Source: Gammaproteobacteria bacterium (GTDB lineage Bacteria > Pseudomonadota > Gammaproteobacteria > Burkholderiales > Gallionellaceae). From it: DNA of 64,000 nt. Shown here one piece after another: positions 1 to 64,000 of this stretch. Below the pieces are notes generated by a model, which had not been told where the DNA came from, did not search any database, and worked only from the letters and a program-made list of their open reading frames with translations. Each line of letters opens with the position of its first letter. The stretch's first letter is position 1. Both the position numbers and the translations under genes were made by a program. Where the stretch lies: the NCBI GenBank assembly GCA_018813765.1, contig JAHJBC010000006.1, positions 558,001 to 622,000 of the forward strand, written 5' to 3'.

Positions 1-528
1 CGCATGGGGCAGGACAAGGCAGGGCTGATTCTGGACGGCAAGTCGCTGCTGGAACGCGTCACGGCCACGATGCAGCAGGTGTTCCCCAAGGTGGTCGTGA
101 GCGTGCGGCAACTGCGTGCCGAGGTCGATTTGCCGCAGGTGTGCGACGAGCATGAGGCCAGCGGCCCGCTGGCCGGATTGATTGCCGGGCTGGCGCAGGC
201 CGATACGCCGTGGGTGTTCGCGGTGGCATGCGACATGCCGTTCGTGAGCGCCAAGGTGGTGGAGCATCTCGCGGGCTGCCGGGGCAAGTTTCAGGCTGTT
301 GTTCCGGTGGTCGGCGGCTACGAGCAACCGCTGGCCGCGTTCTATGCGAAGAGCTCACTTGAGAAGATGCGCGCCAGTCTGGCTGCCGGAGACAGGAGTC
401 TGCGCGGCGCGCTGGAGAAGCTGGAAGTGAATTATGTGAACGAGGCGGAGTTGCGTGCAGCCGATCCGCAATTGCGCAGTTTTTTCGATCTGGATACGCC
501 GCAGGATTTTCAGGCGGCACAAAAGTGA
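1..528 (+). CDS. mobA: Molybdenum cofactor guanylyltransferase MobA (5' end outside window)
   Basis: MobA transfers GMP from GTP to molybdopterin to make the bis-MGD cofactor of the DMSO-reductase family in the cytoplasm. The frame is open from the first base and the visible protein begins RMGQDKAGL, which is the end of the family's N-terminal nucleotide-binding loop (LAGGxGxRMGxxDK), so only a few N-terminal residues are missing. The segment FAVACDMPFVS carries the conserved Asp of the NTP-transferase core, and the end (FFDLDTPQDF) is typical. It lies just upstream of moeA and mog, consistent with a molybdopterin cluster. A REPIN follows directly after the stop. Confidence 0.88.
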   Translation, partial: RMGQDKAGLILDGKSLLERVTATMQQVFPKVVVSVRQLRAEVDLPQVCDEHEASGPLAGLIAGLAQADTPWVFAVACDMPFVSAKVVEHLAGCRGKFQAVVPVVGGYEQPLAAFYAKSSLEKMRASLAAGDRSLRGALEKLEVNYVNEAELRAADPQLRSFFDLDTPQDFQAAQK

Positions 529-533
529 GAATG

Positions 534-613
534 GTATGGCGCAATAACCAACGGGCATTGCGCCATTCAGTGTTAAACATACGGTGCAATGCGCTACGCT
601 TATTGCACCCTAC
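534..613. repeat. REPIN: two inverted REP hairpins upstream of moeA
   Basis: Two imperfect palindromes of 27 bases face each other. The left (538-564) has arms GGCGCAAT/ATTGCGCC and the right (583-609) has arms GGTGCAAT/ATTGCACC. The right unit is flanked by CTAC (610-613), the complement of the GTAG guide tetranucleotide of RAYT-type REPs; the left is preceded by GTAT. The arrangement matches the repeats around the RAYT gene at 10083-10613 and at 11429-11510. It sits in the leader of moeA and would form RNA hairpins there. Confidence 0.85.
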
Positions 614-630
614 ACAGGGAAAGTAACAGG

Positions 631-1869
631 ATGGAACATCTGACTGTAACGGCCGCACAACAATGCGTGCTCGCATCGATCAAGTCACTCGGCAAAGAGA
701 GCGTCAGGCTGGAACACACGCTCGGGCGTGTGCTGGCGGAAGACATTCGCGCCAACCGCGACCAGCCGCCTTATGATGTCTCGGCGATGGACGGCTTCGC
801 TTTGCGCAGCGCCGATGTGGCGAGCGCACCCGCCATGCTGGAGATCATCGAGGATATCAAGGCGGGCGACATGCCGCAGAAGAGCGTGCAGGCCGGGCAA
901 TGCGCGCGCATCATGACCGGCGCGCCGGTGCCGCAGGGAGCGGATGCGGTGATACGCGTCGAGGATACGCAAGCGCTGTCGGACACGCGGGTACAGATAA
1001 ATGTCGCCGTGAAGTCGCGCAACGACATCCGCGATCGCGGCGAGAGCATGAAGCACGGCGAGGTGGTGTTGCCGGCAGGCACCGAGATCACGCCCGGTGC
1101 GGTCGGCATGCTGGCGATGGTGAAGCGCGCCAGTGCGGAGGTGTACCGCATGCCGCGCGTGGCCATCCTGTCCACCGGCGACGAGCTGGAAGGGCTGAAC
1201 GATCCGTTCGATGCCAACAAGATCCCCGATGCCAACAGTTATGCGCTGATGGCGCAGGTGCAGGCGCTGGGCATCACGCCGGACCTGCTCGGCATCGCGC
1301 GCGATGAACCGGCCCACCTGAAGGAGATGCTGCAGCGCGGCCTGCAATACGACGTGCTGCTGGTCTCCGGTGGCACCTCGGTCGGCGTGCACGACTATGT
1401 TCGACCCACGCTGGAAGCACTGGGCGTGCAGATGAAGTTCTGGCGTGTGGAAATGAAACCGGGGCACCCGATGGCGTTCGGCACCACCGCAAATACTTTT
1501 GTCTTCGGCTTGCCCGGCAATCCGGTGTCCAGCATGGTGTGCTTCGAGCAATTCGTGCTGCCCGCGTTGCGTCGCATGGCGGGTTTCACGCGCGTGCATC
1601 GCCGTACGGTGACGGCCAAACTGGCGCGCGACGTGAAGCACAAGCACAGCCGCACCGAGTTCGTACGCGTGCTGCTCGGCAAGGAGGACGACGTATTGGT
1701 GGCGACCCCGACCGGCGATCAGGGCAGCGGCATCCTGCACTCGATGGCGCTGGCGGAAGGCTTGCTGGTCATACCCTCCGTTAGCAAGGGTATCGCGGCG
1801 GGAGAGCAGGTGACGGTGCAGTTGCTTGATGGGGCCGAGTATCAGAATGAGGCGGGCGGGGATTTTTAA
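631..1869 (+). CDS. moeA: Molybdopterin molybdenumtransferase MoeA
   Basis: MoeA inserts molybdate into adenylylated molybdopterin, the last step in making Mo-molybdopterin. The protein of about 412 residues has the expected features: the early DVSAMDGFAL motif, IMTGAPVPQGADAVI, the MoCF-binding segment LLVSGGTSVGVHDY, and KPGHPMAFG with GLPGNPVSS. A longer frame opens at 589, but its first 14 codons lie inside the REPIN. The ATG at 631 gives the usual N-terminus and has an AGGGA element about 10 bases upstream. It probably works with the Mog protein encoded just downstream. Confidence 0.93.
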   Translation: MEHLTVTAAQQCVLASIKSLGKESVRLEHTLGRVLAEDIRANRDQPPYDVSAMDGFALRSADVASAPAMLEIIEDIKAGDMPQKSVQAGQCARIMTGAPVPQGADAVIRVEDTQALSDTRVQINVAVKSRNDIRDRGESMKHGEVVLPAGTEITPGAVGMLAMVKRASAEVYRMPRVAILSTGDELEGLNDPFDANKIPDANSYALMAQVQALGITPDLLGIARDEPAHLKEMLQRGLQYDVLLVSGGTSVGVHDYVRPTLEALGVQMKFWRVEMKPGHPMAFGTTANTFVFGLPGNPVSSMVCFEQFVLPALRRMAGFTRVHRRTVTAKLARDVKHKHSRTEFVRVLLGKEDDVLVATPTGDQGSGILHSMALAEGLLVIPSVSKGIAAGEQVTVQLLDGAEYQNEAGGDF

Positions 1870-1873
1870 CACT

Positions 1874-1969
1874 CCTTCCCCCTTGCAGGGGGAAGGTTGG
1901 GATGGGGGTGGATTCGATGGACTTCACAGCTTCTACCCCCTCCCTGGCCCTCCCCCTGCAAGGGGGAGG
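1874..1969. repeat. Paired GC-rich hairpins between moeA and mog
   Basis: Two strong hairpins face each other in the moeA-mog gap. The first, 1874-1896, has a 9-bp stem (CCTTCCCCC/GGGGGAAGG) around TTGCA. The second, 1949-1969, has an 8-bp stem (CCTCCCCC/GGGGGAGG) around TGCAA. The two units are roughly reverse complements, so the whole region could also fold as one long stem. It looks like a dispersed intergenic repeat rather than a terminator, because no T-run follows. Confidence 0.65.
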
Positions 1970-1989
1970 GGATCGGGAGAAGATTGATC

Positions 1990-2535
1990 ATGAGGAAAGC
2001 ACGCATCGGTTTCGTGACAGTTTCTGACCGCGCCAGTCGCGGCGAATATGAGGACAAGGGCGGCCCGGCGATGCAGACCTGGTTCGCGCGCGTGCTCACC
2101 AGCGAATGGGAAGCGGTGGTGCGCGTGATCCCCGACGAGCAGGCGCTGATCGAAAAGACGCTCATCGAGTTGTGCGATGTTGAGGGCTGTTCACTGGTGG
2201 TGACCACCGGCGGCACCGGCCCGGCCTTGCGCGACGTGACGCCGGAGGCGACTGAAGCGGTGTGCGAAAAGATGATGCCGGGCTTCGGCGAGTTGATGCG
2301 CACCGCTTCGCTCAAGTTCGTGCCCACCGCGATATTGTCGCGTCAGACTGCGGGCATACGCGGCAAGAGTCTCATCCTCAATCTGCCCGGCAAACCTTCG
2401 GCGATCGACGATTGCCTCAATGCGGTGTTCCCGGCCATTCCCTATTGCATCGACCTGATCGAAGGCGCCTATCTGGAATCCGACCCGGAACAATGCAAGG
2501 CCTTCCGTCCGGCGCACGCACAGCCACGGAAATAG
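1990..2535 (+). CDS. mog: Molybdopterin adenylyltransferase Mog
   Basis: Mog activates molybdopterin by adenylylation before MoeA inserts molybdenum. The protein has 181 residues, near the family's usual size, and shows the MoCF fold signatures VTVSDRASRGEYEDKGGP near the N-terminus, TTGGTGPALRDVTPEAT in the middle and NLPGKPSAIDDCL near the end. The ATG at 1990 is preceded by GGGAGAAG at good spacing. The upstream extension of the frame to 1897 lies in the hairpin repeat and is not credible. With mobA and moeA it forms a small cofactor-biosynthesis cluster. Confidence 0.92.
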   Translation: MRKARIGFVTVSDRASRGEYEDKGGPAMQTWFARVLTSEWEAVVRVIPDEQALIEKTLIELCDVEGCSLVVTTGGTGPALRDVTPEATEAVCEKMMPGFGELMRTASLKFVPTAILSRQTAGIRGKSLILNLPGKPSAIDDCLNAVFPAIPYCIDLIEGAYLESDPEQCKAFRPAHAQPRK

Positions 2536-2595
2536 TAGTTCTCTCGTGTAAACTTCTGCGTCATCCAATCTGCTTGCCCGAAAGGGAATTGCGAT

Positions 2596-3957
2596 ATGAG
2601 AAACGCAGTACAGTTCATCCTCTGTCTGATGTCATTGCTATGGGGATACTCGGCCTGGGGTGGCGAGTCACCCTCCGGCGGCTTCGAGGAGTGCATAAGC
2701 GAACCGGTGTTCGAAGGTCGCGTCTGCACCGTGCAGGCCAATCGCAAAGCCCGAACAGGCGTGATCCTGATTCACGGCTTGGGCGGTTCCGTTGACGACT
2801 GGAAGAACACCATTCCCGAACTGGCCAGGGATTTTCATGTGCTTGCCTTCGACCTGCCGGGATTCGGCAAGTCGGACAAGGGCAGCAAGCGTTATTCGCC
2901 CACGATGTATGCGCGTCTGGCACATTTTCTGGCGGACCACTATTTCCGCGACAAGTCTTACCACATCGTCGGCCATTCCATGGGCGGCGCCGTCGCCTTG
3001 CGCTTTGCGGCGCAACGTCCTTTGCGTTTTCAGCGCATGGTGCTGCTCGATGTCGCAGGCATCCTGCATCCGCAGGTGATCAGCCAGTTTCAGGCCGGCT
3101 CCATGCTGGCGCGTGCCAGCGGCGTGAAGCAGACGCGCGGAATCGCCGAACGCGTGTCCGGCAGGATACTGGAGCAGATGGACAAATTGCCCGTCCTGCC
3201 TACCGACATCGTCAATACGGCGCTGGGACGCGATGTGGTGTTGCAGGGCGGTCCGGAAAAGATCGCCGCGCTCGAACTCGCAGCGGAGGATTTCAGTTAC
3301 GCCGTTTCCTCCGTCAGGGAACCGACGCTCGTCATGTGGGGCGACAATGACCTGACGGTGCCGCTGCGTACCGGCCGGGTGCTGGCTGCCCGTATGCCGC
3401 ATGCGCGGCTGGAGATTGTGCCCGATGCCGGACATGTACCCATGCAGGATCAAGCCGCGCTGTCGAATGCGCTGATCAGGAAACACCTGCTGGCGAAGGA
3501 ACCGGACGCGGCGGAAGCGCCGCAACCGGCGGGCAGGCCGGAAAGCGAGCGTGTGGGCACCTGCTCGGGCGAATCCGGGCTGGAATTCACCGGCGACTAC
3601 CGCAGCATCGAATTGCGCGACTGCAGCAACATCGTCATCCGCAATGCCCGAGTCGGGCGATTGCGCGTCCATGATTCCAGCGCGACCCTGTTCGATACCG
3701 ACATTGCGGGCAAGGAGGAGGGCTTGTACGCATACAACTCGGATATCACGATCACCAACGGCGATATTTCCGGCGCGACCAGCGCCATCAAGGCGGAGTA
3801 CAGCCGGCTCGATCTGGCCGGTGTCCACCTGAGCGGCGGGCAGGATTCCGTACAGGCCATGAACAGTAAAATCGTGTTTTCTATCAGTCGGCTACGCAGC
3901 CCTCGGCTGGAAGGCAACATACACGCTTACCACAGCATGACAAACGAGGCATTGTGA
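2596..3957 (+). CDS. Secreted alpha/beta hydrolase with C-terminal beta-helix-like domain
   Basis: The protein has 453 residues. Residues 1-22 form a signal peptide (LCLMSLLWGYSAWG). Residues about 54-300 are an alpha/beta hydrolase with the oxyanion motif HGLGG, nucleophile elbow GHSMGG (Ser128), an acid in MWGDND (Asp250 or Asp252) and His280 in PDAGHVP. After a Pro/Ala/Glu-rich linker, residues about 320-453 show short beta-strand repeats (SIELRDCSNIVIRNARV, GLYAYNSDITITNG) like a right-handed beta-helix. The substrate cannot be told from sequence; an esterase or lipase acting in the periplasm or outside is likely. The fusion of the two domains is unusual. Confidence 0.8.
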   Translation: MRNAVQFILCLMSLLWGYSAWGGESPSGGFEECISEPVFEGRVCTVQANRKARTGVILIHGLGGSVDDWKNTIPELARDFHVLAFDLPGFGKSDKGSKRYSPTMYARLAHFLADHYFRDKSYHIVGHSMGGAVALRFAAQRPLRFQRMVLLDVAGILHPQVISQFQAGSMLARASGVKQTRGIAERVSGRILEQMDKLPVLPTDIVNTALGRDVVLQGGPEKIAALELAAEDFSYAVSSVREPTLVMWGDNDLTVPLRTGRVLAARMPHARLEIVPDAGHVPMQDQAALSNALIRKHLLAKEPDAAEAPQPAGRPESERVGTCSGESGLEFTGDYRSIELRDCSNIVIRNARVGRLRVHDSSATLFDTDIAGKEEGLYAYNSDITITNGDISGATSAIKAEYSRLDLAGVHLSGGQDSVQAMNSKIVFSISRLRSPRLEGNIHAYHSMTNEAL

Positions 3958-4057
3958 GATGGCCGGGTATTGCGCGCTTCCGGGATTGCCGGGCGGCAAA
4001 AACGGCTACAATCACCAGTTGAAATCACCAATTCGGAAAAAATCTAAGGAGAGTATC

Positions 4058-5161
4058 TTGAGAAACATAAGGACTTTGCTGGCAGCTTTTGCTTTTATCG
4101 TCTGCATGCCTGCGTTCGCGGATGAGGCGAAGGACCCCTTCCTGGATATCGCCGCAACCTACAAGGCCGCAAATCCCAAGCCTGAACTTTCCGAAGAAGT
4201 GCGCAAGTACAAGGTGCAGGCCGAATTCATGGTGGATGAAAAACAGGCCGACCGGGCGATCACGCTGTATGGCAAGGCGCTGGACATCGCGCCGTGGTGG
4301 CCGGAAGGGCACTACAAGCTCGGGCTGTTGCAGGGCGAGAAAAAAAACTATCGCCTCGCGATGGGTGAGATGAAGCGCTATCTGCTGCTCGCACCGGACG
4401 GCGAATTTGCGCGCGCCGCGCAGGACAGGATTTATCAATGGGAAGTGGTCGTGGAACCGGTCGCGGGGAAAACGTTCCGTGACTGTCCTGAGTGCCCCGA
4501 GATGGTCGAGTTGCCTGCTGGCAGTTTCGACATGGGCTCAGCCAAAGGAGAGGCCAACGAGAAGCCCGTGCACCGCGTCTCCATCGCCAGGCCTTTTGCC
4601 ATCGGCAAGACCGAAGTGACACAGGCGCAGTGGCAAGCCCTGATGCGCAACAACCCGAGCAACTTCGAAGCCTGCGGCGACGACTGTCCGGTGGAGCAGG
4701 TGAGCTGGGACGATGCGCAGGCTTACATCAAAAAACTCAACGAAAAGACCGGCAAGCAATACCGCCTGCCGACCGAGGCCGAGTGGGAATATGCCTGCCG
4801 CGCCGGGATGAGTTTCGAATATTGCGGCAGCGATTTCGCCGACAAGGTGGCGTGGAGCAACCAGAACAGCGGCAGCTTCTTCTTCAATTCGCCGCATCCG
4901 GCGGCAAGCAAGGAGCCGAATGCCTTCGGCCTGTATGACATGAGCGGCAATGTATGGGAGTGGGTCGAAGACACCTACCTCCCCAACTATGAAGGCGCCC
5001 CGGCTGACGCCAGTGCACGCGTGGACGGCTCGATGCGGGTGCTGCGCGGCGGCTCCTGGGGCAGGGATCCCAAATACAGCCGCGCATCCGCGCGTATCCG
5101 CCACAGTTCGAATTTCCGCGATTTCAGCCACGGCTTCCGGGTGGCGCTGCCGCTGCAATAA
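4058..5161 (+). CDS. Secreted SUMF1/formylglycine-generating-enzyme-family protein with TPR-like segment
   Basis: Translation probably starts at TTG 4058, which has an AAGGAG ribosome site six bases upstream and gives a clean signal peptide (MRNIRTLLAAFAFIVCMPAFA). An upstream in-frame start at 3959 would bury this signal. Residues about 45-130 resemble a TPR pair (DRAITLYGKALDIAPWWPEG, YKLGLLQGEKKN). Residues about 145-367 are an FGE-sulfatase domain: MVELPAGSFDMGS, GKTEVTQAQW, YRLPTEAEWEYACRAG, GLYDMSGNVWEWVED, RVLRGGSW and HGFRVAL. Many members of this domain family are not true formylglycine enzymes. No sulfatase gene is nearby, so the function stays open. Confidence 0.82.
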   Translation: MRNIRTLLAAFAFIVCMPAFADEAKDPFLDIAATYKAANPKPELSEEVRKYKVQAEFMVDEKQADRAITLYGKALDIAPWWPEGHYKLGLLQGEKKNYRLAMGEMKRYLLLAPDGEFARAAQDRIYQWEVVVEPVAGKTFRDCPECPEMVELPAGSFDMGSAKGEANEKPVHRVSIARPFAIGKTEVTQAQWQALMRNNPSNFEACGDDCPVEQVSWDDAQAYIKKLNEKTGKQYRLPTEAEWEYACRAGMSFEYCGSDFADKVAWSNQNSGSFFFNSPHPAASKEPNAFGLYDMSGNVWEWVEDTYLPNYEGAPADASARVDGSMRVLRGGSWGRDPKYSRASARIRHSSNFRDFSHGFRVALPLQ

Positions 5162-5207
5162 CGCGTAAAGGCAGGGAAAGTATTTCCCCCGCTCCCGCTA
5201 CCAGCTT

Positions 5208-5244
5208 GAAAGAATAATGGCGCCAATGGCGCCATTATTCTTTC
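5208..5244. terminator. Perfect 17-bp hairpin, probable bidirectional terminator
   Basis: GAAAGAATAATGGCGCC and its exact complement flank a three-base loop (AAT). It lies between the convergent SUMF1-family gene and the Ala-Pro lipoprotein gene. The arms end in A-rich/T-rich runs on either strand, as in bidirectional intrinsic terminators. Confidence 0.7.
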
Positions 5245-5294
5245 AGCAAGCACAGAGCAGGATGCGCCGACATCCGGCGCATCCGGTCAGGCCA

Positions 5295-5780
5295 TCAGTC
5301 CTTCTTCTTCAGCATGAACACGACTGCGATCGCGACGACGACGATGCCCAGCAGCCAGATCCAGTACTGCTCAAAGAAACCCGGCTCGGCAGCTTTGGGT
5401 ATCGGCGCGACAGTCACTGCGGGTGCAGCAGGTTCCGGTACGGGAGCCGGTTCGGCGACCGGGGCTGGTGCCGGTGCAGCAACGGGTTCGGGTTCCACGA
5501 CCTTGGGCGGAGCGGCCTTGGCTATCTTCCTTTTGGCTTTCTTGACGACGGGTTTGGGGGCAGGCTCTTCGACCGCCGCTACGGGAGCGGGGGCGGCGGC
5601 CTCTTCAGCAACTGCGGAAGCTGGCGCGGGCTCGGGTGCGGGGGCAGGTGCCGGTTCGGACACGGTTGCGGCCGGAGCCGGGGCGGCTGCTTCTTCCACC
5701 GGCTTGCTCGCACAGGCGGACAAGGCCAGTGCGGCAATGAACAGGGTTGCAGGTATGGCGATTTGGCTCTTTCTTGACAT
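5295..5780 (-). CDS. Ala/Pro/Glu-rich lipoprotein with C-terminal membrane anchor
   Basis: The protein has 161 residues, starting at the ATG at 5780 with GGAGA upstream. The N-terminus has a lipoprotein signal (LFIAALALSAC, lipobox ending in Cys). The middle of about 100 residues is almost entirely Ala, Pro, Glu and Val with a short basic patch (KPVVKKAKRKIAK). The C-terminus carries a hydrophobic span (WIWLLGIVVVAIAVVFML) followed by KKKD. A lipid anchor at one end and a membrane span at the other is unusual. The low-complexity centre could act as an extended periplasmic spacer. No specific function is recognised. Confidence 0.7.
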   Translation of the reverse strand: MSRKSQIAIPATLFIAALALSACASKPVEEAAAPAPAATVSEPAPAPAPEPAPASAVAEEAAAPAPVAAVEEPAPKPVVKKAKRKIAKAAPPKVVEPEPVAAPAPAPVAEPAPVPEPAAPAVTVAPIPKAAEPGFFEQYWIWLLGIVVVAIAVVFMLKKKD

Positions 5781-5949
5781 GATGTTCTCCAGAGAGACGG
5801 TTGATGAGGGATATGCAGGAGTCATCCTCCCACAGTTATTCGTGGCAGGCAAACAGCAGATTGCAATTGCCGTCCATATCTTCCTTCATACCTGTTGCAC
5901 GTAACCTGAATATAATGTGACACCTGTGTGACTGGCGAAAGAGCGGATC

Positions 5950-7551
5950 ATGTTCAGCCTGTTTGAAGGAAAACCGGACCATCCCCTGTTCGATCTCAAC
6001 GAGGCGAGGCGGATGATCGACGAATTGCCGGAGGACGATAAGCGCAAGGCGCTGGAGGACATCACCTTCTGGCTGGATTCGATAAAGACCACCAAGGGCT
6101 TCCACCCCGAGGTGCGCGCCGCCATCGTGCTGCTGCTGGACGAGACGGCGCTGACCATCCATTCCGAATTCCTGCACCAGTACCTGAGCGAGCCGCATCT
6201 GCAGGACTTCAAGGGTGTGCATCTGTGGCAGGGCATGCATGCCTACGCCAAGGCGCTGGCCGAAGCCTGTGCCGCCAGCGTGGAAGAATATCGCGCAACA
6301 AACAAAAAGTCGTTCGAGATGCGACAACAGATGCCGCTGCTGTGCGTGCGCTGGGCGCGCGCCATCGCCGAGCAGTTGAAGCTGGAACTGATGCGTTATC
6401 TCGACATCGAGCCTGCGGTGTGGCAGCAGATCGCGGCATGCCAGCGCATCGCGGAATCCGAACAGATCGCCGAAAGCATGGTGCTGCCCTATGCGGGTCA
6501 TGTCATCCATGTCAGTCCCCAGCGCGAACTGCTGCGCGCGCTGATGATGTACATCGCCGCGCCGGACGAACTGGCGCCGGACCAGATCGAGGTGAGCTAC
6601 CGCATCGGCGGGCGTCTGTGCAGTTTCTTCGATCTCAAGCCTGCGGCGGATGCCGACTGTCCCTTCCAGTTCGATCTTGCCGCGGGCGTCGCACCGCAGC
6701 GCGTCCATGGCGCGGCCACGCCGGACATGCGCTATTTCGGCGCGGTGCGCGCGCTGGCGGCGGTGGAGAAGATCGAGAAGCAGAACGAGGACGACCCGGT
6801 CTGGCAGGAGCGGCGTTTCGGCAGCGAATTCACCCCCGGCGGCAAGCTCACCGTGCTCAAGCATCTGCTGACCTGGTGGGCGGCGCAGCCGCCGTTGCGG
6901 CATCAGGACCATCGCGGCATAGATACCAAGGTCGATGTGATCCACGGCTTCCGTCTGATCAGCCAGATGGTGACGCGCATCGAACTGGTCGCTGCGGATG
7001 CGGAGAAGCAGAAAGAAGGCGGGATGATCCTGGCGGCAGTCGACGAGATCGATTTCACCGCCGAGACCTGGACGGTCAGCGACATCAGTCTCGACGAGAT
7101 CGGCATCAAACTGGCGAAGAGCGAGGGCGCCTGGGTCAAGGTCGGCGATTTGTGCGGCATCAAAACGCAGAACAACCCGTTGTGGTGGGTGGGCGCGATA
7201 CGTCGCATCCACACCGATGCTGGTGGCAACGTGCATCTGGTCATCGCCATCATCGCCAAGAAACCGCTTTCCATCTGGCTGCGCGCACTGGGCAAGGGTG
7301 CGGAGAAGGCCTCCAACTGGGAGACCAGTTCCGGTTCGTTCCAGTACACCTACCTGCCGGCCATCCTGCTGCCGGATGCGCAGAACAGCCTGCGCAACGC
7401 CACCCTGCTGATGGAGACCGGCGCATACATCCCCGGCAACTTCTATCAGGCGCTGATGGGCGATAACAGCCGCGACGTCAAGCTGGTGCGCCTCATCGCC
7501 GAGGGCGAGGATTACGAGCAGGTGGGGGTCGAGTGGGAGGGGCAGGTCTGA
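5950..7551 (+). CDS. Conserved-looking protein of unknown function, possible PilZ-like C-terminus
   Basis: A 533-residue cytoplasmic protein with no signal peptide or membrane span. The N-terminal 200 residues are helix-rich (NEARRMIDELPEDDKRKALEDI). Near residues 365-400 the run TVSDISLDEIGIKL followed by WVKVGDLCGIK resembles the beta-barrel of PilZ (c-di-GMP-binding) domains, but the spacing DxSxxxxG is off and no convincing RxxxR motif precedes it. It stands alone, divergent from the lipoprotein gene upstream. The coding pattern and GC-rich third positions match the neighbours, so it is a real gene. The function is unrecognised; c-di-GMP binding is only a suggestion. Confidence 0.75.
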   Translation: MFSLFEGKPDHPLFDLNEARRMIDELPEDDKRKALEDITFWLDSIKTTKGFHPEVRAAIVLLLDETALTIHSEFLHQYLSEPHLQDFKGVHLWQGMHAYAKALAEACAASVEEYRATNKKSFEMRQQMPLLCVRWARAIAEQLKLELMRYLDIEPAVWQQIAACQRIAESEQIAESMVLPYAGHVIHVSPQRELLRALMMYIAAPDELAPDQIEVSYRIGGRLCSFFDLKPAADADCPFQFDLAAGVAPQRVHGAATPDMRYFGAVRALAAVEKIEKQNEDDPVWQERRFGSEFTPGGKLTVLKHLLTWWAAQPPLRHQDHRGIDTKVDVIHGFRLISQMVTRIELVAADAEKQKEGGMILAAVDEIDFTAETWTVSDISLDEIGIKLAKSEGAWVKVGDLCGIKTQNNPLWWVGAIRRIHTDAGGNVHLVIAIIAKKPLSIWLRALGKGAEKASNWETSSGSFQYTYLPAILLPDAQNSLRNATLLMETGAYIPGNFYQALMGDNSRDVKLVRLIAEGEDYEQVGVEWEGQV

Positions 7552-7554
7552 TAG

Positions 7555-7590
7555 CAAGCTGGTAGCTTGTGGCTAGTAGCTAGTAGCCCG
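7555..7590. repeat. AGCTTGTGGCTAGTAGC-type intergenic repeat (short copy)
   Basis: A run of near 7-10 base units related to AGCTNGTAGC lies just after the stop of the preceding gene. Longer copies of the same family are at 30786-30875 and 39077-39146. This copy lacks the opposite arm. Confidence 0.55.
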
Positions 7591-7679
7591 GTCCGATAAA
7601 TCAGGGTGGAAGCAAACGGCAAAGGCGGCTACCATTCGGCCTAACATAACGAATTCCAGTATTGTCTGGCAGTATTCCG

Positions 7680-8429
7680 ATGCGCATCCTTATCAGTAAC
7701 GACGACGGCTATTTCGCGCCGGGCCTGGCCTGTCTGGCCAGACACCTTTCCGCCATCGCCGAAGTGACCGTGGTCGCCCCCGAGCGCGACCGCAGCGGCG
7801 CCAGCAACTCGCTCACCCTCAACCGTCCGCTCAACCTGCGCCAGGCGGCAAGCGGCTTCTACTATGTCGACGGCACGCCCACCGACTGCGTGCACATGGC
7901 CGTCACCGGCATGCTGGACACGCAGCCCGATATCGTGGTCTCCGGCATCAATTCCGGCGCCAACATGGGCGACGACACCATCTACTCCGGCACCGTGGCC
8001 GCCGCCACCGAGGGCTTCCTGCTCGGCATCCCCGCCATCGCCATCTCCATGACCGGGCACGAGGCGCAGCATTACGACACGGCAGGCAAAGTGGCGGTGG
8101 AACTGGTGCAGCGCTTCATGCAGGACAAGCAGATGCATCCCTGGCTGCTCAATGTGAACGTGCCCGACGTGGCTTACGAACAACTGACCGGCATGGAAGT
8201 CACCCGCCTCGGAAAACGCCACAAGGCCGAACCCGTCATCAAGACACTCAACCCGCACGGCCAGCCGGTGTACTGGGTCGGCCCGGCGGGCAAGGCGCAG
8301 GATGCGGGCGAGGGCACCGATTTCCACGCCACGTCGCAGGGCCGCGTCTCCATCACGCCCTTGCAGATCGACCTCACCCAATACAGCCAGCTCGATGCGG
8401 TTCGTGCATGGATAGGGAGAAAGCAGTGA
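7680..8429 (+). CDS. surE: 5'/3'-nucleotidase SurE
   Basis: SurE is a divalent-metal-dependent survival phosphatase that dephosphorylates nucleoside monophosphates. The protein has 249 residues and starts [15 protein letters not shown], which holds the metal-binding Asp pair. Other family motifs are [25 protein letters not shown] and [26 protein letters not shown]. The ATG at 7680 is chosen over an in-frame ATG at 7662 because the family begins at the MRIL strand. Its stop overlaps the likely GTG start of pcm by four bases, so the genes are probably translationally coupled. Confidence 0.95.
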
Positions 8430-9082
8430 ATCTGCGGCTGGCTGGCATCGGCATGACCTCAGCGCGCACGCGCGGCAGACTCATCGAGCGTTTGCGCAGC
8501 GAAGGCATCAAGGACGAAGTCGTGCTGGCGGCGATGAACGAGATCCCGCGCCACATCTTCATCGACGAAGCACTGGCGACACGCGCCTACGACGACGTGT
8601 CGTTGCCCATCGGCCACGGCCAGACCATCTCGCAACCGTATATCGTCGCGCGCATGACCGAAGTGCTGCGCAACGGCAAACAGCTCGGCCGCGTGCTGGA
8701 GATTGGCACCGGTTGCGGCTACCAGGCTGCGGTGCTGGCCAAGGTGGCGAAGGAGGTCTATTCCATCGAGCGCATCCAGCCGCTGCACGAGCGCGCGCGC
8801 AAGACGCTGCGCGAACTGAAGATATTCAACGTCAACCTGCGTTATGCGGACGGTTCGGCGGGCCTGCCCGATGCCGCGCCTTTCGACGGCATCATCATGA
8901 CCTGCGCCGCGCCCGCGCTGGTTGCTACCCTGCGGGAGCAACTGACAGTGGGTGGTAGAATGGTTCTGCCGGTGGGAACGCAGGAGCAGCATCTGTATCT
9001 CATCGAGCGCGACGAGAGCGGTTATCACGAAAGCCGCCTGGAGGAAGTCAGATTCGTACCGCTGATGATGGGAAAGGCATGA
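8426..9082 (+). CDS. pcm: Protein-L-isoaspartate O-methyltransferase
   Basis: Pcm uses S-adenosylmethionine to methylate L-isoaspartyl residues and so repairs aged proteins. The sequence shows the N-terminal helix [19 protein letters not shown], the [15 protein letters not shown] substrate motif and the SAM-binding motif [13 protein letters not shown], and ends RFVPLMMG. The GTG at 8426 sits six bases after GGGAGA and gives a GTGA overlap with surE. An ATG at 8408 in the same frame is the alternative start. It lies between surE and nlpD in the classic stress cluster. Confidence 0.93.
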
Positions 9083-10026
9083 TCAAACAGAATCCGCAGT
9101 GGATGTGCCTGGCGCTGGCAGTGCTGGTGCTGGCCGGGTGCATGACGCCCGCTTCCGGCGGCCGCCGCGCACCGGTCATGGAATACGGTGCCGGCAGGCA
9201 GCCGGTTGCCGCAATACCGGCCCCGGACAAGCGGCCGGTGATGGATTCCGAGTACGAGGCCGTCAAGCGTTTCCATGTGGTGCAGAAGGGCGACACGCTC
9301 TACAGCATCGCCTTCGTCAACGGGGTGGACTACCGCGACATGGCCGAATGGAACCGGCTGGACGATCCGGCGGCGATCAAGATCGGCCAGCGGCTGGAGA
9401 TTCGCGTCCCGGTGTCTGGATCGTCCGGCAAGGACGTTCCCATGCCGCTGATGGCATCGCAAGTGCCAGATCCGATCGAGGTGAAGAGCTACCCCAAGGT
9501 CGGCAAGCTGGCCTATACCGAGCAGGCACTGGCGCGCGCCGAACAGTTGCAGAAAGGCCCGGTCAAGGCACGGCCCGTGAAATCGGCTGAGGCATCACCT
9601 CCCGTTCCCGTCAAATATCCGCTCCCCGCTCCGCGACCCGAGAACGACAGCCCGCTGCAATGGCAGATGCCAGCCAGGGGTAGTCTGATCTCTGGTTTCT
9701 CCGAGGGCGACAACCGCAAGGGTGTGGACATCGCCGGTATGCGCGGCCAGCCGATACAGGCGAGCGAGGCAGGCAAGGTGGTGTACAGCGGCAGCGGTTT
9801 GCGCGGTTACGGCAAGCTCGTCATCATCAAGCACAACGCGACCTACCTCAGTGCCTATGCCCACAACGACAAGATCATGGTGAAAGAAGGCCAGAACGTG
9901 AGCAAGGGCCAGAAGATCGCCGAGATGGGCAGCTCCGACGCCGATAGGGTCAAACTGCATTTCGAGATCCGCAAGATGGGCAAGCCGGTCGACCCGGCGA
10001 AGTATCTGCCCTTGGCAAAATCGTAG
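9079..10026 (+). CDS. nlpD: Murein hydrolase activator NlpD (LysM, degenerate M23 lipoprotein)
   Basis: NlpD is an outer-membrane lipoprotein that activates amidases at the division septum. The protein has 315 residues: lipobox LVLAGC at the N-terminus, a LysM domain (FHVVQKGDTLYSIAF through GQRLEIRV), a Pro-rich linker and a C-terminal M23 domain (GSLISGFSEGDNRKGVDIAG, YLSAYAHNDKIMVKEG, KLHFEIRKMG). The catalytic HxxxD and HxH residues of active M23 peptidases are replaced, as in other NlpD proteins, so it should activate rather than cut. It overlaps pcm by ATGA. Its TAG stop lies inside the GTAG of the adjoining REP. rpoS, the usual next gene, is absent. Confidence 0.93.
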   Translation: MIKQNPQWMCLALAVLVLAGCMTPASGGRRAPVMEYGAGRQPVAAIPAPDKRPVMDSEYEAVKRFHVVQKGDTLYSIAFVNGVDYRDMAEWNRLDDPAAIKIGQRLEIRVPVSGSSGKDVPMPLMASQVPDPIEVKSYPKVGKLAYTEQALARAEQLQKGPVKARPVKSAEASPPVPVKYPLPAPRPENDSPLQWQMPARGSLISGFSEGDNRKGVDIAGMRGQPIQASEAGKVVYSGSGLRGYGKLVIIKHNATYLSAYAHNDKIMVKEGQNVSKGQKIAEMGSSDADRVKLHFEIRKMGKPVDPAKYLPLAKS

Positions 10027-10671
10027 GGCGCAATAACCGAAGGGCATTGCGCCGGATGGGAATCCTATGACTTTCCCCTTCCATGCCTGACTACCGCCGC
10101 GCCTGGCATCCGGGCGGAACCTGGTTCTTCACTGTCAACTTGCTGCAACGGCAAGGCAATGACCTGTTGATTCGGCACATCGAAACACTGCGCGCCGTGG
10201 TCAAATCGGTGCAGCAACGCCACCCGTTCCGGATTCATGGCTGGGTGGTATTGCACGAACACCTGCATTGCGTGATCGAATTGCCACCCGGAGATACGGA
10301 CTTCGCGACCCGCTGGCGGCTGATCAAGATGGACTTCTCCAAAGCCCTGCCTCGCACCGAAAGGATATCGGCCGTGCGCACCCGCCGCGGTGAGCGCGGC
10401 ATCTGGCAGCGGCGTTATTGGGAACACCTGATCCGGGATGAGCGCGACTATCGGGCGCATATGGATTACGTGCATATCAACCCGCAGAAACATGGGCTGG
10501 TCGAGCGTGTGGCAGAATGGCCTTATTCAACGTTCCATCGGCTGGTTGCCCAAGGCATTTATCCGGCAGACTGGGCGGGCGGAAGCGAAGGCGAGTTGGG
10601 ATATGGTGATTAGCTTCCGGTGTTGAGTGCGGACACATCCGGCGCAATGCCCGTTGGTTATTGCGCCCTAC
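10023..10671 (+). mobile_element. REPtron: RAYT gene framed by inverted REP sequences
   Basis: The unit runs from GTAG plus hairpin REP (10023-10053) through the RAYT gene to an inverted REP plus CTAC (10641-10671). Both REPs have perfect 8-base arms GGCGCAAT/ATTGCGCC, and the right one is an exact reverse complement of the REP at 538-564. GTAG next to the hairpin is the guide tetranucleotide type known for RAYT-associated REPs. It lies between nlpD and a DUF3800 gene. No target duplication is visible, as expected for Y1-type transposition. Confidence 0.85.
10083..10613 (+). CDS. REP-associated tyrosine transposase (RAYT, Y1/IS200-like)
   Basis: RAYTs are single-strand-specific HUH nucleases that bind and cleave REP hairpins and are thought to mobilise REPINs. 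The protein has 176 residues and shows the N-terminal [16 protein letters not shown] strand, the HUH motif in [12 protein letters not shown] (His60, His62), the [19 protein letters not shown] segment typical of RAYTs and the catalytic Tyr129 in [14 protein letters not shown]. All key residues are present, so it should be active. It is a single gene with no accessory TnpB, flanked by its own REPs, and the same REPs form short REPINs elsewhere in the window. Confidence 0.93.
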
Positions 10672-10703
10672 TCAGGCTGATTCGTGAAGCAACAGGGATA
10701 TAT

Positions 10704-11423
10704 ATGGGATTGATTGAAGCATATTTTGATGCCAGCGGTACGCATAGCGATGCCAAGGATTTATGCCTTGCTGGATATCTCTTCAAACAGGATGCTGCCA
10801 CCGCGTTTGATGAGGACTGGCGATGTATGCTCGGCAGGTATGGATTGCCATACTTCCATATGAAGGAGTGCGCTCACGCTACAGGTGTGTTCAAAACCCT
10901 CGGGCTTGAAGGCTCCGACCTTGCTGCGCGTGAAGCGATAGATTTGATCAAGCGCTACGCATCCCAGGGAATCGCCTTCACCGTTGACAAGTCAATTTCG
11001 GCCGAACTTCGCAAGGGCAGCATGTGGAAGAACGAATATTCGTTCATCGTTGGTCAGGTCTTCTTTGCGATCAGAGACTTTGCTTTAGCCGATGAATCCA
11101 AAAGTGAGGTAGCCTGTTTATTTGAGAATGGGGACGATGGACGAGGCCAAGCGGTTGAGGCTGCTCAATTGATCCTCAAACAGGTCGATTTTCGAGAGAC
11201 ATGCCGAATCTCATCGTTTAAGTGGGCTGACCAGAACAAAGAGACGCCTCTGCAAGCGGCGGATATGCTCGCCTGGCACGTAAATTTGTGGCGCAGGAAG
11301 CGGCGAAATGGCACGCTTAAGAAGCGCGGGGACTTTAAGAGTCTGCTCGAAGTTCCCATGATTTACCATCATTGGGACCGATCATCCGTCGATTATCTGA
11401 AGGCAATGCGAGCATCTCGGTAA
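10704..11423 (+). CDS. DUF3800 domain protein
   Basis: The protein has about 239 residues from the ATG at 10704, which has an AGGGA site; a longer frame starting at 10620 runs through the REP and is rejected. The N-terminus (EAYFDASGTHSDAKDLCLAGYLF) and the C-terminal TPLQAADMLAWHVNLW match the DUF3800 pattern, a family with a predicted RNase-H-like fold whose conserved acidic residues sit at both ends. The biochemical role is not established. By eye the gene is more AT-rich than its neighbours and it lies between REP elements, which suggests recent gain. Such genes are often found near mobile or defence DNA. Confidence 0.75.
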   Translation: MGLIEAYFDASGTHSDAKDLCLAGYLFKQDAATAFDEDWRCMLGRYGLPYFHMKECAHATGVFKTLGLEGSDLAAREAIDLIKRYASQGIAFTVDKSISAELRKGSMWKNEYSFIVGQVFFAIRDFALADESKSEVACLFENGDDGRGQAVEAAQLILKQVDFRETCRISSFKWADQNKETPLQAADMLAWHVNLWRRKRRNGTLKKRGDFKSLLEVPMIYHHWDRSSVDYLKAMRASR

Positions 11424-11428
11424 CCAGC

Positions 11429-11510
11429 GTAGGGCGCAAACCAACGGGCATTGCGCCGCATGATGTGATGCCCGTATCCGGCGCAATGCGCTATGCTTAT
11501 TGCGCCCTAC
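11429..11510. repeat. REPIN between DUF3800 and radical SAM genes
   Basis: The left REP (11433-11457) is preceded by GTAG and differs from the 538-564 unit by loss of two bases next to the left arm. The right REP (11480-11506) has perfect GGCGCAAT/ATTGCGCC arms and is followed by CTAC. The orientation is the same as in the moeA REPIN and in the pair around the RAYT gene. It lies in the leader of the downstream gene. Confidence 0.85.
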
Positions 11511-11522
11511 ACTGTTATTGCC

Positions 11523-12365
11523 ATGACTGAAATGCCAACACTGAATGCCACCGACCATAGCCGCGACAGCGCCGGTCTGCGCTATGTCTATCCGGTGATA
11601 TCGCGCCGCGCCGGCGGGGTCTCCATCGGCATCAACCTCAACACCAACAACGCCTGCAACTGGCGCTGCATCTATTGCCAGGTGCCGGAGCTCACGCGCG
11701 GCACCGCGCCACCGGTCGATCTGGCTTTGCTGGAAAAAGAACTGACGGGTTTTCTGTACGAGTTGCAGCACGGCGACTTCATGCAGCACGTGCCGCCCGA
11801 GGCGCGCCGCATCAACGACATCGCGCTCTCCGGCAACGGCGAATCCACCAGCGCGCAGGAGTTCGGAGAGGTCATCGAACTGGTGGGCAGGATCAAACCC
11901 GCCGAACTCAAGCTGGTGTTGATCACCAATGGCAGCCTGATGCAGCGCGACAACGTGCAACAGGGCCTGCGCCGCATGGCGCAGTTGAACGGCGAGGTGT
12001 GGTTCAAGCTGGACCGCGCCAGCGCGGCGGGCATGGCGCTGCTCAACGATACGAAGATGACGATGGACAAGGTGCGGCAGAACCTGGTCACCGCGATAGA
12101 TTGCTGTCCGAACACCTGGTTGCAGACCTGCTGGTTCGCAATCGACGGCGTCGCGCCGACAAGCCGGGACGAGGATGACTATGTGGATTTCGTCAAAGGC
12201 CTGTTGCGCGCCGGTATCAAACCTCAGGGCGTGTTGCTCTACGGATTGGCAAGACCGTCGTTGCAGGAAGAGGCGCCACGCCTGAGCGCCTTGCCGGAGG
12301 CGGAATTGCAACGTTTTGCTGCGCGCCTCCGCACGCTGGGAATGGAAGTGCGGGTGTCGGCCTGA
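11523..12365 (+). CDS. Radical SAM protein of unknown substrate
   Basis: The protein has 280 residues. The radical SAM cluster motif is CNWRCIYC (CxxxCxxC), followed by GNGESTSAQEF in the position of the SAM-binding GGE-type motif and by LVLITNGSL. The start at ATG 11523 is chosen because an upstream in-frame start at 11493 lies inside the REPIN. The substrate cannot be deduced. No obvious partner gene is adjacent: the gene meets lplT end to end, with the two stop codons abutting and no spacer between them. Confidence 0.8.
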   Translation: MTEMPTLNATDHSRDSAGLRYVYPVISRRAGGVSIGINLNTNNACNWRCIYCQVPELTRGTAPPVDLALLEKELTGFLYELQHGDFMQHVPPEARRINDIALSGNGESTSAQEFGEVIELVGRIKPAELKLVLITNGSLMQRDNVQQGLRRMAQLNGEVWFKLDRASAAGMALLNDTKMTMDKVRQNLVTAIDCCPNTWLQTCWFAIDGVAPTSRDEDDYVDFVKGLLRAGIKPQGVLLYGLARPSLQEEAPRLSALPEAELQRFAARLRTLGMEVRVSA

Positions 12366-13592
12366 CTAGAGGCGACCGTTGTCCTGGTCGTGCCCGTGTT
12401 TCCTGTAGAGCAGCCCCATGAGGGCGGTCATCAGGAACCCGAACGCGAAGATGATGATGTAGATGGAGAGGTGCAGCCTCTCCATCAGCGCATAGAGGCC
12501 CAGCATCAGGAAGATGCTGATGTTCTCGTTGAAGTTCTGCACCGCGATGGAACGGCCCGCACCGATCAGCAAATGGCCGCGATGCTGCAGCAGCGCGTTC
12601 ATCGGCACCACGAAGAAGCCGGCCATGACGCCGATCGCGATGAGCAGGATGATGGCGAGCAGCGGGCTGGTGATCGGGATCATCGCCATCACCGCCAGGC
12701 CCATGGCGATGCCCACCGGCAGCACCTTCACGGCATGATCCAGTTTCACGAAGCGTGCGGCCAGCACGGCGCCGAGCGCGATACCGACCGCGAACCATGC
12801 GATGAGTTTGGCGGCTTCGCCTATGCTGTAATGCAGCGCGACGCCGGCCCAGGCGATGACCAGCAGGCGCAGGGTCGCCCCCGCGCCCCAGAACAGGGTG
12901 GTGACGGCAAGCGAGACCTGGCCCAGCGGGTCTTTCCACAGCAAGGTGAAGCAATGCCAGAAGTCCTTGAGCAGGAACCAGGGCTTGTGGCTCAGCGGCT
13001 TGTGCTCGATGGGAACCAGTGGGATGTAGAGATTGATCACCGCGGCCAGCATATAGATGAAGAAGATGATGAAGATCGCGATCTCCGCGACGGTGATGTG
13101 TTTGGGGATATGCAGTGCCTGTTCGATCGCCTGCGCGATGCTGGGCGTGACCAGCATGCCGCCGACGATGGCGCCGAGGATGATGGCGGCGACGGTCAGT
13201 CCTTCCATCCAGCTATTCGCCCATACCAGCCGCTCGGGCGGCAGGTATTCGGTGAGGATGCCGTACTTGGCCGGGGAATAGGCGGCCGCGCCGAAACCGA
13301 CCATGCCGTAGGCGAGCAGCGGATTCACGCCCGCCAGCATGGCCAGGCAACCGATCATCTTGATTGCGTTGCTGATGAACATCACGCGGCCCTTGGGCAG
13401 CGAATCGGCGAAGGGGCCGACGAAAGGGGCGAGCATGATGAAGGAGACAATGAAGGCCTGCTGCAGCACGGGCGTCTGCCAGCTTGGGGCGTGAACCTGT
13501 TTCAGCAGGGCGATGGCGGCGAACAGCAGGGCATTGTCGGCGAGCGCTGAGGCGAATTGCGCTGCAAGGATGATGTAGAAGCCGCGATTCAC
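12366..13592 (-). CDS. lplT: Lysophospholipid transporter LplT
   Basis: LplT is an MFS flippase of the inner membrane that brings lysophospholipids inward for re-acylation. The protein has 408 residues with about 12 predicted spans, beginning MNRGFYIILAAQFASALADNAL. Family-like features are the PFVGPFADSLPKGRVM loop, YSPAKYGILTEYLPPERLVWANSWMEG and the AGFFVVPMNALLQHRGH segment. In many bacteria lplT is fused to or next to the acyltransferase aas; no aas is visible here. The following alr gene is divergent. Confidence 0.9.
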   Translation of the reverse strand: MNRGFYIILAAQFASALADNALLFAAIALLKQVHAPSWQTPVLQQAFIVSFIMLAPFVGPFADSLPKGRVMFISNAIKMIGCLAMLAGVNPLLAYGMVGFGAAAYSPAKYGILTEYLPPERLVWANSWMEGLTVAAIILGAIVGGMLVTPSIAQAIEQALHIPKHITVAEIAIFIIFFIYMLAAVINLYIPLVPIEHKPLSHKPWFLLKDFWHCFTLLWKDPLGQVSLAVTTLFWGAGATLRLLVIAWAGVALHYSIGEAAKLIAWFAVGIALGAVLAARFVKLDHAVKVLPVGIAMGLAVMAMIPITSPLLAIILLIAIGVMAGFFVVPMNALLQHRGHLLIGAGRSIAVQNFNENISIFLMLGLYALMERLHLSIYIIIFAFGFLMTALMGLLYRKHGHDQDNGRL

Positions 13593-13785
13593 TTTGATTG
13601 TTCGTTTGAAAGACGGCGTTTTATAACACGAATATATGATGCCTGCACCTTCGACACGTTACTGGCGTAGCCAGCCGTTTGCGGGAGGAGGTGCAAAGCA
13701 GCCATTCCCGCCCCAAATGCTGCGCATCGCCGTGTCATGGCTGCTATCATTCGCGGCACTTAAATCCGCTACTTTCCGGTATTCC

Positions 13786-14850
13786 ATGTCCCGCCCGATC
13801 CAAGCCCGCATCGATCTTTCCGCCCTGCAGAACAACCTGCGCGTGGCGCGTCGTCTTGCTTCGGCGCGCATCATGGCGGTGATCAAGGCTGACGCTTACG
13901 GTCATGGCTTGCTGCGCACTGCGGCCGCGCTGAGCGAAGCGGAGGGTTTTGCGCTGCTGGACGTGCGCGATGCCGTCGCCCTGCGCGAAGCGGGATTCCG
14001 CCAGACCCTGTTGCTGCTGGAAGGCTTCTTTGCGGCGGACGAACTGCCTTTGTTCGCCGAATACGATCTGAGCAGTGTCATCCACAGCCCGCAGCAGCTC
14101 GCCATGCTGGATGCCTTTCCGCGCCGCAACGCATTGCAGGTCTGGCTCAAGATCAATACCGGCATGAACCGGCTGGGTTTCGCGCCGGAACAGGTGCCGG
14201 CCGTGATGGAAAAGTTGAAGTCGCACCCGGCGATACGCGAAGTCACATTGATGACCCACTTCTCCCATGCCGATGAGCCGGAAGGTGTCGCGGAACAACT
14301 GGAACTGTTCAAGGGCTTGACCGCCGCATATCGCGCGCCGCGATCTCTGGCCAATTCCGCCGCACTGCTGCGCTTCCCCGCCACGCATGGCGAGTGGGTG
14401 CGTCCCGGCATCATGCTCTACGGTGCTTCACCGTTTGCCGACACCAGTGCGCAGCAGCTCGGCTTGCAGCCGGTGATGACGTTGAGCAGCGAACTCATTT
14501 CGGTGCGCGAACTGAAGGCGGGCGACCGTGTCGGTTATGCCGGTCTGTTCCGCGCCGACAGGGCCATGCGCATCGGCACCGTGGCCTGCGGCTATGCCGA
14601 CGGTTATCCGCGGCCTGCGGCTACCGGCACGCCGATCCTGGTGAACGGGCAACGCACGCGCACGCTGGGCCGTGTATCCATGGATATGCTGGCGGTCGAT
14701 TTGAGCGAGATCGACGATGCTGCTATAGGCAGCAAGGTCGTGCTGTGGGGAGAGGGTATGCCGGTGGAAGAGGTGGCGCGTGCTGCCGGAACCATCAGCT
14801 ACGAGTTGCTGAGCGCGCTGACGACGCGCGTTCCCGTCATTGCTGCCTGA
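13786..14850 (+). CDS. alr: Alanine racemase
   Basis: This PLP enzyme converts L-alanine to D-alanine for peptidoglycan. The protein has 354 residues from the ATG at 13786. The PLP lysine lies in AVIKADAYGHG and the catalytic tyrosine in GDRVGYAGLFRA. Other motifs are LKINTGMNRLGF, TLMTHFSHADEPEG, RPGIMLYGASPF and GRVSMDMLAVDLS. The in-frame extension to 13636 is not protein-like. It stands alone between lplT and the DUF2846 gene. Confidence 0.94.
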   Translation: MSRPIQARIDLSALQNNLRVARRLASARIMAVIKADAYGHGLLRTAAALSEAEGFALLDVRDAVALREAGFRQTLLLLEGFFAADELPLFAEYDLSSVIHSPQQLAMLDAFPRRNALQVWLKINTGMNRLGFAPEQVPAVMEKLKSHPAIREVTLMTHFSHADEPEGVAEQLELFKGLTAAYRAPRSLANSAALLRFPATHGEWVRPGIMLYGASPFADTSAQQLGLQPVMTLSSELISVRELKAGDRVGYAGLFRADRAMRIGTVACGYADGYPRPAATGTPILVNGQRTRTLGRVSMDMLAVDLSEIDDAAIGSKVVLWGEGMPVEEVARAAGTISYELLSALTTRVPVIAA

Positions 14851-14909
14851 CGGGAACGTCGCTGCGCTCACCCGAGCGATGAGCGCAGCCCGTAGCCGGG
14901 GTCAGCACA

Positions 14910-15365
14910 TCACTTTGCTTCTTTGCACTGCAATACGCCCTGCTTTCCGGCTTCTTCAGTGACGGCCTGGATGCCGGCGCTGCCCTTGAAGGTTCCCCAC
15001 TTCATGTACTGCTGAAAGAAATAGTTCTTGCCTGCCTCGGCAATGAACTTGAGGCTGTTCTCGCCGAATTCCGCCTGGGTTGCCACCGTATGTTCGCCGG
15101 GCGCGACCTCCTTGTGGAAGTAGACGCCGGGGCCGGTTTCGCCGATCGCGACGCCGTCGATCGAGAGCGTCTTGGTGAGGGCCTTGCCGAAATGGCTGTT
15201 CTCGCGGTAGATGTACACACCGGCCATGTTGGTGGAAGGTGCGCCGAATTTCTTGCTGGCGGCATCCTGTTCATTTGATGCCAGCGGAACGGATGCGGCG
15301 CAGCCGGTCAGCAGCGCGATTGCTGCCGCCAGCATCAAGCTGCGCAAGGATACGATCATATTCAT
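14910..15365 (-). CDS. DUF2846-type lipoprotein
   Basis: The protein has about 151 residues. The start at 15365 (MNMIVSLRS) has AAAGG upstream and gives a lipobox LLTGC, so it should be a lipoprotein. The mature part, GVYIYRENSHFGKALT through GVYFHKEVAPGEHTVATQAEFGEN to KNYFFQQYMKWG, has the strand pattern of DUF2846 proteins, which resemble small beta-sandwich domains. The function is unknown. An upstream extension to 15512 is rejected because it would hide the signal. Confidence 0.78.
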   Translation of the reverse strand: MNMIVSLRSLMLAAAIALLTGCAASVPLASNEQDAASKKFGAPSTNMAGVYIYRENSHFGKALTKTLSIDGVAIGETGPGVYFHKEVAPGEHTVATQAEFGENSLKFIAEAGKNYFFQQYMKWGTFKGSAGIQAVTEEAGKQGVLQCKEAK

Positions 15366-15554
15366 GTTGTGCCTTTCATTGGGTTGGAAAGTTCGATTGC
15401 ATGGCAATCGGGCGCAGCCTAGCATAACCATGAGCTGATTGCGGGAAAGGCGTAATGGAAAAGGCGTGTGGTGAGGCGGCAGCCGGCGATAACTCGCAAA
15501 AGCTGCCGACACTCGCGTACTCCCGCCAGCACTTGTAGACGGGAGTTTTCGGTA

Positions 15555-17669
15555 TCAGGCGATGCGGAAGCGGCCCGCCAGTTCGTCCAGCTCAGTGCTG
15601 AGCTCGGCCATCTGTCTTGCGGACGTGGCGGTCTGGGATGCCGCCATGCTGTTCTCTTCCGTCCCCTGGGCGATCTTCTCGATACGCTGCGCGATGTCGC
15701 GTGCAGCGATGGATTGCTCCTGGATGGCCTTGGTGATGTCGTCCACGGCATGCGCCGCCTGCTGTGCCGCATCGCGGATGCTGCTGACCGAGTCGCCTGC
15801 CTTGCGTGCCAGGTTGACCCCGTCGTTCACCCGTTGCACCCCGACCTCCATCTCCTGCACCGCCATCTTGGTGCCGTTCTGTATCTTGGCGATCATGTCG
15901 GAGATTTCCTTGGTCGAGGTCGCGGTGCGTTCGGCGAGTTTGCGCACCTCGTCTGCGACCACCGCGAAGCCGCGTCCCTGTTCGCCCGCTCTTGCCGCCT
16001 CGATGGCCGCGTTGAGTGCCAGCAGGTTGGTCTGGTCGGCGATTTCGCGGATGGTGTTGGCGATGCCCGAGATCTGGATGGAGTATTCGTCCAGGCTGCG
16101 TATCGTCTCGGCGACGTGGTTCACCGCACTGGAGATGTTCTCCATTTCGGTCGCAGCGCTGTGGATGATGAGTCCGCCTTCGCTCGCCTGTTCGCTGGAG
16201 GTCTGGCTGACGCGATAGGCTTCGCTGGCATGCTCGCTCACCTGGTCGATGGAGACCGAGAGTTCCTCCATCGCAGCCGCCATGCCGGAAGCCGCCTCGG
16301 ATTGCATCTCCGTCACTTTCGAGCTGCTGTGCGCGGAATCCGAAACGTCGCCGGAGGTCTTGTTCAGGTCGCTGATGCCGTCGCGGACGCTGGCGATTAG
16401 TTCGTGCAGGTTGTTGCGCATCACCGACAGCGCGGCGATCAGGTTGCCGATCTCGTCCCCGCTGGGGGCGGGCAGGGGGCGGGTGAGATCGCCGGCCGCG
16501 ATGGCGTTGGCGGCATCCCTGGATGCGCTCAGGCCGCCCTTGATCCTGCGGATCAGGAACCATGACTGGAACACCATGCCCAGCGTGCCGAACGCCAGCA
16601 GCAGCGAGAATAACACTGCGCCGATACGCGATTGCTCCTGCGCATGCTCGTATTCGGACTTTGCGATTTCGGTCTGGTAGGAGATCAGTTTGTTCACCGC
16701 CTCATGCATGGCATGGCGCTCCTCGCGCCCCGCCTTGAGATAGGCAGCCAGTACTGCCGGGCTGTAGTTCTTCGCACTCAGCGCATTCAGCGCTTCGTCC
16801 TGTTTTGCCTTCCACGCCGCATATTTCGCCGCGACATCGTCGGCCAGTTTCTTCTCGTCGGCGTTCAGGCTGGTGGAGCGGTATTTGTTCCACATCTCTT
16901 CCGCTTCGGCACGCAGGTCGGCGGTGCTCTTGAGATGGCGGTCGAGCGGATGGTCGTGGATCGCGGCGACATGTCCGGCCGGGTCGTGCTGGAAGGCGAG
17001 CAGCACCTCCGAATAACTCATCGCGGTGTGCGCATCGAACTGCGACAGGTCGTACATGGGCACGGCGCGATCCTCGTACACCGAGTGCAACGCCTCGGTC
17101 GAATGTTCCAGACCGTACCAGCCTATGGCGATCGCCAGCATGAAGCCGGCCAGGCCGCTCACCGCCATCATCCACAGGCGCGAGACAATGCTGATCTTGC
17201 CGATGCGATTGGCGAGCGCGGCGAACAGGCCGTTGCCGACGACTTGCCCTTCGTTGAGTTTGATGCCGGCCCCCGACTTCATCCGCGCGTAAAGCTGTTC
17301 TGCCATGCTCGTTTCTTCGCGCGCAGCGGCGACTCGCACCGAAACATAACCGCTACCATCCGCCAGTGGGGAAGCATAGGCGCGCACCCAGTAGTGGTCG
17401 CCGTTCTTGCGCCGGTTCTTCACCAGACCGCTCCACGGACGTCCCTGCTTCAGGGTGTCCCACAGGTCACGGAACGCTTCCGGCGGCATGTCGGGGTGGC
17501 GCACGATGTTATGCGGCTGGCCGATGAGTTCTTCCTTGGTATAACCGGAAAGCTCGACGAAGGCATCGTTCGCGCGGGTGATCTGTCCCTTGCGGTCGGT
17601 ATAGGAAATGACGGTCTGGCCTTGCGGGAACGGGTGTTCACGTCCGGTGACGGGTTGGTTGTTGCGCAT
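15555..17669 (-). CDS. Methyl-accepting chemotaxis protein with N-terminal PAS domain
   Basis: The protein has 704 residues with GGAGG just before its ATG. Residues about 15-125 are an Aer-like PAS domain ([42 protein letters not shown]). Two membrane spans (near 165-190 and 345-370) enclose a periplasmic four-helix-type sensor, followed by HAMP ([18 protein letters not shown]) and an MCP signalling hairpin with the conserved tip [20 protein letters not shown]. It should report redox or energy state to CheA/CheW. No che genes are in the window, and no C-terminal CheR-binding pentapeptide is visible. Confidence 0.92.
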
Positions 17670-17897
17670 GCTTCCTCCTGAATTTCGATGTCCTCGATAC
17701 AGAATCGCTGAGTCGACTCACACTCTCACTGTTGCATGCTAACCGTATCGGTGTTCGTTCAAAGGACGAACAGAATGGTGAAACTGTACCAGTTCCGCTC
17801 ATTGAGGGGCTTGCCATCGGCATGAGTATCCATTTGAAAACAAGGGGCAACAGCGAGGCGTCCGGGCTGCGGCTTGTCGCGCAGACCGGCAAGGGGC

Positions 17898-20800
17898 TTA
17901 CGGATGCCCGGAGAGGTGATCGAAGAATTTGTCGGCCGGTTCCGGCCTGCCGAACAGGTAGCCTTGATGGATCACATTCGCGCGGTCGTTGAGGAAATCG
18001 GCCTGTTCCCTCGTCTCCACTCCCTCGGCGACCACTTTGAGGTGCATGAGCTTGGCCACCGCGAGGATGGTTTCGACCAGGCCTGCGTCGCCGGTGTCCG
18101 AGGCCAGATCCTGCACGAAGGTCTTGTCGATCTTGAGTTCGTTGATGGGCAGGCGCTTGAGGTAGGACAGCGAGGAATAGCCGGTGCCGAAATCGTCCAT
18201 CGAGAAATGGATGCCGATCGCGGCCAGCTCGTGCATCTTGGCGATCACGTCGTTGATGTTGTTGATCACCATGCCTTCGGTGATCTCCAGCGTGATCTGG
18301 GTCGGGTCGGCGCCGCTTTCGGCCAGCCCGCGTTTGATCCAGTCGACGAAATCGTGCTGGCGGAAATGGCGCGGGCTGATGTTGACGGCGATGCGCATCG
18401 GGCGCTTGACGTCGTTGGCCACGAGCAAACGGCAGACCTCGGCGAACACCCACTCGCCGATGTCCACGATGAGGTCCGATTCCTCGGCGATGGGGATGAA
18501 AGCCATCGGCGGCAGCAGCCCGCGCTGCGGGTGTTGCCAGCGCAGCAGCGCTTCCGCCCCCACGATCTTGGCTTTTGCATCCACCTGCGGTTGCAGGAAC
18601 AGCCGCAACTCGCCGTTGGTGATGCCGTGGCGCAGATCGCGTTCGACATCGAAACGCTGCCTGGCGATCTCGTCCAGTTCCCCCTCGAAGAAGGCGACCT
18701 GGCCGCGCCCCTTGGACTTGGCGAAATGCAGCGCCGTGTTGCTGCGGCGCAGGATGTCGAGCGGCTTGTCCTCGTCGCTCTCCGGGAACAGCGCGATGCC
18801 GATGCTGACGCTCACGGTATGCATGTTGCCGCCCAGTTCGAAGGGCTTGCGCATGCTGGTCAATATCTTTTCCGCCACGTGCATGCCCTGATGCGCCGCG
18901 CTGTGCTGCTGTACTGCGAAATCGGGCAGCAGGATGGCGAATTCGTCGCCCGACATCCGCGCCAGCACGTCGCCCTTGCGCAACAGCGGGGAGAGGCGTG
19001 CTCCCATGCTTTTGAGCAGCGTGTCGCCCAGCGCCTGTCCGGCCGCGTCGTTGATGGTCTTGAAATGGTCGATGTTGAGCGTGAGCAGGGCGCTGTGGTG
19101 GTTGCCACGCCGGCTCAGCGACAGCGTCTGTTCCATGCGTTCCAGCAGCAGGACGCGGTTGGGCAGGCCGGTCAGGGTATCGTAAAAGGCGAGGCGGTGG
19201 ATCTCGGCTTCGGCCTGTTTCCTGGCGGTGATGTCTTCCTTCACCGCGACATAATGGGTGATGCGCCCATCCGGCTGATGGATCGGGCTGACGATGGCGT
19301 GCTCGGTATATTCGCTGCCGTCCTTGCGCTTGTTGTGGAACTCACCCTGCCAGACCTTGCCGTCCGCCATGTTCTGCCACAGCGTGTCGTAAGTTCCCTT
19401 GGGTGTTTTGCCGGAATGCAGGAAACGCGGGTTCTGCCCGATGACTTCCTCGCGGCTGTAGCCGGAGTTGCGCAGGAAGGCCTCGTTCACATATTCGATC
19501 CCGCCATCGAGGTTGGTGATGATGATGCTTTCCGGGCTCTGCTCCACCGCCAGCGACAGTTTGCGCAACTGGTCTTCGTTGATCCTGCGCTCGGTGATGT
19601 CTTCGCCCGAACTCAGCGTGCCCATGATGTTGCCGACCTCGTTGCGGAAATTGGCGTTGTGCCAGGCGATCAGGCGGCGGCTGCCATCGCGGCACAACAC
19701 CTCGTTCTCGTGGTATTCCGCTCCCTCCAGCTTGCCCGAGAGCATCTGCTGAAACAGCGCGCAGGTGACTTCCATGCCTTCCGGCTGCGGCAGGTAGTGG
19801 CGGAACCAGTTCTGTCCGATCATCTCGCTCTCGCGGTAGCCCAACAGCTCGCAGCCGTAACGGTTGATCATGCTCACGCGGCCCTCGCCGTCGAGCGCGA
19901 GCATGAAGGTCCGGGCACTGTCGAGGTAGCGCTGATTGCGGTCGCGCTCGCGGCGCAGCGCAGCTTCGACCGACTTGATCGCCGAGATGTCGCGCGCGAT
20001 GCCGAACACGCCGACGACCTTGCCCTCGGCATCGTGCAAGGGGCCCTTGGTGGTCAGCAGGGTGCGCCCGCCGTCAGTGGGAACGAGCTCGTCCTCGAAG
20101 GTGACGGTCTTGTTTTCCTGCATGACCATGCGGTTATTGGCGATGAGCCTGGCGGCGACCTCGGGCGGGAAGACCGCGCGTTCGTCACGCCCCAGCATCT
20201 CGGACGCTTTCTTGCCGGTGATACGCTCGGTTCCAGGATTGAACAGGATGAAGCGGCCTTCGACGTCCATGGCGAAGATGGCATCGGTGGAGTTCCGGGC
20301 GATGCTGTTCAGCAGTTGCAGGGTGCGGGACTTCTCTGAAAGGAGGGATTCGGCACGGTGTTTTTCGATCACCGCGCGATGGCGCGCGTCGTGCATCATG
20401 CGGCTGAGGAAGCTGATCAGCAGGCCGTCGCCGACGAGGAAGCCGAGCTGGAACAGGTCGTAGAAACGTTCGATATGCAGGCTGCCTGTCGGCGGCATCG
20501 TGAACCAGGCGACCAGCATTGCCGAGATCAGGGTGGAGACCGTGCCGGGACCGATCCCGCCCAGCGCCGCGCTGAGGATGATGGGGAACATGAACAGCAG
20601 CAGCAGCGGACGTTCTTCGAAAGAAACAGCGATGTTTTCGCGGATCAGCAGCGAAACGAAGGGCATCGCCAGCGCGAACAGGTAAAGCTGCCAGCGCGGC
20701 CAGTCGACCAGGCCGTTGTGGTGCAAGGATGCTTCCGTGGGGGTGCTGCGTTGTATGCCGTTCAGCAGGTAATACAGCAGCAGCGAGGTGATGCCGACGA

Positions 20801-20969
20801 ACAGCCAACCCTTGAGGGTCTGCACCACATGCAGGAATGCCATGTCGGCGATCAGGCGTTCCAGCGCCCAGTCGGACAGCACGATCCACAGCCCGGCAAA
20901 GACCGCATAGATCAGTACGATCCGCAGGACCTCTTCGTGGGATGCGCGCTGGTAACCGGGTTCGTGCAT
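17898..20969 (-). CDS. Membrane PAS/GGDEF/EAL protein (c-di-GMP turnover)
   Basis: The protein has 1023 residues. The N-terminal 200 residues hold several membrane spans. Three PAS-type domains follow (about 235-350, 360-475, 485-600), then GGDEF (about 610-765) and EAL (about 780-1015). The GGDEF signature reads MSGDEF, with the first Gly replaced by Ser, so cyclase activity is uncertain. The EAL domain keeps GAEALLRW, NISPRHF, EITEGM, MDDFGTGYSS, KIDKTFV and EGVET, so phosphodiesterase activity is likely. It reads in the same direction as the MCP gene downstream, about 230 bases away. Confidence 0.9.
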   Translation of the reverse strand: MHEPGYQRASHEEVLRIVLIYAVFAGLWIVLSDWALERLIADMAFLHVVQTLKGWLFVGITSLLLYYLLNGIQRSTPTEASLHHNGLVDWPRWQLYLFALAMPFVSLLIRENIAVSFEERPLLLLFMFPIILSAALGGIGPGTVSTLISAMLVAWFTMPPTGSLHIERFYDLFQLGFLVGDGLLISFLSRMMHDARHRAVIEKHRAESLLSEKSRTLQLLNSIARNSTDAIFAMDVEGRFILFNPGTERITGKKASEMLGRDERAVFPPEVAARLIANNRMVMQENKTVTFEDELVPTDGGRTLLTTKGPLHDAEGKVVGVFGIARDISAIKSVEAALRRERDRNQRYLDSARTFMLALDGEGRVSMINRYGCELLGYRESEMIGQNWFRHYLPQPEGMEVTCALFQQMLSGKLEGAEYHENEVLCRDGSRRLIAWHNANFRNEVGNIMGTLSSGEDITERRINEDQLRKLSLAVEQSPESIIITNLDGGIEYVNEAFLRNSGYSREEVIGQNPRFLHSGKTPKGTYDTLWQNMADGKVWQGEFHNKRKDGSEYTEHAIVSPIHQPDGRITHYVAVKEDITARKQAEAEIHRLAFYDTLTGLPNRVLLLERMEQTLSLSRRGNHHSALLTLNIDHFKTINDAAGQALGDTLLKSMGARLSPLLRKGDVLARMSGDEFAILLPDFAVQQHSAAHQGMHVAEKILTSMRKPFELGGNMHTVSVSIGIALFPESDEDKPLDILRRSNTALHFAKSKGRGQVAFFEGELDEIARQRFDVERDLRHGITNGELRLFLQPQVDAKAKIVGAEALLRWQHPQRGLLPPMAFIPIAEESDLIVDIGEWVFAEVCRLLVANDVKRPMRIAVNISPRHFRQHDFVDWIKRGLAESGADPTQITLEITEGMVINNINDVIAKMHELAAIGIHFSMDDFGTGYSSLSYLKRLPINELKIDKTFVQDLASDTGDAGLVETILAVAKLMHLKVVAEGVETREQADFLNDRANVIHQGYLFGRPEPADKFFDHLSGHP

Positions 20970-20995
20970 GCGGAACTCCCGTTCAGTTTCGATGC

Positions 20996-21070
20996 TGGCG
21001 TCCTCGACAGGAATCGAACCTGTAATTGACCCTTAGGAGGGGCCGGTTATATCCATTTAACTACGAGGAC
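20996..21070 (-). tRNA. tRNA-Arg (anticodon CCT)
   Basis: Read on the minus strand, the acceptor stem GTCCTCG pairs with CGAGGAC and is followed by GCCA, so CCA is encoded. The D-arm is GTTA..TAAC, the anticodon loop is CTCCTAA with anticodon CCT, and the T-arm is ACAGG-TTCGATT-CCTGT. It decodes AGG, a rare codon in GC-rich genomes. Confidence 0.96.
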
Positions 21071-21143
21071 TTGCTTGTTTGAAGCCGAGTGCGCGCATTC
21101 TAACGTAAAATCCCATCCCCATATTCCGGACAAGGTGAGAAAA

Positions 21144-21683
21144 ATGAAATGGCTGATCCTGTTCGGACTGTTTGCCGCTTTGGCGCTGGCGCTGAGCCAG
21201 ATGGCACGCGCGGGCGAATTGCCCAAGGTGGGCGAGGCGGCTCCCGATTTCGAATTGCCGGACCAGAGCGGGGTAAAGCACACGCTGAAGGAATACGCGG
21301 GCAAGTGGCTGGTGCTGTATTTCTATCCCAAGGACGATACGCCGGGCTGCACGCAGGAAGCCTGCGCCTTCCGCGACGACCTGCACAAGCTGGCGGCATT
21401 GGGCGCCCAGGTGGTGGGTATCAGCGTGGACGACAGCGCGAGCCATGCGGAATTCGCGAAGAAATACCACTTGCCGTTCCCGTTGCTGGCGGACAGTTCC
21501 GGCGAGGTGGCGACGAAATACGGCGCGCTGACCAACTTGCTGCTGGTCAGGTTCGCCAAACGCTACACCTTTTTGATCGACCCGCAGGGCAAGGTCGCCA
21601 AAGTATATTTGAAGGTAGAGACGTCGAAGCACTCGACCGAGATCATCGAAGATTTGAAACAGTTAACTGCGAAAGGTAAGTGA
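21144..21683 (+). CDS. Exported peroxiredoxin, PrxQ/Bcp type
   Basis: This thiol peroxidase reduces hydroperoxides. The protein has 179 residues from the ATG at 21144 (AAGGTGAG upstream). Residues 1-23 form a signal peptide or anchor (LILFGLFAALALALSQMARA), which is unusual since most Bcp proteins are cytoplasmic. The core has DFELPDQSG, YFYPKDDTPGCTQEACAF with peroxidatic Cys69 and resolving Cys74 five residues later (PrxQ pattern), and RYTFLIDPQGKVAKVY. It runs into the next membrane-protein gene (TGATG junction), so the two are probably co-translated. Confidence 0.88.
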   Translation: MKWLILFGLFAALALALSQMARAGELPKVGEAAPDFELPDQSGVKHTLKEYAGKWLVLYFYPKDDTPGCTQEACAFRDDLHKLAALGAQVVGISVDDSASHAEFAKKYHLPFPLLADSSGEVATKYGALTNLLLVRFAKRYTFLIDPQGKVAKVYLKVETSKHSTEIIEDLKQLTAKGK

Positions 21684-22132
21684 TGAAATATCCGAATGCG
21701 AATGTCTTCGCCGCCTGGTTCTTTATGTTCCAGACACTGGCGATGGGCTGGGTCGCGGCCTCCGGGCGAGTGTTGCTGGAGATGCTGGGCGTCCCCACCG
21801 TGGAAGGCGATATTCCTGGTCGCATCGTCGGCGCATTGCTGTTGCTGTTGATCGTGTATCTGGTGTGGCATTTCATGCGCGGCCTGCCGCCGCAGGGCAA
21901 GCCGGAGGGAAACGGTTTCAGGATGGGACATCGCCTGCTGCTGATCGGCAACGTCCTAGCCGCGCTGTTGTTCGTATTCCATTTCTTCGCTGCCGGCATC
22001 GACGGCTATAACACCCACCTGGTGCTGAATAAATTCACCACCGCCTTCGGCTACATGGCGATGGGTTTTTTCGCCATCGGTTTCTCGCTGGTCTATCAAT
22101 CTGCGATGCCACAAGAAGAAAAGAATGGTTAG
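21683..22132 (+). CDS. Small four-helix membrane protein of unknown function
   Basis: The protein has 149 residues with four hydrophobic spans (VFAAWFFMFQTLAMGWVAA, GRIVGALLLLLIVYLVWHF, LLLIGNVLAALLFVFHFFAAG, FGYMAMGFFAIGFSLVYQS). It is translationally coupled to the exported PrxQ gene, so a link to periplasmic thiol or peroxide chemistry is possible, but it has no cysteines and no recognisable motif. Confidence 0.7.
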   Translation: MKYPNANVFAAWFFMFQTLAMGWVAASGRVLLEMLGVPTVEGDIPGRIVGALLLLLIVYLVWHFMRGLPPQGKPEGNGFRMGHRLLLIGNVLAALLFVFHFFAAGIDGYNTHLVLNKFTTAFGYMAMGFFAIGFSLVYQSAMPQEEKNG

Positions 22133-22139
22133 TGGCCGC

Positions 22140-22270
22140 CTCAAGAAAAGCCAAAATTCTAAGCAAGACAAGGCGCGAGCAAAAAATCGCGACGCGGCAT
22201 ATATGGAATATGTAAGGAGTGATTTTTTGTGAGCAACGCAGTATTGCGACGAAGTTTGGTTTTTATTGAG
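22140..22270. repeat. Imperfect palindromic element, MITE-like
   Basis: The gap before uup holds a long imperfect inverted structure centred near GCATATATGGAATATGT. GAGCAAAAAATCGC on the left partly pairs with GTGATTTTTTGTGA on the right, and GCCAAAATTC / GAAGTTTGGTTTTT lie at the outer ends. The look is that of a non-autonomous dispersed palindrome rather than a promoter region. A single copy is seen here, so the family assignment is tentative. Confidence 0.45.
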
Positions 22271-22278
22271 GTGGCCTG

Positions 22279-24177
22279 ATGCCGTATATCACGTTAGACA
22301 AGGCAAGCATCGCCTTCGGTCACGTCGCCCTGCTGGACCATGTGGACTTTCAACTCGACGAGGGCGAACGCGTCGGCCTCATCGGCCGCAACGGCGGCGG
22401 CAAATCCACCCTGCTTAAGATACTGGCCGGCCAGGCCCATCTGGACGACGGCACACTGTGGCGGCAACCTTCCACGCGCATCTGCTATGTGAGCCAGGAG
22501 CCGGTGCTGGATGCCGAGGCCACCGTGTTTGACGAAGTGGCGCGCGGGCTGGGCGAGCTGCACCAGATCATCACCGACTACCATCACCTCTCGCACCAAC
22601 TGGGCGAGCCGGATGCCGATTACGACAAGCTGCTGGAAGCCATGCAGCCGCTGCAGACCGCACTGGAAGCGCAGAACGGCTGGGCGGTGACGGCACGCAT
22701 CGAGACCGCGATCCAGCGGCTGGAACTCGACCCGGAAGCGCTGGTGGGTTCGCTCTCCGGCGGGGTGCGCAAGCGTGTGGCGCTGGCGCAGGCGCTGGTG
22801 GCCGAGCCGGAAGTGCTGATCCTCGACGAGCCGACCAACCACCTGGATTTCTCTTCCATCGAATGGCTGGAAGGCCTGCTCAAGGATTTTCGCGGCAGCG
22901 TGCTGCTGGTCACCCATGACCGGCGCTTCCTCGACAACGTCGCCACGCGCATCGTGGAACTGGATCGCGGCAAGCTGGCGAGTTTCCCCGGCAACTTCGC
23001 CGCCTACCAGAAGATCAAGGAGCGCATGCTGGCGGACGAGGCGGTGGTCAACGCCAAGTTCGACAAGGTGCTGGCGCAGGAAGAGGTGTGGATACGCCAG
23101 GGCGTGAAGGCGCGGCGCACGCGCAACGAAGGCCGCGTGCTGCGGCTGGAAGCTTTGCGGCGCGAGCGCGCGGCGCGGCGCGAGAAACTGGGCAAGGTGG
23201 AGATGAATCTGGATGCGGGCGACCGCTCCGGCAAGCTGGTGGCGGAGCTGGAGCATGTCCGCAAGTCTTACGGCGCGCGCAAGATCGTCGACGATTTCTC
23301 CTGTCGCATCCAGCGCGGCGACAAGATCGGCCTGCTCGGCCCCAACGGCGCGGGCAAGAGCACGCTGCTCAAGATCATCCTGGGCGAGCAGGCGCCGGAC
23401 TCCGGCAGCGTGAAGCTGGGCACCAAGATCAGTGTGGCCTACTTCGACCAGTTGCGTACGCAGCTCGACGACAACGCCACGCTGGCCGACACCATCAGCC
23501 AGGGCTCGGATTTCATCGAGATCGGCGGCGCCAAGAAACACGTCATCAGCTATCTCGGCGATTTCCTGTTCGCGCCGGAACGCGCGCGGTCGCCGGTGAA
23601 GTCGCTCTCCGGCGGCGAACGCAACCGTCTGTTGCTGGCGCGCCTGTTCACCCAGCCTTCCAACGTGCTGGTGCTGGACGAGCCAACCAACGACCTCGAT
23701 ATCGAGACGCTGGAGCTGCTGGAAGAACTGTTGGCCAATTATCAGGGCACGCTGTTTCTGGTCAGCCACGACCGCGCCTTCCTCGACAACGTGGTGACGC
23801 AGGTGATCGCCTTCGAGGGCGACGGCAAGCTGATGGAATACGTCGGCGGCTACGAGGATTGGGTGCGGGTAAAAAAATACGAAGCTTCGCAAAAGACTGC
23901 AACGGCTGCACCAGCAAAAGTCGCGACCAAGGCCGAGGCGGCCAAGCCCAAGGCTTCTGGCAAGCTCAACTTCAAGGAGCAGAAGGAACTGGACGAGATG
24001 CCGCAGCGCATCGAAGCGCTGGAGCGCGAGCAGGAGGACATCGCGGCGGCCCTTGGCTCGGGTGTGCTGTTCCGCGATAATCCGGCGCAGGCCAAACAGT
24101 TGCAGCAGCGCTCGACCGATATTGATGACGAGCTGACGAAGCTGATGGCGCGCTGGGAGGCGCTGGAGAATCGTTAA
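22279..24177 (+). CDS. uup: ABC-F family ATPase Uup
   Basis: ABC-F proteins are soluble tandem ATPases; Uup acts on ribosomes and affects excision of transposons and replication stability. The protein has 632 residues, close to the family length. It has two nucleotide-binding domains with Walker A GRNGGGKST and GPNGAGKST, signatures LSGGVRKRVALAQAL and LSGGERNRLLLARL, and Walker B LILDEPTNHLDF and LVLDEPTNDLDI. The linker between the domains is arginine-rich (VKARRTRNEGRVLRLEALR), and a C-terminal coiled coil after about residue 550 (KEQKELDEMPQRIEALEREQ) is diagnostic for Uup rather than EttA. Confidence 0.92.
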   Translation: MPYITLDKASIAFGHVALLDHVDFQLDEGERVGLIGRNGGGKSTLLKILAGQAHLDDGTLWRQPSTRICYVSQEPVLDAEATVFDEVARGLGELHQIITDYHHLSHQLGEPDADYDKLLEAMQPLQTALEAQNGWAVTARIETAIQRLELDPEALVGSLSGGVRKRVALAQALVAEPEVLILDEPTNHLDFSSIEWLEGLLKDFRGSVLLVTHDRRFLDNVATRIVELDRGKLASFPGNFAAYQKIKERMLADEAVVNAKFDKVLAQEEVWIRQGVKARRTRNEGRVLRLEALRRERAARREKLGKVEMNLDAGDRSGKLVAELEHVRKSYGARKIVDDFSCRIQRGDKIGLLGPNGAGKSTLLKIILGEQAPDSGSVKLGTKISVAYFDQLRTQLDDNATLADTISQGSDFIEIGGAKKHVISYLGDFLFAPERARSPVKSLSGGERNRLLLARLFTQPSNVLVLDEPTNDLDIETLELLEELLANYQGTLFLVSHDRAFLDNVVTQVIAFEGDGKLMEYVGGYEDWVRVKKYEASQKTATAAPAKVATKAEAAKPKASGKLNFKEQKELDEMPQRIEALEREQEDIAAALGSGVLFRDNPAQAKQLQQRSTDIDDELTKLMARWEALENR

Positions 24178-24210
24178 AGCACCCCGCAGCAAGTTGCTGA
24201 GTATTGCTTG

Positions 24211-24296
24211 TGTAGGATGGGTTGAGCGCAGCGATACCCATCGCTTGTCTGCCGTCCGGAATTTGATGGGTATCGCTGCGCTCAACCCATCCTACA
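24211..24296. repeat. Perfect 32-bp inverted repeat between uup and mltC
   Basis: A 32-base arm starting TGTAGGATGGGTTGAG (24211-24242) and its exact reverse complement (24265-24296) enclose 22 bases. It can form a very stable cruciform or RNA hairpin. The arm contains GATGGGT...ACCCATC, the same motif as the hairpin at 28652-28678, and both follow GTAGGATGGGTT, so the two belong to one dispersed family. It may also limit read-through from uup. Confidence 0.85.
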
Positions 24297-24352
24297 AAAT
24301 CTGACGCTGCAAGCAGCGGGGAATTTGACCCGAAGAGATTAAGGGAGTGGCG

Positions 24353-25558
24353 ATGAGGATCAAATCCGGAGTGATGTCGGTTGCCGCAGCAGCATTGGTA
24401 CTGACCGCATGTTCGACGCAGCAGATGATGCAGGTGGCGCTGTCCAAAGACCCGGAAGCGGCGATCAAGAGCATGGCGCAGCGCCGTGTGGATTCGTACA
24501 AATACAACCCCGAACTGGTCGTCTACGACCTCAAAAAACTCAAGGCCGAGTACAACCGGCTGATGGGCAATGTGCAGAAAGAGAGCGGTGCCAAGTGGGG
24601 CAAGCGCGAATCCGGAGTGTTGCCGACCCGCACGCGCTATGTGAAGTACACCGAGAACTACAAGAACCGCGTGGTGGTGGACTACGACGCCGGTACCGTG
24701 TTGATCGAACACCTGGACGAGGAAGGCGTGGAGGACAAGCTGCGCAACGCGGCGGTGGTCGCGCTGCTCACGCCGGACGATCCGGGCGCGGTGGACCTGT
24801 TTTCCGACAAGGAGATCGAGCTCAGCGGAACTCCGTACCTGCAGGAGCTGGTGGTGGACGAGAACGGCGTGGTGATCAAGACGCGCGAAGAGGTCGACCG
24901 GTATGCAAAGTATCTGGTCGACAATAAAATTCAGACCCGCATCATCGATGCCAACGGTATGAGAAAGACCGTGCTCTACGTGCAGATGAACATGGTGAAC
25001 GCGCATCTGGACAAACGCGCGCTGCAATACGCTTCCACTGTACGCAAGCATTCCGACAACACCGAGGTCAGCCGCAGCCTGATCTTTGCGGTGATCAAGA
25101 CCGAGAGTGCGTTCAATCCCTATGCGGTGTCCAGCGCACCGGCCTACGGCATGATGCAACTGGTGCCGTCCAGCGGCGGGCGCGAGGCGTATCGCAAGGC
25201 CAAGGGCGAGGATGTGATGCCGAGCAAGGAATACCTGTTCGATGCGGACAACAACATCGAGCTGGGGGCCACCTATTTGAGCGTGCTGCTGCGAGACAGT
25301 CCGCTGCGCGAGATCCGCGACCCGGTAGCGCGCGAATACTGTGCCATCGCGGCCTACAACACCGGCCCGTCCAACGTGTTTCGCGCGTTCAGCAAGTCGG
25401 GCAACAGTAAGACACGCCAGATCGAAGCGCTGGACCGCATCAACGCGATGAAGCCGGACGAGGTGTACGACGCGCTGCGCAGCAAGCTGCCCTATGCAGA
25501 GACGCGGAGTTATGTCGCAAAAGTGGTGGACGCGAAGCGGCGCTATGCGGTGATGTAG
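24353..25558 (+). CDS. mltC: Membrane-bound lytic murein transglycosylase, MltC-like
   Basis: MltC cleaves the glycan chains of peptidoglycan with formation of 1,6-anhydromuramic acid. The protein has 401 residues from the ATG at 24353 (AAGGGA six bases upstream; a GTG at 24347 lies too close). The lipobox is LVLTAC. Residues about 25-200 form the DUF3393-type N-domain, and the C-terminal SLT domain carries FAVIKTESAFNPYAVSSAPAYGMMQLVP with the catalytic Glu in KTES, then ELGATYL and CAIAAYNTGPSNV. It is an outer-membrane lipoprotein. Confidence 0.9.
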   Translation: MRIKSGVMSVAAAALVLTACSTQQMMQVALSKDPEAAIKSMAQRRVDSYKYNPELVVYDLKKLKAEYNRLMGNVQKESGAKWGKRESGVLPTRTRYVKYTENYKNRVVVDYDAGTVLIEHLDEEGVEDKLRNAAVVALLTPDDPGAVDLFSDKEIELSGTPYLQELVVDENGVVIKTREEVDRYAKYLVDNKIQTRIIDANGMRKTVLYVQMNMVNAHLDKRALQYASTVRKHSDNTEVSRSLIFAVIKTESAFNPYAVSSAPAYGMMQLVPSSGGREAYRKAKGEDVMPSKEYLFDADNNIELGATYLSVLLRDSPLREIRDPVAREYCAIAAYNTGPSNVFRAFSKSGNSKTRQIEALDRINAMKPDEVYDALRSKLPYAETRSYVAKVVDAKRRYAVM

Positions 25559-25566
25559 TGCGGGCC

Positions 25567-25660
25567 CCCCCCTTTATTAAAGGGGGGTAGGGGGGATTTA
25601 AGAGAGGATGATCAATGCCGCTTTTCAAATCCCCCTGTGTCCCCCTTTGTCCAAAGGGGG
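25567..25660. repeat. Twin pyrimidine-purine hairpins after mltC
   Basis: The first hairpin has a 9-bp stem CCCCCCTTT/AAAGGGGGG around ATT (25567-25587). The second has an 8-bp stem CCCCCTTT/AAAGGGGG around GTCC (25641-25660). Between and beside them, GGGGGATTT and AAATCCCCC also pair, so the element can form one long stem. It lies between convergent mltC and the GIDE-domain gene, and could act as a terminator or be a dispersed repeat. Confidence 0.65.
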
Positions 25661-25693
25661 ATGAGGTTGGCTCATTCCTGCCGGTTTTGAGAT

Positions 25694-26593
25694 TCAACTG
25701 ATTGGGTTCTGCTGCAACCACCCCAACGCTGCCAGCGCGCCGAAGAATATGGCGACATGCACCCAAGTCCAGATGGAGTAGCGGCGCACGAGCCGGTCGG
25801 GATCGAAATTGCTGATGAGGAACAGTCGCCCGTCGTGCGGCTTCAGCATGAAATGCGTATCCGGCTCGGCGCGCGCTTGTGTCAGGCGTTTCTCCGCTTC
25901 GCGTTTGGCGGCCTGGCGCGCCAGCATCCATTCCTGCATATCCAGCTTGCCGTTGCCGTCGAGGTCGAAGCGCTGCATCAAGTCGGCGTTGTCCATCTTC
26001 CATTCCGACAGCACCCGGTTTACCAGTTCCTTGTGCGTGACCATGCTGTTGCTGCCGCCCACGGTCTTGAATTCGCCCAGCACGTAGATGTGGTCGAGGT
26101 CGATCAGTTTCCATTCGGTATAACGGTAGTCTGCGACCTGCCATCTGTCCTTGTGCCTGCTGATGATCTCCGCACCCTGCGGATCGACGATGCATTTGCC
26201 GGTGCCGTCGTCGATGACGAAGGGCGCATGACTTTCGCCCGTGCCCTCCGTGTGCCAGTTGTTCTTGCTGTCGCGATACTCCACCCTGAAGCGGTACCAC
26301 AGGCAGGGCAGGTGGGAATATGGGGCATAGAGGGGCGCCTCCTCCGCGCCGCCGCGGCCGATCAGTTCGGCGTAGCCTTGCGCCGCTGACCCGATGCGCG
26401 AGGTGGGCGTGCCGCTGACCATGCGCAGGCGGTGCAGCGCCGAATACCACGCGAACAGGCTGAGCAGCGCCATGAGGCCCAGGCACGACAGCCATCCGGT
26501 AAGGGATTCCAGTTGGAAACCGACGAGCAGCAGTAAAAGCTGCGAACCCGAAGTGACGAATTGCGCGTATTCGCGTTTCAGCGAAACGAGCAT
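25694..26593 (-). CDS. GIDE-domain membrane protein with an EF-hand loop
   Basis: The protein has 299 residues. Two hydrophobic stretches near 17-50 and a final span (WVHVAIFFGALAALGWL) place a large soluble domain between membrane segments. Residues about 55-185 resemble the GIDE domain shared with the mitochondrial ubiquitin ligase MULAN (GYAELIGRGG, SHLPCLWYRFRVEYR, PFVIDDGTGKCIVDP), without a RING finger. Residues 210-221 form a canonical EF-hand calcium loop (DLDGNGKLDMQE). It is encoded downstream of lemA in the same direction; the pairing of the two families is known in other bacteria. Confidence 0.78.
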   Translation of the reverse strand: MLVSLKREYAQFVTSGSQLLLLLVGFQLESLTGWLSCLGLMALLSLFAWYSALHRLRMVSGTPTSRIGSAAQGYAELIGRGGAEEAPLYAPYSHLPCLWYRFRVEYRDSKNNWHTEGTGESHAPFVIDDGTGKCIVDPQGAEIISRHKDRWQVADYRYTEWKLIDLDHIYVLGEFKTVGGSNSMVTHKELVNRVLSEWKMDNADLMQRFDLDGNGKLDMQEWMLARQAAKREAEKRLTQARAEPDTHFMLKPHDGRLFLISNFDPDRLVRRYSIWTWVHVAIFFGALAALGWLQQNPIS

Positions 26594-26718
26594 GGCAGGG
26601 AACGTAAAGCTCGCGTAGCGATTCGATCGCCTCCTCGCCCGCTTGCGGGAGAGGATTGAGGTGAGGGAACGGGCGCGTCGAATTGCATTGGGAGAAAGGA
26701 ACTACTCGCTTTGCCCGT

Positions 26719-27288
26719 TTATTTGAACAGGGACTTCATGTCGACGTCGGTCTTTTCGGTAGAGGCGAACTCCAACAGCGGCTTTTCGACATAGGCGAAC
26801 ATGTTGGCGATGAGCACGGCGGGGAACTGTTCGATGCCGACGTTGTAGATGTTGACCGATTCGTTGTACGTCTCGCGGCGGTCGGCGATGCCGTTCTCCA
26901 GTCCGGTGATGCGGTTCTGCAACTGCATGAAATGTTCGTTGGCCTTCAGTTCCGGATAGGCTTCCGCCACCGCAAAGATGTTGCCCAGTCCCATGCGCAA
27001 CATGCCTTCGGCCTTGCCCAGCGCCTCGATGTCCTGCCCCTGGCGCGCTTCCTGCACCCGCGAGCGTGCCTCGATCACGCGTTGCAGGGTCTCCTGTTCG
27101 AACTGCTTGTACTGCTTGCACACCTCGACCAGCTTGGGCAGTTCGTCATGGCGCTGCTTGAGCAGCACGTCGATGTTGGCCCAGGCCTTGCCGACGCCGT
27201 GTTTGAGTTGCACCAGGTTGTTGTAGAGGGTGATGCCGTAGATGAGGGCGACTACGCAGATGCCGAGAAGGATGAGCGAGCTGGTCAT
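26719..27288 (-). CDS. lemA: LemA family protein
   Basis: LemA proteins have an N-terminal membrane helix and a long four-helix bundle; their function is unclear. The protein has 189 residues with the membrane span LILLGICVVALIYGITLYN, then the signature VQLKHGVGKAWANIDVLLKQRHDELPKLVE, EGMLRMGLGNIFAVAEAYPELKAN, and NRITGLENGIADRRETYNESVNIYN. AAGGAA precedes the start. The GIDE-domain gene follows 125 bases downstream on the same strand, so the two are likely co-transcribed. Confidence 0.92.
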   Translation of the reverse strand: MTSSLILLGICVVALIYGITLYNNLVQLKHGVGKAWANIDVLLKQRHDELPKLVEVCKQYKQFEQETLQRVIEARSRVQEARQGQDIEALGKAEGMLRMGLGNIFAVAEAYPELKANEHFMQLQNRITGLENGIADRRETYNESVNIYNVGIEQFPAVLIANMFAYVEKPLLEFASTEKTDVDMKSLFK

Positions 27289-27385
27289 GGCAAGGTTCCT
27301 TGTGCGGGTTGGGAGGGACGCGGCGAATCATAAAACAAATTGCCGCGCCGGGGCACAGGATTGCTTCGGTGTTTTCTAAATACCC

Positions 27386-27497
27386 CGTCATTCCCGCGCA
27401 GGCGGGAATCCAGCGGTTTTATTCCACATGCCTTTTGTGTTGTTTTGCTGCGCAAAAGATTTTGGTTGACTGGATTCCCGCCTGCGCGGGAATGACG
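27386..27497. repeat. Perfect 28-bp inverted repeat between dnaJ and lemA
   Basis: The arm at 27386-27413 (CGTCATTCCCGCGC...) is the exact reverse complement of 27470-27497, with a 56-base spacer. Each arm is itself partly palindromic (ATTCCCGC..GCGGGAAT), a pattern known in dispersed proteobacterial repeats such as the Neisseria dRS3-like ATTCCC-N8-GGGAAT units. The dnaJ stop lies eight bases beyond the right arm, so it may also terminate dnaJ transcription. Confidence 0.85.
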
Positions 27498-27504
27498 GCA
27501 TTTG

Positions 27505-28629
27505 TCACTGACCGAAGAATTCCTTCACCTTGCCCATCCACGACTTGGCGCGCGGATTGTGGCGGCCGGTATCTTCCTGGCTGATAGTCTCGAACTCGCG
27601 CAGCAGTTCCTTCTGGCGGTCGGTCAGGTTGGCGGGCGTCTCCACGATGACATGGCAGTGCAGATCGCCGTGGGTATGCGTGCGCATGCCCTTGATGCCC
27701 TTGCCGCGCAGGCGGAACTGCTTGCCGCTCTGTGTTTCGGCCGGGATCTTGATGCGCGCCGCACCGTCCAGAGTGGGGATCTCGATCTCGCCGCCCAATG
27801 CCGCGGTGGCGAAGCTGATCGGCATTTCGCAATGCAGGTCGTCGCCGTCGCGCTGGAACACGCTGTGCTGCTTGATGTGGATCTCGACATAGAGGTCGCC
27901 GTGAGGCGCACCGTGCGATCCGGCTTCGCCGTGGCCGCTGTGGCGCAGGCGCATACCGCTGTCGATACCGGCGGGGATCTTGATCTCCAGCGTCTTCTGT
28001 TTCTTCACGCGGCCGCTGCCGTGGCAGTCCTTGCATGGCGAACTGATCTGTTTCCCGCTGCCGTGGCAACGCGGACAGGTCTGCTGGATGGAGAAAAATC
28101 CTTGCTGCATACGCACCTGGCCGTGTCCGCCGCAGGTGGTACAGGTAGTGGCCGAGGTGCCGGGTTTGGCGCCGGAACCGCTACAGGTCTCGCACTCCTC
28201 CATGACCGGGATGCGGATCTGTTTTTCCGCGCCGCGCGCCGCTTCTTCCAGCGTGATTTCCATGTTGTAGCGCAAGTCTGCACCGCGATGCGCTTGGCTG
28301 CGACCGCCGCGACCGCCGCCGAAGATGTCGCCGAAGATGTCGCCGAAATCGAAACCCTGTGCGCCACCCGCTCCGAACGGATTGCCGCCGCCCATACCGC
28401 CCGCCTCGAAAGCCGAGTGGCCGTACTGGTCGTAAGCCGCGCGCTTCTGTCCGTCGGACAAGGTCTCGTAGGCTTCCTTCGCTTCCTTGAAATGTTCCTC
28501 CGCTTTCGGGTTGTCCGGGTTGCGGTCGGGGTGGTGCTTCATCGCCAGCTTGCGATAAGCCTTTTTGATGTCTTCATCCGAGGCGTCGCGGTTGACGCCG
28601 AGGACTTCGTAATAATCTTTTTTGGACAT
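27505..28629 (-). CDS. dnaJ: Chaperone DnaJ
   Basis: DnaJ delivers unfolded proteins to DnaK and stimulates its ATPase. The protein has 374 residues: a J-domain with KHHPDRNP (HPD), a Gly/Phe-rich region ([17 protein letters not shown]), four zinc-binding CxxCxGxG repeats ([32 protein letters not shown]), and a C-terminal substrate domain. All zinc cysteines are present. It is last in grpE-dnaK-dnaJ, separated from dnaK by a repeat-rich gap that may reduce read-through. Confidence 0.97.
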
Positions 28630-28651
28630 GTTCAGTTACCGCTGAATGTAG

Positions 28652-28678
28652 GATGGGTTTCGCGCCGCGAAACCCATC
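28652..28678. repeat. GATGGGTTTCGCG hairpin before dnaJ
   Basis: GATGGGTTTCGCG pairs with CGCGAAACCCATC across a single base, and GTAGGATGGG extends the left side. The same GTAGGATGGGTT element forms the 32-bp arms at 24211-24296, so this is a dispersed repeat unit in the dnaK-dnaJ spacer. Confidence 0.7.
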
Positions 28679-28703
28679 GTTTATCACTACAAAACCTTTT
28701 TTT

Positions 28704-28762
28704 GCCACAGAGATCACAGAGAGTGCGGTGCATGTAACGACTTTCTCTGTGTGCTCTGTGGC
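28704..28762. repeat. CCACAGAG inverted repeat in the dnaK-dnaJ spacer
   Basis: GCCACAGAGATCACAGAGA (28704-28722) pairs almost completely with TCTCTGTGTGCTCTGTGGC (28744-28762). It is a second repeat type in the same spacer and could attenuate dnaJ transcription. Confidence 0.65.
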
Positions 28763-28771
28763 TAATGGGTT

Positions 28772-30700
28772 TTATTTCTTGTCTTTGACTTCAGTGAACT
28801 CGGCATCCACTACATCACCTTCGTCAGCTTTGGCTTCGTTGCCAGGAGCAGCGCCGCCCTGTGCTGCCTGTGCCTTGGCCTGTTCGGCGGCATACATCTT
28901 CTCGCCAAGCTTCTGTGCGGCAGTGGCCAGTGCTTCGGCCTTGGCTTCGATGGCTTCCTTGTCGTCGCTCTTCACCACGGCTTCGGCATCTTTCACCGCA
29001 GATTCGATGGCGGCTTTTTCGTCAGCAGACAATTGCTCGCCGTATTCCTTCATCGACTTGTTGGTGGAGTGGATCAAACCATCCAGCTGGTTACGCGCGG
29101 TCACCAGTTCCATGGCCTTCTTGTCCTCGTCGGCATGCGCTTCGGCATCCGCCACCATGCGCTGGATCTCTTCTTCGGAGAGACCGGAGCTGGCCTTGAT
29201 GGTGATGTTGGCTTCCTTGCCGGTGGCCTTGTCTTTCGCGCCCACGTGCAGGATACCGTTGGCGTCGATGTTGAAGGTCACTTCGATCTGCGGCATGCCG
29301 CGCGGTGCCGGCGGGATGTCGGACAGGTTGAACTGCCCCAGGCTCTTGTTGCCGGAGGACATCTCGCGCTCGCCCTGCAGCACGTGGATGGTCACGGCGG
29401 ACTGGTTGTCATCCGCAGTGGAGAACACCTGCGATGCCTTGGTCGGGATGGTGGTGTTCTTCTTGATGAGCTTGGTCATCACGCCGCCCATGGTCTCGAT
29501 ACCCAAGCTGAGCGGGGTCACGTCCAGCAGCAGCACGTCCTTCACTTCGCCCTGCAGCACGCCGCCCTGGATGGCTGCGCCAACGGCCACAGCCTCGTCC
29601 GGGTTCACGTCCTTGCGCGCTTCCTTGCCGAAGAACGCCTTAACTTTTTCCTGAACCATCGGCATACGGGTCTGGCCACCGACCAGGATCACGTCGGCGA
29701 TGTCAGCATTGGTCACGCCCGCATCCTTCATGGCGATCTTGCACGGCTCGATGGTACGTGCGACCAGGTCTTCCACGATGCTTTCCAGCTTGGCGCGGGT
29801 GATCTTCACGGCCAGGTGTTTCGGGCCGGTTGCGTCTGCGGTGATGTACGGCAGGTTCACTTCGGTCTGCTGTGCGGAAGACAGTTCGATCTTGGCTTTT
29901 TCCGCAGCATCCTTCAGGCGTTGCAGGGCCAGCATGTCCTTCTTCAGGTCCACGCCGCTTTCCTTCTTGAACTCTTCCACCAGGAACTCGATCACGCGCA
30001 TGTCGAAGTCTTCGCCGCCGAGGAAGGTGTCGCCGTTGGTGGACAGCACTTCGAACTGGTGTTCGCCGTCGATTTCGGCGATGTCGATGATGGAAATGTC
30101 GAATGTGCCGCCGCCGAGGTCATATACCGCGATCTTGCGGTCGCCTTCCTGCTTGTCCATACCGAAAGCCAGCGCGGCTGCGGTCGGTTCGTTGATGATG
30201 CGCTTTACGTCCAGACCGGCGATGCGGCCCGCGTCCTTGGTGGCCTGGCGCTGCGAGTCGTTGAAGTAAGCCGGAACGGTGATGACCGCCTCGGTGACGG
30301 GTTCGCCCAGATAGTCTTCGGCGGTCTTCTTCATCTTCATCAGCACTTCAGCCGAGATTTCCGGTGCGGAGATCTCTTTGTCGCGCACCTTCACCCATGC
30401 GTCGCCGTTCTTGGCCTTGACGATGGAGTAGGGAACCATGGCGATGTCTTTTTGCACCATCGGCTCTTCAAAACGACGACCGATCAGGCGTTTCACGCCG
30501 TACAGGGTGTTCTTGGGGTTGGTCACGGCCTGACGCTTGGCGGGCGCTCCCACCAGCACTTCACCGTCTTCCATGTAGGCGATGATGGAGGGGGTCGTGC
30601 GCGTACCTTCCGCGTTCTCGATCACCTTGGTCTTGCCGTTCTCCATGATGGCCACGCAAGAGTTCGTCGTGCCCAGATCGATACCGATGATTTTTCCCAT
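28772..30700 (-). CDS. dnaK: Chaperone DnaK (Hsp70)
   Basis: DnaK is the ATP-driven main chaperone of the cytoplasm. The protein has 642 residues: the nucleotide-binding domain starts [20 protein letters not shown], with [13 protein letters not shown] and [14 protein letters not shown]; the substrate domain contains [20 protein letters not shown]; and a C-terminal lid ends in [15 protein letters not shown], close to the usual EEVKDKK tail. It has its own sigma-32-type promoter in addition to the one before grpE. Confidence 0.98.
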
Positions 30701-30752
30701 GATGCTTTCCTTTCAGTTGAATTTGGTTGGTTCTGTAAATCTGCTGCCGCCT

Positions 30753-30781
30753 TAGGTGGGGCGGGGATTGCGTATTTCAAG
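30753..30781 (-). promoter_or_regulatory. Sigma-32-type heat-shock promoter before dnaK
   Basis: On the minus strand, CTTGAAA (30781-30775) is followed after 13 bases by CCCCACCTA (30761-30753). This matches the heat-shock consensus CTTGAAA-N11-16-CCCCATNT well. It lies about 55 bases upstream of the dnaK start. Confidence 0.75.
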
Positions 30782-30785
30782 TGTT

Positions 30786-30875
30786 GAGCTTGTGGCTGGT
30801 AGCTTGTGGCTTGTAGCCAACCCGGTTTTGCTACAAGCTACCGGCTACGAGCTACCAGCTACCAGCTACAAGCTT
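30786..30875. repeat. AGCTTGTAGC inverted repeat family, long copy
   Basis: Units of AGCTTGTGGC/AGCTTGTAGC run on one side, and GCTACAAGCTACCGGCTAC on the other, around a core CCAACCCGGTTTTG. The copy at 39077-39146 shares the core GTAGCCAA-CCGGTT and the right arm almost base for base. It fills the spacer between grpE and dnaK. Confidence 0.8.
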
Positions 30876-30877
30876 CC

Positions 30878-31405
30878 CTATTCTTTTCCCTTCGCCACCA
30901 TCACCAGCGCCGGGCGCAGCACGCGGTCGTTCAGGGTGTAGCCCTTCTGCATTACCGTGACCACGGTGTTCGCTTCCTGCTCGCTTTCCACCATGCCGAT
31001 GGCCTGGTGTTTGTGCGGGTCAAGCTTTTCGCCGAGCGGGTTCACTTCCTTGATGTTGAACTTCTCGAACACGCTGGAAAGCTGCTTCAGGGTCAGTTCC
31101 ATGCCGCTCTTGAAGCTCTCGACGTTCTCGGTCTCGACGGCCATGCCGGCCTGCAGGCTGTCCATCACCGCCAGCATTTCGCCGGAAAAGCGCTCCACGG
31201 CGAACTTTTGCGCCTTGCTCACGTCTTCGGCGGCGCGACGGCGGATGTTCTCGCCCTCGGCCTTGGCATACATCCAGGCGTCGTAGTGTTCTTGTGCCTT
31301 GCGCTCGGCTTCCTGCAGCATCTCTTCCATGCTGGGCATGGTCTCAGCCGGGGTTTCGGGGCTGGCTGCGGGTTCGTTCTGCGGGGTGTTCTCGTTCTGT
31401 TCCAT
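30878..31405 (-). CDS. grpE: Nucleotide exchange factor GrpE
   Basis: GrpE releases ADP from DnaK. The protein has 175 residues: an acidic disordered N-terminus ([20 protein letters not shown]), a long helix ([18 protein letters not shown]), the [18 protein letters not shown] segment and the C-terminal beta domain ([43 protein letters not shown]). It is the first gene of the heat-shock group and sits right behind a sigma-32-type promoter. Confidence 0.96.
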
Positions 31406-31433
31406 GCTGCTCTCCTGGTTTCGACTCGGGACT

Positions 31434-31460
31434 TATTGGGGCGGGGTTCGCCATTTCAAG
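31434..31460 (-). promoter_or_regulatory. Sigma-32-type heat-shock promoter before grpE
   Basis: On the minus strand, CTTGAAA (31460-31454) is followed after 12 bases by CCCCAATA (31441-31434). This fits the sigma-32 consensus and lies about 30 bases upstream of the grpE start codon. Confidence 0.8.
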
Positions 31461-31520
31461 TGCCGGGGCGAAAAATATTTGCGCCATGCGATAATGCGCG
31501 CCGTTCCGAACCATAGCCCT

Positions 31521-32690
31521 ATGTCTGCCCACAAGAACTACCACTGGCGCATCGCCGGTTTCTATTTCTTCTACTACTCCTTCGTGGGGATGTTCTCCCC
31601 CTACTGGAGCCTGTACCTGCAATCCATCGGTTTCGACGCCATCGATATCGCCATCCTGATGTCGATCCAGCCGGTGATGCGCATGGTCGCGCCCAACATC
31701 TGGGGCTGGCTGGCCGACCATACCGGGCGCAGCCGGGAAGTGGTGGTGATGGCGGCAAGCCTGAGCGCGCTGTTCTATCTGGGGGTGTTCGCCACCACCA
31801 GCTTCTGGGGGCTGTTCCTGGTGCTGACGCTGATGAGCTTCTTCTGGAGCGCGTCGATGCCGCTGGTGGAAGCGACCACGATGAGCTGGCTGGGCAAGAA
31901 CACCGCGCATTACGGGCGCCTGCGCTCATGGGGTTCCATCGGCTTCATCGTTTCCGTGGTGGGGCTGGGCTATGCCTTCGACCACATCGCCATTGCCTGG
32001 CTGCTGTGGGCGGGGCTGGTGTGCGAGGTGGGTATCCTGCTCTTTGCGCGCCAGATGCCGAAGACCGAGGTGCTGGCGCACCACACCGATCATCAACCGA
32101 TCAAACAGATCGTGCTGCAGCCGAGCGTGCTGGCGCTGTTTGGTGCCTGTTTCCTGATGGCGGTGGCGCACGGTCCCTATTACACCTTCTTTTCCATCTA
32201 TCTGGTCGAGCACGGCTACGCCAAGAGTGTTGTGGGTGGATTGTGGGCGCTGGGCGTGATCTGCGAGATCGGCGTGTTCTTCCTGATGCCTGCACTGGTC
32301 AGGCGCTTCGGGTTCGCCAACATTCTGTTTGCCAGCCTCGCGGCGGCGGTGCTGCGCTTCCTGCTCATCGGCTGGGCGGTGGATGTCGTCGCATTGCTGC
32401 TGCTGGCGCAGGCTTTGCATGCGCTCACCTTCGGCGCGTTCCACGCGGCCTCGGTCGGCTTGGTGCACCAGTTCTTTCAGGGGCGGCACCAATCGAGGGG
32501 GCAGGCCCTGTTCGGCAGCGTTACTTACGGCGCGGGCGGTGTGTTGGGCGGTCTGGCGAGCGGCCCGATATGGCAGCACTGGGGCGCGACTGCGTTGTAT
32601 TCTTGTAGCGCGGGTGCGGCATTGTTGGGCATGATTCTGCTGCGGTGGAAGCTGCGCAAGGGGGCGGAAGGGCAGACTGCCGCCGTCTGA
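31521..32690 (+). CDS. MFS transporter (3-phenylpropionate/nucleoside-symporter-like family)
   Basis: The protein has 389 residues with about 12 hydrophobic spans. It begins MSAHKNYHWRIAGFYFFYYSFVGMFSPYWSLYLQSIGF, a pattern of the MFS_1-like/HcaT group, and has LADHTGRSREVVV in the loop after span two and GRLRSWGSIGFIVSVVGLGY in span five. The ATG at 31521 is chosen; an in-frame extension to 31299 would run through the grpE promoter. The substrate is unknown. The gene is divergent from grpE and alone. Confidence 0.82.
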   Translation: MSAHKNYHWRIAGFYFFYYSFVGMFSPYWSLYLQSIGFDAIDIAILMSIQPVMRMVAPNIWGWLADHTGRSREVVVMAASLSALFYLGVFATTSFWGLFLVLTLMSFFWSASMPLVEATTMSWLGKNTAHYGRLRSWGSIGFIVSVVGLGYAFDHIAIAWLLWAGLVCEVGILLFARQMPKTEVLAHHTDHQPIKQIVLQPSVLALFGACFLMAVAHGPYYTFFSIYLVEHGYAKSVVGGLWALGVICEIGVFFLMPALVRRFGFANILFASLAAAVLRFLLIGWAVDVVALLLLAQALHALTFGAFHAASVGLVHQFFQGRHQSRGQALFGSVTYGAGGVLGGLASGPIWQHWGATALYSCSAGAALLGMILLRWKLRKGAEGQTAAV

Positions 32691-32871
32691 GGAATATCGG
32701 AGTAAAGCTGGTGGGGATTCTGCTTCCGACAAACAACTTCCCGCCGTCTCTATAAAAGCGTTGGCTGAAACGGCTTGGTCTGTGCGAGTATGTTTGCGCG
32801 CGAGCCCTTGAGGCCGGCCTTGCCGACAACAGCAAGTCCAGAAAGAGAATATCCGGTAACCGGGAGGAGTC

Positions 32872-34005
32872 ATGTTTTCGGATCTTGTCAGGAGCGTTTT
32901 TACGCTTGTCTATTGCCTCGTTGGCGTTATGCCCGGCATGGCCGTGGCTGAAACGAATCTCCCGACTCAGGCACCTGCTCCCGTTTGGATGGAAATGCGT
33001 CAAGCCGTTGCGCTGGCCAGTGCGAATGGGCCGCCGTGGGATGGTCCGGTTTCCGGCCCGGCCGGCCGCGAGGGTATGACGGTGGCTGTGGTTTGCGAAG
33101 ACTTGCGCAACGGCGGCGTTCTGAATGTCGCCAAGGGCGTCAGCGAAGCGAGCAAGGTCCTTGGTTGGAAGATCAGCATCTACGATGCGGGTGGCACGCC
33201 GGAGGGGCGCGACAAGGCGTTTTCCGCTGCGGCGGATTCCGGGGCGGACGGCTTGATCATCGTCGGCGCTGATGCCGGGGAGAACCGGGTTCACCTGAAG
33301 CAGTTTTCCGCGCGCAGGATGCCTGTCGTCGGCTGGCATGTCGGGCCGCTCGCCGGGCCGATCCCGGACAGCCCGGTCGCCATGAACGTCTCAACCGATC
33401 CGCTGGAGGTCGCACGCACTACGGCCGCAGCGGCCGTGCTCGAATCCGCCGGGCGCGCAGGGGTCGTCATTTTCACCGACAGCAACTTCGCCATCGCCAA
33501 AGCCAAGGCTAACGCCATGGTCGAGGTGATCAGGGCCTGCAAGGGCTGCACCTTGCTCGAAGTCCGGGATATCGCCATTTCGAGGAACGCCGAGTTGATG
33601 TCCGCAGTGACGAAACAACTGCTCGCCCGCTACGGTAAACGCTGGACGCACGCGCTGGCGATCAATGACATCTATTTCGACTATGCCGCGCAGGAGCTGA
33701 CCAAGGCGGGGCGGGCGAGCGATTCCATCAGCATGCTGTCGGCGGGCGATGGCAGTTCGTCGGCCTTCTTGCGCATCAAGGCCGGGACCTTCCAGACCGG
33801 CACGGTCGCCGAGCCGCTCAATCTTCATGGCTGGCAACTGGTCGATGAATTGAACCGGCTGCTTTCCGGCCAACCGGTGTCGGGCTATGTGGCCCCGGCG
33901 CATCTGGTCACGGCAAAGAACATCGCTTTCGACGGCGGTTCCCAATTGATGTACGACCCTGATAACGGTTATCGCGAGATATACCGGCGCATCTGGAGGC
34001 GTTGA
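32872..34005 (+). CDS. Periplasmic sugar-binding-like protein, likely sensor partner of the next kinase
   Basis: The protein has 377 residues with a signal peptide (LVYCLVGVMPGMAVA) and no lipobox. The body has the type-I periplasmic binding fold seen in ribose- or autoinducer-binding proteins: VAVVCEDLRNGGVLNVAKGV, DAGGTPEGRDKAFSAAADSGADGLIIVG, MPVVGWHVG and ALAINDIYFDYAAQELTKAG. No ABC transporter genes are nearby. It ends two bases before a membrane histidine kinase, so a role as ligand-binding input for that kinase is more likely than transport (inference). GGGAGGAG precedes its start. Confidence 0.82.
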   Translation: MFSDLVRSVFTLVYCLVGVMPGMAVAETNLPTQAPAPVWMEMRQAVALASANGPPWDGPVSGPAGREGMTVAVVCEDLRNGGVLNVAKGVSEASKVLGWKISIYDAGGTPEGRDKAFSAAADSGADGLIIVGADAGENRVHLKQFSARRMPVVGWHVGPLAGPIPDSPVAMNVSTDPLEVARTTAAAAVLESAGRAGVVIFTDSNFAIAKAKANAMVEVIRACKGCTLLEVRDIAISRNAELMSAVTKQLLARYGKRWTHALAINDIYFDYAAQELTKAGRASDSISMLSAGDGSSSAFLRIKAGTFQTGTVAEPLNLHGWQLVDELNRLLSGQPVSGYVAPAHLVTAKNIAFDGGSQLMYDPDNGYREIYRRIWRR

Positions 34006-34007
34006 CC

Positions 34008-35570
34008 GTGGCTGCCGGTTCATCCTTGTCTCGCAAATTTCAGAGGCTGCTGCCGCGCTCCCTGCGGCGGCAGTTTGCGCTGGCTGCGGGCGGATTGGCG
34101 TTGCTGATACTGGCCAGTGGGGTCTTTTCGGTCTATGCCCTGCGCGCCGCAACCGGCACCACCCGCTTGCTGGTCGAAGAGCGCATGGTGCATATGCAGG
34201 ATGCGCAGGATTTGGTTCAGCATACCCTGCTTATCGAGCGCGAGTCGTACCAGTTGGTCAGCGCTGAATCGGTCAATGCCATACGCATCCGCTATGCGGA
34301 GATCGTCGCGCGGCTGGCCGGATTCGATCGCCTGGTAGACCGGCTTGCCAGCAACGGCGACGGCGCTGACGGCAACATCGCACTGCTGGAACTGCACCAG
34401 TCGAGCCAGCTTTTCCGCAATACGGTCAACATCTTTGCGCAGTTGCGGGAGAACGAAATGCACATGGCCGACGGGGCGGGACGGGGTTCGCCGTTCCGTG
34501 CGGACAGGCAGGGAATTATGTTCCGCGATGAGCTGCGTCGCCAGGCCAGCGCCATGGTGGTTTCGGCCCGTACGCAGTCGGAGCGCTTCACCAGTGAATT
34601 CCAGGCGGCGATGCAGGAGTTGTCGCAGAAATCGGCGCAGAACCAGCGCTGGATGACGGTGCTGCTGGTCGTGAGCCTGCTGCTGGCATGGCTGTTGGCC
34701 CATCTGTTCCTGGGCAGGCATGTGCTTGATCGCCTGCAAGTGGTCAGCCGCAACCTGCGGCTGGGCGATGAGGGGGCTGCTCCGGCCGCGATACCCGTGC
34801 ATGGCGACGACGAGATCGGCGAAATGGCGCGCGCTGTCGAGCAGTTCCAGAACGACCGCAGGCAGTTGGCGCAACGCACCGCCGAAGTGGAGGCGGCCAA
34901 CAAGGATCTGGAGTCGTTCGCCTATTCCGTTTCGCACGATCTGCGTGCACCCTTGCGTGCCATAGACGGCTTCTCGCACATCCTGCTGGATGGCTATGCC
35001 GACAAGATGGATGACGAAGGCAAGCGGCTGCTCGGTGTGGTGCGGAGCAATGTTCAGCGCATGGCGCAGCTCATCGACGACATCCTGAGATTCTTCCGCA
35101 CCGGGAAACTGGGGATGTCGTTCTCCAGTATCGACATGGAAAGGTTGGGGCGCGAGGTCATCGAAGAGCTTCGCGTTCCCGATAGCGAGGCGCAGTTCGA
35201 ACTCGGACAATTGCCGCCCGCCAGGGGGGACCGCGCGATGTTGCGCCAGGTGTTGATCAACCTGATCTCGAATGCCATCAAATTCAGCCGCACCAAAGAA
35301 CCGCCCAGGATCAAGGTGGGCGGCTCCATCAAGGGTAACGAGGTGGTCTATTACGTGAGGGACAACGGCGTCGGCTTCGATATGCAATTCGCGGACAAGC
35401 TTTTCGGCGTGTTCCAGCGCCTGCATGGGGTGGACGAATTCGAGGGAACCGGCATCGGGCTCGCCATCGTCAAGCGCATCATCGCACGCCACGGCGGGCG
35501 GGTATGGGCGGAAAGCAGACTGAACGAGGGGACGACCATCTATTTCTCCCTGCCGCTTGCGGTGCAATGA
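34008..35570 (+). CDS. Membrane sensor histidine kinase
   Basis: The protein has about 520 residues from the GTG at 34008 (GGAGG eight bases upstream). Two membrane spans (LALAAGGLALLILASGVFSVYA-type near 30-50 and LLVVSLLLAWLLAHLFL near 220) enclose a periplasmic helical sensor. They are followed by HAMP, the DHp box SYSVSHDLRAPLRAIDG-type with the phospho-His in SVSHDLRAP, and an HATPase domain with NLISNAIKFS, VRDNGVGFDM and GTGIGLAIVKRIIARHGG. The kinase core is of the phytochrome-like class. No response regulator is adjacent, so its partner lies elsewhere. Confidence 0.88.
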   Translation: MAAGSSLSRKFQRLLPRSLRRQFALAAGGLALLILASGVFSVYALRAATGTTRLLVEERMVHMQDAQDLVQHTLLIERESYQLVSAESVNAIRIRYAEIVARLAGFDRLVDRLASNGDGADGNIALLELHQSSQLFRNTVNIFAQLRENEMHMADGAGRGSPFRADRQGIMFRDELRRQASAMVVSARTQSERFTSEFQAAMQELSQKSAQNQRWMTVLLVVSLLLAWLLAHLFLGRHVLDRLQVVSRNLRLGDEGAAPAAIPVHGDDEIGEMARAVEQFQNDRRQLAQRTAEVEAANKDLESFAYSVSHDLRAPLRAIDGFSHILLDGYADKMDDEGKRLLGVVRSNVQRMAQLIDDILRFFRTGKLGMSFSSIDMERLGREVIEELRVPDSEAQFELGQLPPARGDRAMLRQVLINLISNAIKFSRTKEPPRIKVGGSIKGNEVVYYVRDNGVGFDMQFADKLFGVFQRLHGVDEFEGTGIGLAIVKRIIARHGGRVWAESRLNEGTTIYFSLPLAVQ

Positions 35571-35660
35571 AACGAGGGAGCAGGCGATTTGCGGCACCTT
35601 GTTGCATGGCGCTTGGCGCGCCCACTGTGGCATAATCTCGCGCTCGATTGGGATACTGTA

Positions 35661-37064
35661 ATGAGCGCAAAAACCTTATACGACAAACTCTGGGATTCTC
35701 ACGTGGTGCGGCAGGATGCCGACGGCACCGCGCTGATCTATATCGACCGTCAACTGGTGCATGAAGTCACCAGCCCGCAGGCCTTCGAGGGCCTGAAGCT
35801 GGCGCAGCGCAAGCCCTGGCGCACCGCGTCGATGCTGGCTGTGCCGGACCACAATGTGCCGACCACTAACCGTGCCGCGGGCATCGCCGACCCGATCTCG
35901 CGCCTGCAGGTGGAGACGCTGGACGCCAACTGTGCCGAGTATGGCGTGGTCGAATTCAAGATGAACGACATCCGTCAGGGCATCGTGCATGTGATTGGCC
36001 CCGAGCAGGGCGCGACCTTGCCGGGCATGACGGTGGTGTGCGGCGACTCGCACACCAGCACGCACGGTGCATTCGCCGCGCTGGCGCACGGCATCGGCAC
36101 CTCCGAGGTCGAGCATGTGATGGCGACACAGTGTCTTGTGGCCAAGAAATCGAAAGCCATGTTGGTTAAGGTCGATGGCGCGCTGGGGAAAGGCGTGACC
36201 GCCAAGGACATCGCGCTGGCGGTGATCGGCAAGATCGGCACCGCGGGCGGTACCGGCTATGCCATCGAGTTCGCGGGCAGCGCGATCCGTGGCTTGAGCA
36301 TGGAAGGTCGCATGACCTTGTGCAACATGGCCATCGAGGCCGGTGCGCGCGCCGGTATGGTGGCCTGCGACGACACCACCATCGAATACGTGAAGGGCCG
36401 TCCATTCGCGCCGCAGGGCGAGAACTGGGACAAGGCGGTTGCCTACTGGAAGACGCTGCACAGCGATGCCGGGGCGAAGTTCGACGCGACGGTGGAACTG
36501 GCTGCCGCACAGATCAAGCCGCAAGTGACCTGGGGCACCTCGCCCGAGATGGTGACGGACATCGACGGTTGCGTGCCCGACCCCGCATCCGCACCGGATG
36601 CCGTCAAGCGCGGCGACTGGGAGCGCGCACTGGCCTACATGGGGCTGAAGGCGAACACCCCCATTACCGAGATAACGATCGACAAGGTGTTCATCGGTTC
36701 CTGCACCAACGGCCGCATCGAGGACATGCGTGCTGCCGCAGCGGTGGCCAAGGGCAAAAAAGTCGCCGCCAACGTGAAGCTGGCGATGGTGGTGCCCGGC
36801 TCCGGTCTGGTGAAGGCGCAGGCCGAACAGGAAGGGCTGGACAAGATACTCGTCGCGGCAGGTTTCGAGTGGCGCGATCCGGGTTGTTCGATGTGTCTGG
36901 CGATGAACGATGACCGTCTGGAACCGGGCGAGCGTTGCGCGGCCACGTCCAATCGCAACTTCGAAGGGCGTCAGGGGCAGGGCGGACGCACGCACCTGGT
37001 CAGTCCCGCGATGGCGGCGGCGGCGGCGATTGCCGGACATTTCGTCGATGTCAGCAAGGAGTAA
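35661..37064 (+). CDS. leuC: 3-isopropylmalate dehydratase large subunit
   Basis: LeuC with LeuD isomerises 2-isopropylmalate to 3-isopropylmalate in leucine synthesis, using a [4Fe-4S] cluster. The protein has 467 residues, with [12 protein letters not shown] at the start, [40 protein letters not shown] and [13 protein letters not shown]; the cluster cysteines in GSCTNGR and CSMC are present. The ATG at 35661 is the usual family start; an extension to 35589 is rejected. A short gene sits between it and leuD. Confidence 0.97.
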
Positions 37065-37067
37065 ACG

Positions 37068-37334
37068 ATGAAACGGATTTTGATATTGCTTGCTTTCCTG
37101 TTCATGGCGCAGGGCGCGCTGGCCGAGGAGAAGGGTGTCGTCGACAAGGCGGGCGAAACCGTCGAGAAGGGCGGAAAAGCCGCTGGTAAAGGTCTGAAGA
37201 AAGGCGGCGAAGTGGTTGCCAAGGGCGTCGAAAAGGGCGGCAAGGCCACCGTCAAGGGATTGAAGAAGGCCGGCGAGTGGATAGGCAAGAAACTGCAAAC
37301 CGGCGGTGAAAAACTGGAAGAGGCGAGCAAGTGA
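37068..37334 (+). CDS. Small secreted amphipathic-repeat protein inside the leuCD operon
   Basis: The protein has 88 residues, with a signal peptide likely cut after ALA-19 ([13 protein letters not shown]). The mature 69 residues are a run of related units built on KGxxKGGxxxxKG ([39 protein letters not shown]), Lys/Gly-rich and amphipathic, resembling entericidin-like or LEA-like proteins. There is no lipobox cysteine. It starts three bases after leuC and its stop overlaps the leuD start (TGATG), so it is co-translated with the leucine genes. Its function is unknown. Confidence 0.75.
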
Positions 37335-37972
37335 TGCGCAAGTTCTCATTACTGGATGGATTGGTGGTGCCGTTGGATAGGGCCAATGTGGATACCGACG
37401 CGATTATCCCCAAGCAATTCCTCAAGTCGATCAAACGATCCGGCTTCGGTCCAAACGCGTTCGACGAATGGCGTTATCTCGACCACGGCGAGCCGGGCAT
37501 GGACAACAGCAAGCGGATTCCCAACCAGGGATTCGTGCTCAACCAGCCGCGCTATCAGGGCGCGCAGATATTGTTGGCGCGCGAGAACTTCGGCTGCGGC
37601 TCCTCGCGCGAGCATGCGCCGTGGGCGCTGGAAGACTATGGCTTCCGCGTCATCATCGCGCCGAGCTATGCCGACATCTTCTTCAACAACTGTTTCAAGA
37701 ACGGTCTGTTGCCGATCAAACTTGATGCGGACAAGGTAGATGCCTTGTTCAAGGCAGTGGCGGCGAAGGATGGTTACAAGCTCAAGGTCGACCTCGAGCA
37801 GCAAACCATCACCGCGCCGGACGGCACGGTGTACCAATTCGAGGTGGACGCCTTCCGCAAGCACTGCCTGTTGAACGGGCTGGACGACATCGGCCTGACC
37901 TTGCAGCATGTGGACGAGATCAAGGCGTTCGAGGTGAAACACAAGGCGGCGCAGCCCTGGCTGTTCGCTTGA
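37334..37972 (+). CDS. leuD: 3-isopropylmalate dehydratase small subunit
   Basis: LeuD supplies the swivelling substrate-binding domain of isopropylmalate isomerase. The protein has 212 residues: [22 protein letters not shown], the [18 protein letters not shown] loop, [18 protein letters not shown]. The ATG at 37334 overlaps the preceding small gene's stop. It is followed 48 bases later by leuB. Confidence 0.97.
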
Positions 37973-38020
37973 AGCGCAATTCATAAATTTTGGGTTTAAT
38001 TTGAGAATGGGAATCGGGAA

Positions 38021-39085
38021 ATGAAGATCGCAGTATTGCCGGGTGACGGCATCGGACCGGAGATCGTCGCGCAAGCGGTGAAGGTGTTGGAAGCGTTGCG
38101 CAGCGACGGCCTGAAGATCGAAATGGAGCATGCGCACATTGGCGGTGCGGGATACGACGCGGCGAAGGATCCGTTGCCGGAGGCGACGCTGAAGCTGTCG
38201 AAAGAATCCGATGCCGTGCTGCTCGGCGCTGTGGGTGGTTATCAATATGACAACCTGCCGCGTCCGATGCGTCCGGAGCAAGGTCTGTTGCGCATCCGCA
38301 AGGGCCTGGGCCTGTTCGCCAACCTTCGTCCGGCGATGGTTTATCCCGAACTGGTCAATGCCTCCACGCTACGCTCTGACATCGTGTCCGGTCTGGACAT
38401 CATGATCCTGCGCGAATTGACCGGCGACATCTACTTCGGCCAGCCGCGCGGCATCCGCACGCTGGACAACGGCGAACGCCAGGGCTTCGATACCATGCAT
38501 TACAGCGAGTCGGAGATACGCCGCGTGGCGCATGTCGGTTTCCAGATCGCGATGAAGCGCAACAAGAAGCTGTGCTCGGTGGACAAGGCCAACGTGCTGG
38601 ATACCAGCATGTTCTGGCGCGAGATCGTCACCGAAGTGGCGAAGGAGTATCCGCAGGTCGAAACGTCGCACATGTATGTGGACAACGCCGCGATGCAACT
38701 GGTGCGCGCACCCAAGCAGTTCGACGTGATCCTCACCGGCAACATCTTCGGCGACATTCTGTCGGACGAGGCGTCGATGCTGACCGGTTCCATCGGCATG
38801 TTGCCGTCGGCTTCGCTGGATTCGAACAATAAGGGCTTGTATGAACCGTGCCACGGTTCCGCGCCCGATATCGCGGGCAAGGATATGGCCAATCCGTTGG
38901 CCACCATCCTGTCGGTGGCGATGATGATGCAGTACACCTTCGCGCGCCCCGATCTTTCGCAACGCATCGAGGGAGCTGTGCGCAAGGTGTTGCAGCAAGG
39001 TCTGCGCACCGGCGACATCTACGAGGATGGCAAGCAGAAGGTCGGCTGTGCCGCAATGGGCGATGCGGTGGTTGCGAGCTTGTAG
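38021..39085 (+). CDS. leuB: 3-isopropylmalate dehydrogenase
   Basis: LeuB oxidatively decarboxylates 3-isopropylmalate with NAD+ to give 2-oxoisocaproate. The protein has 354 residues with [39 protein letters not shown], the [14 protein letters not shown] substrate loop and the NAD/Mg site [26 protein letters not shown], ending in the nucleotide loop [12 protein letters not shown]. It is the third leucine gene of the operon; a repeat element sits between it and asd. Confidence 0.97.
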
Positions 39086-39146
39086 CACGTAGCTCGTAGC
39101 AGGTAGCCAAACCGGTTCAGCTACAAGCTACCGGCTACAAGCTTGT
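39077..39146. repeat. AGCTTGTAGC inverted repeat family, copy between leuB and asd
   Basis: It starts inside the last codons of leuB (GAGCTTGTAGCACG), where the TAG stop of leuB is part of the repeat. The core GTAGCCAAACCGGTT and right arm GCTACAAGCTACCGGCTAC are nearly identical to 30786-30875. As an RNA it can form a hairpin between the two operon genes. Confidence 0.8.
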
Positions 39147-39161
39147 TATAAGGAGATTCAA

Positions 39162-40265
39162 ATGAAAGTAGGTCTGATCGGTTGGCGCGGTATGGTGGGT
39201 TCGGTGCTCATGCAACGCATGCGCGAAGAAAAGGATTTCGATCTCATCGATGCGGTGTTCTTCACCACCTCCAACGTTGGCGGCGCAGCGCCAGCCGAGG
39301 GCAAGGGCGTGCCGCTGAAGGATGCGATGGACATCAACGAGCTGAAGGCGATGGATGTCATCATCTCCTGCCAGGGCGGCGACTACACGACTGCCATATT
39401 CCCCAAGCTGCGCGCTGCCGGCTGGAACGGCTATTGGATCGATGCGGCCTCCACACTGCGCATGGAAAAGGATGCGGTCATCATCCTCGATCCGGTCAAC
39501 CTCGACCTCATCAAGAAGTCGCTGGCGAACGGCGGCAAGAATTTCATCGGCGGCAACTGCACCAACAGCATCCTGCTGATGGGCTTAGGCGGTTTGTTCC
39601 ATGCCGGTCTGGTGGAATGGGTATCGTCCATGACTTATCAGGCGGCATCCGGTGCGGGTGCGCAGAATATGCGCGAACTGCTGAACCAGATGGGTGTGGC
39701 GCATGCTTGTGTGGCCGACCTGCTCGCCGATCCAAAATCGGCGATCCTGGATATCGACCGACGTTTGGCGGAGAGACTGCGTTCTGCGGAGATGCCGACC
39801 GAGAATTTCGGCGTTCCGTTGGCGGGCAGCCTGATACCGTGGATCGACAAGCAGCTCGACAACGGCCAGTCCAAGGAAGAGTGGAAGGGGCAGGCCGAGG
39901 TCAACAAAATCCTGGGTACGGAAAAACGTATCCCGGTTGACGGTTTGTGTGTGCGCATCGGCGCGATGCGCTGCCATAGCCTGGCGTTGACGCTCAAGTT
40001 GAAGAAGGATGTGCCGTTGAGCGAGATAGAAGCGCTCATCAAGGGCGGCAATCCCTGGGTCAAGTTTGTGCCTAACCAGCGCGATTTGTCGGTGCGTGAG
40101 TTGACGCCGGTTGCCGTGACCGGCAAGCTGGACGTGGCTGTGGGGCGCGTGCGCAAGATGGAACTGGGACCGGAATATGTAAGCGCTTTCGTGTGCGGTG
40201 ACCAGTTGCTGTGGGGGGCGGCGGAGCCGCTGCGCCGCATGTTGCGCATCCTGCAGGACAGGTAA
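39162..40265 (+). CDS. asd: Aspartate-semialdehyde dehydrogenase
   Basis: Asd reduces aspartyl phosphate to aspartate semialdehyde, feeding lysine, diaminopimelate, threonine and methionine synthesis. The protein has 367 residues with the NADP site [18 protein letters not shown], the active cysteine in [33 protein letters not shown] and [16 protein letters not shown]. It belongs to the gammaproteobacterial-type Asd subgroup by these motifs. A TAAGGAGA ribosome site precedes it. Confidence 0.96.
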
Positions 40266-40389
40266 CGGAAGAGGTAAAACCTGTTTTTAACTGGCGGTTA
40301 AAGCGTGAACTTAATGGGAAAGTGAGCTTGCATCACTAACCCTATGATGTTAATCTGAATAACGTCTGGGAAAATAAAAGGGTGGCGGC

Positions 40390-43008
40390 GTGCTGAAATC
40401 ACTACTAAAAGTATCTGGATATCTTGCCTTTGTGGCTTGGTCTGGCATCGCATGCGCCGCAGGTTTGGGTGGCATTAATGTCACATCGGCACTCGGCCAA
40501 CCGCTGAAAGCGGAGATCGAAATGGTCTCCGTAGACAAGATCGATAAATCGACGCTTACCGCCAAACTGGCCTCTGCTGAGGCATTCAAGAACGCAGGTG
40601 TGGATTATCCCTACAACCTGCCAAAGCTTACCTTCAAGATCGACAAGCGCACAGACGGCACTCCTTACGTCAATGTCACCACATTGCAACCGGTGAATGA
40701 GCCCTTCGTTACCATGCTGGTCGAATTGAGCTGGTCTTCCGGCAAGTTGCTGCGCGAGTACACGTTCCTGCTCGATCCGCCCGAATTCATGGCGGCTCAG
40801 CCCAAGGCAGAAGAAGTCAAACCCATCGAACCCATCCTGGTTGAGCCAGTCGCTGTCGCGGCCCCGGTTCAGCCCGAACCTGCCATCTCCGAGCCGACAC
40901 TTGAGCCGGTCGCCGTTGAAGCGGAGCCTGTTGCCGCTGAGCCGGTGGCGGAAAAAGAAACTCCAGCCGAGATGGCTCCTCCTGCCGAGCAGGCTCCGAC
41001 CGAGCAGGTGCAGGAAAGCGCGCCCGCCGAGCCTGCGATCCTGACGCAGGATGCGTTGAGCAAGGAAGAGGCGCTGGCCGAAGAGGTTCCGCTGGAACAG
41101 GAGTCCATCACCGTTCTGCGCGGCGATTCCCTGAGCAAGATCGCTGCCCAGGTCAAGCCGGCAGATGTCAGCCTGGAGCGCATGCTGGTCGCGTTGTACC
41201 GTGAGAATGCAGGCGAGTTCGACGCCCATAATATGAACCGCATCCGCGCCGGCAAGATATTGAAGATGCCCTCGGCCGATGCAATCGCCATGCAACCGCA
41301 AGCCGATGCTGAAGAGCTCATCCGCGTGCAGGCTGCCGACTGGAACGTCTATCGCCAGAAACTGGCTGCTGCACGGACGGCCGCCGCCGAGCGTGCCGAC
41401 AAGCAGGAAGCAGCCGGCAAGATCGATACGGTCGTGACCGACAAGGCCGCGTCCGACGGGGAAGCAGCCAAGGAAGTGCTGAAGCTGTCCAAGGGCGAAG
41501 CGCCCGGCGACAAGGCTGTAGGCGCCGGAAAGGCCACTGCGCAGGAAAAGGATGTCGCCAAGGAAGAAGAAGCGATCGCCAAAGCCAAAGCGTTGAAGGA
41601 AGCGCAGGAGCGCACCGCGATCCTGGAAAAGAACGTCAAGGACATGCAGCGTCTGGCCGAGCTGAAGAAGCAAGCTGCGGCTGCATCGGCCCCGGCTCCG
41701 GCACCTGTGGCCGCAGTTGAAGCTGCCTCTGCGCCGCAGGCGGCAAAACCCAAACCCAAAGTCAAGCCCAAGGTCGAGGCGCCCAAGGTTGTCGAACAGC
41801 CTTCGCTGATGGATCAGTTGTTGGGCGATCCGATGTATATGGCGGGTGGCGCAGTATTGCTGCTACTTCTGGGCGGAGCCGGGTTCTTCGTGGCGCGTCG
41901 CGGCAAGCAGGGTGGCAAGAAGAAAGCGGCTCCTGTTGCGATAGCGGCGGAAGATGAGGGCAGCGTCACCGGACGGATTACGGCACCGGTCGTTTCTTCG
42001 CCTGACACCGGAGACTTCACCCAGGCGGCATCGGCTCCTGCCGCCCCGCCTGCGGATACCGAAGAGGTGGATCCTATCGGCGAGGCGGACCTGTTCCTGA
42101 CCTTTGGGCGTGACGCGCAGGCCGAAGAGGTGCTGAAAGAGGCTTTGAGCAAGAACCCGAACAACATCCCGGTCAAACTAAAACTGCTGTCCATCTACGT
42201 CAGCCGCAAGGACACCAATTCCTTCTATAGTTATGCGCGCGAGATCAAGGAATCCGGGGATGAATCTGCCTGGGAGCAGACGGCCAGGATGGGGCGCGAG
42301 TTGGAGCCCAGCAATCCATTCTACGGCGGCGATGGTGCAGCCGCTCCGGTCGTTGAAGCAAAACCCGCCGAGGCACCGGGAGTAGACTTCGATCTCGGCT
42401 TCGGGGCGCCGGAAAAGGCAGCACCGAGTTTCGGCAGCCAGAATACGGTTGTTCTTGACACGCCTTCGCAGGAAAGCACCACCATCATGTCGGCCGAATC
42501 TTTGCGCGCTGCCGCGCAGGAAACTCCGATGGATTTCGATATCACCGGAACAAATCCCGGCGTCACAGTGGTGGACCGCTCTCAGGAAGTGACTTCCACG
42601 CTTAACATGGACGATCTGGTGTTCGATGTGACAGCGACTCATCCAAAAGTGCCGGTTCCGCCTGCGCCGGCTGCTGTGGCAGCCCCCGCAGCCCCGGCCG
42701 ATGACGGTATGACTTTCACGCTGGATTTCCCCACCGATGTGCAGAAAACCGAGACGGCCCCGGCCGCTATGGATATCGGCTTGGGCGAGATCAATCTGAA
42801 TCTGGACAACCTCGGGGCGTCGTCGGCTGCGCCTTCCGCCGACGGCAAGGATGAGCAGTGGCACGAGGTCGCTACCAAGCTCGATCTTGCCAAGGCGTAT
42901 CAGGAAATGGGCGATGTAGCCGGAGCGCGCGAGATCCTCGAAGAAGTGTTGCGTGATGGCGATGAGCAGCAGAAGGAGGCGGCTCAGACCCTGATGCAGC
43001 AGTTGTAA
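40390..43008 (+). CDS. fimV: FimV-like polar peptidoglycan-binding protein
   Basis: FimV organises type IV pili and polar signalling. The protein has 872 residues from the GTG at 40390. It has a signal peptide (GYLAFVAWSGIACA), the FimV N-domain (GLGGINVTSALGQPLKAEIEMV), a Pro/Glu-rich stretch, a LysM domain near residues 235-300 (ITVLRGDSLSKIAAQVKP), a coiled coil (ERTAILEKNVKDMQRLAELKK), a membrane span (MYMAGGAVLLLLLGGAGFFVA), and a cytoplasmic part with TPR (ADLFLTFGRDAQAEEVLKEAL) ending in the conserved FimV tail (LDLAKAYQEMGDVAGAREIL). It precedes truA as in many betaproteobacteria. Confidence 0.92.
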   Translation: MLKSLLKVSGYLAFVAWSGIACAAGLGGINVTSALGQPLKAEIEMVSVDKIDKSTLTAKLASAEAFKNAGVDYPYNLPKLTFKIDKRTDGTPYVNVTTLQPVNEPFVTMLVELSWSSGKLLREYTFLLDPPEFMAAQPKAEEVKPIEPILVEPVAVAAPVQPEPAISEPTLEPVAVEAEPVAAEPVAEKETPAEMAPPAEQAPTEQVQESAPAEPAILTQDALSKEEALAEEVPLEQESITVLRGDSLSKIAAQVKPADVSLERMLVALYRENAGEFDAHNMNRIRAGKILKMPSADAIAMQPQADAEELIRVQAADWNVYRQKLAAARTAAAERADKQEAAGKIDTVVTDKAASDGEAAKEVLKLSKGEAPGDKAVGAGKATAQEKDVAKEEEAIAKAKALKEAQERTAILEKNVKDMQRLAELKKQAAAASAPAPAPVAAVEAASAPQAAKPKPKVKPKVEAPKVVEQPSLMDQLLGDPMYMAGGAVLLLLLGGAGFFVARRGKQGGKKKAAPVAIAAEDEGSVTGRITAPVVSSPDTGDFTQAASAPAAPPADTEEVDPIGEADLFLTFGRDAQAEEVLKEALSKNPNNIPVKLKLLSIYVSRKDTNSFYSYAREIKESGDESAWEQTARMGRELEPSNPFYGGDGAAAPVVEAKPAEAPGVDFDLGFGAPEKAAPSFGSQNTVVLDTPSQESTTIMSAESLRAAAQETPMDFDITGTNPGVTVVDRSQEVTSTLNMDDLVFDVTATHPKVPVPPAPAAVAAPAAPADDGMTFTLDFPTDVQKTETAPAAMDIGLGEINLNLDNLGASSAAPSADGKDEQWHEVATKLDLAKAYQEMGDVAGAREILEEVLRDGDEQQKEAAQTLMQQL

Positions 43009-43026
43009 GCCGCATTAGCTGAACGA

Positions 43027-43054
43027 ACGGCAGCCGGCTAAGGCTGCCGTTTTT
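43027..43054 (+). terminator. Intrinsic terminator after fimV
   Basis: ACGGCAGCC (43027-43035) pairs perfectly with GGCTGCCGT (43042-43050) around GGCTAA, followed by TTTT. It is a classic Rho-independent terminator 18 bases after the fimV stop. Confidence 0.9.
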
Positions 43055-43070
43055 CTTTGGTGAACATGAG

Positions 43071-43688
43071 ATGAGGCAAGTGCATCCCACAGTGCGGATA
43101 TTGCTCTGGATTATGCTGGTGTTGCTGGCGCAACGCTGCCAGCCACTATGGCTGCTGGCGCTGTGCCTGCTGACCGTCATTGTCGCGCTCAGGCTGGATC
43201 AGGCGCAGTTCCTGCGCTTGATGCGCCGCACGCGCTGGATCGCGTTCTCGCTGCTGCTGATCTATGCCTGGGCCACCCCGGGCGCTGCATTGTGGAATGC
43301 CCTTGGCGGCCTCTCTCCCACCCATGAAGGTCTGCTGGATGGCGCGCTGCAATTGGGACGCTTATTGTGTGCCCTGGCCAGCCTGGCAATCCTGCTTGCC
43401 ACCCTGACGCAGGAGCGACTCATCGGTGGCTTGTATGCGTTGGCCTATCCTTTGCGTTTGTTCGGATTGTCGCGCGAACGTTTCGCGGTGCGGCTGGCGT
43501 TGACGCTGGAATATGCCGAGGCAGCCATGCAGGACACCGCAAAGGATTGGCGCGCGACCATTGGCCGGGCCATGACTTCAACCGGGGGTGGCACGTCGCA
43601 CATCGAATTACAGCGCCAGCGTTACGGTTTGCTTGATGTCCTGCTGCTTGCCGCAGGTGTGGCCGTGCTGGCGGGAGTATGGCGATGA
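43071..43688 (+). CDS. CbiQ/EcfT-like transmembrane protein
   Basis: The protein has 205 residues with several membrane spans (ILLWIMLVLLAQRCQPLWLLALC, WIAFSLLLIYAWATPG, LLCALASLAILLATLT, LLDVLLLAAGVAVLAG). The layout resembles EcfT/CbiQ transmembrane components of ECF vitamin or metal transporters, including a C-terminal part with a coupling-helix-like LTLEYAEAAMQDTAKDW. No EcfA ATPase or substrate-binding S component is nearby, so the transporter role is unproven. It overlaps truA by ATGA. Confidence 0.65.
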   Translation: MRQVHPTVRILLWIMLVLLAQRCQPLWLLALCLLTVIVALRLDQAQFLRLMRRTRWIAFSLLLIYAWATPGAALWNALGGLSPTHEGLLDGALQLGRLLCALASLAILLATLTQERLIGGLYALAYPLRLFGLSRERFAVRLALTLEYAEAAMQDTAKDWRATIGRAMTSTGGGTSHIELQRQRYGLLDVLLLAAGVAVLAGVWR

Positions 43689-44461
43689 GGATCGCGCTGG
43701 GCGTGGAATACGACGGCAGCGGCTACAACGGCTGGCAGAGCCAGCCCGATGTGCCGAACGTGCAGGATGCGCTGCAAACGGCGTTGAGCCAGATCGCGGG
43801 CGAGAGCATCGCCGTTCTTGCCGCCGGTCGCACCGATACCAGCGTGCATGCGCTGGAACAGGTCATCCATTTCGACACCAACACCAAGCGCCCCCTTTCC
43901 GCTTGGGTGCGCGGCACGAATGCGCTGCTACCAAAGGATATCGCCGTGCTGTGGGCGCATCCTGTTTCGGACGAATTTCATGCGCGTTTCTCGGCGCAGG
44001 CGCGCAGCTACCAGTATGTGCTGATCAACCGACCCTCGCGCAGCGCCGTGCACCACGGCAAAGTGGGCTGGTTCCATTTGCCGCTGGATGTGGCTGCGAT
44101 GCGCGAGGCTGCTCAATACCTTCTGGGCGAACACGATTTCAGTGCGTTCCGCTCCTCGCAATGCCAGGCCAAGACGCCGGTGAAGAACCTTGCGCAGCTC
44201 GACATCCGCCAGCAGGGCGACACCATCGTCCTCGATCTGACGGCCAACGCCTTTTTGCACCATATGGTGCGCAATATCCTCGGTTGTCTGCTGTATGTGG
44301 GCAAGGGCAAACATCCGCCGGAATGGGTGGGCGAGGTGCTGACAGGCGCGGACCGCAAGTTCGCCGCCCCGACCTTTGCGCCGGATGGTCTGTATCTGCG
44401 CCATATCACCTACGACAGGAAGTGGGGCCTGCCGCAAGGTACAATGCCGCCTCGTGCCTGA
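43685..44461 (+). CDS. truA: tRNA pseudouridine synthase TruA
   Basis: TruA makes pseudouridine at tRNA positions 38-40. The protein has 258 residues from the ATG at 43685, which overlaps the preceding stop; an ATG at 43679 is an alternative. It begins MRIALGVEYDGSGYNGWQSQ and carries the catalytic Asp in AAGRTDTSVHALEQV, with RFSAQARSYQYVLINRP and FLHHMVRNILGCLLYVGKG. Confidence 0.95.
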   Translation: MRIALGVEYDGSGYNGWQSQPDVPNVQDALQTALSQIAGESIAVLAAGRTDTSVHALEQVIHFDTNTKRPLSAWVRGTNALLPKDIAVLWAHPVSDEFHARFSAQARSYQYVLINRPSRSAVHHGKVGWFHLPLDVAAMREAAQYLLGEHDFSAFRSSQCQAKTPVKNLAQLDIRQQGDTIVLDLTANAFLHHMVRNILGCLLYVGKGKHPPEWVGEVLTGADRKFAAPTFAPDGLYLRHITYDRKWGLPQGTMPPRA

Positions 44462-44474
44462 ATCAAGAATCGCC

Positions 44475-45095
44475 ATGACCCGGATCAAGATATGCGGCAT
44501 CACCCGCGAGCAGGATGTGCTGACTGTCGCCGACAGCGGTGCGGATGCGCTCGGGCTGGTGTTCTACGAGAAAAGTCCGCGTCACGTTGTCGCAGAACAA
44601 GCCGCGCAGTTGGCAGGCGCTGTCCCGCCGTTCGTTACCGTGGTGGGTCTGTTCGTGAACCCAACTGCGGCCTACGTAAGCGAAGTGCTGGCAAAAGTCC
44701 CGCTGGACGTATTGCAGTTCCACGGCGAGGAAACAGCCGAGTTCTGCCGCCAGTTCGGCAGGCCCTACCTGAAGGCGATACGGGTCAAGGCGGGGGTGGA
44801 TTTGGTAGAATGCGCGGCCCGTTATGCTGACGCTCAGGGCTTGTTGCTGGATGCCTATGTGGAAGGCACACAGGGCGGCACGGGCGAATCGTTCGACTGG
44901 GCGCTGATCCCGCAGAAGTTGCCCTTGCCGGTGATCCTGTCCGGCGGCTTGCATGCGGGCAATGTGGCGCAGGCGATCGAACAAGTCAGGCCTTACGCGG
45001 TGGACGTGTCCAGCGGCGTGGAGGCGAGCAAGGGAATCAAGGATGCGGCGAAGGTCGCCGCATTCATCAAAGAGGTCAAGAGCATTGAGTTATAA
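44475..45095 (+). CDS. trpF: Phosphoribosylanthranilate isomerase
   Basis: TrpF converts phosphoribosylanthranilate to CdRP in tryptophan synthesis. The protein has 206 residues with [15 protein letters not shown] (catalytic Cys), [23 protein letters not shown], and the phosphate loops [14 protein letters not shown] and [16 protein letters not shown]. The ATG at 44475 is chosen. Its end overlaps the TTG start of trpB by 11 bases. Confidence 0.95.
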
Positions 45096-46284
45096 CTATC
45101 CAGACAGCAGCGGCCACTTCGAGCAGTTCGGCGGCATCTACATGGCCGAGACGCTCATTCCGGCCGTGGAAGAGCTGCGCCAGCAGTACCTGCGTTTCCG
45201 CGACGATCCAGAATTCAAGGCCGAGTTCGCCTATGAACTGAAACATTATGTCGGCCGCCCCAGCCCGATCTATCACGCCAAGCGCCTATCAGACAGCTTG
45301 GGTGGTGCGCAGATATATCTCAAACGCGAAGACCTCAACCACACCGGCGCGCACAAGATCAACAACGCCATCGGCCAGGCGCTGCTGGCAAAGCGCATGG
45401 GCAAGAAGCGCGTCATCGCCGAGACCGGCGCGGGCATGCACGGCGTGGCCACCGCCACCGTGGCCGCGCGCTTTGGCATGGAATGCATCGTCTACATGGG
45501 CGCGGAAGACATCCAGCGCCAGGCGCCCAACGTGTTCCGCATGAAGTTGCTGGGTGCGACCGTGGTGCCGGTGGAGAGCGGTTCGAAGACGCTCAAGGAC
45601 GCCTGCAACGAAGCCATCCGCGACTGGGTCACCAACGTCGAGAACACCTTCTACATCTTCGGCACAGCAGCGGGGCCGCACCCGTATCCGATGATGGTGC
45701 GTGACTTCCAGTGCGTGATCGGCAACGAAGCCAGGGTGCAGATGCCCGAGATGATCGGGCGCCAGCCGGATGCGGTGATCGCCTGCGTGGGCGGCGGCTC
45801 CAATGCCATCGGCCTGTTCTATCCCTACATCGAAGAAAAAAATGTGCAGATCATCGGTGTGGAAGCGGGCGGTCACGGCATCGCCAGCGGATCACATGCC
45901 GCACCCCTTACCGGCAACGCCAAGGTCGGCGTGCTGCACGGAAATAAAGTCTATTTGATGCAGGACGAGAACGGCCAGATCATCGAGACGCATTCCATCT
46001 CCGCCGGACTGGATTACCCCGGCGTCGGCCCCGAGCATTGTCTGCTGAAGGATCTAGGTCGTGCGCAATATGTCGCCATCAATGACGACGAAGCGCTGGC
46101 TGCGTTCGACTCGCTGTGCCGTTTCGAAGGCATCATCCCCGCACTGGAATCCAGCCACGCGCTGGCGCATGCGATCAAGATTGCGCCGGGCATGGGCAAG
46201 GACAAGGTGTTGCTGGTGAATCTGTCCGGTCGCGGCGACAAGGACATGAACACGGTGGCGCGCATCAAAGGGATCACGCTATGA
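45085..46284 (+). CDS. trpB: Tryptophan synthase beta subunit
   Basis: TrpB joins indole and serine using PLP. The protein has 399 residues. No ATG occurs at the expected start; the TTG at 45085 gives the family-like N-terminus [26 protein letters not shown] and has AGAGG upstream, so a TTG start inside the end of trpF is most likely. The PLP lysine is in [13 protein letters not shown], the PLP phosphate loop is [10 protein letters not shown], and GRGDKDMNT is near the end. It overlaps trpA by ATGA. Confidence 0.95.
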
Positions 46285-47078
46285 GCCGCATCGATACGAC
46301 TTTCGCCCAACTGAAACAGCAACAGCGCAAAGCGCTCATCCCTTTCATCACTGCGGGCGATCCGTCGCAGCAACTCACCGTGCCGCTGATGCACGGGCTG
46401 GTGGCGGCGGGTGCGGATGTGCTCGAACTCGGTGTGCCGTTCTCCGACCCGATGGCGGACGGCCCCACCATCCAGCGCGCTTCCGAGCGAGCACTCAAGA
46501 ACGGCATGTCGCTGCGTGGCGTGCTCGGCATGGTGGCGGAATTTCGCAAGCAGGATGCGGCCACCCCGGTGGTGTTAATGGGCTACGGCAATCCGATCGA
46601 GGCGATGGGCTGGGAGATATTCGCGCAGCGTTGCGCCGAAGTCGGCGTGGATGGCGTGCTGACGGTGGATTTCCCGCCGGAAGAGAGCCATGAGGCGTTC
46701 GAGCATCTGCAACGCCACAACATCGCGCCCATCTTCCTGCTGGCGCCGACCACCAACGAGGAGCGCATCGAGAATGTTGCCAAGCTGGCACGCGGCTACG
46801 TGTATTACGTCTCGCTCAAGGGTGTCACCGGCGCGGGCAACCTCGACTTGTCGGCCATCGAACAGAAACTGCCGCAACTGCGCAAGCACATCAAGTTGCC
46901 CATCGGCGTCGGCTTCGGCATCCGCGATGCGGAGACGGCCAGGGCGGTTTCCAAGTTGTGTGACGGCGTGGTGGTAGGCAGCCGAATCGTGCAGGAAATC
47001 GAGAATTCGAACGAAAATAATGTAGTCGCCAACGTGGGCAAATTAGTGAAAGAATTGCGTCAGGCGATAGATCAATAA
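46281..47078 (+). CDS. trpA: Tryptophan synthase alpha subunit
   Basis: TrpA cleaves indole-3-glycerol phosphate and channels indole to TrpB. The protein has 265 residues with [12 protein letters not shown], the catalytic Glu in [31 protein letters not shown] (catalytic Asp) and [13 protein letters not shown], plus [12 protein letters not shown] for the phosphate site. It is coupled to trpB and followed by accD after 13 bases. Confidence 0.96.
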
Positions 47079-47091
47079 AGAGGAGAACACC

Positions 47092-47976
47092 ATGAGCTGG
47101 TTCCAGAAACTGTTGCCCCCCCGCATCAAACGCAGGGAGAGCGAAGACTCCAAGAAGAACGTGCCTGAAGGCTTGTGGCACAAATGCCCGTCCTGTCAGG
47201 CGGTGCTGTATCACGCCGACCTGGAAAAAAACCACAGCGTCTGCCCCAAGTGCAGCCACCATCATCGTGTGCTGGCGCGCACTCGCCTTGACTGGCTGCT
47301 GGATAGCGAAGGCCGCTTCGAGATCGGCTCTGAAGTGCTCTCGGTCGATACGCTCAAATTCAAGGACAGCAGGAAATACACCGACCGGCTGACGGCCGCC
47401 CAGCGCGATACCGGGGAAGACGATTCGCTGGTGGTGCTGCAGGGCAGTATCCATGCGCTGCCTGTCGTGGCGGCAGCGTTCGAGTTCAGCTTCATGGGCG
47501 GCTCCATGGGCTCGGTGACGGGCGAGCGCTTCGTGCGCGGCGTGCAGGTCGCGCTGGAGCAGCAATGCCCCTTCATCTGCTTTGCCGCCAGCGGCGGAGC
47601 ACGTATGCAGGAAGGCCTGCTGTCGCTGATGCAGATGGCCAAGACCAGCGCCGCGCTGACCCAACTGAGCGAAGCGAAACTGCCCTTCATCTCCGTGCTC
47701 ACCGACCCCACCATGGGTGGCGTCTCCGCCAGCTTCGCCTTCCTCGGTGACGTGGTCATCGCCGAACCCGGTGCGCTGATCGGCTTCGCCGGTGCACGTG
47801 TGATCCAGCAGACCGTGCGCGAAACCCTGCCGGATGGCTTCCAGCGTGCCGAGTTCCTGCTCGAGCACGGCGCCATCGACATGATCGTCGACCGCCGTCA
47901 GATGCGCGACCAACTGGCTACGTTGATCACCCTGCTGACCAAGCAGGATGCGGTGGCTAGGTTGGAGGCGGCGTAA
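47092..47976 (+). CDS. accD: Acetyl-CoA carboxylase carboxyltransferase beta subunit
   Basis: AccD with AccA transfers carboxyl from biotin to acetyl-CoA for fatty acid synthesis. The protein has 294 residues with the zinc ribbon [20 protein letters not shown]-type at residues about 28-50 (four cysteines), [30 protein letters not shown], and the CoA site [25 protein letters not shown]. The trpFBA-accD-folC order is widespread in betaproteobacteria. Confidence 0.96.
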
Positions 47977-47990
47977 TAAAAAACCATTCC

Positions 47991-48083
47991 GTCCACGAAA
48001 GACACAAAAAACACGAAACTATAATCAGAAGATTGATGCGGAGTTGGTCGGTCACTTTCGTGGATTTCGTGTTTTTCGTGGAC
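47991..48083. repeat. CCACGAAAAACACGAAA inverted repeat
   Basis: GTCCACGAAAGACACAAAAA... (47991-48018) pairs imperfectly with TTTCGTGGATTTCGTG... (48056-48083), about 28 bases per arm with a 37-base spacer. It lies between accD and folC, inside an otherwise tight gene run. The look is a dispersed repeat rather than a terminator. Confidence 0.7.
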
Positions 48084-48103
48084 AATTGCAGTTCTGATCT
48101 TCA

Positions 48104-49369
48104 ATGCCGAACACTTTAGTCGACTGGCTAACCTACCTCGAATCCCTCCACCCCAAAACCATCGCGCTCGGCCTAGAGCGCGTGGCGCAAGTCAAACAAC
48201 GTCTCGATCTGCAACCTGATTTCCCCGTCATCATCGTCGGCGGAACCAACGGCAAAGGCTCGGTGTGCGCGATGCTGGAAGCTATCCTGCATGCCGCCGG
48301 ATACAAGGTCGGCTGTTACACCTCGCCGCATCTGCTGGAGTACAACGAACGCGTGCGTATAGCCAAACAGCAGGCGAGCGACGCCGAGTTGTGCGTGTCG
48401 TTCGAACAGATCGAGCAGGTGCGCGGGGATGTCGCGCTGACCTATTTCGAATTCGGCACGCTGGCAGCCATGCAATGCTTCATCTCCCACAAGGTGGATG
48501 TCTCCATCCTCGAAGTCGGGCTGGGCGGCAGGCTGGATGCGGTGAACGTATTCGATCCCGAATGTTCGGTGGTGACCAGCGTGGATATCGACCATGTCGA
48601 TTATCTGGGCGATACGCGCGAAAAGATCGCCTTCGAAAAGGCCGGTATCTTTCGCCAAGGCCGCGTGGCGATCTGTGCCGATACTGATGTGCCGCAGGCG
48701 CTACGCCAGCATGCGGAGGAGATCGGCGCGGAGTTGTGGTGTATTGGTGGCGAATTTGGTTTCACTGCAAATCAGGGGCAATGGGACTACCGCAGCAAGG
48801 CAGGTTCGCGCAGTGCCCTGCCGATTCCGGCCTTGCGCGGTGCCTTCCAGTTGCCCAACGCCAGCGCGGCACTGGCGGCGCTGGATGCGCTCAGGGACAA
48901 GCTGCCGGTGAGCATGGATGCCGTACGGCGCGGGCTGGTCGAGGTGGAGCTGGCCGGGCGGTTCCAGTTCGTGCCGGGACGGCCGCAGTTGATCCTTGAC
49001 GTGGCGCACAACCCGCGTGCGGCACGGTCGCTGGCGCAGAATCTGGCCAGTCTGCCACCGACAAAGACCTTTGCCGTATTTGCCATGCTCAAGGACAAGG
49101 ATATGGCAGGTGTCGCCAAGGAACTGGATGCGCAGGTAGACGAGTGGCTGGTTGCCGGGATAGATGCGCCGCGCGGTGCGACCGCGGCCGAGTTGGCGCA
49201 GGTGCTGCGGGATGCCGGGGTTCGCGGAGAGGTTCAGGTCTGCGATTCCATCGAAAGTGCGCTGCATGAGGCCAGCAACCGCGCATCCGAAAATGATAGA
49301 ATCGCGGCGTTCGGTTCCTTTTACACAGTGGCTGAAGTGATGCGGGCGCGCGGCATGCGCAGCGCCTGA
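48104..49369 (+). CDS. folC: Bifunctional dihydrofolate/folylpolyglutamate synthase
   Basis: FolC adds glutamate to dihydropteroate and to folates. The protein has 421 residues with the Mur-ligase-type ATP loop VGGTNGKGSVCAML, the YTSPHLLEYNERVRI segment, ILEVGLGGRLDAVN, TSVDIDHVDYLGDTREKIAFEKAGI and LILDVAHNPRAARSLAQNL. It starts after the CCACGAA repeat and is followed closely by dedD. Confidence 0.94.
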   Translation: MPNTLVDWLTYLESLHPKTIALGLERVAQVKQRLDLQPDFPVIIVGGTNGKGSVCAMLEAILHAAGYKVGCYTSPHLLEYNERVRIAKQQASDAELCVSFEQIEQVRGDVALTYFEFGTLAAMQCFISHKVDVSILEVGLGGRLDAVNVFDPECSVVTSVDIDHVDYLGDTREKIAFEKAGIFRQGRVAICADTDVPQALRQHAEEIGAELWCIGGEFGFTANQGQWDYRSKAGSRSALPIPALRGAFQLPNASAALAALDALRDKLPVSMDAVRRGLVEVELAGRFQFVPGRPQLILDVAHNPRAARSLAQNLASLPPTKTFAVFAMLKDKDMAGVAKELDAQVDEWLVAGIDAPRGATAAELAQVLRDAGVRGEVQVCDSIESALHEASNRASENDRIAAFGSFYTVAEVMRARGMRSA

Positions 49370-49387
49370 TTTTCCCGGTGAGACAAG

Positions 49388-50050
49388 ATGGCAAAACAGA
49401 CGACTGAAGAAGAACTCAACCTGCGGCGGCAGGCAAGACGCCGCTTGATCGGTGCGGTTGCGTTGGTGCTGCTGGCGGTGTTCCTGCTGCCGGTCGTGTT
49501 CGACAGCGATCCCGCGCTCAACTCAGGCAACGACATCGAGTTGCGCATACCGAACAAGGACAATGCGGGCGAATTCGAGCCGAAGATCGACCTGCCCGAA
49601 CTGGACAAGATGGCGGCTGAAGTCGCGGCGGCCTCGACCGTTGCGGTTGCGCAGCCTGCACCGGTCGAGGCCCAGGTTGTTGCTCCGGTAGTGACGGAGG
49701 CTCCGGTCAAGCCGGCTGAGGAGGCCGCACCCAAGGTCGAGGCAAAGCCCAAGGTCGAGACCAAACCCAAAGTCGAGACCAAACCAAAAGTCGAAAGCAA
49801 GCCTGTAGCAAAGCAGCAGCCGGTTCCCAAGACCGGCTGGGTGGTGCAGGTCGGTGCATTCGCCAATGCCGATACGGCGAAGAATCTGCGTGACAAGTTG
49901 AGCAAACAGGGCTATCGCGCCTATACCGAGAAGGCTGGCGATGTCATGCGCGTTCGCGTGGGCAGCTTTTCCACGCTCGATGCGGCGGAGAAAATTGAGG
50001 CCAAACTGGAAGCGCAGGGCATGCCTTCCAATGTGGTCAACCTCGAGTAG
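49388..50050 (+). CDS. dedD: SPOR-domain protein, DedD-like
   Basis: SPOR proteins bind denuded peptidoglycan at the division septum. The protein has 220 residues with a membrane span near 20-37 (LIGAVALVLLAVFLLPVVF), a Pro/Lys/Val repeat spacer (KPKVETKPKVETKPKVE type) and a C-terminal SPOR domain (VVQVGAFANADTAKNLRDKL, RVRVGSFSTLDAAEKIEAKL). Its place between folC and cvpA is the same as that of dedD in proteobacteria. Confidence 0.88.
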   Translation: MAKQTTEEELNLRRQARRRLIGAVALVLLAVFLLPVVFDSDPALNSGNDIELRIPNKDNAGEFEPKIDLPELDKMAAEVAAASTVAVAQPAPVEAQVVAPVVTEAPVKPAEEAAPKVEAKPKVETKPKVETKPKVESKPVAKQQPVPKTGWVVQVGAFANADTAKNLRDKLSKQGYRAYTEKAGDVMRVRVGSFSTLDAAEKIEAKLEAQGMPSNVVNLE

Positions 50051-50059
50051 GGCCGCTCG

Positions 50060-50539
50060 GTGACAGCTTTCGATTTTGCGGTCATCGGGATCATTGCTTT
50101 GTCTGCGCTGGTGGGCTGGTGGCGCGGATTCATGTATGAGCTGTTCTCGCTGATCGGCTGGCTGGCGGCATTCATCGTGGCGCGCACCTTCTCGGCGGAG
50201 GCGTTGCCGTATGTGCCGGAAGCGGTGGGGGTGGAACGCATCCGCGAGGCGGCGGCGTTCGCGGCTCTGTTCATCTCGACGCTGATCGTGGGCGCCTTGT
50301 TCGCATGGTTCCTGGCGCGGCTAGCGAAATTCGCCGGACTGGGCGGAATGGACGGCAAGTTCGGCGCGATCTTCGGCATGTTGCGCGGTGTGCTGGTGGT
50401 GATCGCGCTGGTGTGGCTGGGCGGGTTGACCGGTTTGCCGCAGAAACCGTTCTGGCGCGATGCATTGTCGAGCAAGCCCTTGCAGCATGCAGCGCTGTAC
50501 GCCAAGGATTATTTGCCGGAAAACGTGGCTATCAAGTAA
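50060..50539 (+). CDS. cvpA: CvpA family membrane protein
   Basis: CvpA is an inner-membrane protein needed for colicin V production in E. coli and for envelope stress tolerance; its molecular role is unclear. The protein has 159 residues from a GTG at 50060. It has about four spans, begins [33 protein letters not shown] and includes [32 protein letters not shown]. It precedes purF, the usual neighbour. Confidence 0.92.
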
Positions 50540-50564
50540 CTACTGGAACAATCGGAAACCAAAC

Positions 50565-52091
<1,527 letters not shown>

Positions 52092-52095
52092 TGCG

Positions 52096-52125
52096 TTGAC
52101 AGTTTGCGGCGGGGGGTGTTACTTT
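52096..52125 (+). promoter_or_regulatory. Sigma-70-type promoter for the metZ leader
   Basis: TTGACA (52096-52101) is a perfect -35 box. After 17-18 bases comes TTACTT/TACTTT (52119-52125), a weaker -10. Transcription would start near the first base of the SAM-II aptamer. Confidence 0.6.
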
Positions 52126-52130
52126 CTGCC

Positions 52131-52185
52131 TGCGCCGATTTGAGGAACAGCTTGCGGGCGCATTACAAATACAGCTAAAGCGGGA
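52131..52185 (+). promoter_or_regulatory. SAM-II (SAM-alpha) riboswitch upstream of metZ
   Basis: The P1 stem TGCGCC (52131-52136) pairs with GGCGCA (52157-52162). The loop holds GATTTGA followed by GCTTGC. The 3' part holds CAAAT, then AGCTAAAG (52173-52180) and CGGG, matching in order the conserved GAUUU, GCUUGC, AAA and GCUAA elements of the SAM-II pseudoknot. It lies immediately before metZ, the usual target. GCTAAA can alternatively pair with TTTAGC at 52193-52198, so SAM binding would free the terminator and lower metZ expression. This class is best known from alphaproteobacteria. Confidence 0.87.
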
Positions 52186-52186
52186 G

Positions 52187-52219
52187 ACCCGGTTTAGCGC
52201 TAAGCTTTCCGGGTTTTTT
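52187..52219 (+). terminator. Riboswitch-controlled terminator before metZ
   Basis: ACCCGG (52187-52192) pairs with CCGGGT (52209-52214), with a palindrome TTAGCGCTAA in between, followed by TTTTTT. Its TTTAGC (52193-52198) competes for GCTAAA of the aptamer, giving a mutually exclusive antiterminator. Confidence 0.8.
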
Positions 52220-52252
52220 ATTGCACGGTTTGTTCTGTGCAGGAGATGAATG

Positions 52253-53422
52253 ATGAGCGATCACGGATATCAACTTGAAACGCTGGCAGTGCGCGCGGGT
52301 GGCGTGCAAAGCCAGTTCCACGAGCACAGTGAAGCCTTGTTCCTGACGTCGAGCTTCACCTTCGATAATGCAGAGCAGGCGGCGAAGCGCTTCATCGGCG
52401 AAGAGCCGGGCAACATCTATGCGCGCTTCACCAATCCCACCGTCACCATGTTCGAAGAACGTCTGGCGGTGCTGGAAGGCGCGGAGCAGTGCGTGGCGAC
52501 CGCGAGTGGCATGGCCGCGATACTGGCGACTTGCATGGCGCTGCTGAAGGCGGGCGACCATATCGTCGCGTCGCAGAGCCTGTTTGGTGCCACCACCAAC
52601 ACGTTCAACAACTACTTCAAGAAATTCGGTGTCGAGACCACCTATGTGTCGGCAACGGATGTCGCGGAGTGGGAGGCGGCGGTGCGCCCGAACACGAAAC
52701 TGTTCTTCCTGGAGACGCCGTCCAACCCGCTCACCGAGATCTCCGACATTGCGGCCATCGCGGCGGTGGCGAAGGCCTGCGGCGCGCTGCTGGCGGTGGA
52801 CAACTGTTTCTGTACGCCCATCCTGCAACGCCCGCTCGATCTGGGCGCGGACATCGTGATCCATTCCGCCACCAAGTACATCGATGGGCAGGGCAGAGTA
52901 CTGGGCGGAGCGGTGCTGGGCAGCAAGAAGCTGATGGAGCCGGTGTATGGTTTCCTGCGCACCACCGGCCCGACCATGAGTGCGTTCAATGCCTGGGTGT
53001 TCCTGAAAGGGCTGGAGACGCTCAAGCTGCGCATGGATGCGCACAGCGCGAATGCGCTCGAACTTGCGCAGTGGCTGGAGAAACAGCCCAACGTGGCGCG
53101 CGTGTTCTACCCCGGCCTGAAGTCGCATCCGCAGCATGCGCTGGCGATGAAACAGCAGAAGACCGGCGGCGGCATCGTGGCGTTCGAGGTGAAAGGCGGC
53201 AAGGCAGCGGCCTGGAAGGTGATCGACAACACGAAGATGTTGTCCATCACCGCCAACCTGGGCGACACCAAGACCACCATCACCCATCCGGCCAGTACCA
53301 CGCATGCGCGCATCACGCCGGAAGCACGGGCCGCGGCCGGAATCACGGAAGGCTTGTTACGCATCGCCGTGGGGCTGGAAGCGGTGGTCGATATCCGGAA
53401 CGATCTGGCACGGGGGCTGTAA
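52253..53422 (+). CDS. metZ: O-succinylhomoserine sulfhydrylase MetZ
   Basis: MetZ is a PLP enzyme that turns O-succinylhomoserine and sulfide into homocysteine. The protein has 389 residues: LETLAVRAGGVQSQFHEHSEALFLTSSF-type start, YARFTNPTVTMFEERLAVLEG, ASGMAAILATCMALL, the PLP lysine in IHSATKYIDGQGRVLGG, and TNLGDTK-like SITANLGDTKTTITHP. Two in-frame ATGs (52250, 52253) follow AGGAG; the second has better spacing. A SAM-II riboswitch in its leader gives feedback by S-adenosylmethionine. pncC follows after two bases. Confidence 0.94.
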   Translation: MSDHGYQLETLAVRAGGVQSQFHEHSEALFLTSSFTFDNAEQAAKRFIGEEPGNIYARFTNPTVTMFEERLAVLEGAEQCVATASGMAAILATCMALLKAGDHIVASQSLFGATTNTFNNYFKKFGVETTYVSATDVAEWEAAVRPNTKLFFLETPSNPLTEISDIAAIAAVAKACGALLAVDNCFCTPILQRPLDLGADIVIHSATKYIDGQGRVLGGAVLGSKKLMEPVYGFLRTTGPTMSAFNAWVFLKGLETLKLRMDAHSANALELAQWLEKQPNVARVFYPGLKSHPQHALAMKQQKTGGGIVAFEVKGGKAAAWKVIDNTKMLSITANLGDTKTTITHPASTTHARITPEARAAAGITEGLLRIAVGLEAVVDIRNDLARGL

Positions 53423-53424
53423 AG

Positions 53425-53967
53425 ATGAAGCGAGCCAAAAAACGAGCTAGGCGTCCCGCCGCCGTCAGTGCGCCCGAATCCGGGCTGCTGGCACGCCAGG
53501 TCGGCGAGGCGCTCAAGGCACAGGGCATGACGCTGGTGACGGCGGAGTCCTGCACCGGCGGCGGCGTCGCGCAGGCGGTCACGCGCATATCGGGCAGTTC
53601 GGACTGGTTCGACCGCGGCTTCGTAACCTATTCGAACGAATCCAAGGAAGAGATGCTGGGCGTCTCGCCCGAGACGTTGGAGCAATACGGTGCGGTGAGC
53701 GAGCAGACCGTGCGCGAGATGGTGGATGGTGCGCTGCAATACAGCCGTGCGCAAATCGCGCTGTCGGTGAGCGGTATCGCCGGGCCCACCGGCGGCACGC
53801 CGGAGAAGCCGGTCGGCACCGTCTGGTTCGCCTGGGGAACCAACAAGTCAGTGCATGCGGTTTGCCATCATCTCCCCGGTGACCGCGATGCCGTGCGCGC
53901 AAAATCGGTGCAGATCGCCCTCCAGGGAGTAATCAACCTCTTGAATGGCATCACGAAAATAGCATAA
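53425..53967 (+). CDS. pncC: Nicotinamide-nucleotide amidohydrolase (CinA C-terminal type)
   Basis: PncC hydrolyses NMN to nicotinate mononucleotide in the pyridine nucleotide salvage cycle. The protein has 180 residues: a basic N-terminus (MKRAKKRARRPA), then TLVTAESCTGGGVAQAVTRISGSSDWFDRGF, GVSPETLEQYGAVSEQTVREM, and VSGIAGPTGGTPEKPVGTVWFAW. It lacks the CinA N-domain, as in single-domain PncC/YgaD. It sits just upstream of recA, the conserved neighbourhood. Confidence 0.93.
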   Translation: MKRAKKRARRPAAVSAPESGLLARQVGEALKAQGMTLVTAESCTGGGVAQAVTRISGSSDWFDRGFVTYSNESKEEMLGVSPETLEQYGAVSEQTVREMVDGALQYSRAQIALSVSGIAGPTGGTPEKPVGTVWFAWGTNKSVHAVCHHLPGDRDAVRAKSVQIALQGVINLLNGITKIA

Positions 53968-53976
53968 TACAAAAAG

Positions 53977-53990
53977 AGAACGAACGTTCT
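53977..53990. promoter_or_regulatory. Candidate LexA-type operator before recA
   Basis: AGAAC-GAAC-GTTCT is an inverted repeat with perfect five-base arms and lies about 60 bases before recA. The form GAAC-N4-GTTC resembles the Gram-positive LexA box; most betaproteobacteria use CTGT-N8-ACAG instead. It could be a divergent SOS box or chance. Confidence 0.45.
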
Positions 53991-54051
53991 GTACAAGTCG
54001 AAAATGTTGTGCCACAATCCGCCCCATCGAATTTTCTGAAAGGGGACACAA

Positions 54052-55054
<1,003 letters not shown>

Positions 55055-55077
<23 letters not shown>

Positions 55078-55519
55078 AACAAGCCTGCGCATCCGCGCCA
55101 TGCGATATCTGGCGCGGCGCGAGCATAGCCGGGCGGAGCTGCACGCCAAACTGCAACCCCATGTGCAGGAAGGCGATGACCTCGATGCCGTGCTGGACGA
55201 GTTGGAGAAGCACAACTGGCTCTCCGACGCCCGCGCCGCCAACCTGTTGGTCGATAGCAAGCGCGGCCGCTTCGGCACCCAGCGCATCGCCCACGAATTG
55301 CGTCAGAAGGGCATTGCCGAGAACCTGATAGCCCAGGCCATGCCGCAACTCAAGGAAACCGAACTGGATGCGGCCAGGGAAGTGTGGCAACGGAAGTTCG
55401 GTGTCTTGCCGCAGGACCAGAAAGAAAAATCCAGGCAGGTGCGCTTCCTGCAATCGCGCGGATTCTCCCTGGAAGTGACCCTCAAGGTGTTGAAACTATC
55501 CTCCGTGATGGAGGAATGA
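55055..55519 (+). CDS. recX: Regulatory protein RecX
   Basis: RecX binds RecA filaments and limits their activity. The protein has 154 residues from the GTG at 55055, which overlaps recA by 23 bases, giving the family-like [24 protein letters not shown]. Three-helix repeats follow ([61 protein letters not shown]). An ATG at 55100 is the alternative start but would cut the first helix. Confidence 0.9.
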
Positions 55520-55618
55520 GACGGGTGAGGCTGGGCGCCGAAGCGGCTTTCCAAATGGTATGATGCGCGCCTTGCCCGGCCGGTGCCGGGACGTGAATTC
55601 CAGAGTCCAGGGTGCACC

Positions 55619-58240
<2,622 letters not shown>

Positions 58241-58251
58241 TTCGCCCAGTC

Positions 58252-58278
58252 TGGCTTTCATTGAAAAGCCACTGATTT
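58252..58278 (+). terminator. Weak hairpin after alaS, possible terminator
   Basis: TGGCTTT (58252-58258) pairs with AAAGCCA (58265-58271) across six bases, followed a few bases later by ATTTTC. The stem is short and the T-run poor, so it may be a weak or chance terminator. Confidence 0.4.
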
Positions 58279-58402
58279 TCTTGCGTATTCGGCGCTTGCG
58301 CGTGTTGCCAATCTGGCTCCCTCTGGTGTAAGGTCGCAAGCAGGGATAACGAACGCATTGCCGAATGCATGACGTTGCGTTGTTCCTCTCTACAAGGAAG
58401 AG

Positions 58403-58870
58403 ATGTTGGCGATGCTCAGACAGGCTAACGATACGATACTGCTGGTGGAAGACGGCGAAGCCGAGGTGCTGTTGGTGCAGCAGGCGGTTGCAGGTTGCCC
58501 CGGCGATATGCATCTGGTTGCCGTCAAGGATTCCGGGGAAGCGCTGCAATGGCTTACCGAGACGACCGAACGCGGATATCCCATGCCGCGTCTGATCCTG
58601 CTGGATCTGAAACTCCCCAAGCTGGTTGGACTGGCTGTGCTGCGCACCTTGCGCCTGGATGCGCGTTTGCAGGATGTGCCCATCGTCGTGTTCTCCGAAT
58701 TGCACGAGCCGCCCGATGTGGTGTTGAGTTACCAGATCGGTGCCAACAGCTTCGTCAACAAACCATCCAACCTGGAAGACTTCACCCGCTTGTTGAATGA
58801 TCTGGCCGATATGGGCTGGCTGAAAGCAGACGGTCTGCATCGAAAAATAGAGCAGTCTTTGCCGCAATGA
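58403..58870 (+). CDS. Single-domain response regulator (Rcp1-like)
   Basis: The protein has 155 residues and is a bare receiver domain: acidic pocket residues Glu16-Asp17 (LLVEDGE), phospho-acceptor Asp68 in LILLDLKLPKLVGL, and Lys120 in FVNKPSN. Extra residues between beta-2 and the phospho-site resemble Rcp1-type receivers that pair with phytochrome-like kinases. AAGGAAGAG precedes the ATG. It overlaps the diguanylate cyclase gene by ATGA, so the two are co-translated. Confidence 0.88.
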   Translation: MLAMLRQANDTILLVEDGEAEVLLVQQAVAGCPGDMHLVAVKDSGEALQWLTETTERGYPMPRLILLDLKLPKLVGLAVLRTLRLDARLQDVPIVVFSELHEPPDVVLSYQIGANSFVNKPSNLEDFTRLLNDLADMGWLKADGLHRKIEQSLPQ

Positions 58871-60630
58871 GTGAAATGCGCATATTGTTTGTCGGCATTC
58901 CGGCGGACAATGTGGCGAGGGTATTGCGGCAATTGCATGCAGACGGTGCCGCTCCGGTCCACCTTCGCGCAGATAGCATGGCCGATCTGGACGAGTTGCT
59001 GCTGCAGCGCTGGGATGTGCTGCTGACGGCCGAATCCGAAGTGCACCCGCTCAAGGAATTGATCCAGATACTGCACAAGCGCGATCTGGATATCCCCATC
59101 ATCGTCGTTGCTGACTTTCCCTCGCTTACGCTGGGAGAAGCCATGAACATCGGCGTGCAGGATTATCTCAGCAGCAGCCAGTTGGACCGCCTCCTGCCGA
59201 CCATGCAGCGCGAGATGGTCGCTGCCATCCTGCGTTCCAATCTGCGCGAGCAGGTGGTGACCGATTACCTGATGAAGGAGATCGACCAGCTCATCCTGCT
59301 CGGCTACGACCTGCCTTATCTGAACGACCGCATCTGCAGCCGCATGGTGGAGCTGTTCGACCTGAAACTGGTGTGGATAGGGGCGAGGATGCCCGATGGC
59401 GTTGTCCAGCCAGTCGCATCGGCGGGCCAGTCGGCCTATCTGGAAGGCATCGAAGTGCGCTGGGACGATACGCCGCAGGGAAACGGCCCGGTAGGCAGGG
59501 CGATCCGGGGCAACAAGCCAGAAAGCCTGAAAGCCGATTCCCCCATGTTCAAGCCGTGGCGCGCACGCGCGGAAACATTCGCTATGCGCGACATCCTGGC
59601 CATGCCGCTGGGTATCAAGGGCGAAGTGGTCGGCGCACTGGTGATGTATTCGGGGCGCGACGATGCTTTCGACAAACTGACCGTCAGCCGCCTGTCGGCT
59701 TTTGCCGGGCGCGTCACCGTGGCGATGCTGGGAGCACAGGAGCAGCAGGAGCTGCGGCTGATGCATGTCGCGATGAGCAATGCGGCCAATGCCATGTTCA
59801 TCACCCGCCGCGACGGCATCATCGAATGGTTGAACGAGGCGCTCAGCCGATTCAGCGGCTACTCCATGGACGAACTCACCGGGGCCAATCCGCGCATATT
59901 CAATTCCGGTCAGCACGACAATTCATACTGGGCCGAGATGTGGGCGAGCATCCTGCGCGGCGAGCCATGGCGCGGCGACGTGGTGAACCGCAACAGGAAC
60001 GGCGAGCTGTATACCGTATCGCAGAGCGTCTCGCCGCTGTTCAACGAGCAGGGCGAACTGACGCACTTCCTGGCAGTGCAGCAGGACATCTCCGAAAAGA
60101 AACGGCTGGAAGAGGAGATCCGTCATCTGGCCTACCACGATCCGCTGACGCAGCTGCCCAACCGCATGTTGTTCCGCGATCGCGTACAGCAGGCCATCGT
60201 GCAGGCGCATCGTTCCGGACACAGGCTTGCGGTGATGTTCATCGATCTGGATGGGTTCAAGGCGGTGAACGACTTGCACGGCCACAGCAGCGGTGACTGC
60301 CTGCTGCAGGAGATTGCCGCACGCACGAAACTGTGCATACGTTCCGGCGATACCGTGGCGCGCTTGGGCGGCGACGAATTCACCACGCTGTTGCATGACG
60401 TTGGGGACCGGGAAAGTATCGAGAGGGTTGCTCGGAAACTGCTGGATGCCGCAATGCGGTCTTGCGAACTGGGAAGCGGGATAGCCGCATCGGTGTCGTT
60501 CAGCATCGGCATCAGCGTGTATCCCGATGACGGCGACAGCTTCGATGCCTTGCTGTCCCACGCCGACCAGGCGATGTACGAAGCGAAACAGGGCGGCAAG
60601 AACCGCTATGTCTTTTACCGCGGCACCTAG
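58867..60630 (+). CDS. Diguanylate cyclase with pseudo-receiver, GAF-like and PAS domains
   Basis: The protein has 587 residues. Residues about 1-125 have a receiver-like fold (MRILFVGIPADNVARVLRQL, IPIIVVADFPSL), but the phospho-Asp position in WDVLLTAESE is not Asp, so it is a pseudo-receiver. Residues about 135-290 look like a GAF domain, 300-420 like a PAS domain (FITRRDGIIEWLNEALSRFSGYSMDEL), and 425-587 are GGDEF with an intact RLGGDEF and DLDGFKAVND. It should make c-di-GMP. It is co-translated with the preceding response regulator. Its last four bases overlap the end of algC on the other strand. Confidence 0.9.
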   Translation: MSEMRILFVGIPADNVARVLRQLHADGAAPVHLRADSMADLDELLLQRWDVLLTAESEVHPLKELIQILHKRDLDIPIIVVADFPSLTLGEAMNIGVQDYLSSSQLDRLLPTMQREMVAAILRSNLREQVVTDYLMKEIDQLILLGYDLPYLNDRICSRMVELFDLKLVWIGARMPDGVVQPVASAGQSAYLEGIEVRWDDTPQGNGPVGRAIRGNKPESLKADSPMFKPWRARAETFAMRDILAMPLGIKGEVVGALVMYSGRDDAFDKLTVSRLSAFAGRVTVAMLGAQEQQELRLMHVAMSNAANAMFITRRDGIIEWLNEALSRFSGYSMDELTGANPRIFNSGQHDNSYWAEMWASILRGEPWRGDVVNRNRNGELYTVSQSVSPLFNEQGELTHFLAVQQDISEKKRLEEEIRHLAYHDPLTQLPNRMLFRDRVQQAIVQAHRSGHRLAVMFIDLDGFKAVNDLHGHSSGDCLLQEIAARTKLCIRSGDTVARLGGDEFTTLLHDVGDRESIERVARKLLDAAMRSCELGSGIAASVSFSIGISVYPDDGDSFDALLSHADQAMYEAKQGGKNRYVFYRGT

Positions 60631-62003
60631 AAAGGCAGCGACAAGTCGGGAGCCGCGCCCAGCAACACTCTCCTGAAATCGTCCTGGATGCGCTTCAAAG
60701 CGGCAGCATCGTCGGCCTCGAAGCGCAGCACGATCACCGGTGTGGTGTTGGAAGGGCGCATCAGGCCGAAACCGTCGGCATATTCCACGCGCAGTCCGTC
60801 GATGGTGATGATGTCTCTGGCATCGGTGAAGCGGGCTTCCTTCTGCAGGCGCGCGAGCAGTGTATGGTTCACGCCCTCCGCCGTGTGGATGTGCAGTTCT
60901 GGCGTGCACACCGCGTCCGGCAAGGCATTCAACGTGGCACTCGCATCGGCCACCTTGCTCAATATTTCCAGCAGCCGCGCTCCGGCATAAAGCCCGTCGT
61001 CGAAGCCGTACCAGCGCTCCTTGAAGAACACGTGCCCGCTCATTTCGCCGGCCAGCAGTGCGCCGGTTTCGCGCATCTTGGCTTTCACCAGCGAATGGCC
61101 GGTTTTCCACAGCGTCGGTTTGCCGCCGTGTTCGCGTATCCACGGAAAAAGGTTGCGTGTGGACTTCACGTCGAAGATGATCTCGGCGCCCGCGTTGCGG
61201 CTCAATACATCGGCGGCGAACAGCATCAACTGGCGGTCGGGGAAGATGATCTTGCCGTCCTTGGTGACCACGCCGAGACGATCGCCGTCGCCGTCGAAGG
61301 CCAGTCCCAGTTCGCTGCCATTGCGCTTCAGTGCTTCGATCAGGTCTTGCAGATTGTGCGGATCGGAAGGATCTGGATGGTGGTTGGGGAAATGGCCGTC
61401 CACCTCGCAGAACATTTCCGACACTTCGCAGCCGATGCCGCGATAGAGCTTGGCGGCGAAATCGCCCGCCACGCCGTTGCCGCAATCCACGGTGATCTTC
61501 AGCGGGCGCGCCAGTTTGATGTCGCCGATGATGCGCGCCAGATATTCCGGCGCGATGTCGTATTGCGCATAGCTGCCGTTGCCGTGCGCGAGGTCGTTCG
61601 TTTCGATGCGGGTGCGCAGCTTCTGGATGGTTTCGCCGGACAGGGTTTCGCCCGCCAGCACCATCTTCAGTCCGTTGTAATCGGGCGGGTTGTGGCTGCC
61701 GGTGATCATCACCGCGCAATCGGTCTTGAGCTGGAAGGCGGCGAAGTAGGTCATCGGCGTGGCGACCATGCCGACATCGATGACGTTGATGCCGCTCTTC
61801 TGGATGCCGCGCGCCAATGCCTTGGCAAATGCCGGGCCGGACAGGCGGCCGTCGCGACCGATGGCAATGCCGGTCTGTTTTCGTGCGACCGCTTCGGAAC
61901 CGATGGCGTGGCCGATGGCTTCCACGATCTCGTCGGTCAGCGTCTTGCCGACGATGCCACGGATGTCATAGGCCTTGAATATTTCTTTGGGTGCGCTGGT
62001 CAT
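60627..62003 (-). CDS. algC: Phosphomannomutase/phosphoglucomutase (AlgC type)
   Basis: The enzyme interconverts hexose 6- and 1-phosphates for LPS and exopolysaccharide precursors. The protein has 458 residues from the ATG at 62003: IFKAYDIRGIVGKTL, IGRDGRLSGPAFA, the phosphoserine loop MITGSHNPPDYNGLKM, the Mg site AFDGDGDRLGVV, GEMSGHVFFKERWYGFDDG and RPSNTTPVIVLRFEA. It overlaps waaF upstream by ATGA and so is in one operon with it. The symbol follows the Pseudomonas enzyme. Confidence 0.92.
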   Translation of the reverse strand: MTSAPKEIFKAYDIRGIVGKTLTDEIVEAIGHAIGSEAVARKQTGIAIGRDGRLSGPAFAKALARGIQKSGINVIDVGMVATPMTYFAAFQLKTDCAVMITGSHNPPDYNGLKMVLAGETLSGETIQKLRTRIETNDLAHGNGSYAQYDIAPEYLARIIGDIKLARPLKITVDCGNGVAGDFAAKLYRGIGCEVSEMFCEVDGHFPNHHPDPSDPHNLQDLIEALKRNGSELGLAFDGDGDRLGVVTKDGKIIFPDRQLMLFAADVLSRNAGAEIIFDVKSTRNLFPWIREHGGKPTLWKTGHSLVKAKMRETGALLAGEMSGHVFFKERWYGFDDGLYAGARLLEILSKVADASATLNALPDAVCTPELHIHTAEGVNHTLLARLQKEARFTDARDIITIDGLRVEYADGFGLMRPSNTTPVIVLRFEADDAAALKRIQDDFRRVLLGAAPDLSLPF

Positions 62004-63019
62004 GGCTTGTCTCTTTGAGCGATATGGATGTGTCGGGCGACTTCTTTTGGCGTCAGTTTGATCATGCAGTTGAAATGTCCCAGCGGGCATTCACGTTTGA
62101 AACAGGGGCTGCACGGCAGGTCGAGTTTGAGTACTTGTGCCTTGTCCGATAGTGGTGGGGTGAATTGTGGGCTGCTGGAGCCGAAGATCGCAAGTAGCGG
62201 CCTGTCGAGTGCGGCGGCGATATGCATCAGGCCGGAGTCGTTGCTGACCACCAGGTCGGCACAGGAGAGCAGCGCGATGGCTTCGTCCAGGTCGGTCACG
62301 CCACACAGGTTGTGGCAGGATTCGTTGCCCATGGCAACGATCTTGTCGGCGACCTCCTTGTCCTTGGGCGAACCGATCAGCCAGACTGCATAGCCTTGAG
62401 CCCGTAACATCTGCGCCAGTTCCGCGTAGTAATGCGCCGGCCAGCGCTTTGCCGGGCCATATTCGGCACCGGGGCAGAACACGGCGACCCGCTTGTCGAG
62501 CGTCAAGCCGAACTTGGCGAGTGCCTGCCGACGCTGTGTTTCGTCGACTTTCAATTGCGGAGGGGAAAACGGCAGGCTGGTTTCGCCGCGTGGCGCTTCG
62601 GCCAGGTGCACAAAGCGCTCGACCATCAGCGGCAATTGTCTCTTGTTTAATTTGCGCGCGTCGTTGAGCAGTCCATAACGCATCTCGCCAATATATCCGG
62701 TGCGTACCGGTATACTGGCAAAGAAGGGAACCAGCGCCGATTTCCACGAATTTGGCAGCACGATGGCCTTGTCGTATTGGGCATCGCGCAATTGCATGCC
62801 CAGCCGACGGCGTGCGGAAAATCCGAAATCGCCGTGCGGAAAGGGGTTGATGATGACGTCATGCACCTCGGGCATGTGCCGCAGCAACTTCTCCGTCCAC
62901 GGGGGAGCCAGCACATCGATAAGCGCACCGGGGTAGCGTTGCTGCAGCCGATGCAGCAAGGGCTGCATCAGCATGCAGTCGCCGACCCAACTGGGTGCGA
63001 TGACGAGGATCTTTTGCAT
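62000..63019 (-). CDS. waaF: ADP-heptose:LPS heptosyltransferase II
   Basis: WaaF adds the second heptose to the LPS inner core. The protein has 339 residues from MQKILVIAPSWVGDCMLMQPL. It has the GT9 motifs GAEYGPAKRWPAHYYAELA, AVWLIGSPKDKEVA, NLCGVTDLDEAIALLSCADLVVSNDSGLMHIAAALDRPLLAIFGSSSPQFTPPLSD and the Cys-containing loop PCSPCFKRECPLGHFNC. The upstream extension of the frame to 63439 is not used. It is coupled to algC downstream and follows the small zinc-finger gene. Confidence 0.93.
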   Translation of the reverse strand: MQKILVIAPSWVGDCMLMQPLLHRLQQRYPGALIDVLAPPWTEKLLRHMPEVHDVIINPFPHGDFGFSARRRLGMQLRDAQYDKAIVLPNSWKSALVPFFASIPVRTGYIGEMRYGLLNDARKLNKRQLPLMVERFVHLAEAPRGETSLPFSPPQLKVDETQRRQALAKFGLTLDKRVAVFCPGAEYGPAKRWPAHYYAELAQMLRAQGYAVWLIGSPKDKEVADKIVAMGNESCHNLCGVTDLDEAIALLSCADLVVSNDSGLMHIAAALDRPLLAIFGSSSPQFTPPLSDKAQVLKLDLPCSPCFKRECPLGHFNCMIKLTPKEVARHIHIAQRDKP

Positions 63020-63038
63020 CAGGGAGTGCCGCAGACGC

Positions 63039-63239
63039 TCAGTGATGGGCGTGGGGGAGTTCACCCTTGAACTTGTACAGGGTGCCGCAGTAAGGACAAC
63101 GCGCCTCCCCCAGCTTGTCGACCGGGATGGCGACGCGCGGATGCCCGTTCCACAGGCTGACTGCAGGAGTCGGGCAGAACAGGGGTAGTGCCTCCGCTGT
63201 GACTTCGACGTAACGTCTGGAATCGTTCTCGTTGGACAT
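63039..63239 (-). CDS. Zinc-finger domain protein (zf-CHCC)
   Basis: The protein has 66 residues with the zinc ligands Cys22, His33, Cys48 and Cys51 (LFCPTP, NGHPRVAI, RCPYCGTLYKFKG), the CHCC arrangement shared with the mitochondrial complex I subunit NDUFS6. Its role in bacteria is not clear. The gene sits between ilvE and waaF. Confidence 0.85.
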   Translation of the reverse strand: MSNENDSRRYVEVTAEALPLFCPTPAVSLWNGHPRVAIPVDKLGEARCPYCGTLYKFKGELPHAHH

Positions 63240-63258
63240 GTTTTCTCCCGCTGTTCAG

Positions 63259-64000
63259 TTATACGTGAGCCAGCCAGTTCGCGTATTTCGGATTTTTGCC
63301 TGCAACGATGTCGAAGAACGCAGCCTGCAATTTTGTCGTGACCGGGCCGCGCGAACCGCTGCCGATGGTGCGCGTATCCAGTTCGCGGATCGGCGTCACC
63401 TCGGCGGCGGTGCCGGTGAAGAAGGCTTCTTCGGCGCAATACACCTCGTCGCGTGTGATGCGTTTCTCGATCAGTTCCAGCCCCATGTCCTTGGCCAGCG
63501 TGACGATGGAGTCGCGCGTGATGCCTTCCAGGCAGGAGGTCAGGTCGGGCGTGTACAGCTTGCCCTTCTTCACGATGAAGATGTTCTCGCCCGCGCCTTC
63601 GGCGACATAGCCGTCCACATCCAGCAGCAGCGCCTCGTCGTAGCCGTCATGCGCCACTTCTTGGTGCGCCAGGATGGAGTTGGTATAGGTGCCGACCGAT
63701 TTGGAGCGGCACATGTTGATGTTGACGTGATGGCGGGTGAAAGACGAGGTCTTCACGCGGATGCCCTTGGCCATGCCTTCTTCGCCCAGATACGCACCCC
63801 ACGGCCAGGCGGCCACGGCCACATGCACGCTGATGTTGGTGGCGGCGATGCCCATTGCTTCGGAACCGTAGAACACGATGGGGCGGATGTAGCAGGACTC
63901 CAGCTTGTTGGTGCGCACCACTTCTTTTTGCGCTTCCATCAGGGTCGCTTTGTCGAACGGCATCTTCATCTTGAAGATATAGGCCGAATTGAACAGGCGG
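63259..64000 (-). CDS. ilvE: Branched-chain amino acid aminotransferase (5' end outside window)
   Basis: IlvE transfers amino groups between glutamate and branched-chain keto acids. The frame is open to the window edge; the visible part starts FNSAYIFKMKMPFDK, so the first 60-odd residues lie outside. Seen are YIRPIVFYGSEAMGI, the PLP lysine in NMCRSKSVGTYTNSIL, the Glu in DVDGYVAEGAGENIFIVK, and EAFFTGTAAEVTPIRELD-type C-terminal loop. Followed by the small zinc-finger gene. Confidence 0.95.
   Translation of the reverse strand, partial: RLFNSAYIFKMKMPFDKATLMEAQKEVVRTNKLESCYIRPIVFYGSEAMGIAATNISVHVAVAAWPWGAYLGEEGMAKGIRVKTSSFTRHHVNINMCRSKSVGTYTNSILAHQEVAHDGYDEALLLDVDGYVAEGAGENIFIVKKGKLYTPDLTSCLEGITRDSIVTLAKDMGLELIEKRITRDEVYCAEEAFFTGTAAEVTPIRELDTRTIGSGSRGPVTTKLQAAFFDIVAGKNPKYANWLAHV

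Follow-up and report, generated by a model that had tools for sequence, protein, structure and literature searches.

A REP-framed RAYT gene at several loci in a Gallionellaceae genus, with comparative signs of relocation of the framed unit

Results

A RAYT gene between inverted REPs separates nlpD from a radical SAM gene

We analyzed a 64,000-nt stretch (the window; G000:C12:558001-622000) of a Gallionellaceae genome of 3.14 Mb in 13 contigs (the source genome, G000). An nlpD-like gene with LysM and M23 domains (Pfam; 9079..10026, plus strand) is the left neighbor of an insertion in which a RAYT (TnpA_REP) gene encoding 176 amino acids (10083..10613, plus strand) lies between a left REP (10023..10053, plus) and a right REP (10641..10671, minus). 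A DUF3800 gene (Pfam; 10704..11423, plus) fills the interval between this frame and the next REPIN (11429..11510), which directly precedes the right neighbor, a radical SAM-like gene (11493..12365, plus; 25 bits, below the cut-off of 29.5) whose first ATG past the REPIN is at ~11522.

The RAYT protein matched NCBIfam NF047646 in a profile search (E 1.5e-57; 193.5 bits, cut-off 80) and a solved relative, E. coli TnpA_REP (4er8; E 6e-51), with which 85 of 153 aligned residues are identical. As the earlier note on this DNA had read from the letters, the HUH motif (H60-L61-H62, codons at 10260..10268, plus) and the catalytic tyrosine (Y129, codon at 10467..10469, plus) are intact: H60, H62, and Y129 align with H59, H61, and Y115 of the E. 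coli enzyme, for which the portion of PMC8266576 available to us names Y115F as a catalytic mutant. The Pfam Y1_Tnp model gave 20.4 bits, below its cut-off of 23. In the alignment, 13 residues absent from the E. coli protein precede the IWQ motif, roughly in the region of helix C and strand 4. Gallionellaceae, such as Sideroxydans, were among the named relatives. Compared with the RAYT of G008, another member of the genus, the window protein is 93% identical in amino acids, while fourfold sites are only 78% identical, which suggests that the gene is under purifying selection.

No near-identical RAYT copy was found within G000; of five matches in all, the next after the gene itself was 52% identical over part of its length. 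Other Y1 transposase-like genes of this genome lie at C10:552-878, C2:52683-53009, C12:497121-497441, and C12:2-247. The C10 gene lies near a contig end and shows 52% identity to the RAYT across residues 59-165.

The REPs are bulged hairpins of two loop types, dispersed through the genome

The window contains REPs at 534-564(+), 583-613(-), 10023-10053(+), 10641-10671(-), 11429-11457(+), and 11480-11510(-). The earlier note had described three loci, each with a forward and an inverted REP, GTAG or CTAC flanks, and common 8-base arms with one variant. All six REPs were placed as described, and the variant arm at 583, GGTGCAAT, has a complementary partner in ATTGCACC, which preserves pairing there. 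The description fails in two details: the REP at 534 starts with GTAT instead of GTAG, and a 2-nt deletion in the REP at 11429 leaves it with the 5′ arm GGCGCAA.

Each REP consists of GTAG, an 8-bp stem, an AA/GC bulge, an inner 2-bp stem, and a small loop. Across 153 REP contexts, the inner pair was C-G in 81 (type A) and G-C in 68 (type B), so that the two types differ by a compensatory substitution. Paired variation is likewise seen in the outer stem (C-G in 104 of 153, T-A in 43). The AA/GC bulge, which the E. coli enzyme requires according to the available part of PMC8266576, was kept in 148 of the 153 distinct contexts, a count that the search pattern itself favors. When folded, A-type REPs form the bulged hairpin and so conform to the long bulged REP expected of subclass 2.2 (group 2); the B-type REP has a similar lowest-energy fold, but its centroid structure opens the inner stem. 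The G.ATG tail that follows the REP is conserved. The bases preceding GTAG are weakly biased, with C or T occupying position -1 in 84% of the 153 contexts, in which no clear target motif could be read.

The motif that the earlier note proposed to count lies well above background. The 27-nt palindrome (up to 2 mismatches) was found five times in the window, compared to a mean of 0.10 in shuffled sequences, and none of 100 shuffles reached five. The whole genome held 15 exact-arm palindromes, while the reversed pattern gave 0. A covariance model matched at least 25 REPs in G000 at E≤0.01, with 150 of 2770 first-look candidates scored. Thus, the RAYT-associated REPs are dispersed through the genome and are not confined to the RAYT locus.

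REP type tracks RAYT identity

We collected 99 RAYT loci and scored REPs within about 260-300 nt of the gene. Of 36 loci with at least 70% RAYT identity, 29 had the window REP type next to the gene (2/2 at 90% or more, 9/10 at 80-90%, 18/24 at 70-80%), as did 11 of 49 at 60-70% and one of 14 at 40-60%. REP type thus tracks RAYT identity, and the window RAYT is not far diverged from the REPs that it neighbors. Within the subclade of G011, L024, L064, L066, and L057 have a REP arm lengthened by a single base (GGCGTCAAT or GGCGACAAT) on one or both sides. This form follows the RAYT protein tree, and three such loci were scored as misses in the count above.

The number of REPs also differs among the 34 genomes of the genus (150 first-look candidates scored per genome). 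Genomes with a RAYT of the window clade contained 25 (G000), 13 (G008, at 73% completeness), 27 (G021), and 30 (G011) REPs, while the 30 others contained 0-17, with a median of 3 (Mann-Whitney p 0.001, ignoring relatedness and completeness). Counts among the latter include 17 in G003, 16 in G005, 13 in G014, and 12 in G026, indicating that REPs outlive the RAYT or arrive otherwise.

RAYT frames join like REPs, and most REPINs join unlike ones

The earlier note held that the RAYT is framed by the same REP pair that makes the nearby REPINs. The pair types contradict this. The window RAYT frame is A+A, while both window REPINs are A+B: the REPIN at 534..613, between mobA-like and moeA genes, combines A (plus, with the GTAT head) and B (minus, GGTGCAAT/ATTGCACC), and that at 11429..11510, which is common to G008, combines A (plus, with the 2-nt deletion) and B (minus). 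By eye, all seven REPINs around exact-arm sites in G000 are A+B; REPINs of this genome measure 77-95 nt end to end. Across the whole set of loci, heterotypic pairs make up 35 of the 40 REPINs that could be classified (45 distinct sequences, five unclassified, with some orthologues or tandem copies among them). Of the 28 RAYT frames, 26 could be classified, and 24 of these are homotypic, A+A or B+B (Fisher p 5e-11, ignoring relatedness). Loci that failed a simple start/stop filter, such as L073, L080, and L095 (A/A), were left out of the frames. Several counted frames fit the REP pattern poorly; limiting the set to those with three or fewer edits per side leaves 18, of which 16 are homotypic. 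Since the frame is homotypic and most REPINs are heterotypic, the RAYT unit is not simply a REPIN with an inserted gene. The layout of the frames is also compact, with the left REP starting 52-60 nt upstream of the RAYT start in 21 of 28.

Both RAYTs with an inverted REP on either side and dimorphic REPs in enterobacteria are described in the accessible part of PMC2817692. The contrast between frame and REPIN pair types does not appear in the portions of the literature covered here.

REPINs are present or absent at orthologous sites

As the earlier note had proposed, we compared orthologous loci, aligning four REPIN sites of other genus members (L243, L244, L246, and L247). REPINs were present in some species of the genus and absent in others. 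The REPIN at the L243 site in G014 is common to G003 and missing in G028 and G008, where two genes nearly abut; G007, G011, and G000 have other sequence in its place. The L244 REPIN, also from G014, is missing in G028 and G008, both with other sequence there. Other sequence likewise occupies the L246 site in G007 and G011; for G028, G003, and G000, a search for the two flanks of this site missed one of them. At L247, G007 (GGCGCAAT) and G008 carry REPINs and G000 has other sequence. These patterns fit gain and loss of REPs, and do not by themselves prove action of the enzyme.

Two further observations concern the L247 site. In G011 (L283) and G003 (L270), it holds a REPIN of another family (GTAGGATGGGTTGAGC) whose GTAG falls in the same alignment column as that of G007. 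In G028 (L281), GTAG directly abuts the right REP, as though the left REP together with the spacer had been excised; both REPs are still present in G008.

The window RAYT clade occupies three sites in the genus

RAYTs of the window clade, ~80-93% identical to the window's, were found at three sites: between nlpD and the radical SAM gene (G000 and G008), between GATase and htpG genes (G021), and between PMT_2 and aroC genes (G011). We identified nlpD in 31 of the 34 genomes and compared 30 loci. Within the fetched flank, 27 of the 30 have the radical SAM gene after nlpD, 20 of them within ~25 nt. Only G000 and G008 carry a RAYT there; no match was found in the other 28 loci, some of which are cut by contig ends. 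In G000, the nlpD stop codon TAG lies within the GTAG of the left REP. The stop is TGA in 27 relatives, and the G008 gene ends TCG TAG, with 8 nt more before the GTAG of its REP. As seven other loci hold ~80-180 nt of other sequence between nlpD and the radical SAM gene, this junction is permissive anyway.

At the GATase locus, htpG lies within 150 nt in ten of the 30 genomes compared, three have a 1.0-1.2 kb gap with another gene, and in sixteen htpG was not seen within the fetched flank. Only G021 has the arrangement REP-RAYT-REP-gene-REPIN, and there was no RAYT match in the other 29 loci, some cut by contig ends. At the PMT_2 locus, the other 19 of 20 loci gave no RAYT match, some again being cut by contig ends. 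Chorismate synthase was recognized in four genomes besides G011, none with a RAYT. REPs at this locus numbered one each in G028 and G014, with a degenerate one in G007 and none in G008. The small gene adjoining aroC differs among G028, G014, and G011, and in the PMT_2-aroC region of G014, G007, and G003 (L225, L227, and L228), the REP adjoins a long repeat that has CCGTCGGGGGT...CCCGACGG as its ends.

At all three loci the unit is thus present in some relatives and absent in others, with junctions that lack a clean target scar. When we compared the window unit with units at other loci, similarity stopped at or next to GTAG/CTAC in several (10022-10671 with L053; at 10023 on the left with L052). 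With L051, L054, and L056, similarity stopped inside the unit, short of the REP ends. A second RAYT family, with REP GTAGGATGGGTTGAGC, was present in five genomes at five loci with no flank match (tblastx).

The arrangement REP-RAYT-gene-REPIN recurs at three loci of the genus, with a DUF3800 gene in G000, a PoNi immunity-like gene in G008, and a 188-amino-acid protein without a Pfam match in G021. In the 34 genomes, the DUF3800 gene had, besides itself, one weak match (27% identity, G011). The REP-bounded slot after the RAYT thus contains DUF3800 in the window (10704-11423) and the PoNi-like gene in G008 (L022:388-1242(-)); by eye, the latter is preceded by a short open stretch resembling the tail of another protein. 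We considered a cargo gene as a general rule, and set this aside because, by eye, most neighbors in other-genus loci looked ordinary (L053, L055, L056, L058, L060, L062, L065, L071, L072, and L085).

The RAYT tree conflicts with the core-gene tree

We built a core tree from four genes (nlpD, radical SAM, GATase, and PMT_2) in 27 genomes. In core genes, G008 is nearest to G028, G007, and G014 (0.90-0.93), followed by G011 (0.843), with G000 at 0.767. The RAYT tree conflicts with this order: G000, G008, and G021 group together (100/95), and G011 stands apart with L064, L057, and L066 (100/96). Fourfold sites differ in the same way. Between G008 and G011, 28 of 66 RAYT sites and 323 of 476 core sites are identical (Fisher p 9e-5); between G000 and G021, the counts are 57 of 73 and 300 of 465 (p 0.024). 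These counts were worked back from rounded fractions, and the two tested pairs were picked from six RAYT-bearing pairs. Among the others, the RAYT is below every core gene for G000-G011 and G021-G011, above every core gene for G008-G021, and inside the core range for G000-G008.

A recent transfer between G000 and G008 as sole cause of their common site was considered and is not borne out, as the RAYT shows no higher fourfold identity (0.78 at 78 sites) than the radical SAM piece does (0.80 at 44 sites). On a wider scale, beta- and gammaproteobacterial labels on the RAYT tree required 10 changes, at least 4 forced by well-supported branches, compared to 23 when shuffled (71 of 99 rows, after dropping those of unclear class or under 150 amino acids; class was assigned by record title, and some records are metagenome bins). 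The result favors a degree of inter-class transfer of RAYTs, without being precise.

A 30-nt double hairpin occurs in REP loops

We observed a 30-nt double hairpin (consensus CACCCACAGGGTGCAAGAACCTCTGCGAGG) at the loop position of several palindromes that are REP-like but unrelated. One copy sits in the G021 RAYT unit, within its right REP; by eye, removing the copy leaves a plain REP. Copies lie at L052:3582-3601 and 4290-4309 (core, minus; G021), L057:3558-3577, L287-L316, and L317:1002-1024; around some, such as L291, L296, L297, and L307, there is no evident palindrome. The 20-nt core (up to 2 mismatches) was found in 14 of the 34 genus genomes, with 0 for the reversed control (17 copies in G017, 12 in G021, 6 each in G026 and G005, 4 in G020, 3 in G003, and 1 in G000), and viral contigs gave one match. 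Rfam gave no match at gathering score for five loci with the insert, the best being a microRNA family at 39 bits versus the required 67. A literature text search with the letters of the REP and the insert returned only an unrelated C. elegans paper. The insert looks like a mini-element nested in REP hairpins.

Discussion

By the features tested, the anatomy is that of an ordinary REPtron of subclass 2.2, and comparison gives clear signs of relocation of the framed unit. Sequence comparison documents the anatomy, the catalytic residues, REP-RAYT pairing, REP dispersal, presence and absence of REPINs, and three sites for one clade. The reading that we favor, at a probability of about 0.6, is an E. 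coli-like REPtron whose HUH/Y1 nuclease, encoded between inverted hairpins that it recognizes, would cut REPs and move REPINs and, occasionally, its own A+A unit. The enzyme would cut REPs as single strands, next to the hairpin, with GTAG and the AA/GC bulge as its guides. It would copy or move REPINs, mostly A+B pairs, in trans, and may now and then move its own A+A-framed unit (10023-10671). The observation that underlay the earlier note is confirmed and its reading partly supported. Its phrase "recently active" was itself deduced; as RAYTs of the clade differ from the window's by 7-20% in protein, we see no very recent jump.

REPtron Ec of E. coli (4er8; subclass 2.2, group 2) has, like the window unit, REPs with a GTAG head and AA/GC bulge, and the window RAYT shares the WE and Y.HINP-like motifs given for the E. 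coli subclass in the subclass table (PMC6006769). It differs from the E. coli system in occurring in betaproteobacterial relatives, in the REP stem GGYGCAAT, and in the presence of the unit at several loci. REPs of E. coli number in the hundreds, and ~25 were found in the window genome. The REPINs of Pseudomonas fluorescens SBW25 (PMC3116915) likewise consist of two inverted REPs and are dispersed, while those of the window genome mostly join two loop types (A+B) and have few copies. Elements of the IS200/IS605 type also have a Y1 HUH gene bordered by hairpins and relocate as a unit, whereas the window frame consists of inverted like REPs and its clade has one copy in the genome. A literature search found no title on these Gallionellaceae REPtron loci.

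Because one clade occupies three loci, similarity ends at the REPs for some displaced units, and the RAYT and core trees conflict, our comparisons suggest that the whole REPtron relocates as a unit between related species, contrary to the published view (PMC6006769). The single clade copy in G000, with no near-identical pair in any one genome, speaks against movement of the unit, as does the insertion at one site in G000 and G008, which are not sister species; plain random transposition does not explain this. Moreover, homology that stops at the REPs is partly expected, since REP ends are conserved for function. Similarity that falls short of the REP ends in several units, the missing target scar, the permissive nlpD junction, and REPs in genomes lacking this RAYT weigh on the same side. 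A less probable but serious alternative is that the REPtron is a domesticated, non-mobile gene relocated via horizontal transfer and recombination between scattered REPs or other repeats. Authors who see no mobility prefer ordinary transfer (PMC6006769), the sites are rich in repeats, the L247 junction holds REPINs of different families in different species, and DUF3800 and the PoNi-like gene occupy one REP-bounded slot, as recombination would give. However, the displaced units keep their compact layout, with the left REP at its usual distance from the RAYT start, and REPs of 31 nt are short for homologous recombination. Movement driven by the enzyme seems likelier than recombination, if not by much.

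Vertical inheritance with many losses and rearrangements of neighbors is improbable. In the strains of a 2011 study, RAYT phylogeny was largely congruent with the species, according to the accessible part of that source (PMC3116915), but the conflict between the two trees counts against such descent here. In addition, radical SAM placement after nlpD (27 of 30) and htpG placement within 150 nt of the GATase gene (10 of 30) recur, so that these neighbors are not generally rearranged. That chance palindromes lie beside an unrelated transposase is refuted for practical purposes by the five copies seen versus 0.10 expected, the empty reversed control, and the pairing across genera.

Within the favored reading of an enzyme that moves REPINs and at times its own unit, a more specific proposal is tentative: the REPtron itself may be mobile, with TnpA_REP moving the A...A framed gene, A...B REPINs forming a non-autonomous load, the loop types of the ends marking the product, and REP-bounded slots swapping accessory genes. 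The contrast of homotypic frames (A+A or B+B) with A+B REPINs offers a simple, testable rule for which REP pairs do what. A genus with one REPtron clade at three loci, together with counterparts that do not have it, provides a direct test of REPtron mobility. If only recombination moves the unit, REPtron loci would still be sites of gene turnover.
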